64,000 bases of DNA. It comes from Oceanobacillus indicireducens (lineage in GTDB: Bacteria > Bacillota > Bacilli > Bacillales > Amphibacillaceae). This document shows, in pieces, positions 1-64,000 of the stretch; the first letter of the stretch is position 1; each line of letters begins with the position of its first letter. The DNA lies in the NCBI RefSeq assembly GCF_014647195.1, contig NZ_BMOS01000003.1, positions 128,412-192,411 on the forward strand, written 5' to 3'. Under the pieces are notes generated by a model. It was not told the DNA's origin. It saw only the letters and a list, made by a program, of their open reading frames with translations, and did no database searches. The position numbers and the translations under genes were made by a program.

Positions 1-736
1 TCATCGGTGTTAGCTTGCCATCTTCTACAACAATCAAGTTGTTCAAACCAGCTAAGGATGCCTCATCAAGTGAACCTGCCCCGGTCACGACCACTGCCCT
101 GCGCCGTCCTAGCTTATTCAATGATTCTGCGACCTTCTCAAGCAAATCTTTCCGGTAAACTCCGACTAACTGGGTTTCCAGCTGAATTGGATTTGTCAGT
201 GGGCCAATGACATTAAATATCGTCGGTACGCCAAGATTTTGACGGACAATGGAAAAAGGCTTCAGCACTTCATGAACATGGGGAGCAAATAAAAATGCAA
301 TATTGTTCTCCGCAAGCATTTCCTCAATATGTTCCTTTGAAAAGGAAAGAGAGACGCCTAAGTGCTCGAGTACATCTGCACTACCCGTTTTACTGGAAAT
401 ACTCCGGTTGCCGTGCTTCGCAATTTTAATCCCCGCTCCTGCCATAACAAAGGCCGCGGTTGTACTGATATTGAAACTATTTGACCGATCCCCACCAGTA
501 CCGCAATTATCGATGACATTTAATGTGTTCTCCGTCTGGAAGGATGACTTTTCTCGGATTACCTCCGCAAGACCAGTAATCTCATCGGCCGTTTCACCTT
601 TTGCTTGGAGTGCAATAAGGAATGCGGCAATTTCCGATTCAGTCACTGCACTCGTAAAACAATGGCTTGCAGCTGCTTTCATTTCTTCCCGGCTTAAATT
701 TTCCTTGTTGATCAACTTTTGAAGATATGTCTTCAT
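1..736 (-). CDS. trpD: Anthranilate phosphoribosyltransferase (partial, C-terminus outside window)
   Basis: TrpD transfers the phosphoribosyl group of PRPP to anthranilate, the second step of tryptophan synthesis. About 245 codons are visible, starting MKTYLQKLINKENLSREE. The glycosyltransferase family N-terminal helices are followed by the PRPP-binding loop NCGTGGD near residue 78, then KHGNRS and the NVIGPLTNP segment. The start at 736 is preceded by AAAGGAGAA at good spacing. It lies 31 bp downstream of trpE, so both should share the T-box-controlled transcript. No trpG lies between them; in relatives such as Bacillus subtilis a shared PabA supplies the glutaminase. The gene continues beyond base 1. 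Confidence 0.95.
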   Translation of the reverse strand, partial: MKTYLQKLINKENLSREEMKAAASHCFTSAVTESEIAAFLIALQAKGETADEITGLAEVIREKSSFQTENTLNVIDNCGTGGDRSNSFNISTTAAFVMAGAGIKIAKHGNRSISSKTGSADVLEHLGVSLSFSKEHIEEMLAENNIAFLFAPHVHEVLKPFSIVRQNLGVPTIFNVIGPLTNPIQLETQLVGVYRKDLLEKVAESLNKLGRRRAVVVTGAGSLDEASLAGLNNLIVVEDGKLTPM

Positions 737-767
737 TTGTTCGTTCTCCTTTCTTTACGATTTTTTG

Positions 768-2162
768 TTAACTGAACGTGTATGCGGCTTCTACTAATGA
801 CCGCGCTTTATGCAATGTCTCTTCGTATTCTTTCTTCACTACCGAGTCACGGACAATCCCTGCCCCAGCTTGGAGATATGCGGATTTTCCTTTGATAATC
901 AGCGTGCGAATCGTAAGTGCGATGTTCAAATCCCGGTTGAAACTGATATAACCAACTCCCCCGCCATAAGGGCCGCGCCTCTTTTCCTCCAGTTCATTCA
1001 CAATCTCCATCGCGCGCTGTTTCGGCATTCCGGAAACAGTCCCTGCAGGTAACAAAGATATTAATGCATCGACGCTTGAAGAATTTTCTCGTAACTCACC
1101 CTTTAACTCGGAAACAATATGCATCACATGCTGGTATTTCTCAATGATCATATCGGTTGTAAGTTCGATTGTCTGTTCCTTACAAACTCTCGCAAGATCT
1201 TCGTTACTAAGTTCAACGAGCATGCGGTGTTCAGAAAGTTCCTTTTCGTCTCCAAGAAGTTCAGCCTCTAGCCTCGCATCTTCCGCTTGTGTCGCACCTC
1301 TTGGTCTTGTGCCAGCGATTGGATTCGTAACCACCTCATTACCAGTTACTTGCAGTAAACTTTCTGGTGACGCGCCTAGCAAAATATAATCTGCAAAATC
1401 AATGTAAAACATATATGGCGACGGATTAGATGCGCGTAAATTCTCATAAAAGGCAAATGGGAAATCCGGGTTCCCGCTAATGTCTGCTTGCATTCGCTGT
1501 GATAGTACGACCTGTAACACTTCTTTCCGTTCGATATATTCCTTCGCCCGCAACAGTTTTTCTGTAAAACTTGCTTCTGTTTCTTGAGACTTGAAATCTA
1601 TATTGGGAAAAGCTATATTGCTGTCTTTCATATCAGTTTGAAGTAAATTTTTTAGTTTCTTGAGCTCTTCATCCAGGAATACGTTAGGGTCTTGATCCGG
1701 ATTGACTGCAATAAGATATAAGCAATCTTTCGTATGATCAATAGCGATAATATTTCTAAATAACATGAAATGAACGTCGGGCATTTGTAACTCATCCATA
1801 CTTGGCAGAGCAATATCTTCCAAATTACAAATGAAATCATATCCGACATAGCCGACCGCCCCGCCGAAAAACGGGATTGGTAAATGTGTTTCCATGTCGG
1901 GTAGCTGCTTTTTCAAATAGTCGAGTGCATGTTCTTCGAGTTGTCTCGTCGTATTCGTTTGAATATCTATTATCGTAGTTTTCCCTTGGTTGCCAATAAC
2001 CTCTTCGTACGGATCAACTCCGAGATAAGTAAATTTTCCTTTTTGTTCATGGTAACTCGTACTCTCAAGCAAGATCTTTTTTCGGGATTTCAAGTTTTTG
2101 AAAATCTTTAAAGCTGACATTCCAGCTGCCGGTATTTTTTCATATTGATACGATAAGATCAT
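768..2162 (-). CDS. trpE: Anthranilate synthase component I
   Basis: TrpE converts chorismate to anthranilate together with a glutamine amidotransferase subunit. The 464-aa product begins MILSYQYEKIPAAG, a usual length for the family. It carries the chorismate-binding domain signatures: PIAGTRPRG, the LLPAGTVSGMPK stretch and the C-terminal GAGIVRDS motif. The start at 2162 is chosen because GGGGTGAAAG lies just upstream; an earlier in-frame start would sit inside the T-box leader. It is the first gene after the tandem T-boxes, so it is expected to be expressed only when tRNA-Trp is uncharged. trpD follows after 31 bp. TrpE rather than PabB or MenF is supported by the trpD neighbour and the Trp specifiers. 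Confidence 0.95.
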   Translation of the reverse strand: MILSYQYEKIPAAGMSALKIFKNLKSRKKILLESTSYHEQKGKFTYLGVDPYEEVIGNQGKTTIIDIQTNTTRQLEEHALDYLKKQLPDMETHLPIPFFGGAVGYVGYDFICNLEDIALPSMDELQMPDVHFMLFRNIIAIDHTKDCLYLIAVNPDQDPNVFLDEELKKLKNLLQTDMKDSNIAFPNIDFKSQETEASFTEKLLRAKEYIERKEVLQVVLSQRMQADISGNPDFPFAFYENLRASNPSPYMFYIDFADYILLGASPESLLQVTGNEVVTNPIAGTRPRGATQAEDARLEAELLGDEKELSEHRMLVELSNEDLARVCKEQTIELTTDMIIEKYQHVMHIVSELKGELRENSSSVDALISLLPAGTVSGMPKQRAMEIVNELEEKRRGPYGGGVGYISFNRDLNIALTIRTLIIKGKSAYLQAGAGIVRDSVVKKEYEETLHKARSLVEAAYTFS

Positions 2163-2184
2163 TTGTCTTTCACCCCTTTTGTGT

Positions 2185-2490
2185 AAATAAAAAAAGTCCT
2201 CTATAAACATAACTTGCATGTTTATAGAGGACGTATGGGACCGCGGTGCCACCTCACTTGGAAAAGAATATTCTTTTCATCTTTTTCGGATACGGAAGGA
2301 TTACATTTCGTTCCTTCGATATCCTATCCGTGTAACGGCGGAAACCCGTGCTTTCCTACTCAAACAACGATTGCTTTTTCAGAAACCCTCTCATAAGTCC
2401 ATTCAACAGTCACGAGCGCGCTGGAATCTCACCATCACCAGCTCTCTGGAACGCTTGAAGCGACTGTTTACTACTCTTACTTTACGATTT
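2185..2490 (-). promoter_or_regulatory. T-box riboswitch, promoter-distal copy (Trp)
   Basis: Read on the minus strand this leader has the T-box landmarks: an AGTAGTAA segment, AGAGAGCTGGTGATGGTG in stem I, a TGG specifier in the context GAATGGACT (plus positions 2399-2401), and the T-box sequence AGGTGGCACCGCGG (2241-2254). A terminator hairpin (2196-2232, GTCCTCTATAAACAT arms) with a T run follows just before the trpE ribosome binding site. The specifier reads tryptophan. Confidence 0.92.
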
Positions 2491-2529
2491 TTTTATATTT
2501 TTATTTTTAGTTTTTTTGACATTCCAACA

Positions 2530-2808
2530 ATGCAAAAAGGTCCCTCATCCGAAAAAGGACGAGGGACCGTGGTACCACCTTTATTAGCTGTAAGAGCTCA
2601 CTCAACATGTCGGGCAATAATTGCCTAACACCTGTCTCAGATAACGATGAGACGTATTCGCCAAAGCCTACTCCAGTTGCCGTTTCGGTTTGGAAGCTCC
2701 GAAGTCCATTCATTTATCCGCTCCACACTGGTTCACACCAACCACCAGCTCTCTTAAGTGTCTGAATAAATTACTACTCTTCATCAACGCAGATTAATTA
2801 AGTTATTA
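2530..2808 (-). promoter_or_regulatory. T-box riboswitch, promoter-proximal copy (Trp)
   Basis: This is a second complete T-box upstream of the first. It has stem I with AGAGAGCTGGTGGTTGGTG, a TGG specifier in GAATGGACT (plus 2706-2708), the T-box AGGTGGTACCACGG (2567-2580) and its own terminator, GGTCCCTC...GAGGGACC (2539-2568) followed by T residues. Both copies share the specifier context but differ elsewhere. Transcription must pass two tRNA-Trp checkpoints in series before reaching trpE. Confidence 0.92.
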
Positions 2809-2814
2809 GAAATA

Positions 2815-2843
2815 AGATTAAGATAATTCCAAGAAGATGTCAA
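2815..2843 (-). promoter_or_regulatory. Sigma-A promoter of the trp operon
   Basis: A consensus TTGACA (plus 2838-2843) is separated by exactly 17 bp from TAATCT (plus 2815-2820), reading on the minus strand. It ends about 7 nt before the first T-box leader begins, so transcription should start near 2808. Confidence 0.85.
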
Positions 2844-2983
2844 GGGGTTTTTGAAACTTTTTTTAATCCCTCTTACTTTCATTCACCGTAAGTATCTTGC
2901 TCGGTCATTATATTGGTGCCCTGATTACCGTTCAGTTTCCCGGCAGACGCATACCTTCCCAATTAAGTGAGAAAATCATGCAA

Positions 2984-3276
2984 ATGGGAAAATAGTTCCC
3001 TATTGCTTTCCCATTAAAGTAAGATGGGTATTGCTGATGGGAGAATAAACCTCAGTTGTTTTCCCATTTAAGTTAGATGAACATGCGAATTGGAAAATAA
3101 AACCAAGTTGTTTTCCCATTTAAGTTAGGTGAATATGCTAATGGGAGAATAAAGCACAGTTATTTTCCTATTAAAGTTAGGTGAGCATGCGAATAGGAAA
3201 ATAAAACCAAGTTGTTTTCTCATTTAAGTAAGATGAACATACGAATGGGAAAATAAACCCCAGTTGTTTTCCTATC
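2984..3276. repeat. Tandem array of 52-bp hairpin repeats (array 1, about 6 copies)
   Basis: Units begin at 2984, 3037, 3089, 3141, 3193 and 3245, a period of 52 bp (53 once). Each unit starts with ATGGGAAAATAAA-like sequence and contains TTTTCCCAT about 15 bp later, so each can fold into a GGGAAAA/TTTTCCC hairpin joined by AAGTTAGATGAACATGCGA-like linkers. The last copy is truncated. No gene or plausible ribosome binding site is present inside. It lies between the trp promoter and the CAP gene, which diverge. Confidence 0.9.
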
Positions 3277-3501
3277 AGCCTCTTGTTTAGAGGCGGGCGT
3301 ATTACAGACCGTTAATACGTGATAAAATATTCCCTGTTTTTTTCCATATTTTTGTAAGTTTACATCACACTAGCTTGATATCTTTTATGATAAAATAAAG
3401 AAGATGCTTTGCAAGTATGTGAGGCAGCAATGTGGCTAGAATGATTGCTATGAACTGGGACATGTGCACTGACCCTAGTCTCAATAGATGGGAGTGGGAG
3501 T
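3277..3501. other. Intergenic stretch upstream of the CAP-domain gene
   Basis: AT-rich sequence without a gene. At 3301-3316 it carries ATTACAGACCGTTAA, the inverted form of the sequence that opens the dispersed repeats at 5898 and 25278. A weak promoter-like stretch lies around 3358-3402 (TTTACA ... TATGATAAAAT), but spacing is not convincing. Confidence 0.4.
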
Positions 3502-4626
3502 TTGACTTTTTTACGGAGATTTATTGTTTTGTTACTTATTGTCGGGTTGTTTTGGCATTTTTATGGGGATAGTTTTAAAGAATCAGGAGTAGGCGGAGTT
3601 TTTGAAAATATTCAATCAGATATTTATCGAATCGGCGAGCATCCAGTTGTTAGCAATACGATCGATTGGATTGGACAGGAGATTCGGTTACTTTCTGATA
3701 AAGTTTCTGAAACCTTTCAAGATCAAGATTCACCAATTCAACTAGAGAAACCCGAGTTATCAGCTCCTTCCGATCACTTATTTTCTATTCATAGCATTGA
3801 ACTTGGTGATTTGCGGGCGGATGTTGAAGCACAGATTGGTGAACCTGAAAGAACGACACGGAATGAATATGGTGTGGACTGGGTCACGTATCATCAGAAT
3901 TACCAACATTTCATGATGATTTCTTATGATGACGACGACCGAGTCAATGGTTTATATACGAATCAAGATTTGCTTACTTCCAGTAATGGAATTACATTTG
4001 AAAGCACGCGGGAAGAAGTGCTTTCCGTATTGCCTAAGCCACTGCAAACGCTCCGAAAAGGTTTAGTGAATTACGAAATTCAGGATAACGGGGAGTTTCA
4101 TACTTTCGAAATTGACCAAAGTTACACGACAATATTTTATGATGTTCATCAGAATAATACAGTGACCGCTATTCTGATTATTGATAAGCAATTGGAAAAA
4201 CAGAAGAAAAACTATTTTGGAATGCCGAGCGAAGAATTAAGAGAGGGATTCGAATATCAGTTATTTGATCTCACCAATGCGGCACGGGTAAAACACGGGC
4301 TTTCTGTTCTCGATTGGGAAGAATCCGCTTTAGAAACGGTCCGCGCCCATAGTCAGGATATGGCAGAAAATAATTATTTCAGCCACACAAATCTGGAAGG
4401 CAAGTCCCCATTTGACCGCTTAACAGAAGATGCTGTTGCCTACCAAAGGGCTGGGGAAAATCTCGCAGCCGGTCAACAAAGCAGTATTTTCGCCCATGAA
4501 GGTTTAATGAATTCACCTGGTCACCGTGAAAACAAGTTGCATAATAGCTACCGAACCCTCGTTGTCGGGGTAGCTTTCAACAAAGACTCTCTTCCTTTTT
4601 ATACGGAAAATTATATAGCTAACTAA
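3502..4626 (+). CDS. CAP (SCP/PR1)-domain protein, YlbC-like
   Basis: This 374-aa protein has one hydrophobic N-terminal segment (about residues 8-20), a central beta-rich region and a C-terminal CAP domain (about 250-374). The layout matches Bacillus subtilis YlbC, a CAP protein with an associated N-terminal domain. CAP motifs are visible: HSQDMAENNYFSHTN, GENLA and SPGHRENKL. The protein is probably exported and membrane-anchored by its signal segment; the biochemical role of bacterial CAP proteins is mostly unknown. The start is TTG at 3502 with a GGGAG sequence a few bases upstream. An internal start is possible but would remove the signal segment. Confidence 0.85.
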   Translation: MTFLRRFIVLLLIVGLFWHFYGDSFKESGVGGVFENIQSDIYRIGEHPVVSNTIDWIGQEIRLLSDKVSETFQDQDSPIQLEKPELSAPSDHLFSIHSIELGDLRADVEAQIGEPERTTRNEYGVDWVTYHQNYQHFMMISYDDDDRVNGLYTNQDLLTSSNGITFESTREEVLSVLPKPLQTLRKGLVNYEIQDNGEFHTFEIDQSYTTIFYDVHQNNTVTAILIIDKQLEKQKKNYFGMPSEELREGFEYQLFDLTNAARVKHGLSVLDWEESALETVRAHSQDMAENNYFSHTNLEGKSPFDRLTEDAVAYQRAGENLAAGQQSSIFAHEGLMNSPGHRENKLHNSYRTLVVGVAFNKDSLPFYTENYIAN

Positions 4627-4794
4627 GTAGGACGTTCATGTTACTTACGTGACGTCCTTTCTTTATATAGACGCGACTCATTCTAGTTAAAGCCAAGAAA
4701 TTATGATAGGATAAAAATAAAAACAAATGAATTTTCGCTATTTTTATTAACAGATAGCAAATTATGTTCCAAGCGATTGAAAGGAGCTCCGCTT

Positions 4795-5901
4795 ATGAAA
4801 CACCCAGCGATCCAAATAATTTTCCGCATCCTATTTCTAGCTTTTATTTCCGCAATTGGCTTATTTTTACTATATCATTTTCTTAGACTTACATATCCTT
4901 TTCTAATCGCCGCTTTACTTGCCTTTTTAATCAATCCGATTGTTAATACTGTTGAAAGATATTTACGTTTTCCAAGACCACTTGCCGTATTAACCGGAAT
5001 CCTTTTCCTTATTGGAATTATCGGAAGCATTGTGACGATCCTTATCAAAAAGACCATTGACGGTTTTTTATACCTGTCGGATTATATCCCGAATCAAATT
5101 GAAGTAGTTTCCGTAAATATCCAGTTATATTTCAATGATGTCATTTTACCATTATGGGATCAAGGCATTGGCTTTATAGACAACCTCGATTCTTCGCAGC
5201 GCCAAGCCTTGCAGGAAGGGATTCAAATTATCGGTAGCAATGTCGCCGCCTTACTCGGCAGGATTGGTCAGGGTATTGCTAACGGCCTTTCCACCTTTAT
5301 CGGTGCCCTTCCCATTACATTTACAGTTATTATTTTTTCTATTCTTGCAATTTATTTCATCAGCAAAGATTCTAAGAAATATGCCACCCTTTATAAAAAT
5401 AAGTTGCCGCTCATTTTCCAAAAAAAGACCTGGAATGTCTTACGTGATTTAAAGCGAAAAACATTCGGCTTTTTAAAATCCCAAATCATCTTAATGATTC
5501 TTACTGCTTTAGTCAGTTTCATCGGTTTATGGATATTGCAGGTGGAGCAGTCACTTACTATCGCTGTAATTCTTGGTTTCATCGATCTATTGCCATATTT
5601 CGGACCAGGGCTCATCTTGATTCCTTGGAGTATATATAGTTTTTTTACCGGGGATTTGTTTATGGGGATCGGCCTTCTCATTCTATATGGCTCCACCGTA
5701 ACCGTCAGACAAATTGCCGAACCGAAAGTACTATCATCCAGTATGAAGTTAAATCCGCTCGCCATTCTCGTATCTTTGTTTGCAGGTCTGCAACTATTTG
5801 GTTTAATTGGCCTTATTATTGGACCAATCAGCCTTGTTCTAATTATTTCTTTGTATGATGCGAAAGTTTTTGATGGCTTGTGGGAATTTATCACGCATTA
5901 A
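4795..5901 (+). CDS. ytvI: AI-2E-family integral membrane protein, YtvI-like
   Basis: This 368-aa protein has about seven to eight hydrophobic segments and belongs to the AI-2E/PerM transporter superfamily. The C-terminal half, with FIDLLPYFGPG, the ILYGSTVTVRQIAEPKV segment and LNPLAILVSLFAG, resembles the sporulation protein YtvI. The transported substrate of this subgroup is not established. The ATG at 4795 is preferred over an in-frame TTG at 4777 because AAAGGAG lies 8 bases upstream. Dispersed repeat copy A abuts the stop codon and its hairpins may help end the transcript. Confidence 0.85.
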   Translation: MKHPAIQIIFRILFLAFISAIGLFLLYHFLRLTYPFLIAALLAFLINPIVNTVERYLRFPRPLAVLTGILFLIGIIGSIVTILIKKTIDGFLYLSDYIPNQIEVVSVNIQLYFNDVILPLWDQGIGFIDNLDSSQRQALQEGIQIIGSNVAALLGRIGQGIANGLSTFIGALPITFTVIIFSILAIYFISKDSKKYATLYKNKLPLIFQKKTWNVLRDLKRKTFGFLKSQIILMILTALVSFIGLWILQVEQSLTIAVILGFIDLLPYFGPGLILIPWSIYSFFTGDLFMGIGLLILYGSTVTVRQIAEPKVLSSSMKLNPLAILVSLFAGLQLFGLIGLIIGPISLVLIISLYDAKVFDGLWEFITH

Positions 5902-6058
5902 CGGTCTGTAATATCCCCTCTTCCAAACATAGGGGGAAACACAACATGTGGAGCTGGGGGGATATACAGTCCGTAAATACCTGATTCTGTTCAACTAACT
6001 TTCAGTGGGGGGAAGGAATTCTCCACTGAATGAAGTTTTACTTTATTAAAGGAGAACC
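5898..6058. repeat. Dispersed intergenic repeat, copy A
   Basis: About 160 bp strongly similar to 25278-25437. It contains an outer inverted pair (GTCTGTAATATCCCC against GGGGGATATACAGTCCGT) and a second hairpin, TTCAGTGG...CCACTGAA. The conserved core CTGATTCTGTTCAACTAAC joins the two hairpins. It begins on the ytvI stop codon. It contains no open reading frame. Confidence 0.85.
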
Positions 6059-6071
6059 CACTTCTTCCTGA

Positions 6072-6126
6072 ATAAAAAGACCCGCTTTTGTTGTTATTTC
6101 CCGGGAAATATCGACAAGCGGGTTGT
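6072..6126 (-). terminator. Terminator of the 6182-6955 SDR gene
   Basis: On the minus strand ACCCGCTT pairs with AAAGCGGGT around an inner ATTTCCCGGGAAAT palindrome, followed by CTTTTTATT. Confidence 0.8.
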
Positions 6127-6181
6127 TTGTGTACACAATCACATAGTTCATAAATTACTTAAGTAATGCTGGTTTTCTCAT

Positions 6182-6955
6182 CTACAATGCCTTTACAAGA
6201 CCTCCGTCAACAACGAGACTCTGACCAGTGACATAGGAGTTAGCACCGGACGCAAGGAAAACGACCATGTTCGCAAATTCTTCGGGTTCTCCGTATCTCC
6301 CAATCGGGATCGATCGTTCGACTTCATTCCGGAGTTGTTCATAGCTGATTTCTTTATGATCCGCTCGTATTTCATCCAATTCCTGCACTCGGTCTGTTGC
6401 AATCCGGCCCGGACCAATGGTATTAACAAGAATATTGTCTCCTGCCAGTTCTTGAGAAAGACTTTTCGATAGGCCGACAATTCCGGCACGAAATGTATTG
6501 GATAAAATTAGATTATCCAATATCTGTTTAATAGATGAGGATGCAATATTAACAATTCTCCCTGCTCCTGACTCCCGCATGGAAGGCAATACTTCCCGCG
6601 TAAGATTCAACTCAAAAGCAGCTTGCCAGTCGCTGTCTGAAAACTTATCAAAAGTTCCAGCAGGTGGGCCGCCAGCATTATTGATCAGTACATCTACCTT
6701 CCCGTTCCATTCTATAGCTGTTCCCACTAACTTTTTAATTTGCGATTCATCCGTTATATCACATGTTTTATAGCGGACTTTTTCATTACCTGTTTTCTTC
6801 CTGATTTCAGCTGCGGTAAGTTTCAATTCCTCTTCCCTCCTGCTGGAAATCAGAAAATGCGCCCCTTCTTCAGCAAATTTTAATGCAATTGCTTTACCCA
6901 ATCCTTTACTGCTCGCAGCTACAATGACGGACTGCCCTTTTAATTTTAAATCCAT
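6182..6955 (-). CDS. Short-chain dehydrogenase/reductase with non-canonical active site
   Basis: This 257-aa protein has the SDR Rossmann fold: an AASSKGLGKA nucleotide loop (residues 13-22), NNAGG near 92, and a C-terminal SYVTGQSLVVDGG. Where classical SDRs have YxxxK, this protein reads SNTFRAGIVGL, so the catalytic Tyr and Lys are replaced. A subgroup of FabG-like SDRs with this LSN...RAG pattern is known, so the change is probably ancestral rather than damage. The ribosome binding site AAAGGGGGAG precedes the ATG. It stands alone with its own terminator. The substrate is unknown. Confidence 0.8.
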   Translation of the reverse strand: MDLKLKGQSVIVAASSKGLGKAIALKFAEEGAHFLISSRREEELKLTAAEIRKKTGNEKVRYKTCDITDESQIKKLVGTAIEWNGKVDVLINNAGGPPAGTFDKFSDSDWQAAFELNLTREVLPSMRESGAGRIVNIASSSIKQILDNLILSNTFRAGIVGLSKSLSQELAGDNILVNTIGPGRIATDRVQELDEIRADHKEISYEQLRNEVERSIPIGRYGEPEEFANMVVFLASGANSYVTGQSLVVDGGLVKAL

Positions 6956-7056
6956 TATTTCTCCCCCTTTAAAACACTCGTTAACATATTACTCACATTT
7001 TTTAGAAACTTACTTTCATACTAGCATAACATCATACAAATCGGGGAAATTTCCAA

Positions 7057-7095
7057 TAAAAAAACCATTGACTAAGTTTCTAATCAATGGTTTTC
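7057..7095 (-). terminator. Terminator of the gltS-like gene
   Basis: Perfect stem AAACCATTGA/TCAATGGTTT on the minus strand followed by seven T residues, directly after the stop codon at 7100. Confidence 0.9.
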
Positions 7096-7099
7096 CCGT

Positions 7100-8443
7100 T
7101 TATCCGTTTTCTCTTTCCCCTATCATAATCCAGCCCCTTCGGATAGAAAATAGGATAATGAGAATGGACAATCCGACCGTTATCGTGACGAACAACCACG
7201 GACGGCCATGAAGAATGAACATTGGCGAGAAGGTAATGAGCATAATTTCAACTGGCGCGATTGGTATATAGGCCAAGCCATATTCATCAAGCGTCTTACT
7301 CTCCATTTTTGGATCAACTATCCGCAGCAAAGCAATCGCCATTGCCACTGCACCAGTAATCCAGCCCCAAGTAAAGATACCTTTTTCAAACCAATTCTCT
7401 TGGAAATAATTCTTAGAAACGACTTTATAGAAAAAGTAAGAGAAGAGGATTCCGAATATAATCAGGATTGAGAATGGCACAATGTTCTCCACTACGACTG
7501 TTAAGTTAATCGATGCGATTCCGAAAGCTACCAAGATATCTGTCGCACTTCCGCTCACTTTTGATATAACATTTTTATCAATATAATGATCCACTTCTGC
7601 TTTTTGAATCATAATATTTAAAAATAAACCGACTAAAAACGCTAAAGAAAACGCTGGAATCGTAAGTTGCGGAAATAACCGCTCACCAAATTGACTTAAA
7701 AAATAACCCCCGGTTGCTACAAGCAGCACGAGCGCCAAGTGAAATACAAGGGGATCGATGGAAATACTCGAAACTGTATCGTTCCCCATCGAAGTTCTTT
7801 TCTCTTTTGGCAACAGACCGGTTCGGTATTCTGTAGGCAGTTCTTCAAACCGGCTAATATAGTTCGCTTCACCTTTATTTGCCGCAGAACGGATTAAAAG
7901 CAACCCTACTCCAATAGCGACAATTGCACCAATTGTTGCGGAAGTCATCGCAAGGGAAGTCGCTTCTTCCCATCCCTGCTGTTGAAAAGCATCGCCAAGT
8001 GCTGCAGCAGTACCATGTCCCCCGACAAAACCAGCAGCTAATAATAAACCAAATCCATCATGGACATGGAATGTAGGTACGAGAAAAATTAGTGCAAACA
8101 TTAAACCTAGTCCCCACATCAATAACATGATGATTTGCGAATAGGACCAAAAACCACCAACCTTGTCCATGACTTTCCGCCAATCGAACTTCTCTGATGA
8201 CAACGGTATGGAAGCGAAAACAATAGCAATTAAAACACTCGGATATGTTCCGATAAAATCAGAAAACGGGATGATTTGAAAACCATTCGGTCCCAGTATC
8301 AAGCCCAAAATTCCGGCGATAATGCTTGCCGGCATAAAAGAACGTTGCAGAAATATTACCCTTGCACGTAAAACCATTCCTACTAACAATAACAACGATA
8401 ATAGTCCTAAATCCGTCAGAACATCCCATAGAGTAAACTCCAT
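7100..8443 (-). CDS. GltS-type sodium/glutamate symporter family protein
   Basis: This 447-aa polytopic membrane protein of about 10-12 segments shows GltS-family hallmarks: an N-terminal ASIIAGILGLILGP loop, the re-entrant GFVGGHGTAAALGDAF segment, and a second half with GWITGAVAMAIALLRIVDP. GltS proteins couple glutamate uptake to sodium. The ATG at 8443 has AAAGGAG 7-8 bases upstream; a longer frame to 8497 adds only unlikely residues. It is monocistronic, with the terminator at 7057-7095. Glutamate as substrate is inferred from the family; related anions are possible. Confidence 0.82.
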   Translation of the reverse strand: MEFTLWDVLTDLGLLSLLLLVGMVLRARVIFLQRSFMPASIIAGILGLILGPNGFQIIPFSDFIGTYPSVLIAIVFASIPLSSEKFDWRKVMDKVGGFWSYSQIIMLLMWGLGLMFALIFLVPTFHVHDGFGLLLAAGFVGGHGTAAALGDAFQQQGWEEATSLAMTSATIGAIVAIGVGLLLIRSAANKGEANYISRFEELPTEYRTGLLPKEKRTSMGNDTVSSISIDPLVFHLALVLLVATGGYFLSQFGERLFPQLTIPAFSLAFLVGLFLNIMIQKAEVDHYIDKNVISKVSGSATDILVAFGIASINLTVVVENIVPFSILIIFGILFSYFFYKVVSKNYFQENWFEKGIFTWGWITGAVAMAIALLRIVDPKMESKTLDEYGLAYIPIAPVEIMLITFSPMFILHGRPWLFVTITVGLSILIILFSIRRGWIMIGERENG

Positions 8444-8619
8444 ATATGTAACTCCTTTCTCTTGGTGTAGGATAATATAGGTTAAAAAGAAGCACACATT
8501 TTAATGTGTATCAAATTATAAAAAAACATTCCGCCTGAAGAAAAACACCGCTCGAATATTATAACATACCTTTTTTAGTCATGTCTTTCGTGACGCGATT
8601 TCGGCAATAGTCGTCAAAG

Positions 8620-9393
8620 CTAAAGCGTGAAAAAACTTCTCGTGTTTTCATAAATTTGCTGATAAACCGCTGTTCTATCGATTTGTTTTAAGTGTGCAAT
8701 CACCTTTATCGACTCATGCAACATTTTGGGATGAGTGCGTTTATTTTCGAAAGGACCGGAAAATGGCCAAGGACCGTCCGTTTCCACCATTAATTGTTCA
8801 AGTGGATATTGTTTGGCTATTCGCTGAATTTTAGGCTTATATACGATATCCGGCGTTACAGAAATAAAGTAGCCATTCGTAAGCATCCGTTGCATTGTTT
8901 TATCATCTCCTTTAAACCAATGAAAATGCGCCTTATCGATCGAATGTTTCTCAAGTAAAGAGCAAACAACTGGTGCATCTTCATAAACGGCATGGAGAAT
9001 AATTGGTTTCTTTGTTCGCTTGGCAAGCATGATGAAATGCTCGAGCAGGTTGATATATTCTTCAAGTTTAAGATCTGTCTCCTGTCTTAAATAATAAGGT
9101 AGCCCTACTTCTCCAATTGCAACCATGTCTTGTTCCTGTGTTAAGATAAATTCCGTCAACTGGACTATTTCTTTTTCTGAAGGCAAAGTTTGTTCCGGAT
9201 GATATCCAAAGGCCGGTTGGATAGTGCAATATGTTTTGGATAAAGCGAGATTTGATTTTGCGGACTTGAGATTTTGTGAAACGGTAATAAGGCCTTCTAT
9301 CTGATGCTTGTCCAATGACTCGATTATTTGCTTTTGTTCTTCAGTGGTGTAAAAATCAAGATGGATATGAGCATCGATCAGTTTGGTTTCCAT
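8620..9393 (-). CDS. TatD-family metal-dependent hydrolase
   Basis: This 257-aa amidohydrolase-fold protein shows the metal-binding motifs of the TatD family in order: DAHIHLD (8-14), GYHPE (83-87), IGEVGLPYY (112-120), ILHAV (151-155) and ETDGPWPF (204-211). TatD relatives act as metal-dependent DNases or on unknown esters. It is shorter and more divergent than the housekeeping YabD/TatD type, closer to the accessory TatD-like group. It is isolated between the symporter and the catabolic operon terminator. Its substrate cannot be predicted. Confidence 0.8.
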   Translation of the reverse strand: METKLIDAHIHLDFYTTEEQKQIIESLDKHQIEGLITVSQNLKSAKSNLALSKTYCTIQPAFGYHPEQTLPSEKEIVQLTEFILTQEQDMVAIGEVGLPYYLRQETDLKLEEYINLLEHFIMLAKRTKKPIILHAVYEDAPVVCSLLEKHSIDKAHFHWFKGDDKTMQRMLTNGYFISVTPDIVYKPKIQRIAKQYPLEQLMVETDGPWPFSGPFENKRTHPKMLHESIKVIAHLKQIDRTAVYQQIYENTRSFFTL

Positions 9394-9424
9394 AGTTCTA
9401 GCAATCCCTTCTAAAAATAATTCA

Positions 9425-9461
9425 CAAAAAGAAGTGAAAACAATGGTCTGTTTTCACTTCT
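9425..9461 (-). terminator. Terminator of the putative pantothenate operon
   Basis: AGAAGTGAAAAC...GTTTTCACTTCT, a 12-bp perfect stem on the minus strand followed by TTTTTG. It lies 6 bp after the aldehyde dehydrogenase stop codon. Confidence 0.9.
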
Positions 9462-9466
9462 GTATT

Positions 9467-10912
9467 CTATCTATACTTTACTGCCACGTTTTTTAACGTC
9501 GTGTAGTTATCCAGTGCTGCCCAACCTTTTTCTCTGCCGAACCCGCTCTTTTTGTAGCCGCCAAATGGCATTTGAACACCACCCCCAGCACCGTAATTGT
9601 TGATAAACACCTGACCGGAATCAATTCTGCTTGCTAAGTAATGAGCGCGGTTAATATCTTTCGTCCAAACGCCGGCAACTAACCCATAATCCGTACTGTT
9701 TGCAAGTTCTAACGCTTCTTCCGTGTCCTTGAACGTAAACACGGTAAGCACCGGACCAAATACCTCCTCTTGGGCAATTCTACTGTGTGGACTTACTCCA
9801 TCGACAATCGTCGGCTCGATATAAAATCCATTTTCAAATCCTTCGACAGTCATTTGATTGCCACCAAAAAGAATTTCTCCCTCTTCCCGAGCAATATTGA
9901 TCATCCCCATCACCCGGTCAAATTGCCTTTCATTTAAAATCGGACCAATATCTTTATCCTCGATACCTGCACCGATCGTTAGTTTACCGAACTGTTCAAT
10001 CACCTTTTTCAAAAATTCATCTTTGAATGATTCCTCAACGAGCAACCGTGCCCCTGCAGAACAAGTCTGGCCTGCATTTTGTATAATCGAACGGACAACG
10101 CCGGCAACGGTTGCTTCTACATCACAATCGGCAAACACGATATTCGGAGACTTCCCACCAAGCTCTAACGTGGCTGGCACGACATTCGCCATCGCTGCTT
10201 GACCAACGGAAATTCCTGTAGCAACCGAACCAGTGAATGTTAGCTGATTAATAAGTGGGTGACCTGCTAAAGCAGCTCCTGCTTCATACCCGTAACCTGT
10301 TACATGGTTGAACACTCCAGCAGGTAAGTCTAACTCAGCAAAAAATTCACTGAGGCGCAGCGCGGTAAGCGGTGTATCCTCTGCGCTTTTTACAACAACC
10401 GTATTCCCTGTCGCAATTGCTGCCGCAACACTTCTAGAAATAATTTGCAGCGGATAATTCCATGGAATGATATGGGCCGTCACCCCAACCGGTTCACGCA
10501 CAACATAATCAAGCAATCCGTCTTGGATTGGAAGCGTATCCCCCATTACTTTATCAGCTGCTCCACCATAAAAACGGAAGTAGCGGATCGCCGCATCCAC
10601 ATCAGCATACGCTTGGGAGAGCGGCTTTCCAACATCCGTTGTTTCAAGCTCCGCTAATTCATCCTTACTTTCCTGCATTTTATCGGCAATTGCAAATAAA
10701 AGATCTCCCCGGTCAAATGCCGAATACGAACGCCATTCCTCCGTGCGAAATGCAGCAGCTGCAGCTCGAACAGCCCGGTCCACATCTTCCTTCGTACCTC
10801 GAGGAATCTCACCGATTTTCTCACTGCTTGACGGATTCAGCACATCAATTACCGCTTCGTTCGCACTTTTCGTCCATTCTCCATTGATATACATTTCATA
10901 TGTTTTCACCAA
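9467..10912 (-). CDS. NAD(P)-dependent aldehyde dehydrogenase (candidate 4-dehydropantoate dehydrogenase)
   Basis: This 481-aa class I ALDH is full length. Visible landmarks are the IIPWNYP cofactor motif (149-155), TFTGSVATG (226-234), the general base Glu250 in ELGGKSP, and nucleophile Cys284 in NAGQTCSAG. Such enzymes oxidise an aldehyde to an acid with NAD(P). It is the last gene of a six-gene minus-strand operon, 20 bp after the SDR stop, and is followed at once by a strong terminator. In context it is the natural candidate to oxidise 4-dehydropantoate (aldopantoate) to 3,3-dimethylmalate. That role is inferred; the family assignment is secure. Confidence 0.9.
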   Translation of the reverse strand: MVKTYEMYINGEWTKSANEAVIDVLNPSSSEKIGEIPRGTKEDVDRAVRAAAAAFRTEEWRSYSAFDRGDLLFAIADKMQESKDELAELETTDVGKPLSQAYADVDAAIRYFRFYGGAADKVMGDTLPIQDGLLDYVVREPVGVTAHIIPWNYPLQIISRSVAAAIATGNTVVVKSAEDTPLTALRLSEFFAELDLPAGVFNHVTGYGYEAGAALAGHPLINQLTFTGSVATGISVGQAAMANVVPATLELGGKSPNIVFADCDVEATVAGVVRSIIQNAGQTCSAGARLLVEESFKDEFLKKVIEQFGKLTIGAGIEDKDIGPILNERQFDRVMGMINIAREEGEILFGGNQMTVEGFENGFYIEPTIVDGVSPHSRIAQEEVFGPVLTVFTFKDTEEALELANSTDYGLVAGVWTKDINRAHYLASRIDSGQVFINNYGAGGGVQMPFGGYKKSGFGREKGWAALDNYTTLKNVAVKYR

Positions 10913-10932
10913 GTGTCTCCCCTTTTTTGAAA

Positions 10933-11682
10933 CTATATATTTCTCCCGCCATCAACATGTAAAACAGCTCCGGTTATCATTTCTGCCGCATCAGACAATA
11001 AATATTTCACCGATTTAGCGATGTCTTCCGGTTGCAGTAATTTGCCAAGTGGTACACTGCTTTCAAAGACTTCCTTTTTGGTATCGTCAACACTGCTACC
11101 CACAGCAGTAAACTCACCAAGCATTGACGTGTCAGCTGGTCCCGGATGGAGCACATTCGCGTTCACTTGATATGGCGCAAGTTCTAAAGCTAATGCTTTT
11201 GTAAAGGACTCTACGGCGCCTTTCGAAGCAACATAAGCCTGCAGTCCAGGTCGTGGCCGTGTCGTCGAAACAGAACCGATATTGACAATTTTTCCGCTTC
11301 CCTGTTCCTTCATATAAGCAGCGGCTTCCCGGCACGTTAAAAAGATACTAGTCATATTCACATCGATTATTTTTCGATATTCGGCAAGGCTGCAGTCTTC
11401 TATCGGTGTCGCATGTTGCGCAATCCCATGCACATTCGCAAGTCCATCGATAGAACCAAATTCACTCTTTGTCTGCGCAAAAATATGCTGTACAGCAGCT
11501 TCATTAAGCAAATCTGCTTTCATAGCTTTAAAACGGGGATTCTCCTCAAGTTCAGCTAAAGCTGCAATATTTAAATCGCACCCGACAACGTTTGCACCTG
11601 CTTCGAGTAAATGTTCCACCGTAGCTCGCCCCATACCGCCGCCAGCACCTGTTACAATGACTGTTTTTTTTGTTATTGTCAT
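10933..11682 (-). CDS. Short-chain dehydrogenase (candidate pantoate 4-dehydrogenase)
   Basis: This 249-aa classical SDR has the TGAGGGMG nucleotide loop (11-18), a catalytic Ser in IVNIGSVS, and YVASKGAVESF with the YxxxK dyad near 152-156. The C-terminus ends in TGAVLHVDGGRNI. The usual NNAG is NVHG, a modest departure. Its ATG overlaps the stop of the preceding dehydrogenase by 4 bp, indicating translational coupling. In the proposed pathway it would oxidise the 4-hydroxyl of pantoate to the aldehyde. Other hydroxy-acid or polyol substrates cannot be excluded. Confidence 0.88.
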   Translation of the reverse strand: MTITKKTVIVTGAGGGMGRATVEHLLEAGANVVGCDLNIAALAELEENPRFKAMKADLLNEAAVQHIFAQTKSEFGSIDGLANVHGIAQHATPIEDCSLAEYRKIIDVNMTSIFLTCREAAAYMKEQGSGKIVNIGSVSTTRPRPGLQAYVASKGAVESFTKALALELAPYQVNANVLHPGPADTSMLGEFTAVGSSVDDTKKEVFESSVPLGKLLQPEDIAKSVKYLLSDAAEMITGAVLHVDGGRNI

Positions 11683-12755
11683 AAAAGTCCTCCAATTCGT
11701 TCCAGTTTGTCACTAATTGCATCGCCAACATCTGCTGTTGTCGCATTTCCGCCAATATCTGGCGTCAGTACTTTTTTCTCAACTAACACTTCTTCAATCG
11801 CCTGTAAAACGAGATCATGGAGATCTTTCCTTCCAAGATGTTCGAGCATTAGGGCAGCTGACCAAATTTGAGCGATTGGATTTGCGATCCCTTTTCCTGC
11901 AATATCAGGCGCAGAACCATGAACTGCTTCAAACATCGAAGGAAATTCACCCAACGGATTAATATTTCCAGATGGCGCAAGACCAAGACCACCGACAATT
12001 GCTGATCCAAGATCAGATAAAATATCCCCGAAAAGGTTCGAAGCTAATACGACATCAAAGGTTTCGGGACGTTGGACAAAGTAAGCAGCAAGTGCGTCGA
12101 TATAATATCTTTCATAATCAATATCTTTATTTTCCGCTGCCACTTCTTCCACAAGTCGATCCCAAAACGTCATCGTATGAAGCATGACGTTCGATTTCGT
12201 TGCATTCGTCACTTTTTCCCTGCCATTTGCACGAGCATAGTCATAAGCAAATCTAGCAATCTGTTCGACACCCTGCCGTGTCATCACCATGTTCTGTAAC
12301 GCCATTTCTCGGGTTTCCCCATGAAACATCGCTCCACCTGATTCTGTATATTCTCCTTCACTATTTTCCCTGACAATAACGAAATCAATCGGCACCTCTT
12401 TTTTCAATGTGCTTTCCAGGCCCTGCAACAGTTTAACCGGGCGAAAATTAATAAACTGCTGGAAGTTTTTCCGTATTGGTAAAATTAATTCCCAAATCGA
12501 AACTGGATCTGGCACTCGAGGATCCCCAATCGCACCGAATAAAATGGCATCAAATTCTTTTAACTGCTCAAGTCCATCTTCTGGCATCATTTTCCCGTGC
12601 TCTAAGTAATATTCACTATTCCAATTAAAATTCTTCGTTTTAAAACGGAAGCTAGAATCCATCTCAGCAATTCGTTCAAGGACTTTTACCGCTTCCCTTG
12701 TCACTTCTGGACCGATCCCATCTCCGGGTAATACCGCAATCTTGTATTCTCTCAT
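11679..12755 (-). CDS. Tartrate/D-malate dehydrogenase-type decarboxylating dehydrogenase (candidate 3,3-dimethylmalate dehydrogenase)
   Basis: This 358-aa member of the isocitrate/isopropylmalate dehydrogenase superfamily begins MREYKIAVLPGDGIGPEV. The segment GAIGDPRVPDPVSIWELILP and the VREN-SEGEYTESGG motif place it in the tartrate dehydrogenase/D-malate dehydrogenase (YcsA/DmlA-like) branch rather than LeuB. These enzymes oxidise 2R-hydroxy acids and decarboxylate the beta-keto product. The ATG at 12755 is preferred over 12764 because AGAGG is 9 bases upstream. In context it could convert 3,3-dimethylmalate to 2-ketoisovalerate. D-malate or tartrate is the alternative substrate. Confidence 0.85.
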   Translation of the reverse strand: MREYKIAVLPGDGIGPEVTREAVKVLERIAEMDSSFRFKTKNFNWNSEYYLEHGKMMPEDGLEQLKEFDAILFGAIGDPRVPDPVSIWELILPIRKNFQQFINFRPVKLLQGLESTLKKEVPIDFVIVRENSEGEYTESGGAMFHGETREMALQNMVMTRQGVEQIARFAYDYARANGREKVTNATKSNVMLHTMTFWDRLVEEVAAENKDIDYERYYIDALAAYFVQRPETFDVVLASNLFGDILSDLGSAIVGGLGLAPSGNINPLGEFPSMFEAVHGSAPDIAGKGIANPIAQIWSAALMLEHLGRKDLHDLVLQAIEEVLVEKKVLTPDIGGNATTADVGDAISDKLERIGGLL

Positions 12756-12788
12756 CTCTTTCATCCTCTTTTACAAAGTCTATTATAT

Positions 12789-14282
12789 TTATTGCTTCTG
12801 CATGGATTGTATTTTAGTAACATGGATATCCGGCTTCCTTCCATGGTTCCACTTCCCATCGAGCGCTCGTTCAAGCTGAGCACCGAGCTGAAGCAACAGA
12901 CCGTCGTTTCCTTGCTTGGCGAGTGCGTGCATTCCAAACGGTAAACCATTAGGAAGTTGTGCCACCGGAAGTGAGATTCCCGGGATCCCGCAAATATTTG
13001 CAATCGACGTATAGGAGAAAATACTCCAGAGGTTATGGAACCAGTCATAAACAGAAGGATTATCACTTATCGTCAAGTATTCTGTCGTTCCAACAAGTGG
13101 CGTCGGAAGTGCCATCGTCGGTGTCAGAATGATATCCCATTTTTCAAAGTATGCAGCTGTTGACCTGGATAGCTGGTTAAAAAGCGCTTGCATTTTTGCC
13201 CGTTCACCATATGTTGCATGTCTTCCTTCCTCCCACACCCGGATACACATCGGTTCCACTAATTCAGCAGGTGGTGTTTCTAAATCTTTCCCTTCTAAAA
13301 TTTCAGAAATCGTTTGGGAAAAATTCATGATATATGCCTCCGTCTGTGCCTTATATGCAGCATGGAAATCAATATCCGGAATCGTCCATTCGACGTCATG
13401 TCCTAATTCTTCGAGGAATTTTGCTGTTTTTTTCAGTTCGGCAACAATTTCAGGTGTCGCTTGATAGTTGCCCCATTCATGCGATACCGCAATCCGCAAT
13501 TTCCCCGGATCCTTTTTAATTAGTTCCGTATAAGATTCATCCGGGTGCCAAAACGGCATGAACTCACCAGGTGCCCCGCCTCTCGTATGATCGACAAAAG
13601 CGGCCATATCCCGAATTGTACGAGTCTGAGCTCCTTGACTCGACACAACACTCATTAAATCGGAACCATTGGGAGCCAAGGAAAAAATTCCTCGGGATGG
13701 CTTGAGTCCGATATTTCCATTCACTCCCGCCGGGATTCGAATTGAGCCCCCACCATCTGTCGCATGAGCAATTGGAACAATGCCAGCCGCAACAGAAGCA
13801 GCCGAGCCTGCCGAAGAACCGCAAGTCGTGTAATTAAGATTCCACGGGTTCCTCGTCACATAGAGATCCGGATTTTCCGCGGAACTGCATAGACCTAGTT
13901 CGGGAGTCGTTGTTCTTCCCATAATATTCAGACCTGCATCGCGAATCTTTGTCGTTAGAAAACTATCCTTTTCTGCTCGATTTCCTTGCATAAGTAAAGA
14001 ACCCATCTCCTGAAGTCGACCTTTTATCGTCGGTCCCAAGTCCTTCATCAGAAATGGAACACCGGCAAACACGCCATCCGGGTTCATTCCGTCTAGCAGT
14101 GGATCTTCCACAACATCGTCAAATACTTCAATAACTGCACTAATTTCAGGATTCAATGCCTCAATCCCTTTTGCTGCTTGACGCGCGGCTTCCTGTGGGG
14201 TCACTTCTTTTTCCCGAATCAACTCGGCTAAACCTGTCGCATCAAGTTCTGCCCATTCTTCCCAACTCAGTAATTCTTTCAC
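12789..14282 (-). CDS. Amidase-signature hydrolase (candidate pantothenase)
   Basis: This amidase-signature enzyme of about 497 aa has the full Ser-cisSer-Lys triad: Lys80 in FLMKDLG, Ser156 in CGSSAGSAAS and Ser180 in DGGGSIRIPAG, with the 24-residue spacing typical of the family. Family members cleave amide bonds; this one resembles the 6-aminohexanoate-cyclic-dimer-hydrolase branch. GTG at 14282 is chosen because GGGGAG lies 8 bases upstream; GTG at 14291 would overlap the Shine-Dalgarno. It follows the PanF-type transporter after a hairpin. In context it would split imported pantothenate into pantoate and beta-alanine. No GatB/GatC partner is present, arguing against a GatA role. Confidence 0.85.
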   Translation of the reverse strand: MKELLSWEEWAELDATGLAELIREKEVTPQEAARQAAKGIEALNPEISAVIEVFDDVVEDPLLDGMNPDGVFAGVPFLMKDLGPTIKGRLQEMGSLLMQGNRAEKDSFLTTKIRDAGLNIMGRTTTPELGLCSSAENPDLYVTRNPWNLNYTTCGSSAGSAASVAAGIVPIAHATDGGGSIRIPAGVNGNIGLKPSRGIFSLAPNGSDLMSVVSSQGAQTRTIRDMAAFVDHTRGGAPGEFMPFWHPDESYTELIKKDPGKLRIAVSHEWGNYQATPEIVAELKKTAKFLEELGHDVEWTIPDIDFHAAYKAQTEAYIMNFSQTISEILEGKDLETPPAELVEPMCIRVWEEGRHATYGERAKMQALFNQLSRSTAAYFEKWDIILTPTMALPTPLVGTTEYLTISDNPSVYDWFHNLWSIFSYTSIANICGIPGISLPVAQLPNGLPFGMHALAKQGNDGLLLQLGAQLERALDGKWNHGRKPDIHVTKIQSMQKQ

Positions 14283-14356
14283 AAACCTCACTCCCCTTTT
14301 CTTTATCTCTATGTTGCAAATCCCATCTATTCCGGGGATCCGATCTATTCATAAGA

Positions 14357-14386
14357 GGCATGCCTGATTTTAAAAACAGGCATGGC
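14357..14386 (-). promoter_or_regulatory. Intercistronic hairpin between panF-like and amidase genes
   Basis: CATGCCTG (14359-14366) and CAGGCATG (14377-14384) form a perfect 8-bp stem with no T run behind it. It is therefore more likely an mRNA-stability or processing element separating the transporter pair from the four enzyme genes than a terminator. Confidence 0.5.
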
Positions 14387-14390
14387 CTAC

Positions 14391-15860
14391 CTATGCTCCT
14401 TTGTTAATATTTTTTGTTGGAAACTCGTACGCTTCTTCCTTAAAGATCAAACTGAAGACAACAAACACAATCAAGGATAGGAAAACCGGCACGGTAACCG
14501 TATGGACGCCAAACAAGTCGCCATATGCCTGGTTATAATAATGAATAGCGATATAAGAACCGATCCCTGTAATCATCGATGCGATGGCACCAGTCTTGTT
14601 CGCATATTTCCAGTAAAGCCCCATAATGAGCGGCCACATGAAGGCTGATTCCAAACCACCAAAAGCAAATAAGTTCAGGTAAATAAGTAATTCAGGCGGA
14701 CTGATTGCAAGAATGAAAGCGACAATCCCAATTACTCCAGTAACTCCCATACTTACATTTTTAATCTGTTGATCTGTTGCTTTCGGTTTCATATAGTTGA
14801 TATATACGTCTTTTACAACGGATGAACTAACGAGTAATAGAAGCGAATCCACTGTTGACATGATTGCTGCAAGTGGTGCAGATAAGATGACTCCGGCGAG
14901 CCATGGAGGCAACACTTCTAAAGCAACGAGCGGAATTACCTGGTCCGCTACTTCAACACCAGGCAATACTGGACGGGAAAATACCCCAATCAGATGCATG
15001 CCAAGCATAATCGTCCCAGTGACAATTGTTCCAATGATGATCGCGCGGTGCATCGCTGTCGAATTACGATAGGACATCGCACGGACTGCGATTTGCGGAA
15101 GTGCTACAACTCCTACTCCAACAAGGATCCAATAAGACGAAACGTAAGCAGCCGTCAAGGAACCGTCATGACCGAATGGGGTAATTAAATTCGGATTAAT
15201 TGCGACTAAATCAGCGAATATATTGGATAACCCACCTCCGGCAATAATAACCGCTGCAAGGAGTACCAATGTACCAACGACCATAATAACCCCCTGGACC
15301 GCATCCGTTACTACAACGGCTCGGAACCCACCAACCGTAACATAAACGAGTACCGAAATCGTGAAAATAAATAGAGAGCCAATATAACTAATTCCAGTTA
15401 ATGACTGGATTAAATAAGCTCCTCCAACCCACTGAGCCGCCATCGCAGCGAACATAAAAACAATAATACTAAATGCAGAAAGCAGCACAACCGTCTTGCT
15501 TTTATACCTTTCTTTTAAAAAGTCAATTAGCGTAACCGCATTATACCGCCTTGCAACGATTGCGAACTTTTTCCCAAGAATAAGCAACACGAAATACCCG
15601 GTCGCGAGCTGCGTCATTGCAAGCAGCACCCAACCAAACCCAATCGTATAGGCAGCACCTGGGCCGCCAAGGAAGCTTGACGCACTTCCATATGTAGCAA
15701 CCATCGTCATCGCGAGCAGTAAGCCACCGAATTCTCTGCTGCCTAGAAAATAATCACTCAGGAACCCATCCGCTTCCGATAATCTTCTACTGGACCACAT
15801 ACCGATAATAAAAATTACGACAAGAAAAATTAATAAAGGGGTAACTACCGCCCAGTTCAT
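14391..15860 (-). CDS. Sodium/pantothenate symporter-type SSS transporter (PanF-like)
   Basis: This 489-aa sodium:solute symporter has about 13 hydrophobic segments. It carries PanF-like features: SDYFLGSREFGGLLLAMTM near residues 35-55, FLGGPGAAYTIGFGW, and VTVGGFRAVVVTDAVQG at 174-190. PanF imports pantothenate with sodium. Two contexts support PanF: it is translationally coupled (4-bp overlap) to a YhdT-type partner, exactly as yhdT-panF in enterobacteria, and it is followed by genes matching pantothenate breakdown. The SSS family is broad, so substrate identity is inferred. Confidence 0.85.
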   Translation of the reverse strand: MNWAVVTPLLIFLVVIFIIGMWSSRRLSEADGFLSDYFLGSREFGGLLLAMTMVATYGSASSFLGGPGAAYTIGFGWVLLAMTQLATGYFVLLILGKKFAIVARRYNAVTLIDFLKERYKSKTVVLLSAFSIIVFMFAAMAAQWVGGAYLIQSLTGISYIGSLFIFTISVLVYVTVGGFRAVVVTDAVQGVIMVVGTLVLLAAVIIAGGGLSNIFADLVAINPNLITPFGHDGSLTAAYVSSYWILVGVGVVALPQIAVRAMSYRNSTAMHRAIIIGTIVTGTIMLGMHLIGVFSRPVLPGVEVADQVIPLVALEVLPPWLAGVILSAPLAAIMSTVDSLLLLVSSSVVKDVYINYMKPKATDQQIKNVSMGVTGVIGIVAFILAISPPELLIYLNLFAFGGLESAFMWPLIMGLYWKYANKTGAIASMITGIGSYIAIHYYNQAYGDLFGVHTVTVPVFLSLIVFVVFSLIFKEEAYEFPTKNINKGA

Positions 15861-16162
15861 CCTTTCATCACCTCATCTTCCTTTGTATCTTCATCGTCAT
15901 CTTCTAGTGAAATGTCTTTCAAGAAAAACTTAACAACTAAAATGACAACAACAAACATCACTAGCGTTCCAAATATTAAACTGTAAAAAATCCACGCAGG
16001 AAATCCCATAACATATGTATATTCCTCAGGTGGCTTCGAACCAAGTCCATAGGCAAAACCATACCACCAGATAAAGTTGAATATAGCAAGCCCGCATCCT
16101 ATAAGCGCCTCCCTATTTGCAACAGAAAAGCGCCATTCCTGTTTTTTCTTTTTCCCTTCCAT
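15857..16162 (-). CDS. YhdT-family small membrane protein
   Basis: This 101-aa protein has two hydrophobic helices (about 20-42 and 58-80) and a highly acidic C-terminal tail, SLEDDDEDTKEDE. It matches the DUF997/YhdT family, which is habitually encoded directly upstream of panF. The aromatic segment NFIWWYGFAYGLG is typical. ATG at 16162 is chosen because GGGGAGGAG lies about 7 bases upstream. It is the first gene of the operon. It probably assists the symporter, but no function is established. Confidence 0.8.
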   Translation of the reverse strand: MEGKKKKQEWRFSVANREALIGCGLAIFNFIWWYGFAYGLGSKPPEEYTYVMGFPAWIFYSLIFGTLVMFVVVILVVKFFLKDISLEDDDEDTKEDEVMKG

Positions 16163-16418
16163 ACCAACACTCCTCCCCATAAACATGAACTATTTTTGTC
16201 AAAAATATCAACTTTAAGTCTATTATACTTATAATAATAACTATTTCCAGTATACAAATTGTTCAGACTTAGAGCTTGACATGACAAATATTTTCCGAAT
16301 AAAAAAGAAGCGAGACGTTTTGATTATTGTCCCACTTCTTATCATAAAGCAACTTCCCTTCAACGTGGGGAATGATTGCTTTTTTTATTTTTTCACTGCC
16401 GTTTGAACCAGATTCGAG
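16163..16418. other. Intergenic region with hairpins upstream of the putative pantothenate operon
   Basis: This AT-rich stretch should hold the minus-strand operon promoter, but no convincing -35/-10 pair was found. It includes an imperfect hairpin GAAGCGAGAC/GTCCCACTTC (about 16310-16340). A second, AAAGCAACTTCCC...GGGGAATGATTGCTTTTTTT (about 16344-16388), has terminator form on the plus strand and may end leftward transcription only weakly. Confidence 0.4.
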
Positions 16419-16658
16419 TTCGTTCGGGTGATTAAAGAGTTTTAATCACTCGAAGGAGATAAATTTGAAATTCGTTTGGGCGATTATAGGTGCTCTAATC
16501 GACCGAATGAGGTAGGATTGAACTCGTTTGGGCGATTACAAGCCTTCTAATCAACCGGATGAGATAGATTACAACTCATTCATGATTAGGAGTGCTCTAA
16601 TCGACCGGATGAGCTTGAGTTGAACTCGTTCGGGCGATTAGAAGGTTCTAATCACCCA
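16419..16658. repeat. Tandem array of 52-bp hairpin repeats (array 2, 5 copies)
   Basis: Units start at 16419, 16471, 16523, 16575 and 16625 (period 52, one copy of 50). Each opens with TTCGTTTGGGCGATTA-like sequence and contains TAATCGACCGAATGAG-like sequence about 10 bp later, forming a hairpin. Copy 1 has TGATTA/TAATCA where copy 2 has CGATTA/TAATCG, a paired base change that keeps the stem. No protein is encoded. The primary sequence is unrelated to array 1. Confidence 0.9.
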
Positions 16659-16698
16659 TTAGACTGCCAGTTTGTTCAAGTAAATAGGGGGTTTTGTT

Positions 16699-17196
16699 TT
16701 ACTCGCCCTCTGTTGCATCTTTACCAAGATAAGCTTGCAAATTCCACAACTGGAAGTCGAGATTATTCTTATATTCAATCAGCATATCTTCCGTCACCGT
16801 GTCTCCTTCATTACCTGCCAGTTCAATTCCTTTTACCGTATAGTCACGAATCGCACGGTAATCATTTACGAGATCTTCCACCATTTTATCTGCATGAATT
16901 TCCTGTTGATAAACCTCTTCCTTGATGAAGGCATGCTCATTAAACTCTTGGAGTGTCGAATAAGGTCTTTCACCAAGCTGCAGTAAACGTTCTGCAAACG
17001 AGTCAAAGTAGCCTGTTGTATCATTGTAAAGTTCCTCAAATTTAGCATGCAAAGTGAAGAAATGCGGTCCTTTCACATGCCAATGATATTGATGAAGTTT
17101 TACGTACAATACTCCGAGATTTGCCACGAGATGATTTAATGTAATTGCTGCCGATTCTTCGGGATGTCTATGCGAATGTGCATGTTCAATTGCCAT
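16699..17196 (-). CDS. Dps/ferritin-like DNA-protection protein
   Basis: This 165-aa protein carries the Dps ferroxidase signature: HQYHWHVKGPHFFTLHAKFE (about 36-55) and YFDSFAERLLQLGERP. Dps dodecamers oxidise ferrous iron with hydrogen peroxide and store it, shielding DNA; Gram-positive homologues include MrgA. The N-terminus is His-rich (HAHSHRHPEE), which may bind metal. AAAAAAGGAGAG precedes the ATG. It is monocistronic and transcribed toward array 2. No clear PerR box was found upstream. Confidence in the family is high. Confidence 0.92.
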   Translation of the reverse strand: MAIEHAHSHRHPEESAAITLNHLVANLGVLYVKLHQYHWHVKGPHFFTLHAKFEELYNDTTGYFDSFAERLLQLGERPYSTLQEFNEHAFIKEEVYQQEIHADKMVEDLVNDYRAIRDYTVKGIELAGNEGDTVTEDMLIEYKNNLDFQLWNLQAYLGKDATEGE

Positions 17197-17434
17197 ACTA
17201 TCTCTCCTTTTTTAATGTTCAGGCTCTATTAGGACCTATATATACTATTCCCTATTTCGAGACATTGAAACTTTTTTAATATGTCTAACACTTCACCACC
17301 TGGTATTGCCGATCAATCCCATCTTTCCTTCCGACGAATAAAAGAACCCGACCACACTCACAGAACAGTTGCGTTACTTTATTCCAATCTAGACCAGCAT
17401 CAATTATAGTTTCTTATGCAATTTCTTATGCAAT

Positions 17435-17486
17435 CAAAAAAATGCCTGCCACACCTTTTTTGACAAAATCTAAGGCATGACAGGCA
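17435..17486 (-). terminator. Terminator of the 17493-18515 SEC-C gene
   Basis: On the minus strand TGCCTGTCATGCC pairs with the GTGGCAGGCA segment and is followed by TTTTTTT. Confidence 0.8.
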
Positions 17487-17492
17487 CGATAA

Positions 17493-18515
17493 TTACGCGA
17501 TTGCTTCGATAATTTTTTTGCGATTATTGGATATGGTAGTAGGACTTGTACCATAAATTTGAGCCAGTTCTTTTTGTGACTGGTTCGCTTGTCCGAGTAC
17601 TCTTTGCTGGAGGACATAGTCAAGGGCAGCTGCATAACTTTCCGGTTTTCTGAAGGTTGGATTTTCTTTTTCCGTAAATGTTTTCCAGATTTCAAGGCCT
17701 TGTGCTATATGTTCTTCATCAAATTCTTTTTTCAACATATGTTCTTCAAATATTTCCGCAACCTTACCATATAATGGATTATCCCAAAGCATTTCCTCGG
17801 ATGATGCTTCGGCTGCCGGTTCAATTGCAGGCTCAGATGGTGTGTTTTCCATCGTTAAAGCATGTGCTAAAATGGCAGGATATTCTTTCGTAAACTCCTC
17901 ATCATTCAAAGCTTTTATTCTATCAATAAATTCCTCATCCGCACCGAACAATTCAAACATCGCCAATAGGAATTCATGCCTCTGTACAAACGGAAGCAGC
18001 ATGCCGATTACAAAATCGCCTTCCTTTACGCTGCTCATTTCATACGCTCTTACAGTCGTCTCTTCATTTATTCGGATATCCCGTATATGAAATTTTTCAT
18101 CCGTTATAGAAACAACTTCATAAATGGATGGTGTGACATCCTGCCAAGCTGTAAATGCCCGGTTCACTCTCGCGTCTTTCGTTTTATTTCGTTGGTCTTC
18201 ATAATATATGTCAAAAACTGTCTGGTCATGCTCAATTGGTTCATGAATCATGGCCCAGGCAGTCAAACCCAACTTGTATAAATTCATTCGTTCTTCGTCT
18301 TCAATCGGTGAATACTTCGGATGTCGCGATATCATGTCCCCAAGTTCCCCGCGGTAGTTCTGCATGGCAAAACGGTACAATCCCCGATGAAGCTCATCTA
18401 GTTGATTATTAAATCGAGTAGGATCAACCTCCATTACACGGGCTGCACCGTGACATCTCTTATATTTTTTCCCGCTCCCACAAGGACACGGTTCGTTTCT
18501 TCTAATCTTCCTCAT
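17493..18515 (-). CDS. SEC-C-motif protein with C-terminal HTH-like segment
   Basis: This 340-aa protein begins with a SEC-C zinc-binding motif, [18 protein letters not shown] (5-22). It continues into a long alpha-helical region and ends with [18 protein letters not shown], which looks like a helix-turn-helix. It is clearly paralogous to the N-terminal half of the protein at 30796-32715 (shared [15 protein letters not shown] and AWxxxHxPI segments). SEC-C motifs occur in SecA and many uncharacterised proteins. GAGGTG lies 7 bases before the ATG. The function is unknown; the HTH-like end suggests a regulatory or DNA-linked role. Confidence 0.75.
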
Positions 18516-18992
18516 TCATTGTCACCTCTAGTAAAGCTATAAAGCTTAGTTATCTCTTAATTATGGGCAATTTTTATAAATAATTCAAGGTTACTCGTAA
18601 TTAAGTTTAAAATCCCATTATTTTTGTCAAAACAGGAAACGCCGAGACACCTTGTGTGTCAAGGATAGGGTCACATTTTTTCAGAAAGGGCAGGAAGTTC
18701 ATACGTGACATAATCGTTTAAATTAGGGTATAGCCTTGAACTCGGCTCGATTCATGTTAAGGCTATATATGTATTATTTTTTGTGAAGCGGATTACTAGA
18801 TTTACACCTATCTTGTGAAATTACGTACAAATATGGAAATGATATGTATGAGATCTGTTACTGTGACAGATCTCAAAGTAGAGGAGAATCTAACATTCAC
18901 CATTGCTATGATTGCAGATGGTAAATATTATTTTCTAAAAAACAGTAGATCGACTTGTTGACCGAAGATTTATTGCTTGGTTTTAACATAAC
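18516..18992. other. Intergenic region with two hairpins
   Basis: No gene is supported in these 477 bp. At 18729-18784 TATAGCCTT pairs with AAGGCTATA and is followed on the plus strand by an AT-rich T run, like a terminator or attenuator. At 18850-18874 GAGATCTGT/ACAGATCTC is a perfect 9-bp stem followed at 18879 by an AGAGGAG that resembles a ribosome binding site, though no ORF starts at a suitable distance. Confidence 0.5.
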
Positions 18993-19027
18993 AAAAAAAG
19001 ATGCCTAGTCCAAGGCATCTTTTTTTG
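18993..19027 (-). terminator. Terminator of transketolase gene
   Basis: AAAGATGCCT/AGGCATCTTT stem with T residues on the minus strand (A-rich on the other side, so possibly bidirectional), 10 bp beyond the tkt stop codon. Confidence 0.9.
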
Positions 19028-19036
19028 TTTCTTATT

Positions 19037-21049
19037 TTACTGTTCCACTAATCTTTCTACGCGTTTTACAACATTTTCTACAGTAAAGCCATACTCTTCG
19101 ATGATTCGTTCTCCATTACCTGAGGCACCAAATGTGTCGATGGCAAGGATATCCCCCTCATCACCTACATAACGGTCCCAGCCAAGCGAAGAAGCCATTT
19201 CAATAGCTAGACGCTGTTTAACACCAGGAGGCAGCACACTGTCTTTATAAGCCTGCTCTTGAGCCTCGAAACGGTCCCAAGACGGCATGCTGACGACTCT
19301 GACATCAATCCCCTTCTCTTTTAAAGAGGCCTGCGCCTGAACTGCTAATTGCACTTCAGAGCCTGTTGCAAGAATTAAAGCATCCGGTGTTTCCTTTTCC
19401 GCTTCACTTACAACATAAGCTCCCATTCTTACACCGTCATAAGCTTTTTCCTTCGTACCTTCTAATGTTGGAAGGTTTTGACGTGTAAGCACAAGCGCAG
19501 TCGGCTCATCCTTTGATTCCACAGCAAGACGCCAAGCAGCCTGGGTTTCATTCGCGTCGGCTGGACGAATCACCGATAAGCCTGGCATTGCACGGAATGA
19601 TGCTAACTGCTCAACAGGCTCATGCGTTGGGCCGTCTTCTCCTACAGCAATTGAATCATGTGTCCAAACATACGTAACAGGTGTTTTCATTAGGGCTGAT
19701 AAACGAACAGCGGGACGTAAATAATCACTGAACACGAAGAAAGTTCCACCAAATACCTTTAAGCCGCCATGCAGTGCCATTCCATTAAGCGCTGCTGCCA
19801 TCGCAAATTCACGTACTCCGAACCAAATATTTCTTCCAGCGTAATTCGCTTTTGTGAAGTCACCCGCCCCATCAATCATCGTTTTATTCGAACTTGCAAG
19901 GTCTGCACTACCGCCGATAAAGTTCGGAACAGCTTGGGCAATCGCGTTCAAAACTTCTCCTGAGGAAGCACGTGTTGCTAGCGATGAGCCGACTTCATAG
20001 ATTGGCAGGTTTTTATCCCAATCAACCGGAAGTTCATCATTGATTGCTAATTGTAACTGCCTGCCCTGTTCTGGATAAACAGTTTTATATTTTTCAATTA
20101 ACGCGTCCCACTCTTTCTCAGCCTGCGTACCTTTACGGACTACTTTTTCGTTAAAATCTTCATACACATCTTCTGGGACGAAAAATTCCTCATGCTCCCA
20201 GTTATAATTTTCTTTTACGAGCTTCACTTCTTCTTTACCAAGTGGCGCACCGTGAGAATCGGAGGAACCGCCTTTATTCGGTGAACCGTAACCGATTACG
20301 GTCTTCACTTCAATTAATGTTGGCTGGTCCTTATTTTCCTTCGCCTCTGTCAACGCTTTACGAAGTTCACCTACATCATTACCGTCCTCCACACGAAGAA
20401 CTTGCCAGCCATAGGAACGGAACCGCCCCTCGACACTTTCAGAGAATGACCTGTCGAGATCCCCATCGAGAGAAATATCATTCGAGTCATATAGAACGAC
20501 TAATTTACCTAAACCGAGATGTCCTGCAAGGGAGGCTGCTTCATGTGAAATTCCTTCCATTAAATCACCGTCTCCAACAAGTGCAAATGTATGGTGATCA
20601 ACTACAGGGAAATCTTCCTTATTATACGTAGCAGCTAAATGGGCTTCAGCCATCGCCATCCCTACTGCAGAGGCGATCCCTTGTCCAAGCGGTCCTGTCG
20701 TCATCTCAACACCATCTGTGTCGCGTACCTCCGGGTGACCAGGTGTATTCGAACCCCACTGACGGAAGTTCTTTAAATCATCCATCGTCACATGATAGCC
20801 TGATAAATGTAGTAAACTATATAAAAGCATCGACCCATGTCCTGCAGAAAGAACAAATCGGTCCCGATTAAACCATTTAGAATGTTTTGGGTTATGCGTC
20901 ATAAAATCTGTCCAGAGCGTATAAGCAAGCGGAGCCGCCCCCATTGGAAGCCCAGGGTGTCCAGAGTTCGCCTTTTCGATCGCATCAATAGCAAGTGTGC
21001 GGATGGTATTGATTGATAGTTGTTCTACAGAAACAGTTGAAGTAGTCAT
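19037..21049 (-). CDS. tkt: Transketolase
   Basis: This 670-aa full-length transketolase begins with [19 protein letters not shown] and shows the thiamine diphosphate motif GDGDLMEG near residues 157-164, the [12 protein letters not shown] loop, and the pyrimidine-domain [14 protein letters not shown]. It moves two-carbon units between sugar phosphates; erythrose 4-phosphate is one of its acceptors. It is the last gene of rpiB-glpX-tal-tkt, 34 bp after the transaldolase. Sitting in a polyol cluster, this copy is probably dedicated to catabolism rather than the housekeeping enzyme. Confidence 0.95.
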
Positions 21050-21083
21050 ACGTTATCATCCCTTTCAATTATAGCTCGTAAGC

Positions 21084-21728
21084 TTATTTTGGAACACTTT
21101 CCCAATCAGCTAAGAATTGCTCAATTCCATTATCCGTTAATGGATGCTTCCATAATTTCGGTAATAGGGACCCGGGAATCGTCGCAATATGTGCCCCGGC
21201 TATAGCTGCTTTTTCCAAGTGATTAATCGTCCGGATACTTGCTGTAATGATTTTCGTATTGAAATGATAATTCTGAAGCGTTGTTTTCAAGTTCTGAATC
21301 AATTCCAGTCCATCTTCACCAATATCATCGATTCTACCGACAAATGGGCTAACATAAGTTGCGCCTGCTTTGGCTGCCATCAGTCCTTGGGATACGGAAA
21401 AAATGAGCGTAACATTCGTCTTAATACCTTCTTTGGAAAGAATATTAACCGCTTCTAATCCAGCCTCCGTCATCGGGATTTTCACAACGACGTTTGAGGC
21501 CCATGTTGCGATATCACGTGCTTCAGCCACCATTTCCTCCACGGTAAGTCCGATAACTTCAGCACTAACTGGGCCATCCACAAGCTCACAAATCTCTTTA
21601 ATCGTTTCTTTAAAATCTCTATTCTCCTTTGCAATAATGGAAGGATTTGTTGTAACACCGTCCACTAATCCCAATCGATTAATTCGTTTGATCTCTTCAA
21701 TATTTGCTGTGTCTAAATAGAAATCCAT
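21084..21728 (-). CDS. Transaldolase, fructose-6-phosphate-aldolase-like small type
   Basis: This 214-aa protein belongs to the short transaldolase/FSA family ([15 protein letters not shown] start, [11 protein letters not shown], catalytic Lys in [11 protein letters not shown] near residue 86, [21 protein letters not shown]). It transfers dihydroxyacetone units between sugar phosphates; erythrose 4-phosphate is an acceptor. It lies between glpX and tkt with a short spacer and a good ribosome binding site. Short members can be transaldolases or fructose-6-phosphate aldolases; context favours transaldolase. Confidence 0.92.
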
Positions 21729-21756
21729 TTAAAAAACCTCCTAAGATTTTACTGTG

Positions 21757-22704
21757 CTAAACGATCGCTTTCACTGGATAAACACTTTTCACATATCTCA
21801 CTTGTTTTTCTCTGCCATTTACGAGAATAGAAGAAGTGTGATAGTTCCCATCATTTGTTTCAATACCGTCGATGATAATATTATCGGTGATTCCAGTAGC
21901 TGCAAACAGACAATCATCTGTGCGCACTAAATCATCCTGTGTTAAAACGCTTTCGAAATTGTTGATCCCCATTTCTATGCATCTAGCAATTTCTTCCTCA
22001 TTGCGTGGTAAGAGTTTTGCTTGCATCTCTCCACCCATACAACGCGCGGCAACTGCCCCCAGCACTCCTTCAGGGGCACCTCCAATTCCAAGGAACATGT
22101 CGACACCCAAACTTTCAATACAAGTGGCAATCGCATAAATGACGTCACCATCATGAAACAAACGTACTTTAGCACCTGTTTCTCGAATTCGTTCAATATA
22201 TTCCTCATGTCTCGGTCGGTCTTGTATCAGAACATTCAGCTCTGTTACTTCTTTTCCAAGCGCCTTTGCGACATTTTTAATATTTTCTTCGATTGGTGCA
22301 TCTAAATCAATATGCCCTTTCGCCTTTGGTCCGACAGCCATCTTCTTCATATACATATCAGGAGCGTGAAGCAGTGCCCCTTTCTCAGCCGCTGCGATTA
22401 CCGTAATCGCGTTTCCTTGACCATTAACAGTTGGTGTTGTTCCTTCAATCGGATCTACCGCAATATCGACCTCGTGACTGCCACCTTTTCCAAGCTCTTC
22501 ACCGATATAGAGCATCGGGGCTTCGTCGATCTCACCTTCACCAATTACAATCTTGCTGTGCATTTTCATTTTATTCAAGGTTTCCCGCATTGCATTTGTT
22601 GCAGCTCCGTCAGCCGCTATTTTGTCGCCACTACCAACCCATGGCAAAGCGGCGACTGCAGCTGATTCAGTTACTTTTAAAAAGTCCAATAATAATGATT
22701 GCAT
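21757..22704 (-). CDS. glpX: Class II fructose-1,6-bisphosphatase (GlpX)
   Basis: This 315-aa GlpX-family phosphatase has WVGSGDKIAADGAATNAMR (22-40), GEGEIDEAP (55-63) and the metal/phosphate motif DPIEGTTP (83-90). It hydrolyses fructose 1,6-bisphosphate; some relatives also accept sedoheptulose 1,7-bisphosphate. It sits between rpiB and transaldolase in a cluster that delivers erythrose 4-phosphate. A bisphosphatase could pull carbon toward hexose or sedoheptulose phosphates there. Family assignment is secure; the preferred substrate is inferred. Confidence 0.92.
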   Translation of the reverse strand: MQSLLLDFLKVTESAAVAALPWVGSGDKIAADGAATNAMRETLNKMKMHSKIVIGEGEIDEAPMLYIGEELGKGGSHEVDIAVDPIEGTTPTVNGQGNAITVIAAAEKGALLHAPDMYMKKMAVGPKAKGHIDLDAPIEENIKNVAKALGKEVTELNVLIQDRPRHEEYIERIRETGAKVRLFHDGDVIYAIATCIESLGVDMFLGIGGAPEGVLGAVAARCMGGEMQAKLLPRNEEEIARCIEMGINNFESVLTQDDLVRTDDCLFAATGITDNIIIDGIETNDGNYHTSSILVNGREKQVRYVKSVYPVKAIV

Positions 22705-22728
22705 GCTTATTCTCCTCGATTCGCATGT

Positions 22729-23220
22729 TTAGTTAACTGCACAATTACTTCCAGCTACCGCTTCTTTAAAGTTTTCCCCTACGAACTCTGCTTCTTTTTC
22801 AACAATTTTATCCACTTTGCGTTTAGAACCTTCTTCCCAAGATACATTCAAATATGCTTCAACAACCTTTTTTGCAACTTCCGGTCCAACAATTTGTGAT
22901 CCCATTGTAAGAATTTGTGCGTTATTACTTAACTGTGCTCTTTCTGCTGAATAAACATCGTGAGCAAGTCCCGCGCGGATTCCTGGATATTTATTTGCTG
23001 CAATACATACACCAATACCAGTCCCACAAACTAAAATACCTCTTTCCGCTTTTCCTTCACTGATTGTTTCTGCAACTTGGAATGCTATGTCTGGATAATC
23101 TACTGCATCTTCGGAGTAGCAACCGAAGTCGATTACCTCGTGCTTTGTATCTGCTAAAAACTCTTTAATTGTTTCTTTTAATTGAAATGCGTTGTGGTCA
23201 CTGCCGATTGCAATTTTCAT
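22729..23220 (-). CDS. RpiB-family sugar-phosphate isomerase (candidate erythrulose-4-phosphate isomerase)
   Basis: This 163-aa RpiB/LacAB-family protein begins MKIAIGSDHNAFQLKE. The active-site Cys lies in LVCGTGIGVCIAANK (about 66-80), and NNAQILTMG follows. ATG at 23220 has GGAGG about 9 bases upstream; the longer upstream reading frame is not needed. RpiB interconverts ribose and ribulose 5-phosphates. In tetritol pathways a paralogue (EryI) makes erythrose 4-phosphate from erythrulose 4-phosphate, and the DhaK/DhaL and tetritol dehydrogenase neighbours favour that here. A terminator separates it from dhaL, so it may have its own promoter. Confidence 0.88.
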   Translation of the reverse strand: MKIAIGSDHNAFQLKETIKEFLADTKHEVIDFGCYSEDAVDYPDIAFQVAETISEGKAERGILVCGTGIGVCIAANKYPGIRAGLAHDVYSAERAQLSNNAQILTMGSQIVGPEVAKKVVEAYLNVSWEEGSKRKVDKIVEKEAEFVGENFKEAVAGSNCAVN

Positions 23221-23353
23221 TTTACATTCCTCCATATTCATGCATTTCCTTTTACTTACTTTCATTTTAATATACTTTTTATCATTTATCAAGTTATATA
23301 TTTTTATTATCACTTATTTACTTTCATTTGTTTTCGTATTTAGTGTTTTTTCG

Positions 23354-23397
23354 ATAAAAAAGAACCAGAAATAACACCTCTGGTTCTATTTTTTATT
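23354..23397 (-). terminator. Terminator after the dhaL-like gene
   Basis: AGAACCAG...CTGGTTCT, an 8-bp stem followed on the minus strand by TTTTTTATCG. It separates the kinase genes from rpiB-glpX-tal-tkt. The sequences GTTTTCGT (23330) and TTTTTCGAT (23346) beside it resemble the candidate DeoR boxes upstream of the dehydrogenase gene. Confidence 0.8.
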
Positions 23398-23451
23398 TTT
23401 ATAATAAAAGAAACTAATAAAAATGCTGTGATAACTCCTGCGCCTTTGTTT

Positions 23452-24108
23452 TTAAATAGCTTGTTCGGTTTTAGCTTGAACAAAGTTTAAAAAAGTAGCT
23501 AAGATCATATAGGCAGAAGTTGCGCCTGGGTCTTGGGCGCCGATAGAGCGATCTCCTAGACGGCTGGAACGGCCTCTTTTAGAAACGAGCTCTTTCGTTG
23601 ATTCCATTCCAGCTTTAGCAGCTGCGACAGCGTCCGTAAATGCAGGTAGAAATTCTCCAGATTCTGCAAACTTTGCTTCCAGTTCATTCGCAAATGGCTC
23701 AAGCGTATCCACCATAGTTTTATCTCCCACTTCAGCTTGACCACGCTCTTTAATTCCTCTTGCAAAAGCAATCCAGAACTCCGCCAAGTCCTTATCTTCA
23801 ATGACTGTTTTTCCTTTAACTGCTTTAGCACCTCTCATGAATCCTGTTGCATATAGTGGGCCTACAGAGGAACCTACAGCACTCAAAAATGTTTTCCCTA
23901 CCATAATGCTTACTTTTGCACAATCTTCTTCAGCAACAAGCTCATTGTCAAGTTTCTCATTGACAGCTTGCCAACCGATAGACATTGTCACACCATGGTC
24001 TCCATCACCGATCTTACGGTCAAGTTCACAAAGGTAGTCTTTCTGTTCCTCCACCATACTAACAATCTCTTTATAATAAGCTTTTAATTCTTTAGCTGTT
24101 AATTGCAT
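23452..24108 (-). CDS. DhaL-like kinase subunit (nucleotide-binding)
   Basis: This 218-aa DhaL-family protein provides the ADP/ATP-binding half of dihydroxyacetone-type kinases. Visible motifs are DRKIGDGDHGVTM (30-42) with the metal-coordinating Asp residues, GSSVGPLYATGF, and GAQDPGATSA near the C-terminus. It follows the DhaK-like gene by 18 bp and forms a two-subunit kinase with it. No DhaM phosphotransferase gene is nearby, so the pair is probably ATP-dependent, like the erythrulose kinases. A terminator follows. Confidence 0.9.
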   Translation of the reverse strand: MQLTAKELKAYYKEIVSMVEEQKDYLCELDRKIGDGDHGVTMSIGWQAVNEKLDNELVAEEDCAKVSIMVGKTFLSAVGSSVGPLYATGFMRGAKAVKGKTVIEDKDLAEFWIAFARGIKERGQAEVGDKTMVDTLEPFANELEAKFAESGEFLPAFTDAVAAAKAGMESTKELVSKRGRSSRLGDRSIGAQDPGATSAYMILATFLNFVQAKTEQAI

Positions 24109-24126
24109 TTTGAAAACTCCTTTTCC

Positions 24127-25131
24127 TTATTTTTGAACAAACATTGGGCAATTTACTGGATGATCAATTGTTTTAATCAATTCATCATCTAATTTCATTA
24201 AAGTAATAGATGCTCCGCCCATTTCAAGGGATGTAATGTAATCTCCAACATAAGAACGGTATATTTCAATACCTAATTCACTTAGCATTTGTTCAACTTT
24301 GCGGAACATTGTATATAGTTCCATTCTCGATGTAGAACCAAGACCATTTACTAAAACCGCAACTTTGTCACCACTATTAATTTCAATATCTTCTAAAATA
24401 TCATTAACTAAGCGTTCTGTAACCTCGTCTGCCGATTGAAGTGGGCCTTTTTCGACTCCCGGCTCTCCGTGGTGTCCTAATCCAATTTCCATTTCATCAT
24501 CGCCAATTTCAAAGCTTGGCTCTCCAGTTTGCGGTAACGAACAAGGAGTAAGACCTACACCCATGGAGCGAGTATTTTCGTTTGCTTTTTTAGCAACGCG
24601 GACAACGTCTTCCAAGTTATAACCGAAGTCAGCAGCTGCCCCTGTCGCTTTAAAAATGAAAAACTCACCAGCAATTCCGCGGCGTTTCTCTTTTTCTTCT
24701 TTAGGAGCTGATGCGACGTCATCTGTCGCTAAAGCCATACCAACTTCAATGTCTTCTTCTAAGTCCGCCATTTCTGCAGCCATACCGAAGTTCATCACGT
24801 CACCAGCATAGTTTCCGTATAGATAAACAACTCCAGCGCCTTTATCAATTGCTTTCGTAACTTCTAAGATTGGATCTGGGGAAGGCGATGCAAAAATGTT
24901 ACCAACCGCTACACCATCAGCCATTCCTTCACCAACATAACCTAAGAATCCAGGCTCATGTCCAGAACCACCACCGATTAGAACTCCAACTTTCCCTTCG
25001 CGTGTTTCCTTCGCAGTCACTAATGCTCTATCATTTTCTGGTAACTGTTTGATCAAGTCGGGGTGCGCCTTGACATACCCTTCCACCATTTCTTCAACAA
25101 CATATCTAGAATCATTCATTAATTTTTTCAT
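24127..25131 (-). CDS. DhaK-like kinase subunit (candidate erythrulose kinase)
   Basis: This 334-aa protein has the DhaK fold: [19 protein letters not shown] (49-67), NYAGDVMNF (106-114), and GLGHHGEPG, whose His forms the covalent hemiaminal with the ketose carbonyl in dihydroxyacetone kinase. It binds short ketoses. In Mycobacterium smegmatis, DhaK-like proteins next to tetritol dehydrogenases phosphorylate D- or L-erythrulose. The adjacent polyol dehydrogenases and an RpiB-like isomerase suggest the same here. It lies after the permease gene, separated by 327 bp containing a dispersed repeat. Confidence 0.88.
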
Positions 25132-25277
25132 ATTAATGCACTCCTTGCTCGTTATTTATCTACTCAATCAACTAACTATTCATTATATCAAACGATAAAG
25201 CGTTTTCCGATAGATATATCAAGTCTTCAATAGATCTTCTTTTGTTTTTACTTTTTAAACAACAATTTTAATACATG

Positions 25278-25437
25278 TTAACAGTCTGTAATCCCCCTCC
25301 TCTAAACATAAGGGAACCCCAATATGTGAAGGGTGGGGATAAACAGTCCGTAAATCCCTGATTCTGTTCAACTAACATTCAGTGGGAAGGTAAGGATCCC
25401 CCACTGAATGAAGTTTCACTTAATCAGAGTTACCCCC
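25278..25437. repeat. Dispersed intergenic repeat, copy B
   Basis: About 160 bp matching copy A at 5898-6058. It shares CAGTCCGTAAAT, CTGATTCTGTTCAACTAAC and the ATTCAGTGGG...CCCACTGAATGAAGTTT hairpin. It occupies most of the gap between the permease stop (25459) and the dhaK-like start, thus inside the catabolic transcription unit. A weak cre-like ATAAAGCGTTTTCC lies beyond it near 25184-25197. Confidence 0.85.
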
Positions 25438-25458
25438 ACAGCTGTGAGGGTAATTCTA

Positions 25459-26751
25459 TTATATAGCCGAATGTACCTCTGCTTTTACCTTTTCTTTTTT
25501 CTTTTCTTCGTTTGGAAGCTTTAAGAATCTTGTTAAGACAGCTGCGATGAAGTATAGTCCAGCTAAGATCCACACTAATCCTTGAGGACCGGCCAGGTCG
25601 AAGAATAATGCTACAAGTGCAGGACCAACGAATACACATAGACCTGCTCCAAGGTTTAGAATCGACATGGCGGCACCTTTGTCTCCGTCGCCAACTAATG
25701 ATGGTGTTAATGCAGATAGTGGTACGAAACCAGCGATACATGCACCCCATAGCATTCCAACAATCGCTACAAGTGTTACGTTACCGGCAAAAATTTGCGG
25801 TGTATAGAATAGCATGAGTGTGAAGACTCCACAACCAACTGCCCCGAACCATGTGACTGTATTTCTCCAGCCTAACTTATCTCCTAGATAACCAAAGATT
25901 AAGTTGAATGCGATATTCGAAATAAATATCGTACCCCAAATATTTAACCAAACTGTTGTTGCGATTCCATGATCCGCTAAATATAACGGCAAGAATAATG
26001 GAAATGCATATTGTGATGATTGGTTAATAACGCGAACCACACCTGCAATCGCAACTTTTGGCTCTCTTTTTAAGATAGTAATTCCGTTTAGCAGCTCTTT
26101 AACCTTAGATGCTGCTCCACTTATTTCTTCTTTCTCTGGCATTTCAAATTTATCTCGGTTAACTATAATTGCAAAGAACGCTCCAATCAATACCCAGATA
26201 AGCGCACTCCATAATGTAGTGATATGGCCAAATGTTTGAATTGACCAGCTAGAGTAGAAGGCGCCTAGTACACTTAATCCTCCTGTAAACACAAACCAGA
26301 ACCAACCAACTGCTCGTCCTAACTGATGCGGTGGTGTCCGGTATGTAATCCAGACTAGGAAGGCATAAGCAAATAACGGATAACCAAATCCTCTTATCGC
26401 GTATGTTGGAATCATTAATCCATAATTTAAGGTAGAAACAGCAAATCCAACAAACAATACATGTCCAATAATATAAGCTGCTACCCCTAACATCATCGTT
26501 TTCCTTGGTCCAATCGCTTCAACTAGTACACCTGAAAGCCAAGCACCAATAGCAATCGTTACACCATAAGCCGTTGTGAGTGTTGCCGTTTGCTGAACGG
26601 TAAGCCCTTGTTCTACAAGATACGGACTGAGCCAGGCAAGTTCTAACCCATCTCCCATCATGAAGATAAGTACACCAAAATACCCCCATGCTAAGTGCGC
26701 CGGCATTCCCATTCTATCTAGCAAAGTTCCTTTTTGCCCTAAATCCGTCAT
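25459..26751 (-). CDS. MFS transporter of the polyol-permease type
   Basis: This 430-aa 12-helix major facilitator resembles ribitol/arabinitol-type permeases: GYFGVLIFMMGDGLELAWLS near the start, RGFGYPLFAYAFLVWI, AVGWFWFVFTGGLSVLG in helix 5, and the KLGWRNTVTWFG loop in the second half. It lies 30 bp after the Zn-dehydrogenase and is transcribed with it. In this cluster it is the natural uptake system for the polyol substrate, probably a tetritol. Substrate assignment rests on neighbours only. Confidence 0.85.
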   Translation of the reverse strand: MTDLGQKGTLLDRMGMPAHLAWGYFGVLIFMMGDGLELAWLSPYLVEQGLTVQQTATLTTAYGVTIAIGAWLSGVLVEAIGPRKTMMLGVAAYIIGHVLFVGFAVSTLNYGLMIPTYAIRGFGYPLFAYAFLVWITYRTPPHQLGRAVGWFWFVFTGGLSVLGAFYSSWSIQTFGHITTLWSALIWVLIGAFFAIIVNRDKFEMPEKEEISGAASKVKELLNGITILKREPKVAIAGVVRVINQSSQYAFPLFLPLYLADHGIATTVWLNIWGTIFISNIAFNLIFGYLGDKLGWRNTVTWFGAVGCGVFTLMLFYTPQIFAGNVTLVAIVGMLWGACIAGFVPLSALTPSLVGDGDKGAAMSILNLGAGLCVFVGPALVALFFDLAGPQGLVWILAGLYFIAAVLTRFLKLPNEEKKKEKVKAEVHSAI

Positions 26752-26781
26752 CTTTGCATGCCATCCCTTCTCCCTTGAATT

Positions 26782-27891
26782 TTAAGGTTTTAAAATGATT
26801 TTTAATGATTTATCGCCTTTTGCCATTAGTTCAAAGCCTTCTTCAAAATCTTCTAATCCCAACTCATGTGTAACTACACCTTCAGTTGGGAAGTCACCAT
26901 TTGCAATTCCTTCAATGACAAGCGGATAGCAATACGGGCCTAAGTGGGAACCTAAAACGTCTAGTTCTTTACGGTCACCAATAATACTCCAGTCCACTGT
27001 TACCGGCTCCGCAAATACACTAAACTCTACAAAACGGCCAAGTTTTCTAATTGCGTGAAGTCCTTGTTCAACAGAAGACGGATGCCCTGTTGCTTCAATA
27101 TAAACGTCACAGCCATACCCTTCCGTCATATCTTGAATTTCTTTAACAACATCAACTTCACCTGGGTTTAATACAACATCAGCACCAAACTTTTTCGCTA
27201 ATTCTAGTCGATCTTCTTTCATATCTAGTACAACAAGTTTACTAGGACCTGACTTTTTAAGTGCACCGATCATCCCCAGACCGAGTGTACCTGCACCTGA
27301 CAACACAACAACATCGCCAAGTTGTACTTGTGCACGCTGTACCGCATGAAGACTACATGCATACGGTTCAATCAGAATAGCTTTTTCTAAAGGAAGATCT
27401 TCCGGAACTTTATAGTTGATCGCTTCTTTTGTAAATTTCATATATTCAGCCATGCCACCGTTTACATTGTTTTGGAATCCGTAAAGGTCATGTTTCTGGC
27501 ACATCCAATATTCTCCTCTTTTACAGAAGCGGCAGTCCCAGCAAGGAACAATCTGTTCAGAAATTACTCGGTCACCAATTTCAAAATTAGTTACCGCATC
27601 ACCTTTCGCTACAATTCTTCCAATAAATTCATGTCCGGGAACCATTGGCGCTTTAATATAAGCCGGTTGATTTTCGTCGCCCCAGAAGCTCGGTGCACCT
27701 TCAAACGCTTTCACATCACCAGCACAAATTCCACAAGCTTCTAGCTTAATAATAATTTCTTCATCATTTTCTAAAGTCGGAGTTGCTATTTCTTCATATC
27801 GATAATCTTTTGGAGCATATGCCACGACAGCCTTCATCATTTCAGGAATCTCTTGATTTTTTACTTGGCTTTTCTCTACTGTATTCGTCAT
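26782..27891 (-). CDS. Zinc-dependent polyol dehydrogenase (erythritol/L-threitol dehydrogenase-like)
   Basis: This 369-aa medium-chain dehydrogenase has the catalytic zinc site in EACGICAGDVKAFEGAPSFW and VPGHEFIGRI. Structural zinc cysteines lie in CWDCRFCKRGEYWMC, and the NAD fold in LSGAGTLGLGMIG. The GAPSFWGDENQPAYIKAPM stretch is characteristic of the enzymes named erythritol/L-threitol dehydrogenase (EltD). These oxidise a tetritol to L-erythrulose. ATG at 27891 has AAAGGAG 7 bases upstream. The gene is divergent from the DeoR regulator, and the shared control region holds a perfect cre and four TTTTC boxes. Confidence 0.87.
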   Translation of the reverse strand: MTNTVEKSQVKNQEIPEMMKAVVAYAPKDYRYEEIATPTLENDEEIIIKLEACGICAGDVKAFEGAPSFWGDENQPAYIKAPMVPGHEFIGRIVAKGDAVTNFEIGDRVISEQIVPCWDCRFCKRGEYWMCQKHDLYGFQNNVNGGMAEYMKFTKEAINYKVPEDLPLEKAILIEPYACSLHAVQRAQVQLGDVVVLSGAGTLGLGMIGALKKSGPSKLVVLDMKEDRLELAKKFGADVVLNPGEVDVVKEIQDMTEGYGCDVYIEATGHPSSVEQGLHAIRKLGRFVEFSVFAEPVTVDWSIIGDRKELDVLGSHLGPYCYPLVIEGIANGDFPTEGVVTHELGLEDFEEGFELMAKGDKSLKIILKP

Positions 27892-27958
27892 TTCCATTCT
27901 CCTTTGATAGATTAATATTTTTGTAAAAAGTGATTCAATCACCGAAAACTAAAAGGCA

Positions 27959-28060
27959 ATTTTCGTTGACTTAATTGGAATCGGTTACATCTCAATTCAT
28001 ATATTATCATTAATTTTCGTTTTGTCAATATTGTTATTGAGTATTTTCGTGGATTTTCAC
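27959..28060. promoter_or_regulatory. Candidate DeoR operators
   Basis: The heptamer ATTTTCG occurs at 27959, 28013 and 28043, with a related ATTTTCAC at 28053, all in the same orientation. Spacings of 54, 30 and 10 bp lie close to whole helix turns. DeoR-family repressors often bind TTTCG-type direct repeats. The boxes lie between the divergent dehydrogenase and deoR genes. Binding by the neighbouring regulator is inferred. Confidence 0.55.
27976..27989. promoter_or_regulatory. Catabolite responsive element (cre)
   Basis: TGGAATCGGTTACA matches the CcpA cre consensus TGNAANCGNWWNCA at every defined position. It lies 85 bp upstream of the Zn-dehydrogenase start, between the candidate DeoR boxes. 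Confidence 0.8.
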
Positions 28061-28174
28061 TAACTTCATATAAATCGCTATCTCAATAATAAAAGAAAGT
28101 AATTTTGCACGTTGATTAATTTCACTTTTTCGTCTAACATAAGAGATAATATAAAGTATAAGGATGTTATAGAA

Positions 28175-28939
28175 ATGAAAATGTTTGCAAGTGAAAGAAG
28201 AGATAAAATTTTGCAGCTCTTACAGGATAAAGGGAGAGTAACCGTCAAGGAGCTTGCATCACATTTGGATGTATCAGAAGCTACATTAAGAACAGATCTA
28301 ACCAAAATGGAATTAGCCGGCCTTCTTAAAAGAACTCATGGTGGGGCGGTTTTAAGTGATGGCACTGAAAACGATCGAAGCTTCTCTGTTCGTGAAAAGA
28401 AAAACATTCAAGAGAAAATGAAAATAGCTGAAAAAGCTTTTGAGTTAATCGAAGACCAACAATGTATTTTACTCGATGCAAGTTCAACCGCATTGGCATT
28501 AGCTCGCAAAATTAATGAAAGCTCCATGCGATTAACTGTTGTAACGAGTGGAATTCAATCCGCTCTCGAACTAAAGGATAACCCAGCGATAACCGTTATT
28601 CTTGTAGGTGGTGTCGTTACAAACGGTTCTACCTCCATTGAAGGAAAACTTGGAGTAAGCATCTTGGATCATGTGAATATTGATATCATGTTTACTTCTG
28701 CTAGTGGGTATACCGTCGAGAATGGATTAACAGACTTCAATTTATATGAAGTGGAATTAAAGAGAGAAATGGTTAAGCGTTCAAAAAAGGTAGTTGCAAT
28801 TATTGACTACTCTAAGATAGGGAAAACGTCAAGTTCAGTTTTTGCTACTACGGATGAAATTGATGTATTAATTTCGGAAGAGCAAATTAGTGCGACTATG
28901 CTGGAGAGCTTACAAGATAACAACATTACAGTTATGTAA
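28175..28939 (+). CDS. DeoR-family transcriptional regulator
   Basis: This 254-aa protein has the DeoR N-terminal winged helix: ERRDKILQLLQDKGRVTVKE (6-25), SEATLRTDLTKMELAGL, and RTHGGAV near residue 58. A C-terminal DeoRC sugar-phosphate sensor domain follows (LDASSTALALARKI, TVVTSG, GGVVTNGSTS). Such regulators usually repress catabolic operons until a phosphorylated intermediate binds. It diverges from the dehydrogenase gene and is followed after 75 bp by a co-directional SDR gene of the same cluster. An erythrulose- or erythrose-phosphate effector is a guess from context. Confidence 0.9.
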   Translation: MKMFASERRDKILQLLQDKGRVTVKELASHLDVSEATLRTDLTKMELAGLLKRTHGGAVLSDGTENDRSFSVREKKNIQEKMKIAEKAFELIEDQQCILLDASSTALALARKINESSMRLTVVTSGIQSALELKDNPAITVILVGGVVTNGSTSIEGKLGVSILDHVNIDIMFTSASGYTVENGLTDFNLYEVELKREMVKRSKKVVAIIDYSKIGKTSSSVFATTDEIDVLISEEQISATMLESLQDNNITVM

Positions 28940-29014
28940 TTGTTGTTCATTTTTCTCACCCTTTTGGTAATCGCTTACTTAATGAATTAATAAATTTAGG
29001 AATGAGGGATTGGA

Positions 29015-29782
29015 ATGGAATTTCAAGGATTTGATAAAAACTTCAATATTACAGATAGAGTTGCAGTAATAACAGGCGGAGCTAGCGGGATCGGCAAAGC
29101 CATCGCGGACTTATACGTAGAAAAAGGGGCCAAAGTTGCTATTTTAGACTTGAAAGAAGACGTTGTGGAGGCAGCCAAGGAAATTAGCGACGAGCATGCA
29201 ATCGGTGTAAAATGTGATATTACGAATGATGAAAGTATGGATCAGTCTGTTTCGAAAGTAAGAGAGGTATTCGGTAGGATTGATATTCTCGTAAACTGTG
29301 CTGGGGTAGCACTACTAGACGATGCAGAAAATATTTCTGATCGTTATTGGCAAAAAACGATTGATTTAAATTTAACGGGTTCATTCAAGATGTGTCAGAA
29401 GATCGGCAATGTCATGATCGAACAGGGTAACGGAGGGAAGATGATCAACTTAGCTTCCCAGGCAGCAATTATTGCTCTCGATAATCATGTTGCTTACGGT
29501 GCTAGTAAAGCAGGAATTATAGGAATGACGAAAGTGCTTGCACTTGAGTGGGCACAATATGGAATTAATGTGAACGCAATCTCCCCTACTGTAGTTTTGA
29601 CTGAACTTGGTCAAAAAGCATGGGCTGGTGAAAAAGGAGAAAAAGCGAAAAAAGAAATACCACTTGGACGCTTCGGCTACCCTGAAGAAGTCGCAGCAAT
29701 TGCTTTATTCCTCGCCAGCGACGCAACAAACCTAATCACAGGCGAAAACATAGTCATTGACGGCGGAAACACCATCAAATAA
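29015..29782 (+). CDS. SDR polyol dehydrogenase (candidate D-threitol dehydrogenase)
   Basis: This 255-aa classical SDR has VAVITGGASGIGKA (17-30), VNCAGVA (90-96), a catalytic Ser in INLASQAA, and YGASKAGIIGMTK with the YxxxK dyad. SPTVVLTELGQKAW and the TGENIVIDGGNTIK end follow. The architecture resembles D-threitol dehydrogenase/GolD-type enzymes, which yield D-erythrulose. Together with the DhaK/DhaL-like kinase and RpiB-like isomerase it would give a three-step D-threitol to erythrose 4-phosphate route. It is transcribed with, or just after, deoR. Confidence 0.82.
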   Translation: MEFQGFDKNFNITDRVAVITGGASGIGKAIADLYVEKGAKVAILDLKEDVVEAAKEISDEHAIGVKCDITNDESMDQSVSKVREVFGRIDILVNCAGVALLDDAENISDRYWQKTIDLNLTGSFKMCQKIGNVMIEQGNGGKMINLASQAAIIALDNHVAYGASKAGIIGMTKVLALEWAQYGINVNAISPTVVLTELGQKAWAGEKGEKAKKEIPLGRFGYPEEVAAIALFLASDATNLITGENIVIDGGNTIK

Positions 29783-29785
29783 AAA

Positions 29786-29846
29786 GATTTGAGGGTCAGT
29801 GTTCATATCCCATTTTTCAGGGACAAGTACGCTGACCCTAAAATCT
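29786..29846 (+). terminator. Extended hairpin downstream of the SDR gene
   Basis: AGATTTGAGGGTCAG pairs with CTGACCCTAAAATCT around a 30-nt loop. There is no strong T run, so termination efficiency is uncertain. Confidence 0.45.
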
Positions 29847-30066
29847 CTACAGTACTAACTATCAATCATATACTCAACTGTATATAATCTGGAGTTTCAG
29901 TACTTGTTACCATTTTTGTGATTAAAAAATATGGATTATAATAAAATGCAAATTGCTCTTCATCTTCTCCCTCATGAAAGCCCTTGCAATTACGAGCAAT
30001 TTTTTATATAATAATACTAAGTGATACACTTCACATATAGTAAAAACATGAAAAGGAGGCCATGAC

Positions 30067-30429
30067 ATGAACAAAGCTGATCCAACAGTTGCTTGTCTGT
30101 ACCAAACACAAGGAACCATTTCACAGGAAAATATCCGTTCAAAGTTTTTGGACTACCAAATTGCGGACATAAATATCCATCCGGATATCCCATTACCTAC
30201 AACAGGTTACCATCCAATTTCGATAAAAATTTCGGGTAAATGGTATGAAGCAGTTGCTTCGATTGTAACGATACCAGGGGAGGAAAACGATAAAAAAGTG
30301 AAAGTATATATCCGTAATTTTGAGCAGCAACTTCAAGCTTGTAACGTCTTACTCTCTTGGAATAATTATGTTATTCCTTCAACAAAACAAAAACGACGAG
30401 ACGAGTTGCCAGCAGCTATAAGTTTGTAA
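30067..30429 (+). CDS. Hypothetical 120-aa protein
   Basis: I do not recognise this protein. It has an excellent ribosome binding site, AAAAGGAGG, 7 bases before the ATG, and ordinary codon use. It is soluble, with no membrane segment or signal. A beta-rich middle (GYHPISIKISGKWYEAVAS) precedes a basic C-terminus (STKQKRRDE). The KWYEAVASIVTIPG segment suggests a small beta-barrel or SH3-like unit. It is monocistronic; the strong hairpin at 30694-30740 lies 265 bp downstream. Confidence 0.65.
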   Translation: MNKADPTVACLYQTQGTISQENIRSKFLDYQIADINIHPDIPLPTTGYHPISIKISGKWYEAVASIVTIPGEENDKKVKVYIRNFEQQLQACNVLLSWNNYVIPSTKQKRRDELPAAISL

Positions 30430-30693
30430 TACGTCTTGCAACTACTTGTTATAACTCTCTGATCTTTTACTCCGTCTTACTTCTTCTAGGTAAACATGTG
30501 AAAGTATCTTTGTTTAAGTTTGCCTATATACACGCTACTCAATATTTCACACATCACTTAGCTAAAAATCCAATGGCTGCCCGACGCTTTAAGGTATGAT
30601 GTTATATGTCGTCATTCCATACAGCCGGGGTTCATACCAACTAGATTTCCACCATCTATAGCAGATTTTATCCTTGAATGTAGAGCAGTAAAA
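30430..30693. other. Intergenic stretch without recognised content
   Basis: AT-rich, no supported ORF. Nothing recognisable apart from the hairpin that follows it. Confidence 0.4.
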
Positions 30694-30740
30694 ATACAAG
30701 CAGAATAACCATCCTCGTAGGATGGTTATTCTGCTTGTAT
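30694..30740. terminator. Perfect 21-bp hairpin terminator
   Basis: ATACAAGCAGAATAACCATCC and its exact complement flank a 5-nt loop. The inner part GAATAACCATCC/GGATGGTTATTC is the AATAACCGCC hairpin family with paired base changes. It lies downstream of both the plus-strand 120-aa gene and the minus-strand SEC-C/TPR gene and could serve either. Confidence 0.75.
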
Positions 30741-30795
30741 AAAATAACGTGAGCGGGATTATCTAAGTTCCATGATCTTCTTCACTGGAAGCAGA

Positions 30796-32715
30796 CTACA
30801 TTTTTTTGATCACTTCAATCAGCTCCCCAGCTTGCTGCCACAAGGCAATGTTATCCAGAACATAGTCATTCGCTTCCATGTCTTGGATATTTGCGACTTT
30901 GTCTCCCTTCGTCCGAAGCTTTGTTTGACCAGTTAAAAAATATTTGACAAACGGGTTCTGCTTCATTGCTTGTTTCAATAGTTTCTTTGTTTTTGCTGTG
31001 ATTCCATCCCGGAAATAATGCAGCAACACATTGTTGAAAGCAAATTCTATAGATGCATCATCCTTATATTCAGTGACTAGTCTCCTAGCAGATTCATAAT
31101 CTTCAAGTTCAAGATATAATCGCAATAGATAATATCTGATTCCCTGATTATCATTCGGATTTAATTCAAGTAATTGTTCATAATGCGCTCGAGCTTTCGT
31201 CTTATCGCCGTATTCATCAAGGAAAATAGCAAGTCCTGCCTTTGCCCTCATAAAGGGACGAGTTTCCGTAATTCCCCAGAAATGTCCTTTACCTTCATGA
31301 AAATATTCTTTATCTAACTCTTTTTCTGCAAGGGAGAGCGCATAGGAATAAAGCTGATATTTTTCATTCGTTGAGCTTGTATCTTCCGCTTTCATTAAAT
31401 ATGCATCTGAAAAATCAGGATCAATTGCTAACGCTTCGTCAATAAGTTTCTTCCGGGCCTTTCCGCTTGTTTGGATTGCTTCAGCCAGTTTTTCTTCAGC
31501 TAAGTCTCTAGGTGACTCTAAAATAGGATCAAATAACCCGACACTTTCCAGCAACTGATCGACAAAGGCCTCCGCTTCTTCTTCTGATTCAAACTCTTGT
31601 TCCTCTAGAAGGCTTTCAACTTCATCCATAAAACTCTCCATTATTTCTGGATCCAGAAGGTCGTCTAGCTCATGAGGTAAGTCCACTTTTATGTTCTCCG
31701 CTGCTTCAGCGATCTGTTCTTCCAATAGCTCTTTCAATTTCATTGCATTTTTAGATAATGTCGTAACACTTATCCCGTACTCTTCCGCCAATCCCTTTTG
31801 ACTATCCAATTCAATCCCAAGAATTTCACGCTGAATAACATACTCTAATGCCCCAGCATAAGATCCTACCTTTGTAAACATTGGCTGTTCCAATTCTGTA
31901 AAATACTTCCAGAGTACGATCCCAGTTGAAATCACAATTTGAGGTGCTTTCTTTTGTTCCATATGTCTTGTGAAAAGCTCTGCAACCATTTCATAGGGTG
32001 GATAATCCCATTCGAACTCACCGGTAACTGTTTCAAATTCAATGAATGCAGCTAATATATCAGGGTAGTTATTTATGATTTCCTCTTCACTCCATGTTTG
32101 GATCATTTCCAGAGCTTCTGGAGTCGTATCAGTGAACTCTGGTATCGCCATAAAGAAATCATACAACTGGATATAAGGAAGCAAGAAGCCCATTAGATAA
32201 CTTCCCTCTAAAAAGTCTCTTTCTTCATCTCCTGCTCCCATAAGTTTGTACGTTTCTTGGGAACGCAGATCTTTAATTTCTATCTCGTCTTCTGTATTCG
32301 AGAGTACCTCATAAATCGAAGGGACCGTTCCTGACCAAGATGCAAAAGTTCTCCTTATTCTTTCATTACTAATTTTCCACTTTTGTTCCATATAATATAA
32401 ATCAAAAATCGTTTTACCATTTTGTATTGGTGCATGGAGTATGATCCAAGCCCTAAGAATGGATGAAAAAAATTCTGCTATTTCATCATCCGCTACTTGT
32501 AGTTCCTTATACTCTTCTAGTATTTCATCTAATTCTTTTTCTATAAAATAGGAATAGTTGTGCGTAGCAAATTCTAATAAACCTATATGAAGGCGTTCCA
32601 ATTCGGCATTATACCGTTCTGGACTAATTTCGATCACATTTGAAGCACCATGGCATTTTTTATATTTCTTGCCGCTCCCACAGGGACATGGATCGTTTCT
32701 TCCGATATTCTTCAT
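30796..32715 (-). CDS. SEC-C motif protein with C-terminal TPR-like repeats
   Basis: This 639-aa protein starts with [20 protein letters not shown], a SEC-C zinc motif. Residues up to about 335 are paralogous to the protein at 17493-18515, including an HTH-like [16 protein letters not shown] very acidic linker (about 360-400) leads to a C-terminal helical array with TPR character ([38 protein letters not shown]). TPRs suggest protein-protein contacts. The function is unknown. It begins behind GAGGTGAAGG. It faces the 120-aa gene convergently, with the perfect hairpin between them. Confidence 0.75.
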
Positions 32716-32880
32716 CAGCCTTCACCTCTTTTTGGGGTCTTTCTTTTTATTATGAAGATTAATTGCAGGGATTTCAAGTGATTTAGAGGAAGAATGCTTG
32801 ATAGATTTTGAGCAGCGTAAAAATGTAACCGAAAGTCGAATATTTCCATACCGCGAGCGGAAATTAAGAAATCCACGAAG

Positions 32881-32920
32881 AATAACCGCCCTGTTCTCTA
32901 CACTTCTAAGGGCGGTTATT
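32881..32920. terminator. AATAACCGCCC/GGGCGGTTATT hairpin
   Basis: An 11-bp perfect stem with an 18-nt loop downstream of the minus-strand SEC-C gene that ends at 32992. It is one of four related hairpins in the window. Confidence 0.7.
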
Positions 32921-32991
32921 ACTAGTCTTACTAATTATCCTACTATTTCAGACTCCTAAGGTTGAATTCTTACTTTCCATCATTTCGCTAC

Positions 32992-34365
32992 CTACATACA
33001 ACACCGCTTATATTTTTTCCCGCTTCCACAAGGACACGGATCATTACGGCCAACTTTATTCTCCTTTATTATCGGGGTTGACCTTTCCGTCATCTGCATA
33101 AACAATTCCGTCATGGGGTCCGTCGGAGTATGTTCGGGTAATTGATTTCCCATCTTCTTCAATTGATTGAAAACAAATAACCCAAATGAATTTATTCTAA
33201 TCGAATCAATCCCCATATAATATTGTTTATCATCCTCGGTATACCAAAGCTTCAACTGGAACAATCCAAAGTATTCCATTATCGGCATTATGTACTTAAA
33301 GACATAGTCGGTGATACCTTGAAACGTTTGATTAACTAGCATGACTCCAAGCCGGTCTTCTCTCAATTTAATTTCCTTATCTACGGGGAATTGGGAAAGT
33401 ACTTCGGCTATATTCGCCCGTTTTGACTGCGTAAATTCAACCCGTCCACCTCGATTAGACGGCTGAACTTTTTTCCAGGAAAGCTGATTCCAGAGCACAT
33501 CCATTAATAGAACAAACTTCTCTTCATCAGTTAACTTTTGGTAAGCATTTAGAAATTCTGTTGGTTCCAACCTATTTCCTTTGATACGATAAAGCCTTAA
33601 ATGGATCCCTGCTACATAGAAAAAGTGAAATAAACCGATATCTTCTTGGTTTAATGTTGGCTTTGTAAATAACCCTAAATCGAGCGCATGATCTAATTCC
33701 TGCCAAAACTTCCTTGTAATATTCTGTCTCCCACTCGTGAGCTTCGCGTATTTCTCTTGTTGTATCTTTTCTAAGAATGACGTAAAAGCATTTACTGCAA
33801 TTGGTGCTTTAACGTTTCTTTCATTCAACAAGCGGACGAAATTGGGATCAACATCCAAGGCATCACTCTCTTCCAGTTGATAAGCTCTTTCCATTTCTTC
33901 GAGATAATGATCTAGATCATTATCAAAATACCATGCTTCTATATCATCCGATGAAAAATACGTCTCAAACCGATGATGAAAGTATTCCTTTTGCTTACAG
34001 ACCATATTAATTTCAGTGAGGTCCTCTTCTCGTAAATCCCCGTTATCATATAGAAACTTTGCGAATCTTTTAAACGTCGTCAAGTATGGTCCAATATCTC
34101 TTTCCGTGCTATCCAACACTTTCCGAATATAGTAGTCTCCCAAAAATTCAATAATATGATCGGCATCGAATTCTCGAATCATGCCACCGATATACTCTAC
34201 ATAGCTTCCTCCATAAAAAAATATTCTTTTTACATGCTGATCAACTGTCTCTGCTTTTAAACCTTGTACCTCAGACAGATATCTCGAAAATGCTTCAAGC
34301 GTGCTTTGCAGATCATCACTAAAGGCTTTCACATCAAATTCCTCAAAAACTTCACGATCATCCAT
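32992..34365 (-). CDS. Large helical protein with C-terminal SEC-C motif
   Basis: This 457-aa protein ends in [21 protein letters not shown], a SEC-C zinc motif at the extreme C-terminus, as in SecA. The N-terminal half (about 10-110) looks like the SAM-like core-binding domain of tyrosine recombinases ([37 protein letters not shown]), but no catalytic recombinase domain follows. The rest is helical and unrecognised. Its ATG lies behind AGGAGGAG. It follows the zinc-ribbon gene by 59 bp and is probably cotranscribed with it. Confidence 0.7.
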
Positions 34366-34423
34366 TCATTTCTCCTCCTTATTTTATGGTTGCTACGTTC
34401 CGCTATTTATTGCAAGGTTTCCT

Positions 34424-35164
34424 TTATAAATACCCAAATTTCCACCGCTCTCTGCATTTTGGACAGCGCTTCGGAAGGTGCAACCCTTTTTGTTTAAAAA
34501 AGTTCTGTTCGCCAACCGTGAATATAAAACGATTCCCGCAATCCCAGCATTTTAAGCGGAAATCCTGTGGTGCTTCTCCTTTTAGAGCTTCCTCTATTTC
34601 GGCTTCTCTTTGCTCGACCAAATCTAAATCAATTGGAGCATTTTCTGTAATCGATTGGATAACATCACGTATTTTCGCACGCACTTTTTTATAGTCTACT
34701 TTTTCCCATGCTTCAAGAAACGGAATATACTTGGGGTCTCCCGTTTCCCTAATCTTATCAAGAAACAAGAAAATCATATGGCGGTTGCGATCTTTCAGGT
34801 ATTCCATATCAGGTATTGGTGCATCTTCTGCAATCAGCTTGTCCCATTCTAGTAAAAATTCATCTGCTCGCTGATTTGCTTCAATTTGCCAGCCCCGGTC
34901 CGTATATACAATCATCGGTAGCTTTCCTGAATAAAATATTTCAAGAAAATCATGCTCAATCATCCAATCTACTTTTTCCGTTATCGCTGCAATTGTTTCG
35001 GATTGGAAATAACCATAGACAGGTGATTTATCCAATTCTAGTTCAAGCACTTTTTTCTCGCGGGATCCCTTTAAGATTTTGGAAAGGAGATTTCTTCCAC
35101 CTGTCGCGATCAGTTCATCCGCCGCTCTTAATATTGCTAGCTTTTCGTCTTTTGTTAAATTCAT
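34424..35164 (-). CDS. Protein with C-terminal zinc-ribbon domain
   Basis: This 246-aa protein ends with a clear zinc ribbon: CWDCGNRFIFTVGEQNFF, then KRCPKCR, pairing two CxxC knuckles. This resembles the small zinc-ribbon proteins containing FTxGEQ. The N-terminal part (TGGRNLLSKILKGS, YGYFQSETIAAITEKVDWMI, YTDRGWQ) resembles an RQC/winged-helix-like DNA-binding module, as in RecQ-related proteins. A nucleic-acid role is plausible but unproven. The ATG at 35164 follows AAGGAGCG. It lies downstream of a Uma2 gene (72-bp gap) and upstream of the SEC-C gene. Confidence 0.65.
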   Translation of the reverse strand: MNLTKDEKLAILRAADELIATGGRNLLSKILKGSREKKVLELELDKSPVYGYFQSETIAAITEKVDWMIEHDFLEIFYSGKLPMIVYTDRGWQIEANQRADEFLLEWDKLIAEDAPIPDMEYLKDRNRHMIFLFLDKIRETGDPKYIPFLEAWEKVDYKKVRAKIRDVIQSITENAPIDLDLVEQREAEIEEALKGEAPQDFRLKCWDCGNRFIFTVGEQNFFKQKGLHLPKRCPKCRERWKFGYL

Positions 35165-35236
35165 GACTTTCGCTCCTTACTGATTGAGGTTACATCGCTG
35201 CGTTCTCACACTGCAACCCCAGATAAGTTAGTTTAA

Positions 35237-35827
35237 TTACAGATTGGGAAATTCCGGAATCGCATTAAAAATAGTATTCATAGAAAATGCTGCACACTTG
35301 ATATGACATGATTTTATTGTTTCATCATGCATGTAAACTTCATTTAATTCATAGATTGCTTCGTTTAAAATATATTGCTCCAAGAACTTCTGAACGGGAT
35401 CAATAAGCCAATATTCGGGGATATTATATTTTGCATAGGTATCTAACTTGTCCTTTCTATCGCGTTTCATAGATGAAGGTGATAAAATCTCAACAACTAA
35501 GTCTGGACTCCCTTCAATTCCACGATTGGTAACAAGTTCTGATTTACTTGTGTGTAGCAGAAGTAAATCTGGCTGCCTCACTTCATGCTTGGAGAGAATT
35601 AAATCTATTGGTGCTACGAAGAGAATATATTCATTTTTACAGCCCTGCTTTAATTGATATGCTAACTCTTGGCTAACTAATTGATGAATAGGATGAGGCG
35701 CTGGCGTCATCGCTTGAAGTATCCCATCAGCTAATTCATACTGCACACCATCATCTGCGAGGCTTGCATAATCCTCATAGGTTAGCGGCTCCTCACGGAT
35801 GACATCTTTTTTCTTTTTCGATTGCAT
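35237..35827 (-). CDS. Uma2-family putative endonuclease (copy 1)
   Basis: This 196-aa Uma2 (DUF820) protein has the PD-(D/E)XK-like core: YELADGIL near the N-terminus, EVRQPDLLLL with the catalytic Asp, GSPDLVVEILSPSS with the Glu, then KLDTYAKYNIPEYWLIDP. Family members have a restriction-endonuclease-like fold, but their biological role is mostly unknown. It diverges from a second Uma2 gene at 36186. The shared control region contains a perfect inverted repeat, TATACCCT/AGGGTATA. Confidence 0.85.
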   Translation of the reverse strand: MQSKKKKDVIREEPLTYEDYASLADDGVQYELADGILQAMTPAPHPIHQLVSQELAYQLKQGCKNEYILFVAPIDLILSKHEVRQPDLLLLHTSKSELVTNRGIEGSPDLVVEILSPSSMKRDRKDKLDTYAKYNIPEYWLIDPVQKFLEQYILNEAIYELNEVYMHDETIKSCHIKCAAFSMNTIFNAIPEFPNL

Positions 35828-35946
35828 ATTTTCACATCCTTTTAGAAGATATGACAGGAAAAAAACACTCGTAGATAGTGGTGTATTTTAGATAGAAGTT
35901 TTAAAAGCAAATCGTTAATTATGTATTCATTGTAATGCATTCCACC

Positions 35947-35968
35947 TATACCCTGCAATGAGGGTATA
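35947..35968. promoter_or_regulatory. Inverted repeat between divergent Uma2 genes
   Basis: TATACCCT (35947-35954) and AGGGTATA (35961-35968) form a perfect 8-bp inverted repeat with a 6-bp centre. It sits about 120 bp upstream of the minus-strand Uma2 start and could be an operator. The rest of 35828-36083 contains no supported gene. Confidence 0.45.
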
Positions 35969-36083
35969 TTAGGTTAGGAGATACAACCGTTGAATGTGTA
36001 TGATCTGTTTTCCCTTCGTTTAGTTCTTAGTGTTATAAACGTTTGGAGAGCGTGGCAGGTGGCTGACCTCATAACTTCACTTA

Positions 36084-36112
36084 TTGAAAGGCATTACAAA
36101 ACAGGGTATACT
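36084..36112 (+). promoter_or_regulatory. Promoter of Uma2 copy 2 (conserved-spacer promoter family)
   Basis: TTGAAA, 17 bp, TATACT. The spacer GGCATTACAAAACAGGG is nearly identical to that of the promoter at 59107-59135 and close to the one at 59864-59892. TTGAAA and TTACAA form an imperfect inverted repeat over the -35 region. Confidence 0.8.
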
Positions 36113-36185
36113 GCCATTAACTGTAGGCAAAGCCAACCAACAATTTCATTTCTATTTTACCACGTCAAAAAATTAAGGAGCGATA

Positions 36186-36767
36186 ATGGATATGACATTG
36201 GATAATAAGAAACATTCCTACGCTGATTATGTTTTAGTAAAGGAAGAAACCTATGAAGTTATTGCCGGTGAGATTCTCAAAATATCCCCTCCTTCCCCTA
36301 CACCAAAACATCAAGATGTCGTTGCTGAATTGACTGCTGAATTCAAAATGTTTCTTCGTGGAAAAGAATGCATTGCTTTTTCAGCTCCAATGGACGTTTG
36401 CCTATTTGCCACCGAAACAACAAAAAAAGAAAATATTTTTGATTGGGTGCAGCCCGATTTATTTGTTATATGTGATCAAAAGAAAATAAAAGATACGAAC
36501 ATTGTCGGCGCCCCTGATTTCGTAATTGAAGTGTTATCCCCATCAACAGCCCGTATTGATCGCTGGATCAAATTTAACAGTTATGAGAAGGCGGGAGTAA
36601 AAGAATACTGGATTGTTGACCCGGCTAATATGTTTGTTGAAGTTTATGAACTGCGGGATACATCCTTTCATCAAGCGGGGATCTATGAGCACGAGGAGAG
36701 CATAACAGTGGGAATTTTTCCTGAGCTGAAAATAGATTTGAAAAATATTTTTAAGGAAAGGGTTTAG
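36186..36767 (+). CDS. Uma2-family putative endonuclease (copy 2)
   Basis: This 193-aa Uma2 protein shares with copy 1 the motifs YEVIAGEIL, WVQPDLFVI (catalytic Asp), GAPDFVIEVLSPSTAR and KAGVKEYWIVDP. It is clearly diverged from copy 1, so a recent duplication is unlikely. TAAGGAG precedes the ATG by 6 bases. It is driven by the promoter at 36084-36112 and followed after 106 bp by the XRE/ImmA gene on the same strand. A nuclease-like role in defence or mobile-element biology is speculation. Confidence 0.85.
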   Translation: MDMTLDNKKHSYADYVLVKEETYEVIAGEILKISPPSPTPKHQDVVAELTAEFKMFLRGKECIAFSAPMDVCLFATETTKKENIFDWVQPDLFVICDQKKIKDTNIVGAPDFVIEVLSPSTARIDRWIKFNSYEKAGVKEYWIVDPANMFVEVYELRDTSFHQAGIYEHEESITVGIFPELKIDLKNIFKERV

Positions 36768-36873
36768 GACGGTGGATCAGGTTACTTGTCCTATTGAGGG
36801 CTAATGCAATTTTGTAATAATAGTTGCTAACGACATTAGAAGAAAAGCACATAATAACAAGGAGGAATGCAAC

Positions 36874-38058
36874 ATGTTTGTTGGTGATTCCTTAACCAAC
36901 ATTCGATTACTCCGCGGACTATCGAGAAAACAACTAGCTGAAGAGTTAGATCTAACAGAACAGTCCATCTGGCAGTATGAAAATGGGTATATCTCCCCCA
37001 GTTTACAAGTCATTAATAAAATGAGGACATATTTCAACGTCCAGCCAAAGTATTTTTATTCAAATATTAACCTTTCTAATGAAATAAATGAACAACAAAT
37101 CGCATATCGCTCAGGCCTACGTAATAGCAGGCAGAAAACAAAATCGGAAACGGTTTATTTGGAATTTCTTCATTATGTAACGAATTATTTATCTTCTATT
37201 ATTAGGTTTCCACCAAATCAAATAAAGGCAATAAAAGACTATGCCGTTAACTACAAAAGTAAAAACGCTGGTTATTTAGAAATGGATGAAATAATCGAGC
37301 ATATCGCTTCATACGCAAGGAACTCAATAGGGTTGAGCAACCGGCACAATGAAGATCTTCTATTTTTAATTGAGAAGAGTGGAGCCTTTATTTTCGAAAA
37401 ATCATTCGGGGATACTGTTGACGCATGCAGCACCTGGTCAAGCGGCGATATTCCTTATATTATCCTTGGCAATATTAAAAAAACTGCGGTAAGACGAAAC
37501 TTCGATTTAGCACAAGAATTAGGACATTTGCTCTTACATTACAAAATGGACATCACGGATTTAAACAATAAAGAATATAGCACAATAGAAAAAGAAGCAA
37601 GTACGTTTGCAAGACACTTTCTTTTACCAAAAGAAGAGTTCCAGAGCGATTTAAAAACAGTGAGTAAAATTTCTAATCCCGATGCCTACATCAATCTCAA
37701 GAAAAAGTGGAAAGTTTCAATCGCCGCTATGGCTTACCACGCTTACTCCCTAAATCAGATGACCTATCAACAATACAGATACTTTAATGCTTCATTGAAC
37801 AGGAAGAATTATAAGCTGATGGAACCTCTTGATGATGAAATTGTTATAATGAAACCCGGTAAAATCAGAAGTTCGTTCGAAGCTATATTTGAGAAGGACG
37901 TACGGTCGGTGGAGGATGTATTGGGTTATTTAAAATTTGAGCTGAAGTCGCTAGCAAGTTTGCTTGATGTGGAGCAAGAGTTTTTTGAAAAGTATATGAT
38001 AAAAGCAGAACATCCGAAAGTGTATGATTTTGTTGTGCAAGAGAATGGAATACTGTAG
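36874..38058 (+). CDS. XRE regulator fused to ImmA/IrrE-like metallopeptidase domain (altered HExxH)
   Basis: This 394-aa two-domain protein has an XRE helix-turn-helix at 5-58 (LRGLSRKQLAEELDLTEQ, SIWQYENG) and an ImmA/IrrE-type domain at about 150-290. ImmA peptidases cleave repressors in mobile elements or stress regulons. The expected HELGH zinc motif reads AQELGHLLLH (213-222), so the first zinc His is Gln214; His218 and the downstream EKEASTFARHFLLP helix remain. The protein may be catalytically weakened or act only as a sensor. AAGGAGG precedes the ATG. Its neighbours are two Uma2 sequences. Confidence 0.85.
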   Translation: MFVGDSLTNIRLLRGLSRKQLAEELDLTEQSIWQYENGYISPSLQVINKMRTYFNVQPKYFYSNINLSNEINEQQIAYRSGLRNSRQKTKSETVYLEFLHYVTNYLSSIIRFPPNQIKAIKDYAVNYKSKNAGYLEMDEIIEHIASYARNSIGLSNRHNEDLLFLIEKSGAFIFEKSFGDTVDACSTWSSGDIPYIILGNIKKTAVRRNFDLAQELGHLLLHYKMDITDLNNKEYSTIEKEASTFARHFLLPKEEFQSDLKTVSKISNPDAYINLKKKWKVSIAAMAYHAYSLNQMTYQQYRYFNASLNRKNYKLMEPLDDEIVIMKPGKIRSSFEAIFEKDVRSVEDVLGYLKFELKSLASLLDVEQEFFEKYMIKAEHPKVYDFVVQENGIL

Positions 38059-38080
38059 GGCTCCGATAGATGGTCTTCTA

Positions 38081-38155
38081 TATTTGATTCTCGATTGTGT
38101 ACAGCCTGATTTATTCATAATTTACGATCGAAGGAAAAATATTGTACAAGTTTAG
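38081..38155 (+). pseudogene. Remnant of a third Uma2 gene
   Basis: In one frame the bases encode LILDCVQPDLFIIYDRRKN followed by a few residues and a stop at 38153. This matches the IFDWVQPDLFVICDQKK segment of Uma2 copy 2. No start codon or upstream Uma2 motifs remain, so it is a short internal fragment left by deletion. It lies just downstream of the XRE/ImmA gene. The sequence from 38156 to 38343 contains nothing I recognise. Confidence 0.75.
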
Positions 38156-38343
38156 AAAAAAACCTGAAGAGAAAAAAAGAAATTCAGAAAGATGTAAGCC
38201 GAGGGGTAAGGTGCAAAGACTTCTATCCGCTCTTTATATTCTGGTAAAGTTAGCATACCGGCCGTTGTAAATGTAAAATAATCATGAATGGGAAAGTGTC
38301 GAATAGATGATTTAATACTAGCTACCCAAACTCCTAAGCATAA

Positions 38344-38386
38344 GAAATAACCGCCTTACCCATTGGTTCGAAAAGGCGGTTATTCT
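38344..38386. terminator. GAAATAACCGCC/GGCGGTTATTC hairpin
   Basis: Stem AATAACCGCCTT/AAGGCGGTTATT with a 15-nt loop, downstream of the minus-strand PP2C-like gene and convergent with the Uma2/ImmA unit. A member of the window's AATAACCGCC hairpin family. Confidence 0.65.
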
Positions 38387-38457
38387 TACTTTTATTTATG
38401 AAATTTCATTAGCAAACAAGACCCGCCAACCTTCCATATCAATCAAATGAATATGAC

Positions 38458-39318
38458 CTATTCGAACTCCAATAAAATCCCTGTCTTATCATCCCTCTGT
38501 TTAAAACGCGGATACATCTTGCAATCCGCATCCCCTTCCTCTCGTCTTTCAACCGCTTCTACCAATGAATGAAGCCCGTTTTCAAAAGCTAGTTTAGCAG
38601 TTTCCATCCATATGTCCGTCTCACTTCCATCTGTAGGTAAAAGCAATCCGTCGCTGACAAGCAGAAGATCTGTAACTTGATGAAGCGGCAGTCTGCCATA
38701 GGAAATATATTCAAGCGCTTCTTCACTGCCATCGATGATACCGTAACCCTCGATTGTATTAAGCTTTTCTTTATTACTGAGTAAAATAGCATTTACAGAT
38801 TGTTGGATTTCTTGCTGGCTAATCGCTGGATCTTCCTTCCGAAGGCGAACCATCTCTTTAATCGCTAAATCATCAAAGTAATGGATTCCATCGTAGGTCA
38901 CACTTCGAATTTCGCCAGTTTTATATCTAAGAAACAGCATACAGTCACCAGCATGCACATACTCAAGATTTTTTCTTTCTGGATGAATTTTTACTACGGC
39001 AATTCCTGCTGTACTTCGCTGACTTTTAGGTATTTCCGTGATAACAGGGATTGCCAGTTTTCCGATATTTGTTTCATAATAATCAACCATTTCGGTACCA
39101 AGTCTCTCATTAGCTTGTTGAATAGATTGATAGAGACTGCTACTTTCAGTCATTTTGGACAGATCCTCTTGTAAGGTCCGAGAAGCGAGATAGCCCGGTG
39201 CGCCAAACAAACCAGTAGCTCCATCAATAGCCGCAAATACTTGTGCAGCTTCATTTACCACACAAGAATCTTCGTTAATTTGGCTATCTCCTTTTTTATA
39301 AACTTTTTGTATTTTCAT
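38458..39318 (-). CDS. PP2C-like protein phosphatase
   Basis: This 286-aa protein shows PP2C motifs: NEDSCVV and AAIDGATG (about 29-36), with metal-binding Asp residues. It also has STAGIAVVKI, YVHAGDCMLFL, LLVSDGLLL and a C-terminal DDKTGILLEFE. These phosphatases use manganese or magnesium to dephosphorylate Ser/Thr. No kinase gene is adjacent, so the target is unknown. The gene is monocistronic and has its own ribosome binding site, GAAAGGAAACC. Confidence 0.82.
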   Translation of the reverse strand: MKIQKVYKKGDSQINEDSCVVNEAAQVFAAIDGATGLFGAPGYLASRTLQEDLSKMTESSSLYQSIQQANERLGTEMVDYYETNIGKLAIPVITEIPKSQRSTAGIAVVKIHPERKNLEYVHAGDCMLFLRYKTGEIRSVTYDGIHYFDDLAIKEMVRLRKEDPAISQQEIQQSVNAILLSNKEKLNTIEGYGIIDGSEEALEYISYGRLPLHQVTDLLLVSDGLLLPTDGSETDIWMETAKLAFENGLHSLVEAVERREEGDADCKMYPRFKQRDDKTGILLEFE

Positions 39319-39453
39319 TTTGGTTTCCTTTCTATAAGAAGCGGGTCTTTTTCTTGTGTGTTAATTATTTAAAAATATTCATGTGCAAAAATGAGAATCT
39401 ATTTGTTTACTTTATTATAACTCAACTTTCAGTCTGAAAATACACAAGCACCT

Positions 39454-39498
39454 AAAAAAACGAGCTGCCACTTTCAAATAAAGTGGTGGCTCGTTTTT
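39454..39498 (-). terminator. Terminator of the peroxidase/catalase operon
   Basis: AAAACGAGC...GCTCGTTTTT with an inner GCCACTTT/AAAGTGGT extension. It lies beyond the catalase stop at 39534 and has T residues on both strands, so it may also end leftward or rightward transcripts. Confidence 0.85.
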
Positions 39499-39533
39499 AT
39501 CTTGTGATCAGACCGTTAACAGTGCAATCTAAA

Positions 39534-40472
39534 TCAGCCGTTGGTCCGTCGGTTGAGAGAGACGGCGTACGCTTCATGCCGGAAATTCAGGAATGGGTCG
39601 CCAGAAGGCTCTATTCCAGAACCTACAACAGTGGGATCAAACAATAGATTTTCTGGTGTTTCAGCCTGTTTGCCGATTACAGAAAGCTGTCCGACTGAAA
39701 TTTTTGTCCTTGCTTCAGGCCAAGACTTTGAAGGGTCATCAATTGGATCCCCCTCCTCACCTAACTGAATGATCAAATCAAATGAGATGGGACCTTGTGT
39801 CAGTCGATCATCCAGTTCTTCCATCAAGTAATCATGAGATGTCTCCTTAGCTTCTCTGCTGGTGAGTGTAAGCTTATCGAGTGTCGGTTGCCACTCGTAC
39901 CGGACTGGCTGCTTCTTTCCTTCTTTATTTACAAAGTAGAACGCGTGCAGCGGATAATAGGACAGTTCCGAAAAACTGGCAGGCGGATGACTTTTTAGTT
40001 CCTTTACTTTCAGCAGAGCTTCCTTACTGTCTGGGTAGCGAGTAAGCAGATTTTTGAGTGCGATCCTTTTGTCTACTATTCCGATGCCCGTTTTATCATT
40101 GGTCAGTATTTTAATCATTTCGATAAAATCTTCCGGACTTTCAGCAGGGAAGAGAGGAATCGATACACCGATCAAATCATGGTGCCCGCCATCCGGCAAG
40201 TTGAATTTAACGGCCATCCCTTTTACTGGGGACAGAATGTCAGCTGCCGTCGGATTCGTGGAGCTGTTTGAAAAACGGACAGTTGCGGACACTTCTTCTT
40301 TTTGAAGATGGGGTGCCTTTGTATAGGGCACAGCATTTCCATTCGGTACAAACTTCGCGTCATACACTTGCCCCTTTGCATGCGCCCGGCGAGCTGAAGG
40401 GAATGTACCCGCTATTTTTTCAAGCGTATCGATGGCATCTTCGGTTAATGATTTCTGTTTGTGATTAGTCAT
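39534..40472 (-). CDS. Small heme catalase-family peroxidase
   Basis: This 312-aa protein belongs to the minimal catalase-related group, much shorter than the roughly 480-aa typical catalases. It retains SARRAHAKGQVYDAKFVPN with the distal-side His, VRFSNSSTNP, GMAVKFNLPDG, and the C-terminal FLNFRHEAYAVSLNRR region. Such proteins often act as peroxidases rather than efficient catalases. It is the last gene of a three-gene operon with a DyP-like peroxidase. The ribosome binding site AAGAGGAGA is close to the ATG. Confidence 0.85.
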   Translation of the reverse strand: MTNHKQKSLTEDAIDTLEKIAGTFPSARRAHAKGQVYDAKFVPNGNAVPYTKAPHLQKEEVSATVRFSNSSTNPTAADILSPVKGMAVKFNLPDGGHHDLIGVSIPLFPAESPEDFIEMIKILTNDKTGIGIVDKRIALKNLLTRYPDSKEALLKVKELKSHPPASFSELSYYPLHAFYFVNKEGKKQPVRYEWQPTLDKLTLTSREAKETSHDYLMEELDDRLTQGPISFDLIIQLGEEGDPIDDPSKSWPEARTKISVGQLSVIGKQAETPENLLFDPTVVGSGIEPSGDPFLNFRHEAYAVSLNRRTNG

Positions 40473-40511
40473 GGAGATCTCCTCTTTTATACTTTAAGTG
40501 TCAAAGTAATC

Positions 40512-41021
40512 TTAATAACCCTGCACGGCATCAATCAGGTCGTTGAAAGCTTTCAAGCTGCGTTCGCCACGCCAAATGTCACGGACAGTAGAGTTAGGGT
40601 ACGCACAATACCAACCGGTAGCAGTCACTTGATGCTTGGCAATAAAGTCTTTGATTGTCGGATCATTGATTCCCGGATAATCTACAACTTCCGAAAAGAA
40701 ATGGTCGAGTAGCTCCGGAATCTTCGTGCCGAAATCGTCAATATAAGCATCCCAGTCACCATCATAGGCGGTTGCGAACAACAATCGTTTGTCATCATCA
40801 AAAATAACCCAGCGCATGTCGTGAACAGTTGCTATTCGGGCCATAACTTCCATTTGGTCCGGATTATTTGAAAGTTTTTTTCGTAGGCGTTCAGCACCGC
40901 CTTCTTTCAAAGGAGCGATGACGGTCAGTTCTGAGACTTTACCCAGTCGCAAGCCGACCCGACCTGCAGTTTCCATCTCAACTTCTTGATTTTGTTTGTT
41001 CTCGTTTTTTTCATTTATCAT
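40512..41021 (-). CDS. Hypothetical partner of the DyP-like peroxidase
   Basis: This 169-aa protein has an alpha/beta pattern suggesting a ferredoxin-like or dimeric alpha-beta barrel domain: LTVIAPLKEGGAERLRKKLS, then TVHDMRWVIFDDDKRLLFAT and YDGDWDAYIDDF. Similar segments occur in proteins encoded beside heme peroxidases, but I know of no assigned function. ATG at 41021 follows GGAGG by 9 bases. It lies 25 bp after the DyP-like gene and 39 bp before the catalase, so all three should be co-expressed. Confidence 0.7.
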   Translation of the reverse strand: MINEKNENKQNQEVEMETAGRVGLRLGKVSELTVIAPLKEGGAERLRKKLSNNPDQMEVMARIATVHDMRWVIFDDDKRLLFATAYDGDWDAYIDDFGTKIPELLDHFFSEVVDYPGINDPTIKDFIAKHQVTATGWYCAYPNSTVRDIWRGERSLKAFNDLIDAVQGY

Positions 41022-41046
41022 TGTTGTTAACCTCCAAAATAATATA

Positions 41047-42372
41047 TTAGTTCTCACCCAATTCAGAAATCCACTTTAATGCAGAAATACTAGGGATAAA
41101 GAAATACGTTCCTCCTTTTGTTACAGAGAAAGCGGGAAGTCCGTGCATTCGTTTACGGAACGGCTCCTCCGGGATGGTATACATACCTTCACCGGCTTTA
41201 TTGCCTGTAATAGGGTCTTCTTCAGACAGTTCGATGAAATTGCCGTCATTCAGCCAGGTTGATTTGATGAATTCATATTGGCGGGAGAGCGAGGTGCAAA
41301 TCCCTGCAAAAATGAGTCCTCTATCTGTCCCATCGTCTGCAAGCTCACCTTCAGGAAGGAGCGGACCATACATGGTAGAACGCCGGAGCAGACGATGAAT
41401 ATTTACATCTGCAATTGAGTCCTCCAGACTATCCCGCGGATTGGCTCTTCTAACATGGGAGCTCAAAGGGCATTTGAGCCCTTTCGGATCGTCTTTGTAC
41501 AGGAAATCATTCCGTACATTCTCGTCCAGTGCAAGTTTTGGATCGTCCTTATCCGGTGACAAGGAAAGAGGAGTTCCGCTTGGCCACCTGCCGACCATTT
41601 TTGCTGCAAGTAATTCGCGCTCTTCGTCAGTTTCTCCTTTTTCGTGCAAGTACGAGCGAAAGGCCGCGACCCGCAAATGAATCTTCCGCAGCGCCATATA
41701 GCTGCCATTATTCCCAAGTATGTTCGGAGTCGGCCCCTCCTCGATATTCCCTTTTTCATTTTCTTTTCCGATGATGAATTCCCCCGCCTTGAGAGGAGTC
41801 TCACCTTTTAATGGCGGATGCAGCTCATTTCCTTCAATTGCCGGGTTGCTGATCCCCTCCGTAAACCCCATATGGGACAGCCCATTTTCTGGTGAACTGA
41901 CCCTAAGTTCGTACAGCAGCGTAATTCCATCCAACTCATCGTACACCTTTCTCGCACGGTCCAGAGCTTCCTTCAATCGCTCCTCATCGGGTGAGAAAAT
42001 GGCAATCGCTAAATGCAAACGTTCTTCTTCAAAATAATCTTCCCAGTTTTCGGGTGCACTTTCGTTGAAATCTCCCAGCTTTTCAGCTCGTGAAGACATG
42101 CCTTCCCTGAATTCAGCCGGAAAACTTTCCAAAGACTCTTTCGGAACACCAAGCTTTTCCAGACCTTTATAGGTCAAGGCACCATTAACCCAAGCCCCAT
42201 CCGATGGTTTTTCCCAACGATTGGCAGAGGTGATTTCAGGAAGAAGTTTTTTAAGAACACTACGTCCGCTCTCAGAATCATCTATTTGTAAGAGTAAATA
42301 CATACCAACATACTTTTCAGGGCGCTCCTGCAGTAGGATTCCTTGAATGTCATCATAGTCAAGACTTGCCAT
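41047..42372 (-). CDS. DyP-type heme peroxidase-like protein (GxxEG variant)
   Basis: This 441-aa protein has the two DyP ferredoxin-like halves. The heme-ligand motif is present as SSHVRRANPRD with His306. The distal GxxDG motif appears as GFTEGISNP (169-177), with Glu replacing the catalytic Asp at 172. DyP enzymes oxidise dyes and phenolic compounds with hydrogen peroxide; altered distal residues can change activity. No Tat signal or encapsulin cargo tail is apparent. GAGGAG precedes the ATG. It leads the operon with the 169-aa partner and small catalase. Confidence 0.82.
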   Translation of the reverse strand: MASLDYDDIQGILLQERPEKYVGMYLLLQIDDSESGRSVLKKLLPEITSANRWEKPSDGAWVNGALTYKGLEKLGVPKESLESFPAEFREGMSSRAEKLGDFNESAPENWEDYFEEERLHLAIAIFSPDEERLKEALDRARKVYDELDGITLLYELRVSSPENGLSHMGFTEGISNPAIEGNELHPPLKGETPLKAGEFIIGKENEKGNIEEGPTPNILGNNGSYMALRKIHLRVAAFRSYLHEKGETDEERELLAAKMVGRWPSGTPLSLSPDKDDPKLALDENVRNDFLYKDDPKGLKCPLSSHVRRANPRDSLEDSIADVNIHRLLRRSTMYGPLLPEGELADDGTDRGLIFAGICTSLSRQYEFIKSTWLNDGNFIELSEEDPITGNKAGEGMYTIPEEPFRKRMHGLPAFSVTKGGTYFFIPSISALKWISELGEN

Positions 42373-42589
42373 AGATCTTCTCCTCGTCGTTAATTTAGTG
42401 CGATAAAGCCTACTTTTCGCTATGCTTTAAGTATGCCCCTGAATGCCCTTGAATATTTATTTTTAAACGAAAGGAAGAGTGAATGGTCTGTATCAAAAGA
42501 TAGGAGTTCTTAGTGCAACTCTGGTTTATTTTTGCACATTGGGTTGGTAAAAGATAAATTGAAAAAACGGAGTAATGATAATAATAACC

Positions 42590-42628
42590 AAAAAGGTTCC
42601 AAGCAAATTTTGATTGCTTGGAACCTTA
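42590..42628 (-). terminator. Terminator of the tetR-like gene
   Basis: AAGGTTCCAAGCAA/TTGCTTGGAACCTT, a 14-bp perfect stem, followed on the minus strand by a T-rich stretch. Confidence 0.85.
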
Positions 42629-42645
42629 TATTTAACATATCGGGA

Positions 42646-43227
42646 CTAGTTATGTTCTGGCCCCCTATTTTTTATACCATTTAGTATGATTTCTAAATAA
42701 TAATTAACTAATTCTTCTTCTGATATCTCTCCATCCGGATTATACCAGTAATAAGTTCGATTCACCATATCTAATATGCTAAATGCGAGAATGTCAGCTC
42801 TAACATTATTTTTAAAATGCCCCTTAGCAATTCCATCTTCTAGTAAAGCTTGGACATTTAATCTGAAATCTCTCCTCTTACCTTTTATTTGTTCCAGGTG
42901 CACTTCTTCAATATGCCTCATTTCCCTAAAGATGATTCTTGCACTCTTTCCTTTTGTTTTGATTCCACTAATGATTAAATATATAATGTCATACAGTTTT
43001 TGATAGTTGTTTTTGCTAGGATCTCGAATTATTTCTTCTTGTTTTTGCAATAAATCTAAAATGAAAGATAGATGAATATCCTTCAATAACTCTTGTTTAC
43101 TCTTAAAATAATAATAGAATGTACCTTTAGTCGCACCAATATTATCAGTAATATCTTCTATCGAGGTCTCTTTAAATCCTTTTTCATCAAATAAGTCAAT
43201 AGCTGTCTGTATAATTTTCCCCTTCAT
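42646..43227 (-). CDS. TetR/AcrR-family regulator of the acyl-CoA catabolic cluster
   Basis: This 193-aa protein has a TetR helix-turn-helix at 1-46: IIQTAIDLFDEKGFKETSIE, then ATKGTFYYYFKSKQEL. A helical ligand-binding domain follows, of the FadR/KstR2-like kind that usually senses acyl-CoA. It ends a 16-kb co-directional run of acyl-CoA genes. A perfect 20-bp palindrome 40 bp upstream (43267-43286) suggests autoregulation, and a TetR-type box lies upstream of the acyl-CoA dehydrogenase at 58709. The ligand is inferred to be a CoA thioester of the pathway. Confidence 0.88.
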   Translation of the reverse strand: MKGKIIQTAIDLFDEKGFKETSIEDITDNIGATKGTFYYYFKSKQELLKDIHLSFILDLLQKQEEIIRDPSKNNYQKLYDIIYLIISGIKTKGKSARIIFREMRHIEEVHLEQIKGKRRDFRLNVQALLEDGIAKGHFKNNVRADILAFSILDMVNRTYYWYNPDGEISEEELVNYYLEIILNGIKNRGPEHN

Positions 43228-43266
43228 CGCCGACTCCCTTTCCCCTATTCTTACTTCAGTATTATA

Positions 43267-43286
43267 AATATTAGTCGACTAATATT
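43267..43286. promoter_or_regulatory. Perfect 20-bp palindrome, TetR operator candidate
   Basis: AATATTAGTCGACTAATATT is fully self-complementary. It lies 40 bp upstream of the TetR start codon, the usual place for an autoregulatory operator. Confidence 0.75.
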
Positions 43287-43365
43287 ATGAGTGAATCTGA
43301 TTAATTTCTTATTTCTCAAACGTTCGTATCGAGATTTCTCGACTTGGGCCATATATTTATTAAAA

Positions 43366-44216
43366 TTATTCCCTTTCTAGAATAACTGAAATGCCTTGGC
43401 CTCCACCGATACAGGCAGTTACAAGACCATATCTTCCACCCGAACGATTGAGTTCATATGAGCGGATGCTGCATCATTTAAACCAGAACTACTCCCTGCT
43501 GTAACTGTTCCCTCTTTATCAAATGCAGGTCTTAATTTTGAGAGTGCTTCCAGACTTGTATTCGGTCGCGGATGTTCATCCTTCTCAAATATGATTGGTT
43601 CCCCTTTTCTTACCGGCACTTTTATCGGGACGATTTGCTCTTCAAAACGCCCTTCCTTCATCGCCCTCGCCATTTTTTGTTGGCTTCCATAAGCAAACGC
43701 ATCTTGTTCTTCTCTAGTAATATTATACTGCTTAGCTACATTTTCAGCAGTTATCCCCATTGGAGGGCTACCTATTCCCTTCGGCGCATGCTGCATTCTT
43801 TGCCATTTTGGCGGCATTGAACTATATGGAGTTTCTGGACGTTCCATTAGATATGGTGCTCGTGTCATACTCTCAATCCCACCCGCTACATATATATCAC
43901 CAGCTCCTGATTGGATTGCCTGAGCCGCAAGTATAACTGCATTTATTCCGGAACCGCACTGTCTATCAATCGTGAGTCCCGGTGTGCTTAGTGGTAACCC
44001 TGCCTGTAATGCTGTTAATCTTGCAATATTTCCGCCACCACCCAGTACGTTCCCCATAATGACATCATCTATAGCTTCAGGGTTAATGTTTACTCGATTT
44101 ACCGCCTCCTTAATCACTTCTCCTCCATAAATATGGGCGGGAAGACTAGCCAATGCTCCCCCTTGTTTAGCAATAGCAGTTCGTACTGCCGACACAATTA
44201 CTGCATCTCTATCCAT
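43366..44216 (-). pseudogene. Thiolase with internal deletion and frameshift
   Basis: The frame opens as a normal acetyl-CoA acyltransferase: MDRDAVIVSAVRTAIAKQGG, nucleophile Cys in DRQCGSGINAV, GGIESMTRAPY, SSGLNDAASA. It is then joined out of frame to the family's C-terminal tail ELNRSGGRYGLVTACIGGGQ, readable in another frame and ending at 43366. About 95 codons are missing, including NEAFA and the GHPxGxSG active-site His. As read, the protein stops after 265 codons. The enzyme must be inactive. The parent family is certain. Confidence 0.9.
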
Positions 44217-44359
44217 TGTTTCAAACCAGCTCCTAATCGAAATTTTATAAATAAACCAAGCAGTCATGAGAGGTTCAAATATAGGACTATCTTGTATGCG
44301 GGTCCAAGACACATAGTGTTGTCAAGAAACCATTTCCCCCTCTAGGACTCCCAACTGTT

Positions 44360-44758
44360 TTAATATATCGCAAAACGAACTTTCCCTTTAATAACTTCTC
44401 TGCCCTTTTGGTTGATTGCTTTCACATCAAAATCCATATACTCTACTGTCTTATTTTGTAACTCAGCTTTCAGCGTAATCACATCACTCAGGAAAACCAT
44501 ACCAGAAAAACGAATCTGATAATCTTGGATAAAGCCTTCTTCAAAATATGGTGTAAATAGTTTTGCTAAATTCCCCATCGTCCACATTCCATGTGCAATA
44601 ATACCTGGTAGTCCGGCTTTTTCGGCTTCTTCATCAATTGTATGAATAGGATTGAAGTCTCCGGAGGCTCCTGCGTACTTAATTAGGTCCATTCTTGAAA
44701 CTGGGTTAAGTGTAACACTGAGCGACTCACCCTTATTTAATTCTAAAATGTTACTCAT
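44360..44758 (-). CDS. MaoC-like acyl dehydratase (hotdog)
   Basis: This 132-aa single hotdog domain has the hydratase-2 catalytic motif YAGASGDFNPIHTIDEEAEK (28-47) with the Asp/His pair, then GIIAHGMWTMG. MaoC enzymes hydrate or dehydrate enoyl-CoA/3-hydroxyacyl-CoA. Its ATG overlaps the stop of the FAS1-like dehydratase gene by 4 bp, suggesting a heterodimer like HadAB or ChsH1/ChsH2. It would act with the adjacent FabG-like SDR in beta-oxidation of the pathway acyl-CoA. Confidence 0.88.
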   Translation of the reverse strand: MSNILELNKGESLSVTLNPVSRMDLIKYAGASGDFNPIHTIDEEAEKAGLPGIIAHGMWTMGNLAKLFTPYFEEGFIQDYQIRFSGMVFLSDVITLKAELQNKTVEYMDFDVKAINQKGREVIKGKVRFAIY

Positions 44759-45204
44759 ACTTTCATCGCCTTTCTCACAGTTTCAGTAATGATGATGATT
44801 GATTCTTCCGTGAATACAAGTTCACCATTTGCATCCTCACCATATCTTTTCGTTGATAAGAATCCCATTAACCCATTACTTCCTTGCTTTTCGTAATAAT
44901 CCTCAATTACAGAGTAAGAGTAAATATCTTCGCCAACTAATAACGGACGTTTATAATGATAATTTTGCTCTCCATGGATGAGCCCTTTTTTAGGGAGCTT
45001 CAATCCTTCAATGACCCCTGAACTAAGTACACGAGGAAAGGTTGGTGGTGCAATATTTCCTCCATATCTGGATTTCTTTCCAACCTCTTCATCAACATAA
45101 ATAGGATTCAAATCACCGATAGATTCAGCGAAGCGTGTAACCATTCCTCTTTCAATCGTACTTTTTACTTTTGAAGATTTTTTACCTATTAAGTCTTTGT
45201 ACAT
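44755..45204 (-). CDS. FAS1-like/MaoC N-terminal dehydratase subunit
   Basis: This 149-aa hotdog protein belongs to the FAS1-like dehydratase group: GMVTRFAESIGDLNPIYVDE (20-39) lacks the catalytic His of MaoC (PIY instead of PIH). It is probably the non-catalytic, substrate-shaping half of a heterodimer with the overlapping MaoC-like gene. GGNIAPPTFPRVL and HGEQNYHYKRPLLVGED fit the family. It lies 18 bp after the SDR gene. Confidence 0.85.
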   Translation of the reverse strand: MYKDLIGKKSSKVKSTIERGMVTRFAESIGDLNPIYVDEEVGKKSRYGGNIAPPTFPRVLSSGVIEGLKLPKKGLIHGEQNYHYKRPLLVGEDIYSYSVIEDYYEKQGSNGLMGFLSTKRYGEDANGELVFTEESIIIITETVRKAMKV

Positions 45205-45222
45205 ATCATTCCTCTTCCTTCC

Positions 45223-45987
45223 TTATGATTTTGGTCCTCCAGCTACATAGATTACTTGACCACTGACAAAGGACGACTTTTCATCGGCAAAAAAGGCAAC
45301 GGCATTTGCAATATCTGCCGGCTTCCCGCTACGTCCGACTGGAATTTTACTTGCACCCGCTTTCACGAAATCTTCAAATGGAACGCCAATTCTCTCTGCG
45401 GTGGCCTTCGTCATTTCTGTTTCAATAAATCCTGGTGCAACAGCATTCGCGGTAATTCCATATTTTCCTAGTTCAATCGCTAGTGTTTTTGTAAAACCTT
45501 GTAAGCCGGCTTTCACTGCGGAATAATTTGCCTGGCCTCTATTCCCAAGAGCAGAGGTCGATGAAATATTGATAATTCTTCCGTATTTTTGTTTAACCAT
45601 ATATTTCTGGGCTGCTCGGCTAGAATTAAATGCACCCTTCAAATGAACATCGATTACTTGTTGCCAGTCACTGTCCGTCATTTTAAATAGAAGATTATCC
45701 CGAATAATACCGGCGTTATTTACTAAAATATCTAATGAGCCAAATTTATTTACAACCTCATCGATTGCCGATTCGACTTCCGCTGCTTCTACCACATTTG
45801 CTTGAAAAGCTAAAATGTCATAGCCTTTTTCTGTAAATTCGTTTTCTGTTTCTCTCAATACTTCTTCATTAATATCGATAATAGCTACTTTCGCACCTTC
45901 TTTCGCGAGTTCTTCCGTAATTTCTTTTCCTATACCGCGACTTCCACCTGTTACAAAAGCTACTCTCCCATCAAACCTTCCTGCCAT
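45223..45987 (-). CDS. FabG-like SDR (3-hydroxyacyl-CoA dehydrogenase candidate)
   Basis: This 254-aa classical SDR has VAFVTGGSRGIGKE, NNAGIIRDNLLFKMT (about 89-103), a catalytic Ser in INISSTSALGN, and YSAVKAGLQGFTK with YxxxK. It ends in SGQVIYVAGG. The sequence is of FabG/PhaB type, acting on 3-oxoacyl/3-hydroxyacyl thioesters. Between the hotdog pair and the lactamase-fold gene it is likely to oxidise the 3-hydroxyacyl-CoA made by the dehydratases. ATG at 45987 has GGAGGAGG 9 bases upstream. Confidence 0.87.
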   Translation of the reverse strand: MAGRFDGRVAFVTGGSRGIGKEITEELAKEGAKVAIIDINEEVLRETENEFTEKGYDILAFQANVVEAAEVESAIDEVVNKFGSLDILVNNAGIIRDNLLFKMTDSDWQQVIDVHLKGAFNSSRAAQKYMVKQKYGRIINISSTSALGNRGQANYSAVKAGLQGFTKTLAIELGKYGITANAVAPGFIETEMTKATAERIGVPFEDFVKAGASKIPVGRSGKPADIANAVAFFADEKSSFVSGQVIYVAGGPKS

Positions 45988-46073
45988 CCTATTTCCTCCT
46001 CCGTATTTCCTATTGTTGATGTCACAGATTCCAAAATGCACGCTTCTAGTAAACTCTCTCTACTTTCAAAAAC

Positions 46074-47027
46074 CTAAATTAGACTATAGACGTAAACCCC
46101 ATCCTTCTTCTTAACAAAAATTTCATCACGGTCTATCAACAGATCAAGTACACTCGTGATTTCAAAAACAAATGTAATCAACCCTTTTTTATAGCGATCA
46201 GGATACATCTCTTTTACAATATCGAGCCCTGTCGCTTCGCCTTTTGCAAGTACATTTTTCACCCGTCTTGCGCGATTTTCTGTTCTTTCAAATTGGGTAT
46301 AAATAAATCTGCTTAGGTCGTAGATGTCAGGTCCATGACCAGAGTATGTTATTTTAATAGGAAGCTTAAGACACTTCTTCAGGTTCTCTACATACTGTAA
46401 AAGTGGTTTAGCGCGCTGTTCACCAGGATGTGGCGCGTCTAAAAAGATTCCAACATGGATATCATCAATGATGTGATCTCCGCAAATTAATATTTGCTCT
46501 TTAGCATGGTACAAAGAGATATGATCCTGTGAATGGCCCTGGGTTTCAATCACCTCCCAACCAGGTAAACCAGGTACGCTATCTCCTTCTTGAAGTCCTT
46601 TTTCAATTTTCAACCCTGCCAATAAGTCTCGATCACGTTTACGGTAAGCCCATTTCTTTGCCCCATCTTTTGAAAGACCGAATTCATAAAAAAGTTTTTC
46701 AAAAAACGCTCCACTCCATTTCATATAGGCCTGATCTGCAAGGTATGTTTCTGTATCTTTATGTGCATATACTGGTACCGGATTTTTTTCCAAAATCCAT
46801 TCTAACAGGCCCATATGGTCATTATGATGATGTGTTAAAACAATCTGCTCAATTTCTTGAAGGGTTAAGCCTAAAGACTTGAGACTGTCTAACAATTCAT
46901 TCCATGCCTGTTCTGTTTTTATCCCTGCGTCAATTAGTGTTAGTTTTACTCCAAATACCAAATATACATTTACAGGTCCTATCGGAAAATTGGTGGGTAA
47001 CTCAATTTTCTCTATTCTCTGCACCAT
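46074..47027 (-). CDS. MBL-fold metallohydrolase
   Basis: This 317-aa metallo-beta-lactamase-fold protein has LIDAGI, the zinc motif LTHHHNDHMG (64-73), ETQGHSQDHISLY with the third His, and ICGDHIIDD with the bridging Asp. A C-terminal helical extension follows, resembling LACTB2/glyoxalase-II-like hydrolases. It may act as a thioesterase or lactonase in the acyl-CoA pathway. The evidence is its position between the SDR gene and the transporter genes. The substrate is unknown. Confidence 0.85.
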   Translation of the reverse strand: MVQRIEKIELPTNFPIGPVNVYLVFGVKLTLIDAGIKTEQAWNELLDSLKSLGLTLQEIEQIVLTHHHNDHMGLLEWILEKNPVPVYAHKDTETYLADQAYMKWSGAFFEKLFYEFGLSKDGAKKWAYRKRDRDLLAGLKIEKGLQEGDSVPGLPGWEVIETQGHSQDHISLYHAKEQILICGDHIIDDIHVGIFLDAPHPGEQRAKPLLQYVENLKKCLKLPIKITYSGHGPDIYDLSRFIYTQFERTENRARRVKNVLAKGEATGLDIVKEMYPDRYKKGLITFVFEITSVLDLLIDRDEIFVKKKDGVYVYSLI

Positions 47028-47125
47028 ATTTCATTCAAATCCTTTTTTGAAAGTTTATTTTTTAGGTTAGATTTAATCATTTACCTTTCCAAAAATAGGG
47101 AACCTTGTGGTTATAGGTTATTAGA

Positions 47126-48760
47126 TTATTTATCTAACCAGACATTTTTCATATGAATATGACCATATGATGCATGCGTTTCGTAGTTTTTCACATATGG
47201 CTGATGTGGGCTCATGACATAGTAAGTCGAAACCGGAATTGGGTTTAAAATGTTTTCTAGTACAAAGCGTTGAATCTCATGAACTTTTTCAAGCCTTTCA
47301 TCTTCATCTAAAATCATACGTTGTTCATCCAGCATGTGATCTAATTCCGGGTCTTTCGTGTTGTACCAATTTCGTGCACCTTCAGAATGCATCTGAGTAC
47401 GTAGCCATTCATCAGCTTCTTGAAAATATGTTTGATAACCTACACCGATATCATAATTAACGGTTGGCCATCTTTCTGAAAAGTAAGTAGCATACTCCAC
47501 TACTTCCATTTCGGCGTTAATACCTATATTTCGTAAATCCTCGGTAATCCACTGTGCGACACGAACTAACTGTTCACCATAGCCATCTGTTACAATTAAG
47601 GTCGTATCAAATCCATTAGGGAATCCCGCTTCTGCCAGTAATGCTTTAGCGCCTTCTGGATCATATGGGAGAAGTTCTTCCCTTTCTTCTAATGGTAGTG
47701 CCCAATCACCCAAAGATGGATTTACAGGTCCGCTTACTTCTCCTCCTCCATAAATACTATCCACCATCGATTGACGATCAATCGCCATACTAATCGCTTT
47801 ACGGACTTTCAAATCATCAAACGGCTCTCTTTCCATGTTTACATACACTTGTTCTTGCGTAGGAAACAATACTTCATTTACAATTGTATCCGGGTTACTT
47901 TTGACTAGAGTATCTAGTTCCTCTGGTGATATCCCACCGATTACTTCTGCCTGTTCAGTCCGAAACGCAGCAATCCGCGCGCCTTGGTCCGGTACAACTT
48001 TATAAATTAACTCATCTAGATAAGGCTTTCCTTCTTCAAAGAAATTTGGATTACGGGAATACGTTGCTTGAACATTGTCATCCCACTCTTCTAATACAAA
48101 TGGTCCTGTTCCAATTACATCTGTTGCCAGGTCTAGTTCACCATCTACCGCTTCTTGCGGTAAAATCCACATAAAATGGTTCGCCATAAAGTTTAGAAAT
48201 GGGGCAAATGGCTGCTTTAACGTGAAAACTACAGTAGTATCATCTGTTGCTTCAATACTCTCTACTTCTGATAAAATAGCAGCTTGGTGACCCGGCAATT
48301 CAATAATTCTTTCCATCGTGGCAACGACATCTTGTGCATTCACTTGGCGACCATTTACAGGTTCCTTGTCATGCCAATAAGCTTCACGTAGGTGAAAGGT
48401 ATACACTGTACCGTCTTCTGATATATCCCAGTCTTCTGCGAGATCTGGTACAATATTATAATCAGTGAATTCAACATGAGGTCCCGTTTCATACGTCACT
48501 AATTTGTTATAAACGAATCCAGCCATTTGATGTGTATAAATGGATGATTGACGATGGGGATCCAATGTATCCGGATCAGCTGGAGTAACCATTGTAAATG
48601 TCCCGCCGTATTTTGGTTCTGATGCATCTTCTTCATTTTCGGATGAATCCGCTTCTGCTCTGGCATTGCCGTCCGTGCCAGAATCTGAAGAACAAGCACC
48701 TAAAAGGAGCAACAGTAATCCAAAGAAAAATAGCGCTGGTAAATTCCTAATTTTAAACAT
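47126..48760 (-). CDS. Peptide/nickel-type ABC substrate-binding lipoprotein
   Basis: This 544-aa extracytoplasmic solute-binding protein of family 5 (DppA/OppA-like) has a lipoprotein signal with lipobox LLGAC (Cys23), a Ser/Asp/Glu-rich linker, and GGTFTMVTPADPDTLDPHRQ at the mature N-terminus. ATG at 48760 has GAGGAGGG upstream. It is followed on the transcript by nothing else of the transporter; the permeases and ATPase lie upstream in the same direction. In this cluster it may bind an acid or amide substrate rather than peptides. Confidence 0.9.
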   Translation of the reverse strand: MFKIRNLPALFFFGLLLLLLGACSSDSGTDGNARAEADSSENEEDASEPKYGGTFTMVTPADPDTLDPHRQSSIYTHQMAGFVYNKLVTYETGPHVEFTDYNIVPDLAEDWDISEDGTVYTFHLREAYWHDKEPVNGRQVNAQDVVATMERIIELPGHQAAILSEVESIEATDDTTVVFTLKQPFAPFLNFMANHFMWILPQEAVDGELDLATDVIGTGPFVLEEWDDNVQATYSRNPNFFEEGKPYLDELIYKVVPDQGARIAAFRTEQAEVIGGISPEELDTLVKSNPDTIVNEVLFPTQEQVYVNMEREPFDDLKVRKAISMAIDRQSMVDSIYGGGEVSGPVNPSLGDWALPLEEREELLPYDPEGAKALLAEAGFPNGFDTTLIVTDGYGEQLVRVAQWITEDLRNIGINAEMEVVEYATYFSERWPTVNYDIGVGYQTYFQEADEWLRTQMHSEGARNWYNTKDPELDHMLDEQRMILDEDERLEKVHEIQRFVLENILNPIPVSTYYVMSPHQPYVKNYETHASYGHIHMKNVWLDK

Positions 48761-48802
48761 GCAAACCCTCCTCTTATTTCTCAAATTTCGTAAGTTTAAA
48801 GA

Positions 48803-49708
48803 CTATGAAGATAGTTTTGGATCTAAGAAATCTCGTAATGCATCCCCCAGCAAGTTAAATGCCAAGACTAATAGACTTAAAGCCACACCAGGAAAGAAAA
48901 CAAGCCAAGGGGCACTTTCCATGTATCTGCTCGCATTACTAAGCATCAACCCCCAAGATGGATTTGGCGGAGGTGTCCCAATTCCGAGGAAACTAAGTGA
49001 GGCTTCTGCGATGATTGTTTGCCCGAATGCTAAGCTCGCCATAACGATAATTGGTGCCATCATGTTCGGTAACCCGTGTCTCATAATAATCCTTAGTGCA
49101 TTTGCACCAACAGAGCGGGAGGCCTCGACATAATTTGTTTCCCTAATCCGCATCATCTCCCCCCGAACAATTCTGGCAAAACGCGGGATTTCAATGATAA
49201 CGAGAGCAATAATCACATTCTTGACTGCTGGCCCAAGTAATGCAGCAATAAACAAGGCTAATATCAATGCTGGAATAGCCATAATGGAGTCCATTACCCT
49301 TTGGATAATCATATCCACAACTCCACCAAAGAAGCCTGAAATCATCCCAATGATCGTACCTAAAATGATTGAGATAATGACAGTTGCAAAGCCAACCAGT
49401 AAAGAAATTCTTGCACCATAGATAATTCGACTGAACACATCGCGCCCTAAATCATCTGTCCCCATTAAATGCTGTACATCAGGTGCAGCCAAAAAGGCTT
49501 CTCTATTTTGTTCAACAGGATCAAATGGGGCAATAACCGGAGCTGAAATAGCGACAATTATAACCAGAATTATAAATAAAGCAGAAATCAACCCAATCCT
49601 CTGTGTAGAAATAAAACGGATACATTGATTTTTAATCCTTGATAGCCGCGTTCTTCTTGCAAGATTCTTTTTAATTGGAAACTCGGATTCTACTTGAACT
49701 TGAGACAT
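48803..49708 (-). CDS. ABC transporter permease, DppC type
   Basis: This 301-aa permease has an N-terminal helix near 35-55, a DPVEQN...HLMGTDDLGRDVFSR motif typical of the OppC/DppC N-terminal segment, and the EAA loop (ASRSVGANALRIIMRHGLPN) that contacts the ATPase. It is partnered with the DppB-type permease 34 bp upstream. Together they form the membrane channel of the importer. Confidence 0.92.
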   Translation of the reverse strand: MSQVQVESEFPIKKNLARRTRLSRIKNQCIRFISTQRIGLISALFIILVIIVAISAPVIAPFDPVEQNREAFLAAPDVQHLMGTDDLGRDVFSRIIYGARISLLVGFATVIISIILGTIIGMISGFFGGVVDMIIQRVMDSIMAIPALILALFIAALLGPAVKNVIIALVIIEIPRFARIVRGEMMRIRETNYVEASRSVGANALRIIMRHGLPNMMAPIIVMASLAFGQTIIAEASLSFLGIGTPPPNPSWGLMLSNASRYMESAPWLVFFPGVALSLLVLAFNLLGDALRDFLDPKLSS

Positions 49709-49742
49709 TGCATCACTCCCCTTCTATCGTTGGTTATTTACG

Positions 49743-50690
49743 TTAACTATTTCTTATTCTTGGATCCACCCAGCCATACATCACATCGACAACTAAATTA
49801 ACCAATAAGAACATTGCTCCAAAGATTAGTACAGCAGCTTGGATTACCGGATAATCCCTTGCGGATACTGTTTCAAAAATCAGACTGCCTAAACCAGGAA
49901 GGGAAAATATTGACTCTAACACCACAGTTCCACCGAGTAGATAACCTACTTGTAAACCAATTAATGTAATGACAGAGACGAGGGAATTTCTAAGTGCATG
50001 TTTATAAATCACCACTCGCTCCTTCGCTCCTTTTGAGCGAATCGTTCTTATAAAATCAGAATGCAATACTTCCAGTACAGCAGATCGGGTCATGCGAACA
50101 ATACTTGCACTAAGCGTGATCGCTAGACAAATTGCAGGTAAAATCATTTGTTGTAAATTGACAATTGGATTTTCAAAAAACGATTGAAATCCTAAAGGGG
50201 GGATCCAATTAAATAATAAAGCTAATCCGGTTAGCAGTATTAATCCTAACCAAAAGTTTGGAATTGATAAACCACCAACGGATGTGATACGTAACAGATG
50301 ATCAACAAATGAATTATGCTTTACAGCCGAGATGACACCAATAGGTATCCCGATCAAAGTTGCTAATATAATCGACATGATTGATAACTGCAAAGTAATA
50401 GGAATTCTTTCTTTAATTATTTCTGTTACAGGCAGTCCTGACCAAAGAGAAGTACCTAAATCACCTTGAACTACTCCTTTAATCCAAGCGCCTAACTGAG
50501 CCATAATACTTTTATCAAGACCTAACTCGGCTTCCAAAACTTCTATTTGTTCTTCGGAAGCTCCTGAATCCGCCAATTGGAGGGTTACGATATCACCAGG
50601 GACTGCTCTCATTACAACGAAAACGAATGTTACCATGAGGAGTAGAACGAGTACTCCATATATTAATCTTCTTACGATATATTCAACCAC
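49743..50690 (-). CDS. ABC transporter permease, DppB type
   Basis: This 315-aa permease starts VEYIVRRLIYGVLVLLLMV, the standard DppB beginning, and has six hydrophobic segments and the EAA-like loop TIRSKGAKERVVIYKHALRN. GTG at 50690 is preferred because AGGGG lies 7 bases upstream and residues before it do not fit the family; an ATG at 50708 would overlap the ATPase gene. It follows the fused ATPase gene by 4 bp. Confidence 0.9.
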   Translation of the reverse strand: MVEYIVRRLIYGVLVLLLMVTFVFVVMRAVPGDIVTLQLADSGASEEQIEVLEAELGLDKSIMAQLGAWIKGVVQGDLGTSLWSGLPVTEIIKERIPITLQLSIMSIILATLIGIPIGVISAVKHNSFVDHLLRITSVGGLSIPNFWLGLILLTGLALLFNWIPPLGFQSFFENPIVNLQQMILPAICLAITLSASIVRMTRSAVLEVLHSDFIRTIRSKGAKERVVIYKHALRNSLVSVITLIGLQVGYLLGGTVVLESIFSLPGLGSLIFETVSARDYPVIQAAVLIFGAMFLLVNLVVDVMYGWVDPRIRNS

Positions 50691-50694
50691 ACCT

Positions 50695-52734
50695 CTACCC
50701 CTCTCCATACAGATGGCATGAAACGATATGACCGGATGAAAGTTCTTGCATTAATGGCTTTTTTTGCTTGCAAACTTCCATCGCCATTGGACAACGCGTA
50801 TGGAATTTACAGCCACTAGGGGGATTTGATGGACTTGGTACTTCTCCTTTTAAAATGATTCTGTCAGGATCTACTGTAGGATCTGGAACTGGTACTGCAG
50901 AAATTAAGGCTTTAGAATAGGGATGCAGTGGTTCTTTGAAGAGTGTCTCTGAATCTGTTACTTCAACTATTTCCCCCATGTACATGACAGCAATTCGATC
51001 AGAAATATACTTTACAACATTTAAGTCATGAGATATAAACAAATAAGAAAGCCCCATTTTTCTCTGTAAATCTTTGAGTAAATTCAATATTTGAGCTTGC
51101 ACGGATACGTCCAAGGCTGAAACGGCTTCATCACAAATCAAAAGGTCTGGTTCCGTAGCCAATGCACGGGCTATTCCAATTCTTTGCAGCTGTCCACCAG
51201 AAAATTGATGTGGAAACTTTTGCATATCGTTTTTAGATAGCCCAACTGTTTCTAATAATTCACCTATCTTTTCTTGTTTATCCAATCCTTTAGCCAGCCC
51301 ATGCACTTCTAATGGTTCTCCGATAATATCAAGCACAGTCATGCGGGGGTTTAACGAACTAAAAGGGTCTTGGAAAACAAATTGCATTCGTTTCCTTAAA
51401 TTTTTCATCGATTTACGATTACTGTTTATTAGATCATTTCCAGCAAAACTGACTTGTCCTTTGGTGGAGTCAATCAAGCCTGTAATTAATCTTCCAACCG
51501 TTGATTTCCCACATCCTGATTCCCCTACTAGGCCTAGCGTTTCACCCTGATGTATGTGAAAGGAGACCCCATCTACAGCTCGGACATGGCCAACCGTTCT
51601 AGATAATATGCCCTTTGTAATTGGGAAGTGCTTTTTGAGTTCTTCTACATCCAATAACAATTCTTTTTCTCCCAATCGTTCATCTAAATTGTCATAAACG
51701 TCTTCATCGGTTTTTTCCTTGATCGTACCAGGAGATGATATTTCTATTTCAGCATCTGGATCAACAAGCCAACACTTACTTAAACGGTTATCGCCAAGAT
51801 TGTAAAACGGTGGTTCCTCGATACGGCATTTATCTGTAGCAAATTGACAACGGGGATGGAATCTGCAACCTGATGGTATCTCATCGAGACTTGGCACATT
51901 TCCTTTTATCGTTTGCAAACGTTGGTCCCGGTCCGTTTCTATTCTAGGAATACTCCTCATTAGAGCTTCCGTATAGGGATGCTGCGGATTTTCAAATAAT
52001 TCTCTTACACTTGATTGTTCGACAACCTGGCCAGCATAAACAACGACAACCCGATCTGCCATTTCAGCAACGACTCCTAAGTCATGTGTCACTAATAAAA
52101 TTGAAGTATCAAATTTGGATTGTAGATCCTTTAATAATTCCATAATTTGCGCTTGAACGGTAACATCTAAAGCAGTAGTTGGTTCATCCGCGATAATTAA
52201 AGCGGGTCTACAAGCTAACGCAATTGCAATCATTACCCTTTGTCGCTGTCCCCCCGATAATTGATGAGGGTATACGTGGATTCTATTTTCAGGATCTGGT
52301 AAGCCTACAAGACGTAACAACTCAATTGCTCGCTCAACATATTCCTTTGTTGGCAAATCTTCATGAATTTTGATTGTCTCGATAATTTGATTTCCAATCG
52401 TATACACGGGGTCTAAACAAGACATCGGGTCTTGGAAGACCATCGCAATGTCTTTCCCGCGAATTTTTCGTATTTCCTCATCTTTCAGCTCAGCAAGATT
52501 TAAATTATTAAACAGAACTTTCCCAGAAGAAACCTTCCCAGTATTTTCTAATAACCTTAGAATGGATAAAGCAGACACGCTTTTCCCAGAACCAGATTCA
52601 CCAACAATAGCAACTGTTTCTCCTTTTGTTATACTGAAGGAAATATCATTTACTGCCTCCACAGTACCTTTTCTCGTTTGAAAGACTGTCGTCATTTTTT
52701 CAACCTGCAACAATGGGGTTTCATGATTTACCAA
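50695..52734 (-). CDS. Fused DppD-DppF-type ABC ATPase
   Basis: This 679-aa protein carries two complete ABC modules. The first has Walker A GESGSGKS and signature LSGGQRQR, ending in the oligopeptide-transporter domain with a Cys cluster ([14 protein letters not shown]). The second has [16 protein letters not shown] and a similar Cys cluster ([14 protein letters not shown]). The fusion resembles GsiA-type ATPases. TTG at 52734 is chosen because GGAGG lies 8 bases upstream. It powers the two permeases that follow. Confidence 0.92.
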
Positions 52735-52770
52735 GTTCTCTTCCTCCTTCAATTAAAACTGTTGCTTCTG

Positions 52771-54327
52771 CTAATTTTGGAATTGATGATCCTGATACAT
52801 ATCTTTTAGATGCATCTTTAGTATTTTACCAACCCCATTCCTTGGAAGTTCGTCTATAAACAAGATTTGTCTTGGCGTTTTATATTTAGCAACATGTACT
52901 TGACAGTACTCTAACAATTCTTGTTCAGTTACTTCTACGTCTTCTTTTTTAACTACACATGCGAGAATTTCTTCTCCCATTCTCTCCGATGGAATTCCAA
53001 TTACAGCAACCTCTAAAACTGCTTCATGTTTTGCAAGCAATTCTTCTAAGTCACGAGGATATATGTTAAACCCACCGCGAATAATTAAATCCTTTTTACG
53101 GTCTACGATGAATAGATATCCATCCTCATCTACCCTTGCCATGTCACCAGTACAAAGCCATCCATCTTTAAAAGCCTCTTTTGTAGCTTCTTCATTACGG
53201 AAATAGCCTTGCGTAACATTGTCGCCTTGTATCAATAATTCTCCAATCTCCCCTACAGGGAGCTCCTCACCATTCTCATCAGCAATCTTAATCTTGACAC
53301 CTGGCATTGGAATACCAACAGAACCTTCCTTAATTGGCATATCATTTCGTTGTGAAGCAACGCCTGGAGATGCTTCTGATAACCCATAAGCATCACGTAC
53401 TTCCGCATTAAACTTTTCAATGAATTTCTTCCTTAAGCTAACTGGTAATGCCGCTGAGCCAGATCCTACCGTCTCTAGAGAGGATAAATCATATTGATCA
53501 GCATTAGGATTGTACACCATGGCATATACCATGGCCGGTACACCAGCAAAAGACTTAATTTTAAATTTCTCAATCGCCTTAAAGACTTCCTCTGCATCAA
53601 ATTTTGAAAAAATAACAACGGAATTACCTTGCATTAATAAACCATTCATTACTCCAAAACCATAAATATGAGCTAATGGCAGGACACCTAATGTTGTTCC
53701 ACGTTCTTCGTCTTCATCTCTTAGTGCTAAACCGTTAGCTGTATTGGAGTATAGGTTCTTATGGGTCAGGATAACCCCCTTCGGCTTTCCGGTTGTTCCA
53801 GAAGTATATAAAATAACTGCCATGTCATCTTCTTTTAGAGCCGGACTCCGCTCTTTCTTTAAATCTATCTTTGAAAAGGCTTCCTCCCATTCAATGATTT
53901 CTAAATCGTTATTTCTAACTAAATCTTCCTCTTTTGGAGTATCTACACAAATGACCTTTGGTTTTTCTTTTAATCCATCTGTAGCCTTTACTATTTTCCT
54001 TAGAAGAGGTGAAGAAGTAATGACTGCTTTTGCTTCCGAGTTTTCTAAAATGAAGTTTATTTCCTTCTCGTGCAACAAATACATGACCGGCACAACTATT
54101 GCTCCCGAGCGCAAAATGCCTTGATAAGAAAATATTACCTCTGGACAATTCGGCATACAAACAAGTACCCTATCTCCCACATCAATTCCCAGATCACTAA
54201 TCATAGTGGAAACTTTCTTTGCAATATCCCTAGTTTCAATATTTGTGTATGATTTATCTCCATAATAAAGAAGCGAATACTCACCAAAGGATTTAATGTT
54301 TTCTTCTAATAGCTGTGTAAGCAGCAT
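52771..54327 (-). CDS. Acyl-CoA ligase (AMP-forming)
   Basis: This 518-aa ANL-superfamily ligase has the P-loop VILYTSGTTGKPKGVILTHKN (in two stretches around residue 170), DAYGLSEASP, the CTGDMARVDEDGYLFIVDRKKD hinge region and the catalytic Lys in PRNGVGKILK near the C-terminus. It activates a carboxylic acid to its CoA thioester. It is the likely entry step of this cluster. ATG at 54327 follows GGAGG. The substrate is not predictable; the FadD-like sequence suggests a medium-chain, aromatic or cyclic acid. Confidence 0.88.
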   Translation of the reverse strand: MLLTQLLEENIKSFGEYSLLYYGDKSYTNIETRDIAKKVSTMISDLGIDVGDRVLVCMPNCPEVIFSYQGILRSGAIVVPVMYLLHEKEINFILENSEAKAVITSSPLLRKIVKATDGLKEKPKVICVDTPKEEDLVRNNDLEIIEWEEAFSKIDLKKERSPALKEDDMAVILYTSGTTGKPKGVILTHKNLYSNTANGLALRDEDEERGTTLGVLPLAHIYGFGVMNGLLMQGNSVVIFSKFDAEEVFKAIEKFKIKSFAGVPAMVYAMVYNPNADQYDLSSLETVGSGSAALPVSLRKKFIEKFNAEVRDAYGLSEASPGVASQRNDMPIKEGSVGIPMPGVKIKIADENGEELPVGEIGELLIQGDNVTQGYFRNEEATKEAFKDGWLCTGDMARVDEDGYLFIVDRKKDLIIRGGFNIYPRDLEELLAKHEAVLEVAVIGIPSERMGEEILACVVKKEDVEVTEQELLEYCQVHVAKYKTPRQILFIDELPRNGVGKILKMHLKDMYQDHQFQN

Positions 54328-54462
54328 ATTATCCCTCCGCAAAAACTTTATTAGCAAATTATACTCAGTTCATTCAGCACTCAGGCACGCTAAATGTATA
54401 CATAAGTCAATATATTCCGTATATTTAATCCACAGGTTTTTATATGAATAATAAAGGGTGCA

Positions 54463-55659
54463 TTACATTCGAGATTTTCTTTCCCCTACACTTGGTAAAT
54501 GAAGTTGTCTTTCTGAGTTAACCAACATCATAATCAATAGTAAGAAAGTGATTAAAGCAGATGTTAAAAATGGGCCTGGAACAAGATATACAAAAATCCA
54601 ACCGCCCCATAGCGGGCCTAAGATTCGCCCTAAACTATCCATAGACTGCTGTAAACCCATCGTTATCCCTTGCCCCATCTCACCCCGCTTAGACAAAAGT
54701 GAAATTACTGTTGGTCTCACACATGCTTGCCCGAATCCAGTTAAGATACAACCTATAATAACCATCCAAGGAACAGGTGCTGTAGCAATGATGGCAAATC
54801 CAATCGTCACAATACTTAAGCCAATTTTTGATAACTTTTCTTCATCGAAGACGTCATACAGTTTCTTGAGTAGAAAGAATTGAACAGTTACGGATGTTCC
54901 TGCCTGTGCGCTAAAAGCCAAACTCACATATAATGCACTCGCATCGTAACGTGCTATCATAAAATATCCTAGTAGGCCGAAAAAGCTGGAAGCAGCGATA
55001 GACAAACCGAGCGTAATCGTATATAAATCCCAATAGCCAGTTTTTGCTACCATGGTAATCGAACCCCAAAAAGAAGGATTTTCATTTTCGTCTATTTGAG
55101 CTTCTTTTTCCATTGGTTCCTTAATAAAAATCCATGCCAATGGAATCGTAATTAACGCTAAACTACCCGCAACGATAAAAGGTACGATAATCCCAAATGG
55201 AGTGAATAATCCTCCAACGGCTGGACCACATAGGAACCCTAGACCATTTAACGCTCCCATCTGTGCCATCGAAAGATTTCGATTCTTTGGTGTTGAAAAA
55301 TCAGCTACCATAGAAAACACAGCTGGATGGGTTCCGGAACTTAAAGCTGCCCCAATGATCCGAGCGATTAGTAATTGCCAATAGCTTTGGGCTAGTATTA
55401 AAATAATAAAAGCTACCCCAAAACCGAACAATCCGAAAAGCAATACAGGTTTTCTCCCCATTTTATCTGCAAAGCGTCCCCATATTGGGGCAGTAATTAA
55501 TTGAGAAACTGCCCAACCAGTTATGAGAGATCCCATTTGAAAAGAAGATAAACCTAAATCATCCGCGATAAATGGTAATGTTGGAAGGACAATCCCATAA
55601 CCAGTCATCGTTAAAAACATAATAAATCCTAGTAAAAAAAAAACCTTCTTATCCATCAT
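54463..55659 (-). CDS. MFS transporter (DHA1/TetA-like)
   Basis: This 398-aa, 12-helix major facilitator has MTGYGIVLPTLPFIADDLGL in helix 1, the loop GRFADKMGRKPVLLFG (motif A) and GLGFLCGPAVGGL in helix 5 (motif C of exporters). It resembles drug/solute efflux carriers. Within the catabolic cluster it may export a pathway by-product or import the substrate. Two adjacent ATGs occur at the start; the ribosome binding site is weak. Convergent or downstream terminators are not obvious. Confidence 0.85.
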   Translation of the reverse strand: MMDKKVFFLLGFIMFLTMTGYGIVLPTLPFIADDLGLSSFQMGSLITGWAVSQLITAPIWGRFADKMGRKPVLLFGLFGFGVAFIILILAQSYWQLLIARIIGAALSSGTHPAVFSMVADFSTPKNRNLSMAQMGALNGLGFLCGPAVGGLFTPFGIIVPFIVAGSLALITIPLAWIFIKEPMEKEAQIDENENPSFWGSITMVAKTGYWDLYTITLGLSIAASSFFGLLGYFMIARYDASALYVSLAFSAQAGTSVTVQFFLLKKLYDVFDEEKLSKIGLSIVTIGFAIIATAPVPWMVIIGCILTGFGQACVRPTVISLLSKRGEMGQGITMGLQQSMDSLGRILGPLWGGWIFVYLVPGPFLTSALITFLLLIMMLVNSERQLHLPSVGERKSRM

Positions 55660-55696
55660 TACACTTCATCTACTTTCACTGCTCAATTATTAAATA

Positions 55697-55731
55697 GGTA
55701 GAACGGAAGAACGCATTATTCCTCCGTTCTC
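55697..55731 (-). terminator. Weak hairpin downstream of the DUF35 gene
   Basis: AGAACGGAGGAA/TTCTTCCGTTCT stem with no T tract, located between the DUF35 gene and the MFS gene. It may only attenuate read-through. Confidence 0.4.
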
Positions 55732-55790
55732 TATAAATTAAACAACTAATGTCTATGAATGATCGGATTAAATTTTATAATTTATTTTCG

Positions 55791-56189
55791 TTACTTGATC
55801 TGAAAATACGGTAGAGTAAAGTCATCACTCATTCTGTGGAATAACACAGATGCTTCCTTATCAATTTCAACTTGTTCACGCTCCCCTATAATACGGGTCA
55901 TCATTCTTACGCCTTCATCGAGTTCCACTATGCCAACAATAAATGGAGTTTCTTCTTTAAACGGACCGAACGCTTGGTGTATAACGGTATAGCTATATAT
56001 TTTTGCCTTTCCACTAGCTTTTTTCCATTGAATCTCTTCTGAAAAACAGAATGGACAAAGGGAGCGAGGGTAGAAGATATGTTTATTACATGATTTGCAT
56101 TGTTGTATTAATAATTCCTTATTATTTAGCCCTTCCCAAAATGGTCTAGACTCTTCATCATATACTGGCTTGGAAATATGAAGAGACAT
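55791..56189 (-). CDS. DUF35 zinc-ribbon/OB-fold partner of the thiolase-like protein
   Basis: This 132-aa protein has a rubredoxin-like zinc ribbon with four Cys (CKSCNKHIFYPRSLCPFC, 36-53), then an OB-fold CoA-binding domain (YSYTVIHQAFGPF, FIVGIVELDEGVRMMTRI). DUF35 proteins form complexes with SCP2-type thiolases or aldolases. Its gene starts 3 bp after the thiolase-like stop. That suggests a stable heteromer, like Ltp2-ChsH2 of steroid side-chain cleavage. Confidence 0.9.
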   Translation of the reverse strand: MSLHISKPVYDEESRPFWEGLNNKELLIQQCKSCNKHIFYPRSLCPFCFSEEIQWKKASGKAKIYSYTVIHQAFGPFKEETPFIVGIVELDEGVRMMTRIIGEREQVEIDKEASVLFHRMSDDFTLPYFQIK

Positions 56190-56192
56190 TGC

Positions 56193-57332
56193 TTAATCCC
56201 TCCCTAATATAACCGTTGAAGTTGAAGACAACACCCCGCCAGTACCATGCACTAAAGCTAACTTTGCATTATTTACCTGACGAGCTTCACATTCGTTTCG
56301 CAGTTGTCGTACTGCCTCAATTAAGAGGAAGATTCCATACATACCTGGATGACAGTAGGAAAGCCCGCCACCGTTTGTATTCATAGGAAAAGCTCCCCCT
56401 GGCGCAGTGCGTTGATTACTAACAAACTCTCCACCTTCACCAGGCTCACAAAAACCTAACGCTTCAAGTGTTAACAAAACCGTTATCGTAAATGAGTCGT
56501 AAATCTCTGCAACATCAATCTCAGCTCGTGAAACACCTGCCATTTGAAATGCCCGTTCTCCTGATTCGCGGGCACTTGTAACTGTTAAATCAGGCATGTT
56601 CGTAATCGTATTATGTGAATGCGCTTCCCCATGACCTAAAATCCACACAGGTGGTTTCTTCGTCCTTGATGCCACTTCTTTTGATGCTACTACTACTGCA
56701 CCACCGCCATCTGTAACCAAACAACAATCTAATAGATGAAGGGGTTCAGCGATCATACGTGATTCGAGAACATCAGAAATCTCAATTGGCTCTCTTTTGT
56801 AAGCCTTTTCATTTAAAGAGGCCCATTTTCTTGTTGCAACAGCAACTTCAGCCAACTGTTCAGATGTCGTTCCGTACTGGTGCATATGTCGCATTGCCGC
56901 TAAAGCGTATGACCCAACCGTTCCTGGTAAGCCATAAGGTTGTTCATACTGTCCTGTCAAAGGAGCACTAAAAGTGGAGTTCACCGGATTCGTACGATTC
57001 GTACTTCCGTAAGTAATCAGAGCCACTTCGAATAATCCTGCTTGAATACCTGCCATTGCGTGCCCTACGTGGGCCTCAAATGATGAACCACCTATGTTAG
57101 TTGAATCAGTGTATTTCGCATCAATACCAAGGTACTCTGCTAACATTAGGTTAGGGGCCCAAGCCCAGTTTCCAGCAGTGAACAATGCGTCCACATCATC
57201 TTTAGTTAAACCCGCCTCATCCAAAGCAGCTTTAGCCGCTTGAGCTTGAAGTTGCAAGACATTTTTGTCAGGGGTTTTTCCCAAATCTGATTCCGCAACT
57301 CCTACAATCGCTGCAATTCTTTCAGATTTCAT
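56193..57332 (-). CDS. SCP2-thiolase-like protein lacking the catalytic Cys (aldolase candidate)
   Basis: This 379-aa thiolase-fold protein starts MKSERIAAIVGVAESDLGKT. At the place of the nucleophilic Cys it reads NIGGSSFEAHVGHAM (79-93), with no Cys. The C-terminus has GGGLSYCHPGMYGIFLLIEA and LVHGTGGVLSS instead of the thiolase GHPxGxSG. This pattern fits Ltp2-like aldolases or related acyl-CoA enzymes working with a DUF35 partner rather than true thiolases. ATG at 57332 is preferred over GTG at 57338 because AAGGTGG lies upstream. It is paired with DUF35. Confidence 0.85.
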   Translation of the reverse strand: MKSERIAAIVGVAESDLGKTPDKNVLQLQAQAAKAALDEAGLTKDDVDALFTAGNWAWAPNLMLAEYLGIDAKYTDSTNIGGSSFEAHVGHAMAGIQAGLFEVALITYGSTNRTNPVNSTFSAPLTGQYEQPYGLPGTVGSYALAAMRHMHQYGTTSEQLAEVAVATRKWASLNEKAYKREPIEISDVLESRMIAEPLHLLDCCLVTDGGGAVVVASKEVASRTKKPPVWILGHGEAHSHNTITNMPDLTVTSARESGERAFQMAGVSRAEIDVAEIYDSFTITVLLTLEALGFCEPGEGGEFVSNQRTAPGGAFPMNTNGGGLSYCHPGMYGIFLLIEAVRQLRNECEARQVNNAKLALVHGTGGVLSSTSTVILGRD

Positions 57333-57436
57333 TTCCACCCACCTTTATTCCAATACTATGAAAACTATTTTCGAGTTGACCTACGAAACAAAGAAAGAAG
57401 TTAAAGAACTTTACTAGAATTAGCTAACAATGAAAG

Positions 57437-58603
57437 CTATAATAATTCCCCAACTTTTACATGCCCTTTTAATAAGTTTCTCGCAATCGTACGGCGTTGA
57501 ATTTCATCTGTTCCTTCAAAAATACGAGTGAGTCGTAATTCGCGGTACCAGCGTTCAATTGGTAATTCCTTCGTATAACCCATCCCGCCATGAATTTGTA
57601 ATACACGATCAACGACTTCATTAGCCATGACAGCCCCATTTAGTTTCGCCATAGATGACTGATGACGGGCATCCATTCCTTTTTCCGCCATCCAAGCTGC
57701 CCGTAAAACAATCCATTTCGCTGCCTCTATTTCAACTGCTGAATCTGCTATCATCCACTGAATTGCTTGCCTTTCTGCGATTGGCTTTCCAAATGTCTCG
57801 CGAGTTTGTGAATAGTCAATCGCCATTTGCAGCAAGCGTTCTGCGGCACCAATTCCACCAGCTGGTATCATATATCTTCCTTGTCCAATCCATTGCATTC
57901 CCAGTTTAAAACCATGACCCACTTCACCTAATACATTCTCTTCAGGAACACGGACATTTTCGAAAACTAATGTCGCCGGACCCCATTCTCCCATCGTGTG
58001 AATATACTCCGATCGCCAGCCCATCTCACGATCAACCAAGAAACATGTTACACCGCCATTCGCACCCTTCTCTTTATCAGTTACCGCAAAAACCATCGCA
58101 AAATCCGCTTCATTTCCATTCGTAATGAATACTTTTTCTCCATTTAACACCCAATGGTCACCATCTTTAACTGCTGGCATTTTTATATTTCGAGCGTCAG
58201 AACCCGCTCCTGATTCAGTAATTGCAAAGCATGACCGTTTTTCTCCATTAATAACAGGTAATAAGTATTTCTCCTTTTGCTCTTCGTTGCCCTCATAAAG
58301 AATATTATCCGCCGAACCACCAAAGTTAAATGGCACAAAAGTGCGTCCCATCTCCATAGCAATTAACGCCGCCATTATAGGGCCTAAATTAGCCCCGCCA
58401 TATTCTTCAGGCGTATTGATTCCCCAGAAACCAATTTCTTTTGCCTTATTTTGTAATTCTTTAATTTTCTCCCTTGTAATCCCTGGTCTTCCTTCCCTTT
58501 CATTCTTTAATACCTCTTGTTCAAGGGGTTTTAGCTCCTTATTAACAAAGTCTCTCACTGTTTTCTGCACCATTCTTTGCTCTTCTGATAAACTAAAATC
58601 CAT
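57437..58603 (-). CDS. Acyl-CoA dehydrogenase
   Basis: This 388-aa FAD-dependent enzyme has DFSLSEEQRMVQKTVRDFV at the start, CFAITESGAGSDARN (FAD/substrate loop), VFITNGNEADF, QIHGGMGYTKELPIERWYRE and the catalytic-Glu segment RIFEGTDEIQRRT near residue 366. It introduces the alpha-beta double bond into an acyl-CoA. ATG at 58603 has AAGGAG 9 bases upstream. It is the first gene of the minus-strand cluster and has a TetR-type box about 105 bp upstream. Confidence 0.93.
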   Translation of the reverse strand: MDFSLSEEQRMVQKTVRDFVNKELKPLEQEVLKNEREGRPGITREKIKELQNKAKEIGFWGINTPEEYGGANLGPIMAALIAMEMGRTFVPFNFGGSADNILYEGNEEQKEKYLLPVINGEKRSCFAITESGAGSDARNIKMPAVKDGDHWVLNGEKVFITNGNEADFAMVFAVTDKEKGANGGVTCFLVDREMGWRSEYIHTMGEWGPATLVFENVRVPEENVLGEVGHGFKLGMQWIGQGRYMIPAGGIGAAERLLQMAIDYSQTRETFGKPIAERQAIQWMIADSAVEIEAAKWIVLRAAWMAEKGMDARHQSSMAKLNGAVMANEVVDRVLQIHGGMGYTKELPIERWYRELRLTRIFEGTDEIQRRTIARNLLKGHVKVGELL

Positions 58604-58708
58604 TCCAGTCATCTCCTTCGATTAATTTATATTTTAAATTTTGTTTGTTCCAAGCTGTACGTATGGCTGCTTAGGTAATTTCACCATAATTTCTCCATTG
58701 CTTTATAC

Positions 58709-58726
58709 ATACTAACTAATCAGTAT
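58709..58726. promoter_or_regulatory. TetR-type operator candidate upstream of acyl-CoA dehydrogenase
   Basis: ATACTAACTAATCAGTAT has ATACT/AGTAT arms and on the minus strand reads ACTGATTAGTTAGT, which fits the general TetR-operator pattern ACYGAYYRGTYRGT. It overlaps the expected promoter of the 16-kb cluster. Confidence 0.55.
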
Positions 58727-58781
58727 TTTTATTACACATGGAGAAGCTGTTATTTAAGATTAGTGTATTCTTCCCTGTAGA

Positions 58782-58958
58782 ATGCTAGAACGAATACTTT
58801 CCCAAATTAAAATATGCCCTAATTCCACGAATGGAATGGAATTAGATGGCGAAGGGTACATACCATATACTCGAACGAAAATTACAGATGCTTTACATGA
58901 AGTCTTCGGCTTTAGAGCTGACTTTGAAATAGCGGCCCAAAAAAGTAAAAAGTTTTAA
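58782..58958 (+). pseudogene. C-terminal remnant of an IS transposase
   Basis: A 58-codon frame contains GYIPYTRTKITDALHEVFGF and RADFEI. I recognise this as the typical tail of IS4/IS1634-type DDE transposases (YxPYT...DALHExFGFRTDYEI). The catalytic domain and the left end are missing. No inverted repeat or target duplication could be paired. The region 58959-59106 contains no further feature I recognise. Confidence 0.7.
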
Positions 58959-59106
58959 AAGAAACGAAAAAAGGGAAAATAGTACGCTGTTTTCACCATC
59001 AAAAAAACCGCTAAAAACATTGAGATCACAACGTTTTATCGGCTTTTGGTGTCGAACATGTGAGTTCAAAGTTTAATGCATTTCATTATATAGTATTATT
59101 ACTCTA

Positions 59107-59135
59107 TTGTAAGGCATTACAATACAGGGTATACT
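59107..59135 (+). promoter_or_regulatory. Promoter of the VapBC-like pair (conserved-spacer family)
   Basis: TTGTAA, 17-bp spacer GGCATTACAATACAGGG, TATACT. TTGTAA and TTACAA form a perfect inverted repeat across the -35 box. It is followed at 59163 by GCTCAGGTGCGTCAAC, the same leader that begins the predicted antisense RNA at 59900. So this appears to be a truncated copy of that RNA gene now serving the toxin-antitoxin pair. Confidence 0.8.
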
Positions 59136-59239
59136 ATTCTTAATCTAGCAATAATTAAAGGTAGCTCAGGTGCGTCAACCACTATTCTTCCAGTTCTGTA
59201 GATCGCTTTTTTAGATTTAATCGAATGGAGTGACATACA

Positions 59240-59485
59240 ATGACTGTGTTTAGAAAAATTACAAACAGTGAAATCGTATCCCAGGTGATGGATTTACCCG
59301 ATGATCTTAAAAATAAAGAGGTTGAAATAATTATATTTCCGCATGAAAATCACGATAAAGATAAAGATAAAAATGAAGACAAAAACGCAAGAGGTCTATT
59401 AGAGAAATACAAGAATGAAAATCTTTATTCTTTGGAAAGTGAAGCATGGGCGGAAGCGGTGAAGGAAAAAAATGAACATAGTTGA
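59240..59485 (+). CDS. Antitoxin-like protein (VapB-type partner of PIN toxin)
   Basis: This 81-aa protein has an N-terminal segment MTVFRKITNSEIVSQVMDLP, a low-complexity acidic/basic linker (HDKDKDKNEDKN) and a short C-terminal helix (SLESEAWAEAVKEK) that probably binds the toxin. I recognise this as the layout of small antitoxins encoded with PIN-domain toxins. Its stop overlaps the toxin start by 14 bp. GGAG precedes the ATG. It should be expressed from the promoter at 59107-59135. Confidence 0.75.
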   Translation: MTVFRKITNSEIVSQVMDLPDDLKNKEVEIIIFPHENHDKDKDKNEDKNARGLLEKYKNENLYSLESEAWAEAVKEKNEHS

Positions 59486-59848
59486 TGCTAACATTATCCT
59501 AAGATATTTGTTGAATGATATTGATGATTTAGCTGATAAAGCCGCTAATATTGTAGAAAACAATTTGGTTTTTAGCCCAAATGAAGTAATAGCAGAAATC
59601 GTATATGTACTCGAAAAGGTATACAAAGTGAGGACGAAGAAATAACAAATACCCTAATAAAGCTTTTACAATATGACAATATAATGGTTGATGATATAAG
59701 AATTATTATCGAAGCATTAAATCTATATGCTAATCGTAAACTAGATTTTGTTGATACTCTCCTGTACGCCTATCACAAAGTAGGTCACCATAAATGCCTA
59801 GTAGATTCTAAAGCCTCGATATATGTTGGTGTACGTTCATCTTTATAA
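59472..59848 (+). pseudogene. PIN-domain (VapC-like) toxin, frameshifted
   Basis: The frame starts MNIVDANIILRYLLNDIDDL with the PIN Asp and continues SPNEVIAEIVYVLEKVYK. It then meets a stop at 59643-59645 after 57 codons. A different frame resumes at once with EDEEITNTLIKLLQYDN and LDFVDTLLYAYH, containing the C-terminal PIN acidic residues, ending at 59848. One missing G near 59627-59632 explains the shift. The toxin is probably inactive while its antitoxin is intact. Sequencing error is possible. Confidence 0.85.
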
Positions 59849-59863
59849 ATTATAAATTATTTA

Positions 59864-60043
59864 TTGAAAGACATTTCAAAACAAGGTATACTAAACTTAA
59901 GAAAGACATATAATAATAAAAGCTCAGGTGCGTCAACACCCGAGCAGTTGCAACTACATGCCGTAAGATTTACGGTGACCTATTAATCAAGTAAATAAGT
60001 AACCGCCTTATCCTATGGCTGGGGAGGGCGGTTACTTATTTTT
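59864..60043 (+). ncRNA. Predicted antisense RNA of a type I toxin-antitoxin locus, with promoter
   Basis: A promoter, TTGAAA (59864-59869), 17 bp, TATACT (59887-59892), with TTGAAA/TTTCAA as a perfect inverted repeat, reads toward the convergent toxin gene. The predicted transcript of about 145 nt starts near 59900. It folds a 5-prime hairpin GCTCAGGTG/CACCCGAGC and a second CCGTAA/TTACGG, and ends in the terminator AAATAAGTAACCGCC...GGCGGTTACTTATTT. That terminator overlaps the 3-prime end of the toxin mRNA, as RatA does with txpA. Confidence 0.72.
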
Positions 60044-60148
60044 ATTGGTGACAACAATCGCAATTATCGCTACGATTGTTCCTAACGATATTGCAATAAA
60101 GCTTCCAAAATCAATTAACAATTTAATTAATTCTAGATATGTCACCAT
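60032..60148 (-). CDS. Holin-like type I toxin (38 aa)
   Basis: This 38-aa hydrophobic peptide starts MVTYLELIKLLIDFG, has one membrane-spanning helix (about 14-34) and ends in a short polar tail, TNKNK. It matches the small putative holin-like toxins of the TxpA/BsrG kind, which depolarise the membrane when overproduced. AAGGGAGGTGG, a very strong ribosome binding site, precedes the ATG and can pair with CCCT upstream, a possible translational lock. It converges on the predicted antisense RNA. GCAGTTGC occurs in both the RNA gene (59945) and the toxin leader (60195). Confidence 0.8.
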   Translation of the reverse strand: MVTYLELIKLLIDFGSFIAISLGTIVAIIAIVVTNKNK

Positions 60149-60448
60149 GTTACCACCTCCCTTCTCAGGGAAATGGTCACCGCCCATCCTACTTATGCAG
60201 TTGCTGGCTTAATATTACCATTTTTCATTTGAAACCGCCTGATTTTTTCTTGACTAGGATTATAGGGAAAACGTTTGGTGATGGAGCATTTATCAAGATT
60301 GGAACTAAAATACTTCCTAGTTAGTATGTATAGAAAACCTGATCTATTTATAAAAGATTCAATTGCTAAAGGAATTACTATTTATTTACCTTCTTACATA
60401 AAAACTAATAAAAGGAAAAAGAACAACAGCTTCATATATTATAAGATG
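60149..60448. other. Intergenic region upstream of the holin-like toxin
   Basis: It should contain the toxin promoter on the minus strand; TATAAT-like sequence near 60262 lacks a clear -35. The plus-strand frame through 60275-60502 overlaps the 357-aa gene and has no ribosome binding site, so it is not annotated. Confidence 0.4.
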
Positions 60449-61522
60449 TTAATTTACAACTACAAGAGTACCGTCAGGAAATATAATCGTATTATCATCT
60501 GAATAACCTTTTATTTGGTAGGCTACTTTTCTATTAATATTTCGCCTTTTATTTTCATTCAAGTAATTCCAAATATATTCAGTAATACCGAATTGAAGAT
60601 CTTCTTTACCAATAATATTTTTCAATATGCATTTTGCCAAATAATTATTTTTCGTATTCTTGGTTGAAAACACCAAATACTTTGTATTTCCAATAATTTT
60701 TTCTTCAAATTTTACCCCCCTGACATCATCTTCCTCTAAAAAGGAACCCTTTTGTAACACTTGGGCCAATTCACTTAAACCTATTAAGTAAAACCATGTA
60801 GAAAAATGGCGTAATGTAAACCTGTAACTTAATAGCCCCTGACTAGGATAGCCTGGATCCATATAATACAAATCCGTTATTCCTTCATCTCTTAACCAGG
60901 CACATGAAGTGAATGTGTTTACTATCGGATTAGTTGAAGCGCTATTTTTATCTATCCAATTAAATCCCTTGTGCGTCTGTCTCATCCCGTTTTTTATAGC
61001 TGCTTTTAAATTATTTTTTCCTTGTTTATAAGCCCAGCTTCCTTTTGACTCCAATATTATAGCTTCATTAGTATAAGTCGACATCACAAAATCTGGAGTA
61101 GATTTATCTAAGCTAATTCCAGGACATAATTCTGCAGCAAAATCTTTAAAATCATTAAGTTCAATATATCCTAGTTGACTTTGAAAATATAGATAATTTA
61201 GACCTTGAGCTATTTCTCCTACTCGGCTAGATTTAGAAAAGTCTGGGAAATAATCTTTCGCTTCTTTTGTTAGTAACAAATTTCTCGAAGTTTCATTTAC
61301 TACACCTAGTAGCAATGTTAATGCATTAATTCCAAAAAGTACTTTTTTATCATTTTTCAAGTTTTTAGTAATAGAAGTTCTAAGTACGCCAATAGCTAAT
61401 TCCAGAATACTTACATAAAAATCATCTTTTTTAAAAACGCTTAGCCGATCATCAACTGTTAAACAGTATTCACAAATTTCGGACACCTTTATTTTTCTTT
61501 TTTGCATAAGATCAATAATCAT
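60449..61522 (-). CDS. Hypothetical protein with PD-(D/E)XK-like motif
   Basis: I do not recognise this 357-aa protein as a named family. Residues 142-163 show TPDFVMS...AIILESKGSW, fitting the Asp...Glu-x-Lys core of PD-(D/E)XK nucleases (Asp144, Glu158, Lys160). The N-terminal 100 residues are helical; the remainder is mixed. Codon use is AT-richer than the neighbours. AAGGTGG precedes the ATG. It lies between a toxin-antitoxin locus and the flagellin gene, a position typical for acquired defence genes. That is an inference. Confidence 0.6.
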   Translation of the reverse strand: MIIDLMQKRKIKVSEICEYCLTVDDRLSVFKKDDFYVSILELAIGVLRTSITKNLKNDKKVLFGINALTLLLGVVNETSRNLLLTKEAKDYFPDFSKSSRVGEIAQGLNYLYFQSQLGYIELNDFKDFAAELCPGISLDKSTPDFVMSTYTNEAIILESKGSWAYKQGKNNLKAAIKNGMRQTHKGFNWIDKNSASTNPIVNTFTSCAWLRDEGITDLYYMDPGYPSQGLLSYRFTLRHFSTWFYLIGLSELAQVLQKGSFLEEDDVRGVKFEEKIIGNTKYLVFSTKNTKNNYLAKCILKNIIGKEDLQFGITEYIWNYLNENKRRNINRKVAYQIKGYSDDNTIIFPDGTLVVVN

Positions 61523-61606
61523 ATACCCACCTTAATCCTTAACTCATTTAATTTAATATTATTGAGCATTGCTCGCTATTATCGGTTTCGTTTTTTATAG
61601 AGGTTA

Positions 61607-61637
61607 TAAAAAAGGACTCTAGAATTTAGAGTCCTTT
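61607..61637 (-). terminator. Terminator of the flagellin transcription unit
   Basis: AAGGACTCTA/TAGAGTCCTT with a short loop, followed on the minus strand by TTTTTT. It lies after the orphan C-terminal exon, not after the hag stop, so intron 2 and the exon are within the hag transcript. Confidence 0.9.
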
Positions 61638-61648
61638 TCAAAACCATT

Positions 61649-62028
61649 TTACTGAAGTAACTGTAAAACACCTTGAGGTTGTTGGTTGGCTTGCTTCGCC
61701 GCTATGCCTTTCGATCATAGAATAGACTATATCTTCACCCTTATATTCATAAGGGGCTGGGCACTTCGAATGATTGATTGCAATCACTCTACGAATCTCA
61801 TTGCCATAGGATTTAACCATTAGGCAGTGCATTCTAGTCGTTGAACCTTCGCCAGGCTTTCACCTTAGGCGCTTGGCTGCTGATTATCCATTGTTACATT
61901 GCTTTGTTTTTCAAACCTTCACGTTTGCCGTTTCCGACTACGTTGTGGTACAAAACACTTTAGGAACTTCCAGCAATTCACCCAGTTATTCTCTAACCCG
62001 TTACCAGATTAGACGCCCTGCTCAACAA
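61649..62028 (-). pseudogene. Orphan flagellin C-terminal exons split by a group I intron
   Basis: Directly after the hag stop, 21 nt (62028-62008) read LLSRASN in the same frame. After the second intron, 61699-61649 encodes [16 protein letters not shown] and a stop, the classic flagellin C-terminus. Joined, they resemble ILSQAS...[13 protein letters not shown] of Bacillus flagellins. This is therefore the tail of a second, otherwise lost flagellin copy. It cannot be translated as part of Hag because of the preceding stop. Confidence 0.8.
61700..62007 (-). ncRNA. Group I intron 2 (in the hag 3-prime untranslated region)
   Basis: On the minus strand the core elements appear in order: GTGAATTGCTGGAA (P-like), AATCAGCAGCCAAG (Q), GGTTCAACGACTAGA (R) and AAGATATAGTC (S). 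GACTA of R pairs with TAGTC of S to form P7. P1 is TCTAAT with the guide GGTTAGA, giving the U-G pair at the 5-prime splice site after 62008. P9 is CTATG...CATAG. The 3-prime splice site is placed after 61700 by reading frame. The length is about 308 nt, with no homing endonuclease ORF. Confidence 0.88.
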
Positions 62029-63468
62029 TTACTGTAAGAGTTGTAGTACTCCTTGAGGCATTTGTTGAGATTGAGCTAACATAGATTGTGCCGCTTGTGA
62101 AAGGATGTTGTTCTTAGTGAACTCCATCATTTCTTTCGCCATATCAACGTCACGGATACGTGATTCTGCAGCAGTTAAGTTTTCTGCTGATGTACCTAGG
62201 TTGTTAATAGTATGTTGAAGTCGGTTTTGTACTGCACCGAGTTTAGAACGTTCAGCAGACACATTATCGATTGCAGATTGAATTGTAGTAATTGCTCCGT
62301 CAGCACTTTTCTGATCAGAAATATTAATTCCTACTGTAACAGAACCTGTCAATGTGTCCTCTTCTGCAGCAACAACCAGTCTGTCACCATCATAGTAGCC
62401 AGCTTCACTACCCTTGATAGTCCCAGTTTTTCCATCTGCAAGTTCTGAATCAGCTGCTAGAACTAACTTGCCATTAGCATCATAATATCCTGCGGCTTCA
62501 AAATCTCCGTCTTCTACTGATCCACTTTCAGCTTGCCAAGTACCTATAGTTTTTCCTTCACCGTCAGTAATCGTATGAGTAGCTGGATCATTATCAGGGT
62601 CTGTCCCAGGAGTTGTCACAGCAGTGTATTTTACATCAGCTGTAGCATCTTTATACTCTAGATCTTCTACTTGATAAGTCTCAGCAACTTTTAACTTGTT
62701 ACCACTCATATCGTTAATTGAAACTTTCAAGTTCTGTCCTTCATTTGCACCAACATGGAAAGTAGCATTTTGCAAGCTTCCATCTAGTAAAGTTTTCGTG
62801 TTAAATTCAGTATCATTTGAAATATCATTTAAGGCATTTGCAAGTTGATCAATTTCTTTTTGTAGTTCGCCACGATCAGCCTCGTTGTTTGTATCGTTTG
62901 AAGCTTGATTCGCAAGTTCACGCATTCTTTGAAGAATAGCATGAGTTTCGTTAAGTGCACCTTCTGCTGTTTGGATTAGAGAAATCAAATTTGTTATCGT
63001 AGTGGTTGTTTATCCGCTACTTCTTTATGTTTCCATAAAGTTCAGACCATATCTTCATCCCTTTAAGGATGCCCCGCGCTCGTGGGTGGGTTATCGGTAT
63101 GGTTCCTCACCACCTGGTCGTTACACCTTCCTAACTACTCATCACACCAATTCATTAGGCTAGGCTCGGTATTGCCCACCATCCTTCATATGGTTTGGGG
63201 TTCCACCGAATTCACGGAGTTTTCATCTAAACATTACTGCTTAGTGCGGCATTTCTAGTTTACCGTCTTGAGCGTTTTTTGACGCCATTTCTAATCCACG
63301 AATTTGCCCACGCATTTTCTCAGAGATTGCTAGACCAGCTGCGTCATCTCCAGCTTTGTTGATTTGCAGACCTGAAGAAAGTTTCTCCAAAGATCCTTGT
63401 ACTGCGTTTTGGTTTGTTCCTAATTGGCGATGTGCATTAAGAGCCGAAATATTGTGATTGATAATCAT
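62029..63468 (-). CDS. hag: Flagellin, interrupted by a group I intron (exons 63468-63262 and 62985-62029)
   Basis: The exons join in frame after codon 69 (KNAQDG | [11 protein letters not shown]) to give about 387 aa. The N-terminus [20 protein letters not shown] and [20 protein letters not shown] form the D0/D1 domains. Residues around 160-290 are an acidic variable region, and the C-terminus [19 protein letters not shown]...LQLLQ completes D0. Without splicing, translation would stop within the intron after 75 codons. GGAGG lies 10 bases before the ATG. A sigma-D promoter (63665-63691) and two CsrA-like sites lie upstream. Motility should therefore depend on intron removal. Confidence 0.93.
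62986..63261 (-). ncRNA. Group I intron 1 (within the flagellin coding sequence)
   Basis: A 276-nt insert separates GACGGT from ATTTCTCTAATC. The exon end CGGT pairs with guide GCCG (U-G at the splice site), and the intron ends in G at 62986. Core elements on the minus strand are GGGCAATACCGAGCC (Q-like), GTGTAACGACCAGG (R) and AAGATATGGTCTGAAC (S); GACCA/TGGTC forms P7. There is no ORF. Its core differs from intron 2, so the two are not recent copies. Confidence 0.88.
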
Positions 63469-63477
63469 GTTCAATCT

Positions 63478-63518
63478 ACCTCCATGTATTTTGTTTTCTA
63501 GCAAGCCACATCCTTGTG
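63478..63518 (-). promoter_or_regulatory. Two CsrA-like sites in the hag leader
   Basis: On the minus strand CACAAGGATGTG (63507-63518) places GGA in a CAC/GTG hairpin loop and agrees with the CsrA consensus ACARGGAUGU. ACATGGAGGT (63478-63487) covers the Shine-Dalgarno. The arrangement parallels the BS1/BS2 sites of Bacillus subtilis hag, where CsrA blocks translation and FliW relieves it. Confidence 0.7.
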
Positions 63519-63664
63519 ATCTTGCTGATCTATAATAACTCCACATTCTATGGAATTACTACCTATTTAATTAGAACATTCCGAAACGATTCACAGCCGA
63601 AATTTCCACCTATGTATAGGTTGAATGGCCATAGCTATGTATCTTTCCTGCTGTTCTATTAATT

Positions 63665-63691
63665 ATATCGGCAGGACTTTCGGATTGTTTA
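63665..63691 (-). promoter_or_regulatory. Sigma-D promoter of hag
   Basis: TAAA (plus 63688-63691), a 15-bp spacer and GCCGATAT (plus 63665-63672) match the sigma-D consensus exactly. It predicts a leader of about 190 nt. Confidence 0.9.
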
Positions 63692-63740
63692 ATACTTTTT
63701 TCATGAAAAATATTTTTTGTTGAAAAAATATTAATAACCA

Positions 63741-63773
63741 CAAAAAAACGCCCAGCACAATTTCATGCCAGGC
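63741..63773 (-). terminator. Terminator of the gene entering from the right edge
   Basis: GCCTGGCA pairs with TGCTGGGC (two G-T pairs) on the minus strand, followed by GTTTTTTTGTGG. Confidence 0.75.
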
Positions 63774-63780
63774 ACCCAAC

Positions 63781-64000
63781 TCAATAATCCCGATTCGTCT
63801 CCACATAATCAATCTCTTTTATCTTATACGTCTCACCAGATTTCACTAGAACATATTCCTTCGTCCGGTCATAATCAATTTGTTCATCCAGATGATTGGT
63901 AAAAGTGAAAACTTCATTTGTTGTTACCAGTATTTCATTACCAGCCAACTCTTCAACATTCACTATTTCATTTGATATAAAGTCATAATGATAGGCGGTA
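63781..64000 (-). CDS. Unidentified protein, C-terminal part only
   Basis: At least 72 codons are open to the window edge, with no start codon required inside the window. The visible sequence (NEILVTTNEVFTFTNHLDEQ, then TKEYVLVKSGETYKIKEIDY) is charged, without membrane segments, and looks like a small beta-rich domain. It ends just before a terminator and upstream of the hag promoter. I do not recognise it. Confidence 0.6.
   Translation of the reverse strand, partial: TAYHYDFISNEIVNVEELAGNEILVTTNEVFTFTNHLDEQIDYDRTKEYVLVKSGETYKIKEIDYVETNRDY

Follow-up and report, generated by a model that had tools for sequence, protein, structure and literature searches.

A predicted pantothenate degradation operon in Oceanobacillus indicireducens and related genomes

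Which compound is imported and broken down by the products of an operon of Oceanobacillus indicireducens in which a PanF-type symporter is encoded together with an amidase and three dehydrogenases? The operon lies in a stretch of 64 000 nucleotides of contig NZ_BMOS01000003.1 (hereafter, the window). The biochemistry of pantothenate (vitamin B5) breakdown dates from the 1960s. In Pseudomonas, it involves pantothenase, pantoate 4-dehydrogenase, 4-dehydropantoate dehydrogenase and dimethylmalate dehydrogenase. In 2023, it was still not known which protein is the pantothenase (PMC10393543), and a 2007 list of orphan activities includes EC 1.1.1.84 and EC 1.2.1.33 (PMC1940265). We found no reference pantothenase defined by its sequence.

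Structure of the operon

The six genes are read from the minus strand in the order YhdT (DUF997), PanF, amidase, TDH/D-malate-type dehydrogenase (hereafter TDH), SDR and ALDH (Table 1). YhdT is located immediately upstream of PanF and overlaps it by 4 bp (15857-15860); a second overlap of 4 bp joins TDH and SDR (11679-11682). A preliminary description of this DNA had proposed one minus-strand operon with two such overlaps and a single terminator, and all of its genes were found in place. The families it had named (PanF/YhdT, amidase, decarboxylating dehydrogenase, SDR and ALDH) were confirmed by TIGRFAM and Pfam scores. By the same scores, all four enzyme classes of pantothenate degradation and an importer are present in one unit, as had been claimed. 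The SDR also scored 219.9 bits against the NF005559 subfamily (cut-off 215).

For two of the genes, a start codon inside the open reading frame is likelier. The YhdT open reading frame spans 15857-16186, and the ATG at 16162, with GGGGAGGAG just 5′ of it, is the likelier start. The amidase open reading frame spans 12789-14291; the GTG at 14282 was preferred because of the upstream AAAGGGGAG and of the O. alkalisoli orthologue. Between 7000 and 19000, 29 sigma-70-like sites were observed and 28.3 were expected from shuffles, and the promoter in Table 1 is therefore a candidate.

Table 1. Features of the operon in the window, with the evidence for each.
Feature	Position	Strand	Evidence
YhdT-like DUF997 membrane protein, PanF partner	15857..16162	-	PF06196 106.8 bits (cut-off 26)
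PanF-type Na+/solute symporter, predicted pantothenate importer	14391..15860	-	TIGR02119 686.4 bits
Amidase-signature hydrolase, predicted pantothenase (EC 3.5.1.22)	12789..14282	-	PF01425 266 bits
TDH/DmlA-like decarboxylating dehydrogenase, predicted 3,3-dimethylmalate dehydrogenase (EC 1.1.1.84)	11679..12764	-	TIGR02089 501.7 bits
SDR oxidoreductase, predicted pantoate 4-dehydrogenase (EC 1.1.1.106)	10933..11682	-	PF13561; fixed operon place
Aldehyde dehydrogenase, predicted 4-dehydropantoate dehydrogenase (EC 1.2.1.33)	9467..10912	-	PF00171 560 bits; fixed operon place
Intrinsic terminator-like hairpin	9430..9461	-	14 pairs, T-rich tail
Sigma-70-like promoter candidate TGGAAA-16-TATAAT	16222..16249	-	motif match, candidate only

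Conservation of the gene order and exchange of the hydrolase

The whole six-gene order, and with it the set of enzyme classes and importer, is kept in eight further loci (57-94% identity per protein), namely in Oceanobacillus alkalisoli and in 7 of 11 other genomes of the family with a close amidase. Since the order is conserved in this way, the operon is not a chance assembly. In other genomes, the slot between PanF and TDH is filled by an M20 (ArgE/DapE-type) hydrolase that is unrelated to the amidase, and the flanking genes are the same. Among 159 genomes, the amidase was found in 12 and the M20 hydrolase in 13, and never the two together. The operon-type TDH group was present in 27 genomes overall: in all 25 hydrolase carriers, but in only 2 of the 134 non-carriers. 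Given the exchange of the hydrolases, their mutual exclusion and the shared dehydrogenase group, the common step is therefore taken to be the hydrolysis of an amide in a compound imported by PanF. The association is looser in a few genomes: the amidase is located apart from the dehydrogenase trio in 3 of its 12 genomes (G079, G080 and G083), and the operon PanF is absent from 4 of the 25 carriers (G068, G078, G079 and G080).

Lys80, Ser156/157 and Ser180 of the amidase, which we take to be the Lys/Ser/Ser catalytic triad of the amidase signature, are invariant in 23/23 aligned sequences. Orthologues were found at eight loci on proteobacterial plasmids. In the five of these loci that were examined, the orthologues had 60-67% identity, and there were no relatives of PanF, TDH or ALDH and no SDR closer than 24%; the same was true of the locus of an orthologue in genome G376 (67% identity). 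Such amidases without the trio would fit a role in which cleavage matters for beta-alanine alone (CoA salvage), the three dehydrogenases having reached the operon by chance shuffling and acting on unrelated acids. Labelling experiments point to pantothenate cleavage followed by reuse of beta-alanine in E. coli, Alphaproteobacteria and Actinobacteria (PMC10393543). Chance shuffling is at odds with the co-occurrence of the TDH group with either hydrolase described above, and we consider salvage alone very unlikely as the role of the operon.

Importers

The cut-off of TIGR02119 (328.05 bits) was passed by the operon PanF and also by a second, more distant PanF-family protein of the same genome (508 bits, neighbours in frame included), the gene of which adjoins an amidohydrolase-type gene. 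The family score therefore does not fix the substrate. E. coli PanF and the operon PanF share 48.8% identity over 469 aa; for the second protein, the value is 38.5%.

In five genomes, a TRAP importer is encoded beside the dehydrogenase trio, where it replaces or joins PanF. Two of its binding proteins (from G083 and G149) were compared, and their nearest solved relatives were 4pdd, 4nq8, 4p9k/4pak and 4pdh, presumably binders of pantoate or D-erythronate. These two acids form a published class of TRAP ligands (PMC5812351), and structures bound to pantoate or erythronate are mentioned elsewhere (PMC11668362). Besides PanF, both TRAP systems and peptide-type ABC systems, the latter judged by eye, are found with the trio. 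The M20 genes of G068 and G078 adjoin genes that resemble, by eye, peptide-type ABC transporters.

Beta-alanine and pyrimidine catabolism

Genes of beta-alanine or reductive pyrimidine catabolism were found near the hydrolase in 9 of the 25 carriers. The lone amidases of G079 and G080 adjoin PreT-, PreA-, dihydropyrimidinase-, aminotransferase- and MMSDH-like genes, named after models matched by the G060 and G153 copies (for PreT, no model was over its cut-off). These neighbours could suggest that the amidase is an N-carbamoyl-beta-alanine hydrolase, or similar, and that the operon extends reductive pyrimidine degradation. A separate hydantoinase/carbamoylase-type relative was, however, detected in the same clusters with a query from G153 (33-34% identity in G079/G080, 74% in G057 and 77% in G154), and that pathway has no place for PanF, SDR, ALDH and TDH. 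This explanation was judged very improbable, and a ureidopropionase-type role of the amidase was set aside in view of the separate relative.

In the genome of the window, a PucR-like regulator (46% identity), an aminotransferase (67%) and an MMSDH-like enzyme (84%) are encoded together on contig C11, the last two by adjacent genes. We infer that these two enzymes form a beta-alanine route, their specificity for beta-alanine being a prediction. This genome also contains panC.

Dehydrogenases

The operon TDH passed the cut-off of TIGR02089 (470.4 bits), a model of tartrate dehydrogenase. It did not group with E. coli DmlA in a midpoint-rooted tree, where the branch of DmlA is long and its composition unusual: 28 operon-type rows were split from DmlA and 20 paralogues with a support of 100/96. 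In the substrate-side helix, the operon TDH and DmlA-type enzymes have different residues at positions 94 and 96. Pro96 was considered as a pathway-specific mark and dropped, as enzymes encoded in other clusters of Rhizobium and Cereibacter also have it. A pure tartrate/D-malate route for the trio was weakened by the split in the tree.

A TDH-SDR-ALDH-like trio (~37% identity) is present in a Rhizobium tetronate/threonate cluster, beside L-threonate dehydrogenase and 3-oxo-tetronate kinase. Plasmid sequences were searched with the trio (4182 matching records), with TDH (493 records, best 25 considered) and with PanF (17 records, all considered). Five plasmid records examined among the best 40 of the 4182 contained no PanF operon; a tetronate-type cluster and clusters of other kinds were seen in them.

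The operon might accordingly degrade another hydroxy-acid amide, e.g. an N-acyl amino acid with a tetronate-like acid half, brought in by a PanF-family importer with a different specificity. The acid made and decarboxylated by SDR, ALDH and TDH would in that case be tartrate or malate. The Rhizobium trio and the naming of TIGR02089 enzymes for tartrate agree with such a substrate, as do the amidohydrolase-type gene beside the second PanF-like protein and the solved TRAP binders, which presumably belong to a group that binds erythronate as well as pantoate. The closer identity of the operon PanF to that of E. coli, the beta-alanine and pyrimidine genes near the hydrolase and the separate grouping of the operon TDHs all argue against it, and we regard it as unlikely.

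Regulation

One GntR gene and a 20-bp palindrome are common to the amidase, M20 and TRAP forms of the locus, and the palindrome was found at 15/15 loci with that GntR gene adjacent. Neither is present in the window, and no palindrome or close GntR gene was found in the rest of its genome. Lone amidase genes (L052, L053, L057 and L062) and lone M20 genes (L102 and L103) had no such palindrome upstream.

Proposed pathway

The operon is probably catabolic for pantothenate, which would be converted to beta-alanine and 2-oxoisovalerate. Pantothenate would be imported with Na+ by YhdT-PanF and its amide cleaved by the amidase to (R)-pantoate and beta-alanine. Oxidation of the 4-CH2OH group of pantoate by the SDR would give an aldehyde (4-dehydropantoate), which the ALDH would convert to (R)-3,3-dimethylmalate. 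Oxidative decarboxylation by the TDH-type enzyme would then yield 2-oxoisovalerate and CO2. 2-Oxoisovalerate could enter valine/leucine metabolism or pantoate synthesis, and beta-alanine could leave through the omega-aminotransferase and the CoA-acylating semialdehyde dehydrogenase of contig C11. All substrates, and the action of SDR before ALDH, are predicted, and the pathway, a candidate complete one in the preliminary description, may be complete.

The pantothenate interpretation offered there is supported by the comparison of gene neighbourhoods: PanF keeps its place while the amidase is exchanged for an unrelated hydrolase, genes of beta-alanine or pyrimidine catabolism lie nearby and a TRAP importer of the group that presumably binds pantoate or erythronate joins the trio. 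No consistent pairing of these enzymes with another transporter and substrate was found in the genomes compared. With less confidence, but still on balance, we favour a wider reading. The family would carry the whole gene set from pantothenate to 2-oxoisovalerate, with amidase and M20 as interchangeable pantothenases, TRAP for free pantoate and a single GntR regulon, and the vitamin would be burned as food by bacteria that make it themselves (panC).

If this is true, candidate genes are available for all four steps of pantothenate breakdown, and PanF would be used for feeding and not for vitamin supply. The pantothenate cleavage deduced for Alphaproteobacteria, where amidase orthologues are carried on plasmids, would gain a candidate enzyme, and the conserved regulator site would help to locate the pathway in other genomes.

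Comparison with known systems

The operon encodes every enzyme class of pantothenate degradation in Pseudomonas and a matching importer; the Pseudomonas pathway is known from enzyme work. E. coli has the same overlapping gene pair, yhdT-panF, which encodes the pantothenate:Na+ symporter, but there its neighbours are accBC on one side and prmA on the other, and catabolic genes are absent. The TRAP binding proteins 4pdd, 4nq8, 4p9k/4pak and 4pdh are kin to the TRAP importer associated with the trio, which is absent from the operon of the window. Lastly, the TDH shares with E. coli DmlA and with 3flk, which we take to be the Pseudomonas tartrate dehydrogenase, the family of decarboxylating 2-hydroxy-diacid dehydrogenases defined by TIGR02089; it differs from DmlA in its position on the opposite side of the tree split and at residues 94 and 96.

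Operon layout and family assignment

The preliminary description of a minus-strand operon was borne out: all the named genes, the two 4-bp overlaps and a terminator-like hairpin are present (see table). The promoter-like site is equally common in shuffled sequence and is hence listed as a candidate only. PanF scored 686 bits with its curated model (cut-off 328) and the tartrate/D-malate-type dehydrogenase (TDH) 502 bits with TIGR02089 (cut-off 470). Strong Pfam family matches were obtained for the amidase, SDR and ALDH, with no equivalog over its cut-off among the best 25 NCBIfam models of 26, 234 and 46, respectively; the SDR narrowly exceeded the cut-off of a single broad subfamily model (NF005559, 'glucose 1-dehydrogenase', 220 vs 215). 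Between the operon and the upstream gene, which is Dps-like by eye, lie inverted repeats and imperfect direct repeats (3.6 copies with a 52-bp period, 70% matches). Downstream of the operon, the second gene encodes a Na+/glutamate symporter-family protein (PF03616, 68.6 bits), for which no NCBIfam match was found.

Coordinates of features in the window and in two further loci
Stretch	Feature	Position	Strand
Window	Six-gene operon YhdT/DUF997-PanF-amidase-TDH-SDR-ALDH	16162 to 9467	minus
Window	4-bp gene overlaps	15857-15860 and 11679-11682	minus
Window	Terminator-like hairpin	9461-9430	minus
Window	Promoter-like site, candidate	16249-16222	minus
Window	Direct and inverted repeats	16472-16653	
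Window	Na+/glutamate symporter-family protein	7100-8497	
L055 (G154)	End of operon, followed by SSS-type transporter	7756-9293	
L060 (G000:C15)	Second PanF-like protein and neighbours	7823-11341	

In the proposed pathway, PanF would import pantothenate, the hydrolase would free beta-alanine and pantoate, and the TDH-SDR-ALDH trio would take pantoate to 2-oxoisovalerate. This interpretation, already put forward in the preliminary description, gained support from the comparisons below, and the operon is quite probably a pantothenate catabolic operon, its enzyme activities being predicted from sequence. Of the new findings, the exchange of the hydrolase, the modular TRAP form and a shared palindrome are the most useful.

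Conservation of the unit and spread of the amidase

The amidase was searched in 159 family genomes. Of these, 125 gave at least one match with E ≤ 1e-50. Orthologues (at least 74% identical) were present in 12, the window's genome plus 11 more, of which one has two copies; the remaining matches were at most 37%. Oceanobacillus alkalisoli, the nearest named relative found, has all six genes in order and a 90% identical amidase. The full order was retained in seven of the 11 other genomes (G057, G058, G060, G089, G110, G150 and G153). In G154, YhdT-PanF-amidase-TDH is followed by an SDR fragment of 98 aa only, and ALDH was not found in the stretch fetched (L055); the operon breaks off there and an SSS-type transporter comes next. 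The amidase stands apart from the other operon genes in the last three (G079, G080 and G083). G083 has two amidase copies of equal score (L053, L054) with transposase-like genes, named by eye, around them, and elsewhere a PanF-TDH-SDR-ALDH unit whose hydrolase slot is empty.

A class-wide sample of 398 genomes gave three with a match at E ≤ 1e-140. Two of these were part of the family set as well; the third (G376) has a 67% identical amidase and lacks the operon. Orthologues (60-67%) were also found on Methylobacterium, Variovorax, Neorhizobium and Thioclava plasmids, where five of the eight loci of at least 60% were read; no relatives of other operon genes were seen nearby, save one 24% SDR. 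These amidases standing alone count against the pantothenate interpretation.

Exchange of the hydrolase

TDH and PanF searches of the same 159 genomes, followed by reading of the loci, revealed genomes in which TDH and PanF lie about 1.25-1.5 kb apart and no amidase orthologue occurs. Its place is taken by an M20 hydrolase, about 410 aa long. The one member tested belongs to the TIGR01910 ArgE/DapE family (268.7 vs 217.6 bits), with succinyl-diaminopimelate desuccinylase as its best solved match. The order YhdT-PanF-M20-TDH-SDR-ALDH was found in eight genomes (G047, G048, G050, G052, G069, G101, G144 and G152). In the M20 form, TDH is divided between two ORFs in G043 and ALDH is missing in G149. 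PanF-M20 and TRAP-TDH-SDR-ALDH are consecutive on one contig in G070; the distance between M20 and the trio is about 96 kb in G068 and about 9 kb in G078.

M20 orthologues (at least 71%) occurred in 13 of the 159 genomes and no genome had both hydrolases. The TDH group was cut at about 55% identity, a threshold picked after the list was seen, and comprised 26 genomes by search plus G043 by hand, its split TDH being under the cut-off (27/159). All 25 hydrolase carriers have a TDH of this group, which occurs without a hydrolase only in G056 and G143 (Fisher p 3.7e-27, shared ancestry ignored). The chance of zero overlap of the two hydrolases within the 27 was 5e-6, again with shared ancestry ignored. 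Since two unrelated amide hydrolases fill one slot, the step is predicted to be amide hydrolysis of the compound imported by PanF.

TRAP and possible ABC forms

The trio follows a TRAP transporter in G068 and G149, in an operon without PanF or hydrolase, and this TRAP-trio adjoins PanF-M20 in G070. TRAP, YhdT-PanF and trio form one contiguous block in G069, where M20 is included, and in G083; in G056, a diverged TRAP is accompanied by TDH only. The best four solved matches of the TRAP binding proteins of G083 and G149 were in each case 4pdd, 4nq8, 4p9k (the same sequence as 4pak) and 4pdh, all of which are presumably tied to pantoate or erythronate. Pantoate/D-erythronate is named among newly found TRAP ligands in a passage of PMC5812351, and PMC11668362 mentions structures with pantoate or erythronate as ligand; the entry codes above appear in neither passage.

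GlcD-like and Fe-S subunit-like oxidase genes lie near TRAP forms (L074, L085, L086, L087), with a third, associated gene in L085 only; the one GlcD-like copy scored, that of L087, reached 516 bits, below the cut-off of 568. Diverged trios or lone M20 genes were seen beside peptide-type ABC transporter genes, named by eye, in L073, L089, L090, L102 and L103, the last two also with a P1-peptidase-like gene (by eye). They may represent a variant of the pathway supplied by an ABC transporter.

GntR-type gene and palindrome

Fifteen loci have, adjacent to the unit, a divergent GntR-type gene, for which no model was over its cut-off (nearest PdhR, 89 vs 330 bits). Six of them contain amidase (L048, L049, L050, L055, L056, L058), five M20 (L079, L082, L083, L084, L091), two TRAP (L075, L088) and two diverged trios (L073, L090). 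A 20-bp palindrome like TACATCATACGTATGATGTA occurs between the genes in all 15, with 15-20 of 20 matches, the 20/20 of L083 being by construction as the pattern was drawn from it. The weakest, at 15/20, gave base-shuffle fractions of 0.030 (L048) and 0.005 (L088). It also occurs without an adjacent GntR gene in L051 (17/20) and L089 (15/20), and is absent (11-13 of 20) in the window, L009, L047 and the M20 loci L076, L077, L078 and L080.

Scanning the 27 TDH-group genomes with up to three mismatches gave 26 sites in 20 genomes, vs three sites for the pattern read backwards. Thirteen precede the unit in loci read with adjacent GntR, one precedes the second G047 copy, one the G057 operon (L051) and 11 lie elsewhere. 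The window's genome yielded neither a site nor a close GntR (best 28%).

Beta-alanine link

Reductive pyrimidine breakdown yields beta-alanine. Genes for beta-alanine/pyrimidine catabolism were found near the hydrolase or operon in nine of the 25 carriers (G047, G057, G060, G078, G079, G080, G149, G153 and G154), within fetched stretches of unequal size, about 14 to 52 kb per locus; beta-alanine as common product would explain this company. NCBIfam names, taken from the copies in G060 and G153, were dihydropyrimidine dehydrogenase PreA (455 vs 335, incomplete copy), dihydropyrimidinase (510 vs 393), hydantoinase/carbamoylase-type amidase (419 vs 204), PRK07678 aminotransferase (748 vs 488) and CoA-acylating methylmalonate-semialdehyde dehydrogenase (MMSDH; 623 vs 448). 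PreT-like and PucR-like genes, over cut-off in none of the NCBIfam models listed, were named by resemblance. In the window's genome, an aminotransferase (67%), an MMSDH-like protein (84%) and a PucR-like regulator (46%) are grouped on contig C11, away from the operon. As panC was over its cut-off, this genome very likely makes pantothenate.

Dehydrogenase tree and related clusters

In a midpoint-rooted tree of 49 TDH-type proteins, 28 (the TDH of the window, those of operons and trios, and those of G056 and G143) were separated with support 100/96 from 20 family paralogues and E. coli DmlA, which has a long branch and unusual make-up. Residue 94 is Ile in 28/28 and Leu in 20/20 paralogues; residue 96 is Pro in 28/28 and Lys/Arg in 18/20. 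Since Rhizobium and Cereibacter enzymes from other clusters also have Pro at this position, the residue does not prove the substrate. Contrary results came from a tetronate cluster of Rhizobium, which contains a TDH-SDR-ALDH-like trio (about 37%), and from other plasmid clusters with TDH-ALDH pairs (about 41-50%) but no SDR.

Comparison with described systems

The steps of pantothenate breakdown and their EC numbers are known. Among the matches listed for pathway and enzyme names in open-licence full texts, no paper described a gene cluster for it. The consulted part of PMC10393543 calls the pantothenase protein unknown and reports pantothenate cleavage in E. coli, Alphaproteobacteria and Actinobacteria, inferred from labelling. 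EC 1.1.1.84 and EC 1.2.1.33 were orphans in 2007 according to an excerpt of a sample survey (PMC1940265), and pantothenate amidohydrolase appears, in the portion seen of PMC4231531, only as a name in a metabolic model.

Twenty-four of the 159 genomes have a PanF at least 73% identical to that of the window; 19 of these also carry a hydrolase and the other five (G111, G115, G116, G147 and G148) have neither hydrolase nor TDH group. The six remaining hydrolase carriers comprise G057 and G149, whose operon PanF is more distant (58% and 68%), and four without an operon PanF (G068, G078, G079 and G080). The other common PanF (63-68%) was examined in five loci; none of the operon enzymes was seen there, in keeping with simple vitamin uptake. 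The window's genome encodes a second PanF-like protein (38.5% identical to E. coli PanF), which adjoins a YhdT-like and an amidohydrolase-type gene and so calls for caution, as the PanF family includes other uses. M20-like and racemase-like genes, named by eye, lie near it, and this cluster is perhaps an N-acyl amino acid route. The PanF of the window's operon is 48.8% identical to E. coli PanF over 469 aa, and the yhdT gene overlaps panF in E. coli as it does in the window.
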